Positions 1 to 16,935 of a DNA stretch of 16,935 nucleotides are shown one piece after another; the first letter of the stretch is position 1; the number at the start of each line of letters is the position of its first letter. The notes under the pieces are model-generated. The model saw only the letters and a list, made by a program, of their open reading frames with translations, was not told where the DNA came from and searched no databases. The translations under genes were made by a program, and so were the position numbers. Source of the DNA: Georgenia sp. Its GTDB lineage: Bacteria; Actinomycetota; Actinomycetes; Actinomycetales; Actinomycetaceae. Location: positions 1 to 16,935 of the forward strand of contig DAHVRG010000108.1 of the NCBI GenBank assembly GCA_027322565.1, given 5' to 3'.

Positions 1-1215
<1,215 letters not shown>

Positions 1216-1219
<4 letters not shown>

Positions 1220-2685
1220 CGGGCCACCTCCAGGGCCTCGGAGGGCTGGGTCTGTGCGTGGAAGCGCAGCAGCGACTGCTCGAGCATCGCGGTGCGGTAG
1301 CGGGCCGAGGCCCGGTGGTCGTCCAGCGGGGTGCCCTCGCCGGCCAGCGTGGCGGCGGCCCGGGCGGCGGTCTGCGCGTCCCAGCCGGCGCCGGTGAGCA
1401 GCTCCTCGGTGGCGGTGGCCCGGACGGGGGTGGCGGCCACGCCGCCGAGCCCGATGCGCACCCGCGCCACGGTGTCGCCGTCCAGGTCCATGGCGATGGC
1501 CACGGCGACGGAGGAGATGTCGTCGAAGCGCCGCTTGGCGATCTTGTAGAAGGCGCTGTGCTGGGCCGGTGGCAGCGGGACGCGCACGGCCCGGATGATC
1601 TCCCCGGGGCGCCGGACGGTCTGCCGGTAACCGGTGAAGTAGTCGGCCAGCGGGACCTCGCGCTCACCCTCGGCGGAGGCGAGGACGAGGGTGGCCTCCA
1701 GGGCGAGCAGGACCGGGGCGGAGTCGCCGATGGGCGAGGCGGTGCCCAGGTTGCCGCCGAAGGTCGCGCTGTTGCGGATGAGGCGCGAGGCGAACTGCGG
1801 GAAGAGCTCCTCGAGCAGGGGCACCCGCCCGGCCAGGCCGTGCTCCACCTCGCTCAGGGTGAGGGCCGCTCCGATCTCCACCGCGTCCGGTCCGACGTCC
1901 AGGGTGCGCAGCTCGGGGAGCCGGTCGACGGCGAGCACGAGCGGCGGGCGGGCATGCCGGATGTTGACCTCGACGCCGAGGTCGGTGGCCCCGGCGACGA
2001 GGGCGGCCTCCGGGTGCTGCGCGTACCGGTCGAGCAGCTCGGCGAGGGAGGCCGGCCGGACGAACTCGGTGTCCTCGGTGACGACCCACGTGGGCAGCGG
2101 CGGCGGGGCCGGCAGCGTGCGGCGCGCCGCGAGCCGGTCCTCCACCTCGGGCAGGCCGACGGCGAAGGCGGCGTCGCGGATGGGCCGGTACCCCGTGCAG
2201 CGGCACAGGTTGCCGGACAGGGCGTGGAGGTCGAAGCCGTTGGGGCCCACCTCGTGGCTGTGCGCCTCGCCGTCCGCGGCCCCGGCACGCTCCGGGCGGT
2301 AGTACTCCGCCGCCATCGAGCAGACGAACCCGGGGGTGCAGTACCCGCACTGGGAGCCGCCGCGGGCGGCCATCTCGCGCTGGACCGGGTGGAGGTCGCC
2401 CTCCCGGCCCGCGCCCGGCGCCCGGCCCAGGCCCTCCGCGGTGACGATCTCCTGGCCCTCGTAGGCGAGCGCGGGTGGCAGGCACGCGTTGACCGCGGTC
2501 CACCGGGTGCGCTCCTCGCCGTCGGGACGGGCGACGAGCACGGCGCAGGCACCGCACTCCCCCTCCGCGCACCCCTCCTTGGCGCCGGTCAGGCCCTGCT
2601 GTCGCAGGTAGTCCAACAGCCGGACGTGCGGGGACACGTCCACCGTCATGGTCCGGCCGTTGACCGTCATGGTCCTGCGAGCCAT
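1216..2685 (-). CDS. xdhA: Xanthine dehydrogenase, 2Fe-2S/FAD subunit
   Basis: Small subunit (489 aa) of two-subunit xanthine dehydrogenase; it carries electrons from the Mo site to FAD and NAD+. Domain order: plant-type ferredoxin with Cys39, 44, 47 and 68; a second 2Fe-2S domain with Cys113 and 116 (QCGYCTPG) and Cys161 and 163 (NLCRCTGY); FAD domain about 205-380 with VAGATDLG at 230-237 and SATFGGNLGTASPIGD at 306-321; CO-dehydrogenase-type FAD C-terminal domain to the end. All eight cluster cysteines are present. The ATG at 2685 is preceded by GGGGAG about 8 nt upstream. First gene of a minus-strand operon with xdhB (4-nt ATGA overlap), divergent from allE. A well-formed promoter and an upstream box lie in the 166-nt gap, so purine-responsive control is likely. 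Confidence 0.96.
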
Positions 2686-2739
2686 GTCTCACTCCCCAAC
2701 GAGTCTGCACCTCACCGCGCGCGCGACGGTGTGACCAGG

Positions 2740-2768
2740 ACCATAGTCCTCCCGCGAGCCGGACACAA
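2740..2768 (-). promoter_or_regulatory. Predicted xdhAB promoter
   Basis: Read on the minus strand: -35 TTGTGT (2768-2763), 17-nt spacer, -10 TATGGT (2745-2740). The predicted transcription start is near 2733, giving a leader of about 48 nt before the xdhA ATG. Hexamers and spacing fit the actinobacterial housekeeping sigma factor. The guaD promoter aligns to it without gaps. Confidence 0.65.
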
Positions 2769-2775
2769 CCAATTC

Positions 2776-2792
2776 GGAAATCGGATTTCACT
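2776..2792 (-). promoter_or_regulatory. Purine-regulon box, copy 1 (upstream of xdhA, between xdhA and allE)
   Basis: On the minus strand the box reads AGTGAAATCCGATTTCC and ends 7 nt before the xdhA -35. It contains a perfect inverted repeat, GAAATC-G-GATTTC on the plus strand (2777-2789). The copy before guaD (7937-7953) matches at 13 of 17 positions with the same orientation and spacing. Its centre is about 51 nt upstream of the predicted start of xdhA transcription, which is an activator-like position. For allE the same box would sit about where a -35 belongs. That the neighbouring IclR protein binds it is inference. Confidence 0.6.
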
Positions 2793-2803
2793 ATGCGGTA
2801 GTG
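2789..2803 (+). promoter_or_regulatory. Inverted repeat CACTA-N5-TAGTG in front of allE
   Basis: A perfect 5-bp inverted repeat (CACTA TGCGG TAGTG) abuts the purine-regulon box by one base and overlaps a possible allE -10 element, TAGTGT (2799-2804). A flanking TTCAC...GTGAA symmetry (2787-2807) surrounds it. It may be a second operator that separates control of allE from that of xdhA. No convincing -35 for allE was found, which would suit an activator-dependent promoter. Confidence 0.4.
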
Positions 2804-2851
2804 TGAACCTCGCCGTCCACCGCCGCACGCACGCCCGAAAGGACCCCTGGC

Positions 2852-3721
2852 ATGACCGAGCGCACCTACTGGGCCACCCACGGCGGGCACCCGCCGCAGA
2901 CCGACCTGCTCACCGACCGGGCCATGTTCCGCGAGGCGTACGCGGTCATCCCGCGCGGCACGCAGCGCGACATCGTCACCTCCAACCTCCCCCACTGGCA
3001 GGGCACCCGGCTGTGGGTGCTGGCCCGGCCGCTCACCGGCTTCGCCGAGACCTTCTCCCAGTACCTCATGGAGGTCACCCCCGGTGGCGGCTCCGACGCC
3101 CCGGAGGACGACCCGGACGCCGAGGCGGTGCTCTTCGTCCTCGAGGGCGAGCTCACCCTGACCGTCGGCCGCCCCGGCGCGGCCGGACGCCCTGCCGCGG
3201 GCGAGCACCGCATGTCGCCGGGCGGGTACGCGTTCCTGGCCCCGGGCGAGCACTGGACCGCCTGGAACCGGGGCGCCGAGCCGGTGCGGTTCATGTGGGT
3301 CCGCAAGGCCTACCAGCCCGTGACCGGCATCGAGGCGCCCGAGTCCTTCGTCACCAACGAGCAGGACGTCGTGCCCACCCCGATGCCGGGAACCGCCGGC
3401 CGGTGGGCGACCACCCGGTTCGTCGACCCCGACGACGTGCGCCACGACATGCACGTCAACATCGTCACCTTCCAGCCGGGCGGGATCATCCCCTTCGCCG
3501 AGACCCACGTCATGGAGCACGGCCTGTACGTCCTGCAGGGCCAGGCCGTATACCGGCTCAACGAGGACTGGGTGGAGGTGCAGGCCGGCGACTTCATGTG
3601 GCTGCGCGCCTTCTGCCCCCAGGCCTGCTACGCCGGCGGGCCCGAGCCGTTCCGCTACCTGCTGTACAAGGACGTCAACCGGCACGTGCCGCTGCGGCTC
3701 GGCGGAGCCGCGGCGCACTGA
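2852..3721 (+). CDS. allE: (S)-ureidoglycine aminohydrolase
   Basis: A bicupin enzyme of 289 aa that converts (S)-ureidoglycine to (S)-ureidoglycolate and ammonia, a late step of the allantoin branch of purine breakdown. The C-terminal cupin keeps the Mn2+ ligands of the family: E217, H219 and H223 in ETHVMEHG, and Q257 in CPQACYAGG. Their spacing (+2, +6, +40) is the same as in the plant enzyme (E235, H237, H241, Q275). The region 217-280 looks very close to E. coli AllE (YlbA). The N-terminal cupin (about 75-155) has lost most metal ligands, as is usual. The ATG at 2852 has GAAAGGA at 2837-2843. Divergent from xdhAB. Earlier steps (urate oxidase, allantoinase, allantoate hydrolase) are not in the window and are presumably to the left. 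Confidence 0.95.
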   Translation: MTERTYWATHGGHPPQTDLLTDRAMFREAYAVIPRGTQRDIVTSNLPHWQGTRLWVLARPLTGFAETFSQYLMEVTPGGGSDAPEDDPDAEAVLFVLEGELTLTVGRPGAAGRPAAGEHRMSPGGYAFLAPGEHWTAWNRGAEPVRFMWVRKAYQPVTGIEAPESFVTNEQDVVPTPMPGTAGRWATTRFVDPDDVRHDMHVNIVTFQPGGIIPFAETHVMEHGLYVLQGQAVYRLNEDWVEVQAGDFMWLRAFCPQACYAGGPEPFRYLLYKDVNRHVPLRLGGAAAH

Positions 3722-3762
3722 CGCCGCGCCGGGAACCGCGCCGCCGCTTCCCGGGATAGGCT

Positions 3763-3780
3763 TTTCACAGTGCGGAAGAC
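3763..3780 (+). promoter_or_regulatory. Possible autoregulatory site upstream of the IclR gene
   Basis: TTTCACAGTGCGGAAG (3763-3778) resembles TTTCACTATGCGGTAG before allE (2786-2801) at 13 of 16 positions. It also carries the halves TTTCAC and GGAAGAC found in the guaD box, but in swapped order. A possible -10, TAGGCT, lies just upstream at 3757-3762, so a bound protein would block transcription. No good -35 is visible. The 103-nt gap holds nothing else. Confidence 0.35.
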
Positions 3781-3824
3781 GTGGCTCCGGCCGCGTCCTC
3801 GGGTACCGACAAGGAGGCGTCGTC

Positions 3825-4577
3825 ATGGCGAACGGTTCCACCGTCCAGTCCGTGGACCGGGTGATCGACCTGCTCGAAGGGCTGACCGACCTGGGCGGCT
3901 CGGCCGCGCTGAGCGAGCTGGCCGAGGCCTCCGAGCTCCCGCTGCCGACCATCCACCGGCTCATGCGCACCCTCGTCGTGCGGGGCTACGCACGGCAGCT
4001 GCCCTCACGGCGCTATGCCCTGGGCCCCCGGCTCATCCGCCTCGGGGAGAGCGCGGGACGCCAGCTCGGCGCCGGTACCCGCCCCCACCTGGAGCGGCTC
4101 GCCCGGGAGCTGGGGGAGAGCGCCAACATGGCGATGATCGACCGCGACATGGCCGTCTACGTCGCCCAGGCCTCCTCCACCCACTCGATGCGGATGTTCA
4201 CCGAGGTGGGCCGGCGCGTCTACTGCCACTGCACCGGCGTGGGCAAGGTCGTCCTGGCGCAGCTGCCCGACGAGACGGTCCGGGAGATCGTCGGCCGGGT
4301 GGGGATGCCGCCGGCCACCGACCGGTCGATCACCACGCTCGACGCGCTGCTGGAGGAGATGGCCCGCGTGCGCGAGCAGGGCTATGCCGTCGACGACGGC
4401 GAGCAGGAGGTCGGGGTGCGCTGCTTCGCCGTGCCCGTGCCCGACGCCCCCACCCCCACCGCACTGTCCGTCTCCGGTCCGGCCGCGCGCGTGACCTTCG
4501 AGTTCGGCGAGGCCGCCCTGCCGCTGCTGCACGAGGTGGCCGCGGACATCTCCGCCGAGCTGCTCTCGGTCGGCTGA
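3825..4577 (+). CDS. IclR-family transcriptional regulator (likely purine/allantoin catabolism)
   Basis: A 250-aa protein with the two-domain IclR layout. A winged helix-turn-helix spans about 8-65 (AALSELAEASELPLPTIHRL, then wing RRYALGPRL). The effector domain spans about 80-245, with CHCTGVGKVVLAQLP and DDGEQEVGVRCFAVPV, both typical of the family's small-molecule pocket. The ATG at 3825 has a strong AAGGAGG ribosome site at 3811-3817. It lies between allE and sufE and faces the guaD operon. Known relatives such as AllR control allantoin genes in response to glyoxylate or allantoin; the effector here cannot be read from sequence. It is the best candidate to bind the boxes at 2776-2792 and 7937-7953. 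Confidence 0.9.
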   Translation: MANGSTVQSVDRVIDLLEGLTDLGGSAALSELAEASELPLPTIHRLMRTLVVRGYARQLPSRRYALGPRLIRLGESAGRQLGAGTRPHLERLARELGESANMAMIDRDMAVYVAQASSTHSMRMFTEVGRRVYCHCTGVGKVVLAQLPDETVREIVGRVGMPPATDRSITTLDALLEEMARVREQGYAVDDGEQEVGVRCFAVPVPDAPTPTALSVSGPAARVTFEFGEAALPLLHEVAADISAELLSVG

Positions 4578-4578
4578 G

Positions 4579-5022
4579 ATGCCCTCCGCCGCGCTGCCTT
4601 CCCGGTTCACCGAGCTCGTCGCCGAGTTCCACGCACTGCCACCCGCCGACCGCCTCCAGCTGCTCGCCGAGCTGGGTGACGAGCTGCCCGAGCTGCCCGC
4701 GCACCTGCGCTCCCACCCGCTCGAGCGGGTGACCGAGTGCCAGTCGCCGCTGTCCGTGCTGGCACTCGTCGAGGGCGAGGGTAGCGCGGCGGTGGTGCGG
4801 CTGCACTTCGCCGCACCACCGCACGCGCCCGTCACCCGCGGGTTCGCCGGGGTGCTCCACGCCACCCTCGACGGCGCCCCCGCGGGTGAGGTCCTCGCCC
4901 TGCCGGCCGACGCCACCGCCTCCTTCGGGCTGGAGGGTGTGGTCAGCCCGCTGCGGCTGCGCGGCTTCGCCGCCCTGCTGGCGCGGGTCCAGCGGCAGGT
5001 GGCCGCGGGTACCGCCGGCTAG
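4579..5022 (+). CDS. sufE: SufE-family sulfur acceptor protein
   Basis: A 147-aa protein of usual SufE length. SufE proteins accept persulfide sulfur from a cysteine desulfurase and pass it on, normally to the SUF Fe-S scaffold. The active cysteine is C54 in RVTECQSPL, matching E. coli SufE C51 and the family's CQS motif. The N-terminal FTELVAEFHALPPADRLQLL helix and the FGLEGVVSPLRLRGFAALL C-terminal stretch are also typical. It begins one base after the IclR stop with no visible ribosome site, so translation probably depends on coupling. No cysteine desulfurase or Suf genes are nearby. Its place beside xdhAB raises the possibility that it helps make Fe-S clusters or the Mo-sulfido ligand of xanthine dehydrogenase (inference). 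Its stop overlaps the permease stop by 4 nt, tail to tail. Confidence 0.85.
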   Translation: MPSAALPSRFTELVAEFHALPPADRLQLLAELGDELPELPAHLRSHPLERVTECQSPLSVLALVEGEGSAAVVRLHFAAPPHAPVTRGFAGVLHATLDGAPAGEVLALPADATASFGLEGVVSPLRLRGFAALLARVQRQVAAGTAG

Positions 5023-6431
5023 ATGTCGAAGAAGATGTAGCGCACCGCCAGCAGCGCGGCGACGAGGTAGAGGATCGGGTGGACCTTGCGGACCCCACCG
5101 GTGAGCGCCCGGATGACGCAGTAGGAGATGACCCCGAGGCTCACCCCGTTGGCGATGGAGAAGGTCAGCGGCATGGCGATGATCGCGAGGAAGGACGGCA
5201 CCCCCTCGGCGACCTCCTCCCAGGCGATGTGACGGATGCCGTCCATCATCATGGCGCCGACGAGGACGAGCACCGGCGCCGTCGCGGCCCCGGGGATGGC
5301 GCCTGCCAGCGGCCAGAGGAACATCGCCACGAGGAAGAGCAGGCCGGTCACCGAGGACGCCACCCCGGTGCGCCCGCCGTCCTGGATACCCGAGGCGCTC
5401 TCGACGTAGGTGCCGGTGGTCGACGTGCCCATGAACGCACCGACCATCGAGGCGACCCCGTCCATCGCGAAGGTCGTCTTGGCCCGGGGCATGTCCCCGC
5501 GCTCGTCGAGGTAGCCCATCTTCTGGGTGAGACCGGTCAGCGTCCCGGTCGCGTCGAAGAAGTCGACGAAGAAGAAGGTGAAGACGACGGTGAACAGCCC
5601 CAGCCCGAGCGCGCCGCCGATGTCGAGCTGCCCGACGAGCTCCGCGGGCCAGACCGGGGCGGCGACGACGCCGTCGGTGAACCCGGGGAAGGCCTGCAGC
5701 GCCCCGTCCGGGCCACCGGCGTAGACCTCGGCGCGGGTGAGGATCGCCAGCAGCGAGCCGGCGAGGATGCCCCACAGCAGCGCCCCCCTGACCTTGAGCT
5801 GGAGCAGGACCGCGGTGACGAGCAGCCCGACGACGGCCACCCACGCGGTCGGGGCCCCGAGGTCGCCGAGCGCGACGAGCGTCGCCTCGTTCGTGACGAC
5901 GATCCCCGCGCTGCGTAGCCCGAGGAAGGCGAGGAAGCAGCCGATCCCGGCCATGATGGCGAGCTTGAGGCTGTGCGGGATCGCCATGACGATGGCGCGG
6001 CGGGCCCCGACGACGCTGAGGACGACGAAGAGCAGGCCGGAGATGAACACCGCCCCCAGCGCGGTGCGCCACGGCACGCCCATACCGAGGACGACGGTGA
6101 AGGAGAAGAAGGCGTTGAGGCCCATCCCCGGGGCCTGGGCGAAGGGGTAACGCGCGACCAGCCCCATGAGTAGGCAGCCGACGCAGGCGGCGATCGCCGT
6201 CGTCATGAGCAGCTGGACGGGCGCGTCGGGCACGTCGATGGCCGCGCCGAGGACCTGGGGGTTGACGAAGAGGATGTAGCTCATCGTCAGGAAGGTGACG
6301 ACACCGGCGCGGACCTCCCGGGGGAGGGTGGACCCGGCGGCGGTGATCCCGAAGTAGCGGTCGAGCAGGCCGCCGGCGGTGCCGCGCGGTGCGGGCGGGG
6401 CGTCGCGCCCGGTCTCCTTGGTGGTGCTCAT
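5019..6431 (-). CDS. AzgA-type purine permease (NCS2 superfamily)
   Basis: A 470-aa polytopic membrane protein for proton-coupled import of purine bases. Seen: a short cytoplasmic N-terminus with LLDRYFGITAAGSTLPREV; FLTMSYILFVNPQVL; PGMGLNAFFSF at 101-111; TFFFVDFFDATGTLTGL in the second half; GTSTTGTYVESASG; and many hydrophobic segments over the whole length. These are hallmarks of the AzgA/PbuG group (adenine, guanine, hypoxanthine) rather than the uracil/xanthine group. The ATG at 6431 overlaps the guaD stop (ATGA) and is preceded by AGGAGA, so the two genes form an operon. A guanine or hypoxanthine substrate fits the partner enzyme; exact specificity is inferred. Confidence 0.93.
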   Translation of the reverse strand: MSTTKETGRDAPPAPRGTAGGLLDRYFGITAAGSTLPREVRAGVVTFLTMSYILFVNPQVLGAAIDVPDAPVQLLMTTAIAACVGCLLMGLVARYPFAQAPGMGLNAFFSFTVVLGMGVPWRTALGAVFISGLLFVVLSVVGARRAIVMAIPHSLKLAIMAGIGCFLAFLGLRSAGIVVTNEATLVALGDLGAPTAWVAVVGLLVTAVLLQLKVRGALLWGILAGSLLAILTRAEVYAGGPDGALQAFPGFTDGVVAAPVWPAELVGQLDIGGALGLGLFTVVFTFFFVDFFDATGTLTGLTQKMGYLDERGDMPRAKTTFAMDGVASMVGAFMGTSTTGTYVESASGIQDGGRTGVASSVTGLLFLVAMFLWPLAGAIPGAATAPVLVLVGAMMMDGIRHIAWEEVAEGVPSFLAIIAMPLTFSIANGVSLGVISYCVIRALTGGVRKVHPILYLVAALLAVRYIFFDI

Positions 6432-7759
6432 GATGTCTCCTGTGTCTCGGCGGCGACCGGCTCCGGTCGGGCCTCGGCGACGGGGTCGCCGCCGACCCAG
6501 ACGGCGACGACGTCCGCGGGGGTACCCAGGGAGAAGAGCTTGGCCAGCGCGTCGGTCGGGCTGCTCGCGTGCCGCAGCGCGACCTCGAGCGTCCCTCCCG
6601 CCTGCGGACGGACCCAGACGGCGTCGAGCTGCTTCCCGGGTGAGAGGTCGCCGACGTCGTCGGCGAGCCCCAGCGCCTGGGCGCCGGAGCGGGTGGCGAG
6701 GTGGAGCAGGTCGGCGGGGCCCAGGGCCACACCGGCGGGGCCGAGCAGGCGCTGCATGAAGTAGGCCTGCAGGCCCTCCTTGAGCAGGCAGAACCCGGTG
6801 CCCGCGCCGACGTCGGAGCCGAGCGCGACCCGCACCCCGGCGTCGAGGTGACGGCGCAGCGGGAACAGGCCGCTGCCGAGGGAGGAGTTCGACGTCGGGC
6901 AGTGGGCGACGGCGGCGCCGGCACCGGCGAGGACGGCGAGCTCGCGGTCGGTGGGGTGGACGTCGTGGGCGAAGACGGACCGTTCGGTCACCAGCCCGTG
7001 CCGGTCGTAGCTGTCGAGGTAGTCCGCCGCGTCGGGGAAGAAGGCGGCGACCTGGGCGATCTCGTCGGGGTTCTCGTTGAGGTGGGTGGTGAACCACCGT
7101 CCGTCCCCGCCGTCGGCGAGCAGCGCGGCGCAGACCTCGAGCATCTCGTCGGTCGTGGAGAGCGAGAAGCGGGGGGTGACCGCGTAGCGGAGGCGGCCGC
7201 GGCCGTGCCAGCGGGCGGCCAGCTCGCGGCCGGCGGCGAGCGCGTCGGCGGGGGTCTGGAGCAGCTCGGCGGGCAGCACCCGGTCACTGAGCACGAGCCC
7301 GGAGGTGACCCGCAGGCCCACCGCCTCCGCCTGGGCGAACAGCACGTCGACGGCGGCCGGGAAGTGCGACCCGAAGACGAGCGCCGTCGTCGTCCCGGAG
7401 CGGGTGAGCCCGCTGAGGAAGTCGCGGGCGACGGCGCGCGCGTAGCCGGGGTCGGCGAGGCGGATCTCCTCGGGCAGTGCGCACTCGCGCAGCCAGTCGA
7501 GCAGGGGCATGCCCAGCCCGCCGATGGCCCGCACCTGCGGGAAGTGGACGTGGGTGTCGACGAAGCCGGGGAGCAGCAGCCCGTCGCGCAGGTCGACGAC
7601 GTCGTCGTCCGGCCACGCCGCCCGGGCGCGGGCCGGGTCGGTACGGGCGACGATGACCCCGTCGTGGACCACGAGGGCACAGTCCTCCTCGGCCCGCAGG
7701 CCGTCGGTGTCCCCCAGCTCTCCTGGGGTGTCCAGGACGGTGGCCCGGTAGATCGTCAC
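6428..7759 (-). CDS. guaD: Guanine deaminase
   Basis: Cytoplasmic zinc amidohydrolase (443 aa) that deaminates guanine to xanthine and so feeds xanthine dehydrogenase. Seen: PGFVDTHVHFPQ with metal ligands H70 and H72; RFSLSTTDEML; HLNEN with H226; FAHDVH with H265; CPTSNSSLGSGLFP at 288-300; and GSDVGAGTG with D316. The PQ after HVHF and the SLGSGLFP loop separate guanine deaminase from cytosine and chlorohydrolase relatives. The start is GTG at 7759, chosen because an in-frame TGA lies three codons upstream; AGGAAG lies about 12 nt before it. First gene of the guaD-permease operon, with a clear promoter about 140 nt upstream and a long leader. Confidence 0.94.
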   Translation of the reverse strand: MTIYRATVLDTPGELGDTDGLRAEEDCALVVHDGVIVARTDPARARAAWPDDDVVDLRDGLLLPGFVDTHVHFPQVRAIGGLGMPLLDWLRECALPEEIRLADPGYARAVARDFLSGLTRSGTTTALVFGSHFPAAVDVLFAQAEAVGLRVTSGLVLSDRVLPAELLQTPADALAAGRELAARWHGRGRLRYAVTPRFSLSTTDEMLEVCAALLADGGDGRWFTTHLNENPDEIAQVAAFFPDAADYLDSYDRHGLVTERSVFAHDVHPTDRELAVLAGAGAAVAHCPTSNSSLGSGLFPLRRHLDAGVRVALGSDVGAGTGFCLLKEGLQAYFMQRLLGPAGVALGPADLLHLATRSGAQALGLADDVGDLSPGKQLDAVWVRPQAGGTLEVALRHASSPTDALAKLFSLGTPADVVAVWVGGDPVAEARPEPVAAETQETS

Positions 7760-7894
7760 CGATGCTCACTTCCTCGTCGAGCCCGGCACACAGCGCTGCG
7801 CTGTCGCTCACCCACCCCGGTCGCCGACCGGAGGCATGGTTTCGGTCCACTCGTCGGGTCGCCGGTTATCCATGCCGAACGACGACGCCGATGC
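7760..7894 (-). promoter_or_regulatory. Long guaD leader with two hairpins and a short open frame
   Basis: The predicted transcript starts near 7894, leaving about 135 nt before the guaD GTG. Two compact hairpins occur: CCGGTC-N3-GACCGG (7817-7831) and ACAGCG-N3-CGCTGT (7790-7804), each with a 6-bp perfect stem. An ATG-started frame of 21 codons runs from 7873 to 7808 and ends in TGA, but it has no visible ribosome site. No known riboswitch class was recognised. A control role is speculation. Confidence 0.35.
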
Positions 7895-7900
7895 CCCCGG

Positions 7901-7929
7901 ACCCTACCGGCGCCGGGCGCCGGTGACAA
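7901..7929 (-). promoter_or_regulatory. Predicted guaD-permease promoter
   Basis: Minus strand: -35 TTGTCA (7929-7924), 17-nt spacer, -10 TAGGGT (7906-7901). Both hexamers are good housekeeping matches. The spacer itself is a perfect palindrome, CCGGCGCC-G-GGCGCCGG (7907-7923). Confidence 0.7.
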
Positions 7930-7936
7930 GCATTTT

Positions 7937-7953
7937 GGAAGACGACTTTCACT
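7937..7953 (-). promoter_or_regulatory. Purine-regulon box, copy 2 (upstream of guaD)
   Basis: On the minus strand it reads AGTGAAAGTCGTCTTCC, 7 nt upstream of the -35, exactly as copy 1 does at xdhA. The consensus of both is AGTGAAAnnCGnnTTCC, a near-dyad centred on CG. The centre is about 51 nt upstream of the predicted start of transcription. Confidence 0.6.
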
Positions 7954-7978
7954 TCGTGGATTCTGGCGGGCACCCGGG

Positions 7979-8824
7979 TCAGCCGCCGGCGAGGTCCACC
8001 GCCCGTCGCACCGCCGGTGCGAACCACCGGGCCCAGGCCCGGCCGGGGGCGAGCAGGTGGTCGGCCACCGCCCGGAAGAGGAGCGCGCGCACGAGGAGCT
8101 GGGGGAAGGCGGGGCCCTCCGCGGCCGCCGCCCGGGCGAGGAGACCGGGCGGGGCGCCGCGGAAGACGACGGCGTCGGCCGCGACGACCGCCGTGGCCCA
8201 GCCGACCGGCCGCCAGTACGCGGTGAGGTCGAGGACCAGCGGCGGCCGTGCCGGGTGGAGGTGGACGTTGTCGGTGAGGTCGCCGTGGACCACCTGGGCG
8301 GGGGCGTCGACGGGGCGCCGGGCGGCGAGCAGCGCCTGCACGTGCGGGAGCCGGGCCGCCGTCGCGGGCACGGGCTCCTCGCCCCAGGCGGCGCGGTCGG
8401 CACGCGCCCACACGTGGTCACGCCGGTCGAGGAACGCCGGTCGGGGCAGGTCGGCGAGGTGCCGGTGCAGCGCCCGCCCGGCGGCGACGACGGCCGGGTA
8501 GTCCCCGGGGGTGGGCGGGGCGCCGGGCTCGTGGCGCCAGGCGGTCCAGCCGCCGACGGCGAGCCGGCCGTCCGCCGCCCGCACGGGTGGTGCCACCCGG
8601 ACGTCGCGGGCGCCGTCGACGGCGGTGAGGACCGCGGCCTGCCAGGCCAGCTCCTCGTCGGACACGTCGAGCGGCTTGAGCACGGTGCCACCCGCTCGCC
8701 ACACGGTGCGCTGCCCGCCCCGCAGCGGGACCGGCTCCGCGGTCACCCCGAAGGCGGTGAGCACCTCCGGGGGTGGGGCACCGGGCGCGCCGCGGCCCGT
8801 CTCGGACTCCCCCGGCGCGCGCAC
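7979..8824 (-). CDS. APH-like small-molecule kinase of actinobacterial type
   Basis: A 281-aa protein with the aminoglycoside-phosphotransferase fold. Seen: GGQRTVWRAGGTVLKPL with the probable ATP-binding K50; the catalytic loop HGDLTDN at 180-186 (D182, N186); and a second metal Asp, D199, in LVLDL followed by TAYWRPVGWA. The wording GGQ...W...VLKP and HGDL..N...YWRP recalls the uncharacterised actinobacteria-restricted family TIGR02569 (from memory, not searched). The substrate is unknown; resistance to aminoglycosides should not be assumed. The GTG at 8824 is the first start after the lysA stop, 4 nt away, and implies coupling; the start is uncertain because no good ribosome site is visible. 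Last gene of the argS-lysA run. Confidence 0.75.
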   Translation of the reverse strand: MRAPGESETGRGAPGAPPPEVLTAFGVTAEPVPLRGGQRTVWRAGGTVLKPLDVSDEELAWQAAVLTAVDGARDVRVAPPVRAADGRLAVGGWTAWRHEPGAPPTPGDYPAVVAAGRALHRHLADLPRPAFLDRRDHVWARADRAAWGEEPVPATAARLPHVQALLAARRPVDAPAQVVHGDLTDNVHLHPARPPLVLDLTAYWRPVGWATAVVAADAVVFRGAPPGLLARAAAAEGPAFPQLLVRALLFRAVADHLLAPGRAWARWFAPAVRRAVDLAGG

Positions 8825-8828
8825 CGCC

Positions 8829-10199
8829 TCAGCCCAGGTCGAGGGCGAGGAGGTCCTCCTCGCTCTCCGGGCGGACGACGAACCGGGACTGCCCGTCCCG
8901 CACGGCGAGCACCCCGGGCCGGGGCACGAGGTTGTAGTTCGAGGCCATGGAGCGTCCGTAGGCGCCGGTGGCGGGCACCGCGAGGAGGTCACCGGGCGCG
9001 ACGTCCGCGGGCAGCAGGACGTCCCGCACGACGATGTCACCGCTCTCGCAGTGCTTGCCCACCACCCGCGACAGCACGGCGGGTGCGGTGCTCCGGCGGT
9101 TGGCGAGCGCCGCGGTGTACTCCGCGTCGTACAGCGCGGTGCGGATGTTGTCGCTCATCCCGCCGTCGACCGAGACGTACCGTCGCTCGCCGCCGCCGTC
9201 GAGGACGACCGGCTTGACCGTACCGACCCGGTAGAGGGTGAGCCCGGCGGGACCGGCGACGGCGCGGCCGGGCTCCACGGAGACCCGCGGCGGGGGCGTG
9301 CCGAGCTCGGCGCTCGCCCGCCGCACGACGTCGGCCAGGGTGGTGGCGACGCGGTCGGGCGCGGGCGGGGCGTCGGCACCGGTGTAGGAGATCCCGTAGC
9401 CGCCGCCGAGGTCGAGCTCGGGCATGAGCGTGCCGGTCTGGTCGGCCACCTCGGCGCGCAGGCGCAGCAGTGCCGCCGCGGCGACCTCGAAGCCGGACAG
9501 GTCGAGGATCTGGGAGCCGATGTGGGAGTGGAGGCCCAGGAGGGTGAGCTCGGGCCGGGCGAGGACCGCGTCCACCGCGGCGCGGGCCGCCCCGCCGGCG
9601 AGGGAGAGCCCGAACTTCTGGTCCTCGTGGGCGGTGGAGATGTAGTCGTGGCCGCCGGCGTGCACCCCGGTGGTCACCCGCACCATGACCGGGGCGCGCA
9701 GCCCGAGCCGACCGGCCAGGTCGGCGACGCGGTCGACCTCGCCGAGGGAGTCGAGGACGATCCGGCCCACCCCGGCCCGCAGCGCGCGCTCGAGCTCGGC
9801 GTCGGACTTGTTGTTGCCGTGCAGCGCCAGCGCCTGCCCCGGCACGCCGGCCCGCAGCGCGACGGCGAGCTCCCCGCCGGTGGAGACGTCGACGTGCATA
9901 CCCTCCTCGTGCACCCACCGCGGCACGGCGACCGAGGCGAAGGCCTTGCTCGCGTAGTAGACGTCGGCGCCGGCGAGGTCGGCGAACGCGTCACGGAACG
10001 CGGTGACGAAGGTACGGGCGCGGGCCCGCAGGTCGGACTCGTCCAGGACGTAGACCGGGGTGCCGTGCTCGGCGGCGATGTCACGCACGTCCCGGCCCCC
10101 GACGGCGAGACTGCCGTCGGCGGTCCGGCGCACGGTACGCGACCACGGGCTGCGCCGGTCCCCCGGGGCGGGCTCGGGGGCCGTCGTCGGGGTGCTCAC
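8829..10199 (-). CDS. lysA: Diaminopimelate decarboxylase
   Basis: A 456-aa PLP enzyme of the alanine-racemase-fold III class that makes L-lysine from meso-diaminopimelate, the last step of lysine synthesis. Seen: the PLP lysine K85 in [47 protein letters not shown] phosphate loop; EPGRAV; HCESGD with the intersubunit Cys; and [12 protein letters not shown] near the C-terminus. The first 35 residues are a variable extension. Start GTG at 10199 overlaps the argS stop (GTGA), with GGAG five bases upstream. argS-lysA is a classic actinobacterial pair, usually followed by hom-thrC-thrB; here a kinase gene and then the purine cluster follow instead. Confidence 0.96.
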
Positions 10200-11872
10200 A
10201 TCCGCTCCGGGGCGCTGACGCCGAGCAGGTCCAGGCCGGTGGCCAGCACCTGGGTGGTGGCGTCGTTGAGCCACAGCCGGGTGCGGTGTGCGTCGTCGAC
10301 CGGCTGCTCCCCGCGCGGGGTGACCCGGCACTGGTCGTACCACTTGTGGTAGGTCGCGGCGAGCTGCTCGAGGTACCGGGCCACCCGGTGGGGCTCGCGC
10401 AGCTCGGCGGCCTGCTCGACGATCTCCGGGAAGCGGGCGAGCGCCCCGAGCAGCGCGCCGTCGGCCGGGTGGTCGAGCAGCTCCGGGCGGAAGGCGTCCT
10501 CGCGGCGCACCCCGTGCGCGGCGGCGTTGCGCGCCACGTTGCGGGTCCGGGCGTGGGCGTACTGGACGTAGTAGACCGGGTTGTCGTTGGAGTGCTGGAC
10601 GAGCAGGTCCAGGTCGATGTCGAGCATCGTGTCCGTCGAGGAGCGGGCCAGGGCGTAGCGGGCCGCGTCCACCCCGACGGCATCGACAAGGTCGTCGATC
10701 GTCAGGACGTTGCCGGCGCGCTTGGACATCCGCAGCGGCTCGCCGTTCTTCAGCAGGTTGACCAGCTGGCCGATGAGGATCTGCAGGTTCTCCCCCGGCG
10801 TGTCCCCGAAGGCGGCGCACACCGCCATGAGCCGGCCGATGTACCCGTGGTGGTCGGCGCCGAGCATGATGATGACCTGGTCGAAGCCGCGCTCGCGCTT
10901 GTCGAGGTAGTAGGCGATGTCGCCGGCGATGTAGGCCGCCTCGCCGTCGGACTTGATGACGACGCGGTCCTTGTCGTCGCCGAAGGTGGTCGTGCGCAGC
11001 CAGACCGCGCCGCCCTCCTCGTAGATGTGACCGGCCTCGCGCAGCCGTGCCACGGCCCGCTCCACCGCCCCCGAGGAGTGCAGCGACTCCTCGTGGAAGT
11101 AGACGTCGAAGTGGACCCCGAAGTTGTGCAGCGAGGCCTTGATCTCCTCGAACATGCGGGCCACGCCCCGGGCGCGGAAGACCTCCTGCGCCTCCTCGTC
11201 CGGCAGCGTGCGCGGGTCGGGCTCGCCGTCGGCCAGTGCGTCGGCGATGACCGCGGCAGCGATGTCGTCGATGTACTGGCCGCCGTAGCCGTCCTCCGGC
11301 GCGTCCTGGAAGCGGGCACGGGCGAGCAGGGAGCGGGCGAACCGGTCGATTTGGGCGCCGTGGTCGTTGAAGTAGTACTCGCGGGTGACGTCGGCGCCGG
11401 TGGCCTCGAGCACCCGGGCCAGGGAGTCCCCGACGGCCGCCCACCGCACCCCGCCGATGTGGATCGGGCCGGTCGGGTTGGCCGAGACGAACTCGAGGTT
11501 GACCCGGGTGCCGCGACGGGTCTGGCTGCGGCCGTAGGCGGGCCCCGCGGAGACGATGGTGCGGGCCAGCTCCCCGGCGGCGCCCGCCTCGAGGCGGACG
11601 TTGAGGAACCCGGGGCCGGCGACGTCCGCGGCGGCGATGCCGGGCTGGGTGCGCAGCCGCTCGGCGAGCAGCTCGGCCAGCGCCCGGGGCGTCGTGCCGG
11701 CCTTCCTGGCCAGCTGCATGGCGACGTTGGTGGCCCAGTCGCCGTGCTCCCGCTGCCGGGGTCGCTCGACCTTGACCTCGCCGATCGCGTCGGCGGGCAG
11801 CTGGAGGCTGCCGTCCGCGGCGGCGGCCTCGAGGGTGGAGCGGATGAGGGCAGCGAGTTCGGTCGGAGTCAC
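10196..11872 (-). CDS. argS: Arginyl-tRNA synthetase
   Basis: A 558-aa class I aminoacyl-tRNA synthetase that charges tRNA-Arg. Seen: HGDWATN at about 43-49; [15 protein letters not shown], the HIGH-type motif in the HIGG form common in actinobacteria; [23 protein letters not shown] Rossmann end ([10 protein letters not shown]); RMSKRAGN as the KMSKS motif; and the DALR anticodon-binding domain from about residue 440 to the APERM C-terminus. The start is GTG at 11872 with no clear ribosome site. A possible -10, TACGCT, ends 7 nt upstream, so the message may be leaderless. tRNA-Arg(CCG) lies about 1.1 kb upstream, beyond one gene. lysA overlaps its stop by 4 nt. Confidence 0.97.
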
Positions 11873-11879
11873 GCGGGCC

Positions 11880-11885
11880 AGCGTA
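11880..11885 (-). promoter_or_regulatory. Possible argS -10 element for a leaderless transcript
   Basis: TACGCT on the minus strand ends 7 nt before the argS GTG, which would put transcription start at or next to the start codon. No -35 is visible at 16-19 nt. No Shine-Dalgarno sequence precedes the GTG, which is what a leaderless gene would show. Confidence 0.3.
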
Positions 11886-11912
11886 CCCGCGCGCGCGCGG
11901 ACCCGGCCCCCT

Positions 11913-11928
11913 CCCGCCTCCCGGCGGG
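11913..11928 (-). terminator. GC-rich stem-loop between the membrane-protein gene and argS
   Basis: A perfect 6-bp stem, CCCGCC-TCCC-GGCGGG, lies 14-29 nt past the stop of the upstream minus-strand gene. There is no T-run after it, so it could be a weak intrinsic terminator of the I-shaped kind described for actinobacteria, or chance in such GC-rich DNA. Confidence 0.3.
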
Positions 11929-11941
11929 CCCCGAGCCGGCG

Positions 11942-12829
11942 TCAGAGCGGGAGGCTGGTGAAGAACGCGTCGATGTGGTCGGTGCTCCCGGTGATCTGGA
12001 GCACGTGGCCGCTGTCCGTCGTCCAGATGTACATCCCGCGGTCCTCGTCCAGCGCGAACGCCCAGTAGGTCCCCATTCCGTTGGTGTAGGTGTCGCCGGT
12101 GCGCGGGTCGGTCCCGTCGGCCTGGTCGACGAGCTCGGCGGCGAACGCGTCGGCCGCCTCGTTGTCCGGCCACAGCGTGGCGAGCATCTCGATCTCGTAC
12201 TCGCCGCTCACGTAAGTGCCGCGCCACGCCTCGAGCGCACCCTCGACGTCCTCGTCGGCGGTGAAGCCCTCCTCCCCGACCGTGAAGGTGAGGTCCCCGA
12301 CGGCGACGGTCTCGTCGAGGTCCTCGAGCAGCTCGGTGGACGAGGTCGGCTCCTCGGTGGGCTCCGGGCTCGTCGCGGCCTCGGTCGTCTCCTCCGCCGC
12401 GGGGGTCGTCTCCTGCGGCGCGGTGGTCTCCTCGGTGGCCTGCGGGGTCTGCGTGGGTTCGGCGACCGGGTCGTCGTCGCCGCCGAGGAGCAGCGCGAGG
12501 GCGACCCCGCCGGCGACGAGCAGGACGAGGACGGCAGCGACGACGGGCACGAGCCAACGCGGGCGCGTGCCCCCCGGCGCGGGCTCCTCGGCCTCGCCTC
12601 CCGGCGCCGCGGAGCCGGCGTCGGCGTAGATCGTGCGGGACGGGTCCGGCGCCTGCTCGTAGCCCGGGTAGGTCGACGTCTCCTCCGGCTCCGGGACGTC
12701 GTAGGGCGACTGCGCCAGGCGCTCGGTCGGCTCCCCGCCCGCTTCCTCCGGGGTCCCGGGGGTCCGGTGCGCGTCGTCGTCGGACGCGCCCGGCGCGCCC
12801 GTCGGACCCGTCGGCGGCTGCTGGCTCAT
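11942..12829 (-). CDS. Single-pass membrane protein with acidic/Pro-rich N-terminus and unknown extracytoplasmic domain
   Basis: A 295-aa protein whose family was not recognised. Layout: residues 1-90 are disordered, acidic and proline-rich (MSQQPPTGPTG...), probably cytoplasmic; 92-116 form one hydrophobic helix (WLVPVVAAVLVLLVAGGVALALLL) preceded by Arg/Lys-rich GGTRPR; 117-165 form a Thr/Glu/Pro linker (TEETTAPQE, EPTEEPTSS); 171-295 form a compact, cysteine-free domain ending in GMYIWTTDSGHVLQITGS and HIDAFFTSLPL. The positive charge before the helix suggests the C-terminal domain is outside. The ATG at 12829 has AGGAG about 8 nt upstream. The C-terminal domain mentions nothing enzymatic; an envelope-associated sensor or binding module is only a guess. 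Confidence 0.85.
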   Translation of the reverse strand: MSQQPPTGPTGAPGASDDDAHRTPGTPEEAGGEPTERLAQSPYDVPEPEETSTYPGYEQAPDPSRTIYADAGSAAPGGEAEEPAPGGTRPRWLVPVVAAVLVLLVAGGVALALLLGGDDDPVAEPTQTPQATEETTAPQETTPAAEETTEAATSPEPTEEPTSSTELLEDLDETVAVGDLTFTVGEEGFTADEDVEGALEAWRGTYVSGEYEIEMLATLWPDNEAADAFAAELVDQADGTDPRTGDTYTNGMGTYWAFALDEDRGMYIWTTDSGHVLQITGSTDHIDAFFTSLPL

Positions 12830-12885
12830 GGTGCTCTCCTCACCTCCTGCGCTGGGCGTCCCCCGCCCGGCACACTGCGGCGTCA

Positions 12886-12891
12886 ACACTA
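12886..12891 (-). promoter_or_regulatory. Possible -10 for the membrane-protein gene
   Basis: TAGTGT on the minus strand, with GCGACA 17 nt upstream as a weak -35. It would give a leader of about 50 nt. Confidence 0.35.
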
Positions 12892-12914
12892 GGACGTCCG
12901 GTGCCGCCTGTCGC

Positions 12915-12945
12915 TCCACCGGGGTGGAACGTGGCGGGCGCCACG
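12915..12945. repeat. Two back-to-back palindromes
   Basis: TCCACC-GG-GGTGGA (12915-12928) and CGTGGCG-GG-CGCCACG (12930-12945) are perfect inverted repeats with GG spacers, one base apart. They lie between the divergent membrane-protein gene and tRNA-Arg. They could be operators or a cruciform-prone element; no known family was recognised. Confidence 0.5.
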
Positions 12946-12979
12946 CTCTGCGGATGTCTGCCCGGCGCCCGGACCCTGG

Positions 12980-12985
12980 TAGAGT
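12980..12985 (+). promoter_or_regulatory. Predicted -10 of the tRNA-Arg promoter
   Basis: TAGAGT lies 14 nt before the mature 5' end of the tRNA, a usual distance. The -35 is weak (TCTGCC at 12957-12962, 17-nt spacer). A 7-bp inverted repeat, CGCCCGG (12966-12972) and CCGGGCG (12988-12994), brackets the -10. Confidence 0.5.
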
Positions 12986-12999
12986 CACCGGGCGTCATC

Positions 13000-13072
13000 G
13001 CCCCTGTAGCTCAGTGGATAGAGCGTCTGCCTCCGGAGCAGAAGGTCGCTGGTTCGAATCCAGTCGGGGGCA
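13000..13072 (+). tRNA. tRNA-Arg (anticodon CCG)
   Basis: A 73-nt cloverleaf. Acceptor GCCCCTG pairs with CGGGGGC (one G-T pair), discriminator A at 13072. D-arm contains AGCTCAGTGGATAGAGC. The anticodon stem TCTGC/GCAGA encloses loop CTCCGGA, with CCG at 13033-13035, reading CGG codons. T-arm GCTGG-TTCGAAT-CCAGT. The CCA end is not encoded. It stands alone, close to argS, and ends one base before the stop of the opposing XRE gene. Confidence 0.97.
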
Positions 13073-13073
13073 C

Positions 13074-13631
13074 TCACTCCCCCGCCCCGTAGGTGTGGAT
13101 CCGGGCCCCCGAGGCGTCGAAGATGCTGATCGTCTCAGCCGGTCGCGGGCCGACGGCGCTCATCGCGTGGGGCACGGCCGTGTCGAACTCCGCCGCCTCG
13201 CCGCGCTCGACGACGACCTCGTCCTCCCCGAGCCGCAGCCGGACCCGCCCCGAGAGGACGTAGAACCACTCGAAGCCCGCATGCACCCGCGGCGGCGGCG
13301 ACTCGCGACGTGGTGGGTAGGTGATCCGGTACGTCTGGACGGGGGAGTCCTCCGGCGCGAGCGGGACGATGACGAGGCCGTCGCGCCGGATGACGCGGCG
13401 CCGCACCCGCGGGTCGGGTCGCTGCGGCGCCACGAGGTCGTCGACCCGGATCCCGAGGCGGCGCGTCAGCGGCAAGAGGAGCTCCAGGCTCGCCTGCCGC
13501 TTGCCGGACTCGAGCCGGGAGAGCGTGCTCGGGGACATCCCGGCCTGCTCCGCGAGCTCGGTGAGCGTCCAGCCCCGTGCCTGCCGGGCCGCCCGCAGCC
13601 GGGCCCCCACCTGGGTCAGATCGGTCTCCAC
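13074..13631 (-). CDS. XRE-family regulator with C-terminal cupin domain
   Basis: A 185-aa DNA-binding protein. A helix-turn-helix of the Cro/C1 type spans about 6-62 (LRAARQARGWTLTELAEQAG, then SPSTLSRLESGKRQASLELLLPL). The C-terminal cupin (about 105-175) includes HAGFEWFYVLSGRVRLRLGEDEV and AAEFDTAVPHAMSAVG, a small-molecule sensing fold. The start GTG at 13631 was chosen because GGGAGG lies 8-13 nt upstream and the HTH begins soon after. It is divergent from the flavoprotein/methyltransferase pair and likely controls it and itself through the TTGC/GCAA half-sites in the 91-nt gap. The ligand is unknown. Confidence 0.9.
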   Translation of the reverse strand: METDLTQVGARLRAARQARGWTLTELAEQAGMSPSTLSRLESGKRQASLELLLPLTRRLGIRVDDLVAPQRPDPRVRRRVIRRDGLVIVPLAPEDSPVQTYRITYPPRRESPPPRVHAGFEWFYVLSGRVRLRLGEDEVVVERGEAAEFDTAVPHAMSAVGPRPAETISIFDASGARIHTYGAGE

Positions 13632-13665
13632 CGGATCGTCCCTCCCTGCTTCGACGGTGCACTGT

Positions 13666-13690
13666 TTGCCGATTTCGCAAGAACACTTGC
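13666..13690. promoter_or_regulatory. Candidate operator of the XRE-cupin regulator
   Basis: TTGC (13666), GCAA (13677) and TTGC (13687) are spaced 11 and 10 bp apart, one helical turn each. The last two form a perfect inverted repeat, GCAAG-AACA-CTTGC (13677-13690), and the first two a 15-nt dyad. It sits in the divergent gap, where a regulator would act on both genes. The -10/-35 elements could not be assigned with confidence. Confidence 0.5.
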
Positions 13691-13722
13691 CATCCTGCCA
13701 TAGCGGCGCGCACGCTGCTGCC

Positions 13723-14664
13723 ATGGACACCACCTGGGACGTCATCGTCATCGGCGGCAGTGCCGCCGGCCTCAGCGCCACCCTCACCCTCGCCCGCTCC
13801 CGGCGACGCGTGCTCGTCGTCGACGACGGGCTGCCACGCAACCGCTTCTCCCCGGCGGTGCACGGGGTCATCGGCCACGACGGCCGGCCCCCGGGCGAGT
13901 TGCTCGCGGCAGCACGGGCCGAGGCGACGGACTACGGGGCGGCGTTCCGCGAGGGCACCGTCGTCGAGGTGCAGCGGTCCGGGAGGGCGCTCACGGTCGT
14001 CCCGGAGACCGGCGACCCGCTCACCGCACGGGCGCTCGTCGTCGCCACCGGGATCACCGACCGGCTGCCGGACGTGCCGGGCCTGGCACCCCGCTGGGGC
14101 CGCAGCGTGCTCCACTGCCCGTACTGCCACGGCTGGGAGGTGCGGGACCGGCGTCTCGCGGTGCTCCTCACCTCGCCGCTCGCGTTCCACCAGGTCGCGC
14201 TCGTCCGCCAGCTGAGCGAGGACCTCGTCGTGTTCACCGGCGCCCTCGGCCCGCTCGACCCCGAGGTGGAGGAGCGGTGGCGGGCCCGCGGCATCACCCT
14301 CGTCCCGGACCCGGTCGTCGAGGTCCTCGGCGAGGGGACCGCGACCACCGGGCTGCGCACCTCGGCCGGCGAGGTCGTCCCTGCCGACGCCGTCTTCGTC
14401 TCCGCCACCCCCGTGCCCCGGGACGACTTCCTCGCCGGGCTCGGGCTGCAGCGCACCGAACGCGCCGGGGTGCAGCTCCTGGCGGTCGACCCGGCCGGGC
14501 GGACGAGCGACGAACGCATCTGGGCCGCAGGCAACGTCGTCGACCCCTTCGCCAACGTCGCGGCGTCGGCCGCGGCGGGTGGGACGGCGGGGGCCACGGT
14601 CAACTTCGCGCTCGCCGCGTCGGAGGCCGACGCCGCGGTCGGGGCGGTGAGCGGACGTGGCTGA
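13723..14664 (+). CDS. Thioredoxin-reductase-like FAD oxidoreductase with CPYC redox centre
   Basis: A 313-aa flavoprotein. FAD-binding: VIVIGGSAAGLSATL at 7-21, ALVVATGITDRLP at about 104-115, and IWAAGNVVDPFANVAASAAAGGTAG near the C-terminus. Redox pair: C132 and C135 in HCPYCHGWE. Where thioredoxin reductases carry the GxGxxA NADPH motif and HRR, this protein has LAVLLTSPLAFHQVALVRQL (145-164), so NADPH binding is doubtful. The CxxCHG form with a lost NADPH motif recalls dithiol oxidases of the GliT/HlmI type and related flavoproteins that use oxygen or another partner; this is a comparison from memory. The ATG at 13723 lacks a clear ribosome site. The downstream methyltransferase gene overlaps its end by 8 nt. 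Confidence 0.88.
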   Translation: MDTTWDVIVIGGSAAGLSATLTLARSRRRVLVVDDGLPRNRFSPAVHGVIGHDGRPPGELLAAARAEATDYGAAFREGTVVEVQRSGRALTVVPETGDPLTARALVVATGITDRLPDVPGLAPRWGRSVLHCPYCHGWEVRDRRLAVLLTSPLAFHQVALVRQLSEDLVVFTGALGPLDPEVEERWRARGITLVPDPVVEVLGEGTATTGLRTSAGEVVPADAVFVSATPVPRDDFLAGLGLQRTERAGVQLLAVDPAGRTSDERIWAAGNVVDPFANVAASAAAGGTAGATVNFALAASEADAAVGAVSGRG

Positions 14665-15313
14665 GCCGCACCCGGCCGACTTCTGGGAGTCCCACTACCG
14701 GGCCGGCCCGGTCTGGTCCGGGCGCCCGAACGCCACCGTCGTCGACGTCGTCACCGGCCTGGCACCGGGCCGCGCCCTGGACCTCGGCTGCGGCGAGGGC
14801 GGGGACGCCGTGTGGCTCGCCCGGCAGGGCTGGGAGGTGACCGCGGTCGACATCTCGCCCACGGCGGTGGCCCGCGCCGGGGAGGCGGCGGCAGCGGCCG
14901 GTGTCGACGTCCGGCTGGTCGCCGCCGACCTGGCCACGTGGGAGCCGGACGGCAGCTACGAGCTCGTCACCGCGAGCTTCTTCCAGTCCCCTGTCGCGCT
15001 GACGCGCGGAGCCGTCCTGCGCCGCGCCGCCGCGCGCGTCGTCCCCGGCGGCCAGGTGCTCGTCGTCTCGCACGCCGCTCCCCCGCCGTGGGCCGCCGAC
15101 CACGGCCACGACCACGGCGGCCCCGACCGGTTCCTCAGCCCTCAGGACGAGCTCGCCGAGCTCGCGCTCACCGACGGGTGGTCCGTCGTGCTCGCCGAGA
15201 CGCGCGCCCGGGAGGCGCGCGGGCCGGACGGTCGGACTGCCGAGCTGGAGGACTCCGTCGTGCTCCTGCGTCGGGTCAGCGTCCCCGCCACCACACGGGC
15301 AGTGCCGACATGA
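14657..15313 (+). CDS. SAM-dependent class I methyltransferase
   Basis: A 218-aa cytoplasmic methyltransferase. SAM motif I is ALDLGCGEGG at 40-49, followed by the acidic residue D65 in VTAVDIS and by VAADLATWE (motif II region). The N-terminus FWESHYRAGPVWSGRPN resembles the WxxxYxxxxxxWxxxPN start of TPMT/TehB-type thiol or metalloid methyltransferases. A His-rich loop, DHGHDHGG, follows the fourth strand. The GTG at 14657 lies inside the flavoprotein gene, out of frame (8-nt overlap), so they are one operon. The partner with a dithiol centre suggests a thiol substrate, but this is inference. The 3' end overlaps the opposing TetR gene by 38 nt. Confidence 0.9.
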   Translation: MAEPHPADFWESHYRAGPVWSGRPNATVVDVVTGLAPGRALDLGCGEGGDAVWLARQGWEVTAVDISPTAVARAGEAAAAAGVDVRLVAADLATWEPDGSYELVTASFFQSPVALTRGAVLRRAAARVVPGGQVLVVSHAAPPPWAADHGHDHGGPDRFLSPQDELAELALTDGWSVVLAETRAREARGPDGRTAELEDSVVLLRRVSVPATTRAVPT

Positions 15314-15866
15314 TCTCGCGGGACCGACGCTGGGAGTCGCCGTCCTCCTGCTCGGCCCACACGCCCATGGCGGCCGCGCACGCCGCCCCGACGATGCGGG
15401 CCGCGGTCTCCTCGTCCACCGGGATCTCCCGCCCGCGTTCCGCCAGGCGGAGGTGCGCCTCGCGGGCGCGCTCGGTCATGACGTCGGCCACGATCCGCTG
15501 GAACTGGTGGTCGCCGCCGCTGGCGAAGAGCCGCCGGTAGGCGCTGCGGTTCTCCGTGATGTGGTCGAGCATCCCCTGGAGGGCGTGGCGGTAGTGCTCG
15601 GGGACCTCCTCCGCGGCCGCGGGGAGCTGGTCCTCGTCGACCCGGGCGAGGTCGTCGATGAGGGTCGAGTACATGTAGGCCGCGAACTCGGCGACCGAGG
15701 AGAAGTGCTTGTAGAAGGTCGTGCGATGGATACCCGCCACCCGGCACAGCTCCGAGACGTTGATCTCGGTGATCGAGTGGGTCTCGAGCAGCGAGCTCAT
15801 GGCACATTCCAGGAGCGCCAGAGTGCGCCGGGTGCGCGGGTCGGTCGGCGTCTCGTGGAGGGTCAT
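15276..15866 (-). CDS. TetR-family transcriptional regulator
   Basis: A 196-aa regulator. The DNA-binding helix-turn-helix is at about 32-57 (INVSELCRVAGIHRTTFYKHF), with the RTTFYKHF ending typical of TetR proteins. The all-helical ligand domain follows, with HALQGMLDHITENRSAYRRLF and AARIVGAACAAAMGVWAEQ. The ATG at 15866 was chosen because the helical domain starts right after; a GTG five codons upstream (15881) is possible. It follows the phosphodiesterase gene by 40 nt on the same strand, so it may be co-transcribed or have its own promoter near the hairpin at 15878-15894. Its targets are unknown; the convergent methyltransferase shares only the 3' end. Confidence 0.9.
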   Translation of the reverse strand: MTLHETPTDPRTRRTLALLECAMSSLLETHSITEINVSELCRVAGIHRTTFYKHFSSVAEFAAYMYSTLIDDLARVDEDQLPAAAEEVPEHYRHALQGMLDHITENRSAYRRLFASGGDHQFQRIVADVMTERAREAHLRLAERGREIPVDEETAARIVGAACAAAMGVWAEQEDGDSQRRSREIMSALPVWWRGR

Positions 15867-15877
15867 CGCCCAATTGT

Positions 15878-15894
15878 GCACCCGGGGCGGGTGC
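15878..15894 (-). terminator. Stem-loop between the phosphodiesterase and TetR genes
   Basis: GCACCC-N5-GGGTGC forms a perfect 6-bp stem 12 nt upstream of the TetR ATG and 13 nt past the phosphodiesterase stop. It could be a terminator (no T-run), an operator of the TetR protein, or an element that limits TetR translation. Confidence 0.35.
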
Positions 15895-15906
15895 GCCGCG
15901 TGCTGT

Positions 15907-16749
15907 TCACAGCCCCGTTCTTGGCGAGGGCGTGCCGTCCTCGACCCACTGCCCCCGCGCGCGCAGCACGGCGCGCAGCACGGTGGGGCGGTCGGTGACG
16001 ATGCCGTCGACCCCGAGGTCGAGCAGCCGGTGCATCGTCGGCGCGTCGTCGACGGTCCAGACGTGCACGGCAAGACCCAGGCGGTGCGCCCGCCGGACGA
16101 AGGCCGGGGTGACGACCGGCACGCCGCGGTACTCGATCGGGACCTGGACGCACACGGCCCGGTGCGCGGCGCCCGCACCGGGGGTGGGCACCCCCCGCGC
16201 GGGGCCGCCGTTGGCCGCGACGAGGAGCCGCGTCGTCTCCCGGCGGCCGAGGCTGGTGGCCACCCGCCCGCCGGTGAGCCGGCGCACGACCCGCAGCCGC
16301 CGGTCGGAGAAGGACGCGAGGCAGACCCGGTCCCCGGCCCCGGCCGCAGCGACGACGCGCAGGGTCGCGGCGACGGCGGCGTCCTCCTTGAGGTCGATGT
16401 TGAGCCGCAGCTGCGGGTAGTCGGCCAGGGCCTCCTCGAGCCGCACGAGCCGGTGACCCGAGCGGTCGCGCAACCGGGCCGCCTCCTGCCAGGTGTACGT
16501 CGACAGGCGGCCGCGGCCGTCCGTCGTGCGGTCCACCGTGGGGTCGTGGAGCAGGACGACGACGCCGTCGGCGGTGGAGTGGACGTCGGTCTCGAAGTAG
16601 CGGTAGCCGAGCTGCGAGGCGTGCTCGAGCGCGGCCCGGGAGTTCTCGGCGACCTCGGCGGCCCCGCCCCGGTGCGCCAGGGCCAGCGGCCCCGGCCAGC
16701 CGAGGTAGGCGCACTCGCCGCGCCGGCTCCCGGTCAGGGCGCGGTGCAC
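15907..16749 (-). CDS. Glycerophosphodiester phosphodiesterase
   Basis: A 280-aa TIM-barrel GDPD enzyme that hydrolyses glycerophosphodiesters from lipid turnover to glycerol-3-phosphate and an alcohol. Seen: the LAHRGG motif with H26 and R27; AENSRAAL with E35 and N36; FETDVH with E53 and D55; LLHDPTVDRTTDG with catalytic H68; LRLNIDLKED; and the C-terminal HVWTVDDAPTMHRLLDLGVDGIVTDRP. All core residues are present. No signal peptide, so it is probably cytoplasmic. The start is GTG at 16749, inside the end of the upstream gene (16-nt overlap), so the two are coupled. The region without homology at 1-20 makes the exact start slightly uncertain. Confidence 0.93.
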   Translation of the reverse strand: MHRALTGSRRGECAYLGWPGPLALAHRGGAAEVAENSRAALEHASQLGYRYFETDVHSTADGVVVLLHDPTVDRTTDGRGRLSTYTWQEAARLRDRSGHRLVRLEEALADYPQLRLNIDLKEDAAVAATLRVVAAAGAGDRVCLASFSDRRLRVVRRLTGGRVATSLGRRETTRLLVAANGGPARGVPTPGAGAAHRAVCVQVPIEYRGVPVVTPAFVRRAHRLGLAVHVWTVDDAPTMHRLLDLGVDGIVTDRPTVLRAVLRARGQWVEDGTPSPRTGL

Positions 16750-16935
16750 TGGCTGGGAGCGACCATGGTCAGGCCGAGCGACGCGAGGAAGGTCACCGGG
16801 TCGACCGTCGTGCCGTAGGCCCGGGTCGGGAAGGGGTGACGCGGCCGGGACTCCGTCGGCCGTTCCGTCGGCTCCTCGGTGGCCTCGTCCGTCGGCTCCT
16901 CGGTGGCCTCGTCCGTCGGCTCCTCGGTGGCCTCG
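16734..16935 (-). CDS. C-terminal end of a Thr/Glu/Pro-repeat protein (5' part cut off by window edge)
   Basis: Only the last 66 codons are in the window. They encode three copies of an eight-residue acidic repeat (ATEEPTDE-like), then EPTERPTESRPRH and a short tail (FPTRAYGTTVDPVTFLASLGL, ending APSQCTAP) with a single Cys. The repeat region resembles the extracytoplasmic linkers of actinobacterial envelope proteins, such as the one at 12340-12480, so a secreted or membrane-anchored protein is likely. The family was not recognised. It is followed on the same strand, with a 16-nt overlap, by the phosphodiesterase gene. Confidence 0.7.
   Translation of the reverse strand, partial: EATEEPTDEATEEPTDEATEEPTERPTESRPRHPFPTRAYGTTVDPVTFLASLGLTMVAPSQCTAP
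16864..16935. repeat. Three perfect tandem copies of a 24-bp unit
   Basis: Identical 24-bp units at 16864-16887, 16888-16911 and 16912-16935, running into the window edge. Each encodes eight residues of the acidic linker on the minus strand. A diverged remnant of the unit (ctccgtcggc at 16851-16860) precedes them. Confidence 0.9.

Follow-up and report, generated by a model that had tools for sequence, protein, structure and literature searches.

A predicted AllR-type operator before xdhA and guaD, and a conserved leader element, in a purine gene cluster of Georgenia sp.

Guanine becomes xanthine and xanthine becomes urate, and where the genes for such consecutive steps stand apart on a contig, each behind its own promoter and with a gene for an IclR-family regulator between them, the question arises of whether that regulator governs both and, if so, whether it holds them off or calls them on. 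The genes xdhA and guaD of Georgenia sp. are such a pair. The window, by which we mean the whole stretch of DNA analysed (16,935 nucleotides), is one entire contig (C215) of a 2.17-Mb MAG that is 57% complete, and its genes of interest are xdhA, a divergent allE, the IclR gene, a SufE-like gene, a purine permease gene and guaD, the main ones lying as follows.

1216..2685, minus strand: xdhA, xanthine dehydrogenase small subunit (Pfam; NCBIfam TIGR02963 at 442 bits, slightly below the cut-off of 467)
2852..3721, plus strand: allE, (S)-ureidoglycine aminohydrolase (NCBIfam NF008376, above cut-off)
3825..4577, plus strand: IclR-family regulator, of AllR type by its neighbourhood in relatives (Pfam HTH_IclR and IclR_C)
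5019..6431, minus strand: purine permease of the xanthine/uracil permease family (Pfam PF00860; frame 5019-6440)
6428..7759, minus strand: guaD, guanine deaminase (NCBIfam TIGR02967, above cut-off)

The same contig carries a gene for a regulator with HTH_3 and cupin domains (13074-13871, minus strand). The similarity between the xdhA and guaD promoters is real, and a regulon is well supported as a prediction: we put at roughly 0.8 the probability that the two genes share an operator and that it serves the AllR-type IclR protein whose gene lies between them. Activation from that operator, judged by sequence, is possible.

The resemblance had been noticed in a sequence-only reading, and its particulars hold. 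On the minus strand 2798-2740 and 7959-7901 give a gapless alignment of 59 nt (38 positions identical), they share a 17-nt box (2776-2792 and 7937-7953) with 13 identities between xdhA and guaD, and the -35/-10 pairs then proposed are the best pairs for both genes in a promoter scan. The 15-nt core of the box, TGAAANNCGNNTTCC, occurs with at most one mismatch at eight places in the MAG, exactly before xdhA and guaD and with one mismatch at the other six, while the reversed pattern, used as a control, gave no match. The consensus as first written was too narrow, its inner CG varying among relatives, and the box itself is only part of a longer site extending over 2775-2800 and 7936-7961. On the upstream side of the box stands an additional, degenerate half-site (TACC at xdhA, ATCC at guaD), and the whole approximates to TTYCRNNNNRYGRAA-N6-TTCYN, an operator of 26 bp with three alternating TTCC/GGAA half-sites. 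Half-sites two and three had been seen in the sequence-only reading; the remaining one, the operator before the IclR gene and the guaD leader had been overlooked.

2775..2800, minus strand: three-half-site operator before xdhA (TACCGCATAGTGAAATCCGATTTCCG), also between xdhA and the divergent allE; top matrix score in the window
3752..3777, minus strand: third operator, before the IclR gene, overlapping TAGGCT (3757-3762), a possible -10 box; second matrix score
7936..7961, minus strand: operator before guaD (ATCCACGAAGTGAAAGTCGTCTTCCA); third matrix score in the window
2740..2768, minus strand: predicted xdhA promoter TTGTGT-17-TATGGT, start point at about 2733 (promoter scan)
7901..7929, minus strand: predicted guaD promoter TTGTCA-17-TAGGGT, start point at about 7894 (promoter scan)
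2774..2804, plus strand: weak predicted allE promoter TCGGAA-19-TAGTGT (score 8.2)

Relative to the predicted start points the operators at xdhA and guaD both centre at -54.5, that at xdhA spanning -67 to -42 and apparently overlapping the weak predicted allE promoter as well; at the iclR operator the best promoter call is very weak (score 2.7).

The weight matrices by which these sites were ranked contain no site from the window. Loci with relatives of the IclR protein were fetched for the best 80 of 555 matches, among which the closest in named genomes belong to Georgenia and Isoptericola, and the DNA 5' of the gene was printed for 21; a 26-bp pattern recurs there before the iclR gene (for example TTCCGCCTTGTGGAATGCTGTTTCCA), and 13 seed sites were picked from these regions by eye. 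The resulting matrix places the window's xdhA (14.6), iclR (10.2) and guaD (7.8) positions first, second and third. Among 60 Markov sequences of the window's length the maximum was at least 14.6 in none, at least 10.2 in two and at least 7.8 in five: by score alone only the xdhA operator clears random sequence, the iclR and guaD scores being unexceptional. Adding 17 hits from the relatives' loci gave a matrix of 30 sites. By eye, these 30 aligned sites follow the three-box IclR pattern, given in passages of PMC8222616 as alternating boxes with one pair approximating TTYCRYW3RYGRAA and the other pair reversed, a layout predicted there for 32 IclR groups; the first half-sites at the window's xdhA and guaD are degenerate against that consensus. 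A sequence-only covariance model of the operator returned no match on its own genome, not even the window operators; the weight-matrix tests of the operator cover the window and the fetched loci.

Searching for the site before orthologous genes, as the sequence-only reading had proposed, bore it out, the operator being present before either xdhA or guaD in many relatives. In 200 family genomes an xdhA relative was found in 12 and a guaD relative in 10, the window genome and a few distant homologues counted. Scored with the matrix of 30 sites, upstream regions attain 12 bits in 8 of 17 cases in the family, where two more reach 10, and in 4 of 27 cases (xdhA) in a class-wide draw; among shuffled regions 11 of 2640 do so. 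The family figures exclude the window as well as three distant homologues, G045 (xdhA), G127 and G078 (guaD), none of which attains 12 bits; the class figures exclude the window and G424, G372, G484 and G244, where the match started inside the gene or there was no locus. Below 7 bits fall the family xdhA genes of G076, G139, G052 and G094 and the guaD genes of G007, G076 and G052, these three site-less guaD genes sitting downstream of xdhA on the same strand. A hold-out set was drawn later from xdhA genes of the order (72 of 386 genomes, with 62 loci new to the analysis) and scored with the leader described below masked, because the matrix also scores inside the leader in genus g47. Here 13 of 62 xdhA loci reach at least 12 bits; in two the site belongs to another promoter, which leaves 11 of 62 at xdhA.

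Where the operator sits relative to the promoter bears on what a protein bound to it might do. With the -10 box sought 8-59 nt after the operator and no expected distance imposed, it was found 28-31 nt past the operator in 19 of 27 xdhA/guaD promoters, where 1000 shuffles averaged 2.07 and never exceeded 6. The 27 include two sites below 12 bits (xdhA of G118, guaD of G107) and exclude the degenerate G076, G139 and G052 as well as G778 and G892, whose site stands behind a different promoter. This spacing is kept by 15 of 16 promoters in the discovery set and by 4 of 11 in the hold-out, where 4 of the 6 that also possess the leader retain it; the seven that depart from it lie at 35, 17, 8, 10, 22, 22 and 22 nt, the last five values being those of the five promoters without a leader. 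The operators at xdhA and guaD in relatives mostly centre near -55, a position common where the leader is present, yet not universal. At other genes the arrangement differs. Every hyi (8 of 8) and uraD (9 of 9) site examined lies past a TTGACN promoter, with its centre between +13.5 and +16.5. Of nine iclR sites in relatives six centre at -12.5 to -14.5 and three at -25.5 to -47.5, with weak promoter calls; three malic-enzyme sites have weak promoters and no common position. This set comprises 17 hyi/uraD, 9 iclR and 3 malic-enzyme sites, with L003 16215 and L005 6017 among those left out, and its hyi and uraD labels were given by position and first residues apart from hyi of L002 and uraD of L003, which the protein-family check covered.

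At the hyi and uraD sites, just after the start point, the IclR protein would occupy a repressor-type position. At xdhA and guaD we lean slightly towards activation over repression, in which case the same protein would be a repressor at hyi/uraD and an activator at xdhA/guaD. The suggestion of an activator-like site, already made in the sequence-only reading, gains from the recurrent position near -55, from poor -35 boxes in several relatives (TGGAGC, TGGATT) and from the contrast with hyi and uraD, and loses by the repression reported for a homologue in Streptomyces and by six close hold-out sites. The chief alternative, to which we allow somewhat less than an even chance, keeps the same operator and protein and makes the latter a repressor everywhere, blocking polymerase at -67 to -42 from the upstream part of the promoter. 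The footprint of the polymerase may extend to about -55, and the hyi and uraD sites are themselves repressor-like. Six hold-out promoters, of which five lack the leader, have an operator that ends 8-22 nt before the -10 box, where it overlaps or abuts the -35 region. The S. coelicolor homologue is moreover reported to repress the allantoin pathway, in a passage of PMC12772271 citing Navone 2015. Set against this are the poor -35 boxes and the narrow spacing of those 19 promoters, which come from several families and are placed more precisely than steric blocking needs, although common descent may account for part of that precision.

The neighbouring gene is the natural candidate for the protein in question. 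It has the HTH_IclR and IclR C-terminal domains (Pfam), and it falls short of the NCBIfam cut-offs for AllR (NF007548, 96 bits against 406) and BhcR (171 against 350); its AllR type is read from relatives, in which gene and sites lie among urate-to-glyoxylate genes. In these loci uraD and uricase (L003) and glxR and gcl (L002) are above their NCBIfam cut-offs, with hyi (L002) below at 224 bits against 353. A relative of the IclR protein is present in all seven genomes searched, six of which have the operator. That the operator belongs to some other IclR-family regulator is improbable: IclR motifs are alike, as passages of PMC8222616 indicate, and some genomes encode further IclR relatives, but the motif was defined upstream of the orthologous iclR gene itself, and that gene is found in all six site-bearing genomes tested and adjoins xdhA in G488. 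Hardly credible is the notion that the two stretches resemble each other merely in what promoters have in common, through an old duplication or by chance. Though the 59-nt match is partly -35 and -10 sequence and some random sequences matched the guaD score, the three best matrix hits all stand before purine-pathway or regulator genes, and conservation across families and the spacing statistics tell against it. What had been proposed as a purine regulon under the neighbouring IclR protein is, by sequence comparison, upheld as a predicted shared and conserved site, with an activator role possible.

Under the neighbouring IclR protein the regulon might work as follows. The operator would lie on the upstream flank of the xdhA and guaD promoters, its centre some 55 nt ahead of the start point, and before the iclR gene it would overlap a possible -10 box, permitting autoregulation. 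The action of the IclR protein would be altered by a pathway product, probably allantoate or glyoxylate, which are effectors of the Streptomyces AllR protein, and the oxidation of guanine and xanthine would be switched together with the later steps. Site, conservation, spacing and neighbourhood are there to be read in the DNA; binding by the IclR protein, its ligand and its sign we infer.

Behind the guaD promoter lies a second conserved feature, which is the more novel part of the locus.

7833..7886, minus strand: conserved leader element within the 5' untranslated region predicted for guaD (GTCGTCGTTCGGCATGGATAACC...AACCATGCC), after the guaD promoter

Its consensus, GCATGGAYAACC...AACCATGC, also occurs before xdhA in several Actinomycete families, the window's own xdhA being without it. 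Among family relatives all 10 xdhA promoters are followed by it, in G065 with an altered core, as are four of seven guaD promoters; the three guaD genes without it lie downstream of xdhA. In the hold-out it is found at 33 of 62 xdhA loci. The pattern GCATGGAYAACCN{8,38}CCATGC matches in 9 of 394 class genomes (reversed pattern, 4): one is the window, seven have it 10-61 nt upstream of the first start codon in an xdhA-like frame and the last looks like chance. A 24-base form allowing three mismatches gave 14 matches in 21 chosen genomes and none in the control, all of them before xdhA or, in the window, guaD.

No Rfam 15 family matches it in the window and 15 loci beyond chance-level hits, and an Rfam scan of the window returned only a tRNA above threshold, sub-threshold hits being judged chance. 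The arms are invariant in 22 aligned sequences, themselves selected by a pattern that fixes the arms; when the arms were left free, the sole variant to emerge was a U-G wobble, carried by two genomes of a single genus (shuffled controls, 2 of 1240). The left arm is paired in 30 of 47 lowest-energy folds, and the evidence for an RNA stem is thin. A conserved inner stem was considered and found no support, the interior being no stabler than shuffles (mean z +0.26, 47 sequences). An upstream open reading frame (ATG GAY AAC) was considered by eye; its later frame shifts with length. Over 55 sequences the leader measures 37-51 nt, with peaks at 40 (n=10) and 50 (n=18, mostly genus g47), and because of these two peaks a DNA operator of two half-sites with helical phasing is possible; so is a protein-binding site in either DNA or RNA. 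In the literature searched we know of no description of this element, nor of a riboswitch with guanine deaminase and xanthine dehydrogenase in Actinobacteria. A bolder conjecture, on balance unlikely, makes GTYGTTC-GCATGGAYAACC...AACCATGC, close to the 5' end of the guaD and xdhA messages, a cis-acting RNA not described before that senses a purine. It would work behind an IclR protein that represses the later steps and activates the first two, and entry into purine oxidation in Actinomycetes would then be controlled at two levels.

Other features upstream of xdhA were seen in passing. Short open reading frames fitting a pattern set by eye occur in 25 of 89 regions (among them L149, L150, L151, L153, L155, L156, L160, L166, L167, L168, L170, L204 and L211); 23 end in AHG followed by A, C or S and two in RLAGV or RLARV, and these frames, some beside the leader element, are possible leader peptides. 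A palindrome, TTCAACAGTTTGTTGA, appears in 4 of 89 regions, all of genus g39 (L152, L206, L243, L245); in L152 it sits past the AllR-type site and ahead of the -10 box. A similar TTCAAC..GTTGAA precedes the IclR gene in some Streptomyces loci.

If the prediction is true, the allantoin/glyoxylate regulon would extend up to the oxidation of guanine and xanthine, and the locus would offer a clean test case of one IclR protein repressing or activating according to the position of its site; the leader common to xdhA and guaD is in its turn a specific candidate for a new regulatory element. Known systems resemble these parts in some respects. The NMT1 xanthine riboswitch is, according to PMC7373994, likewise tied to purine-degradation genes including guanine deaminase and reported from alpha-, beta- and gamma-Proteobacteria, whereas the leader here has neither an Rfam hit nor a supported inner stem. 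XdhR of S. coelicolor also controls xanthine dehydrogenase genes (xdhABC) but is a different regulator and responds to ppGpp (passages of PMC6627660). The operators of PcaU, PobR and HmgR, as far as excerpts of PMC8222616 describe them, share the three half-sites and belong to a family that includes activators; here the half-site is TTCC/GGAA and not of the GTNCG type, and the targets are purine genes. The S. coelicolor AllR regulon, also of the IclR family, comes near as well: Streptomyces relatives of the window protein are 61-66% identical to it and its closer relatives have urate-to-glyoxylate neighbours, the difference being that here xdhA and guaD carry the predicted operator, and carry it upstream of the promoter.
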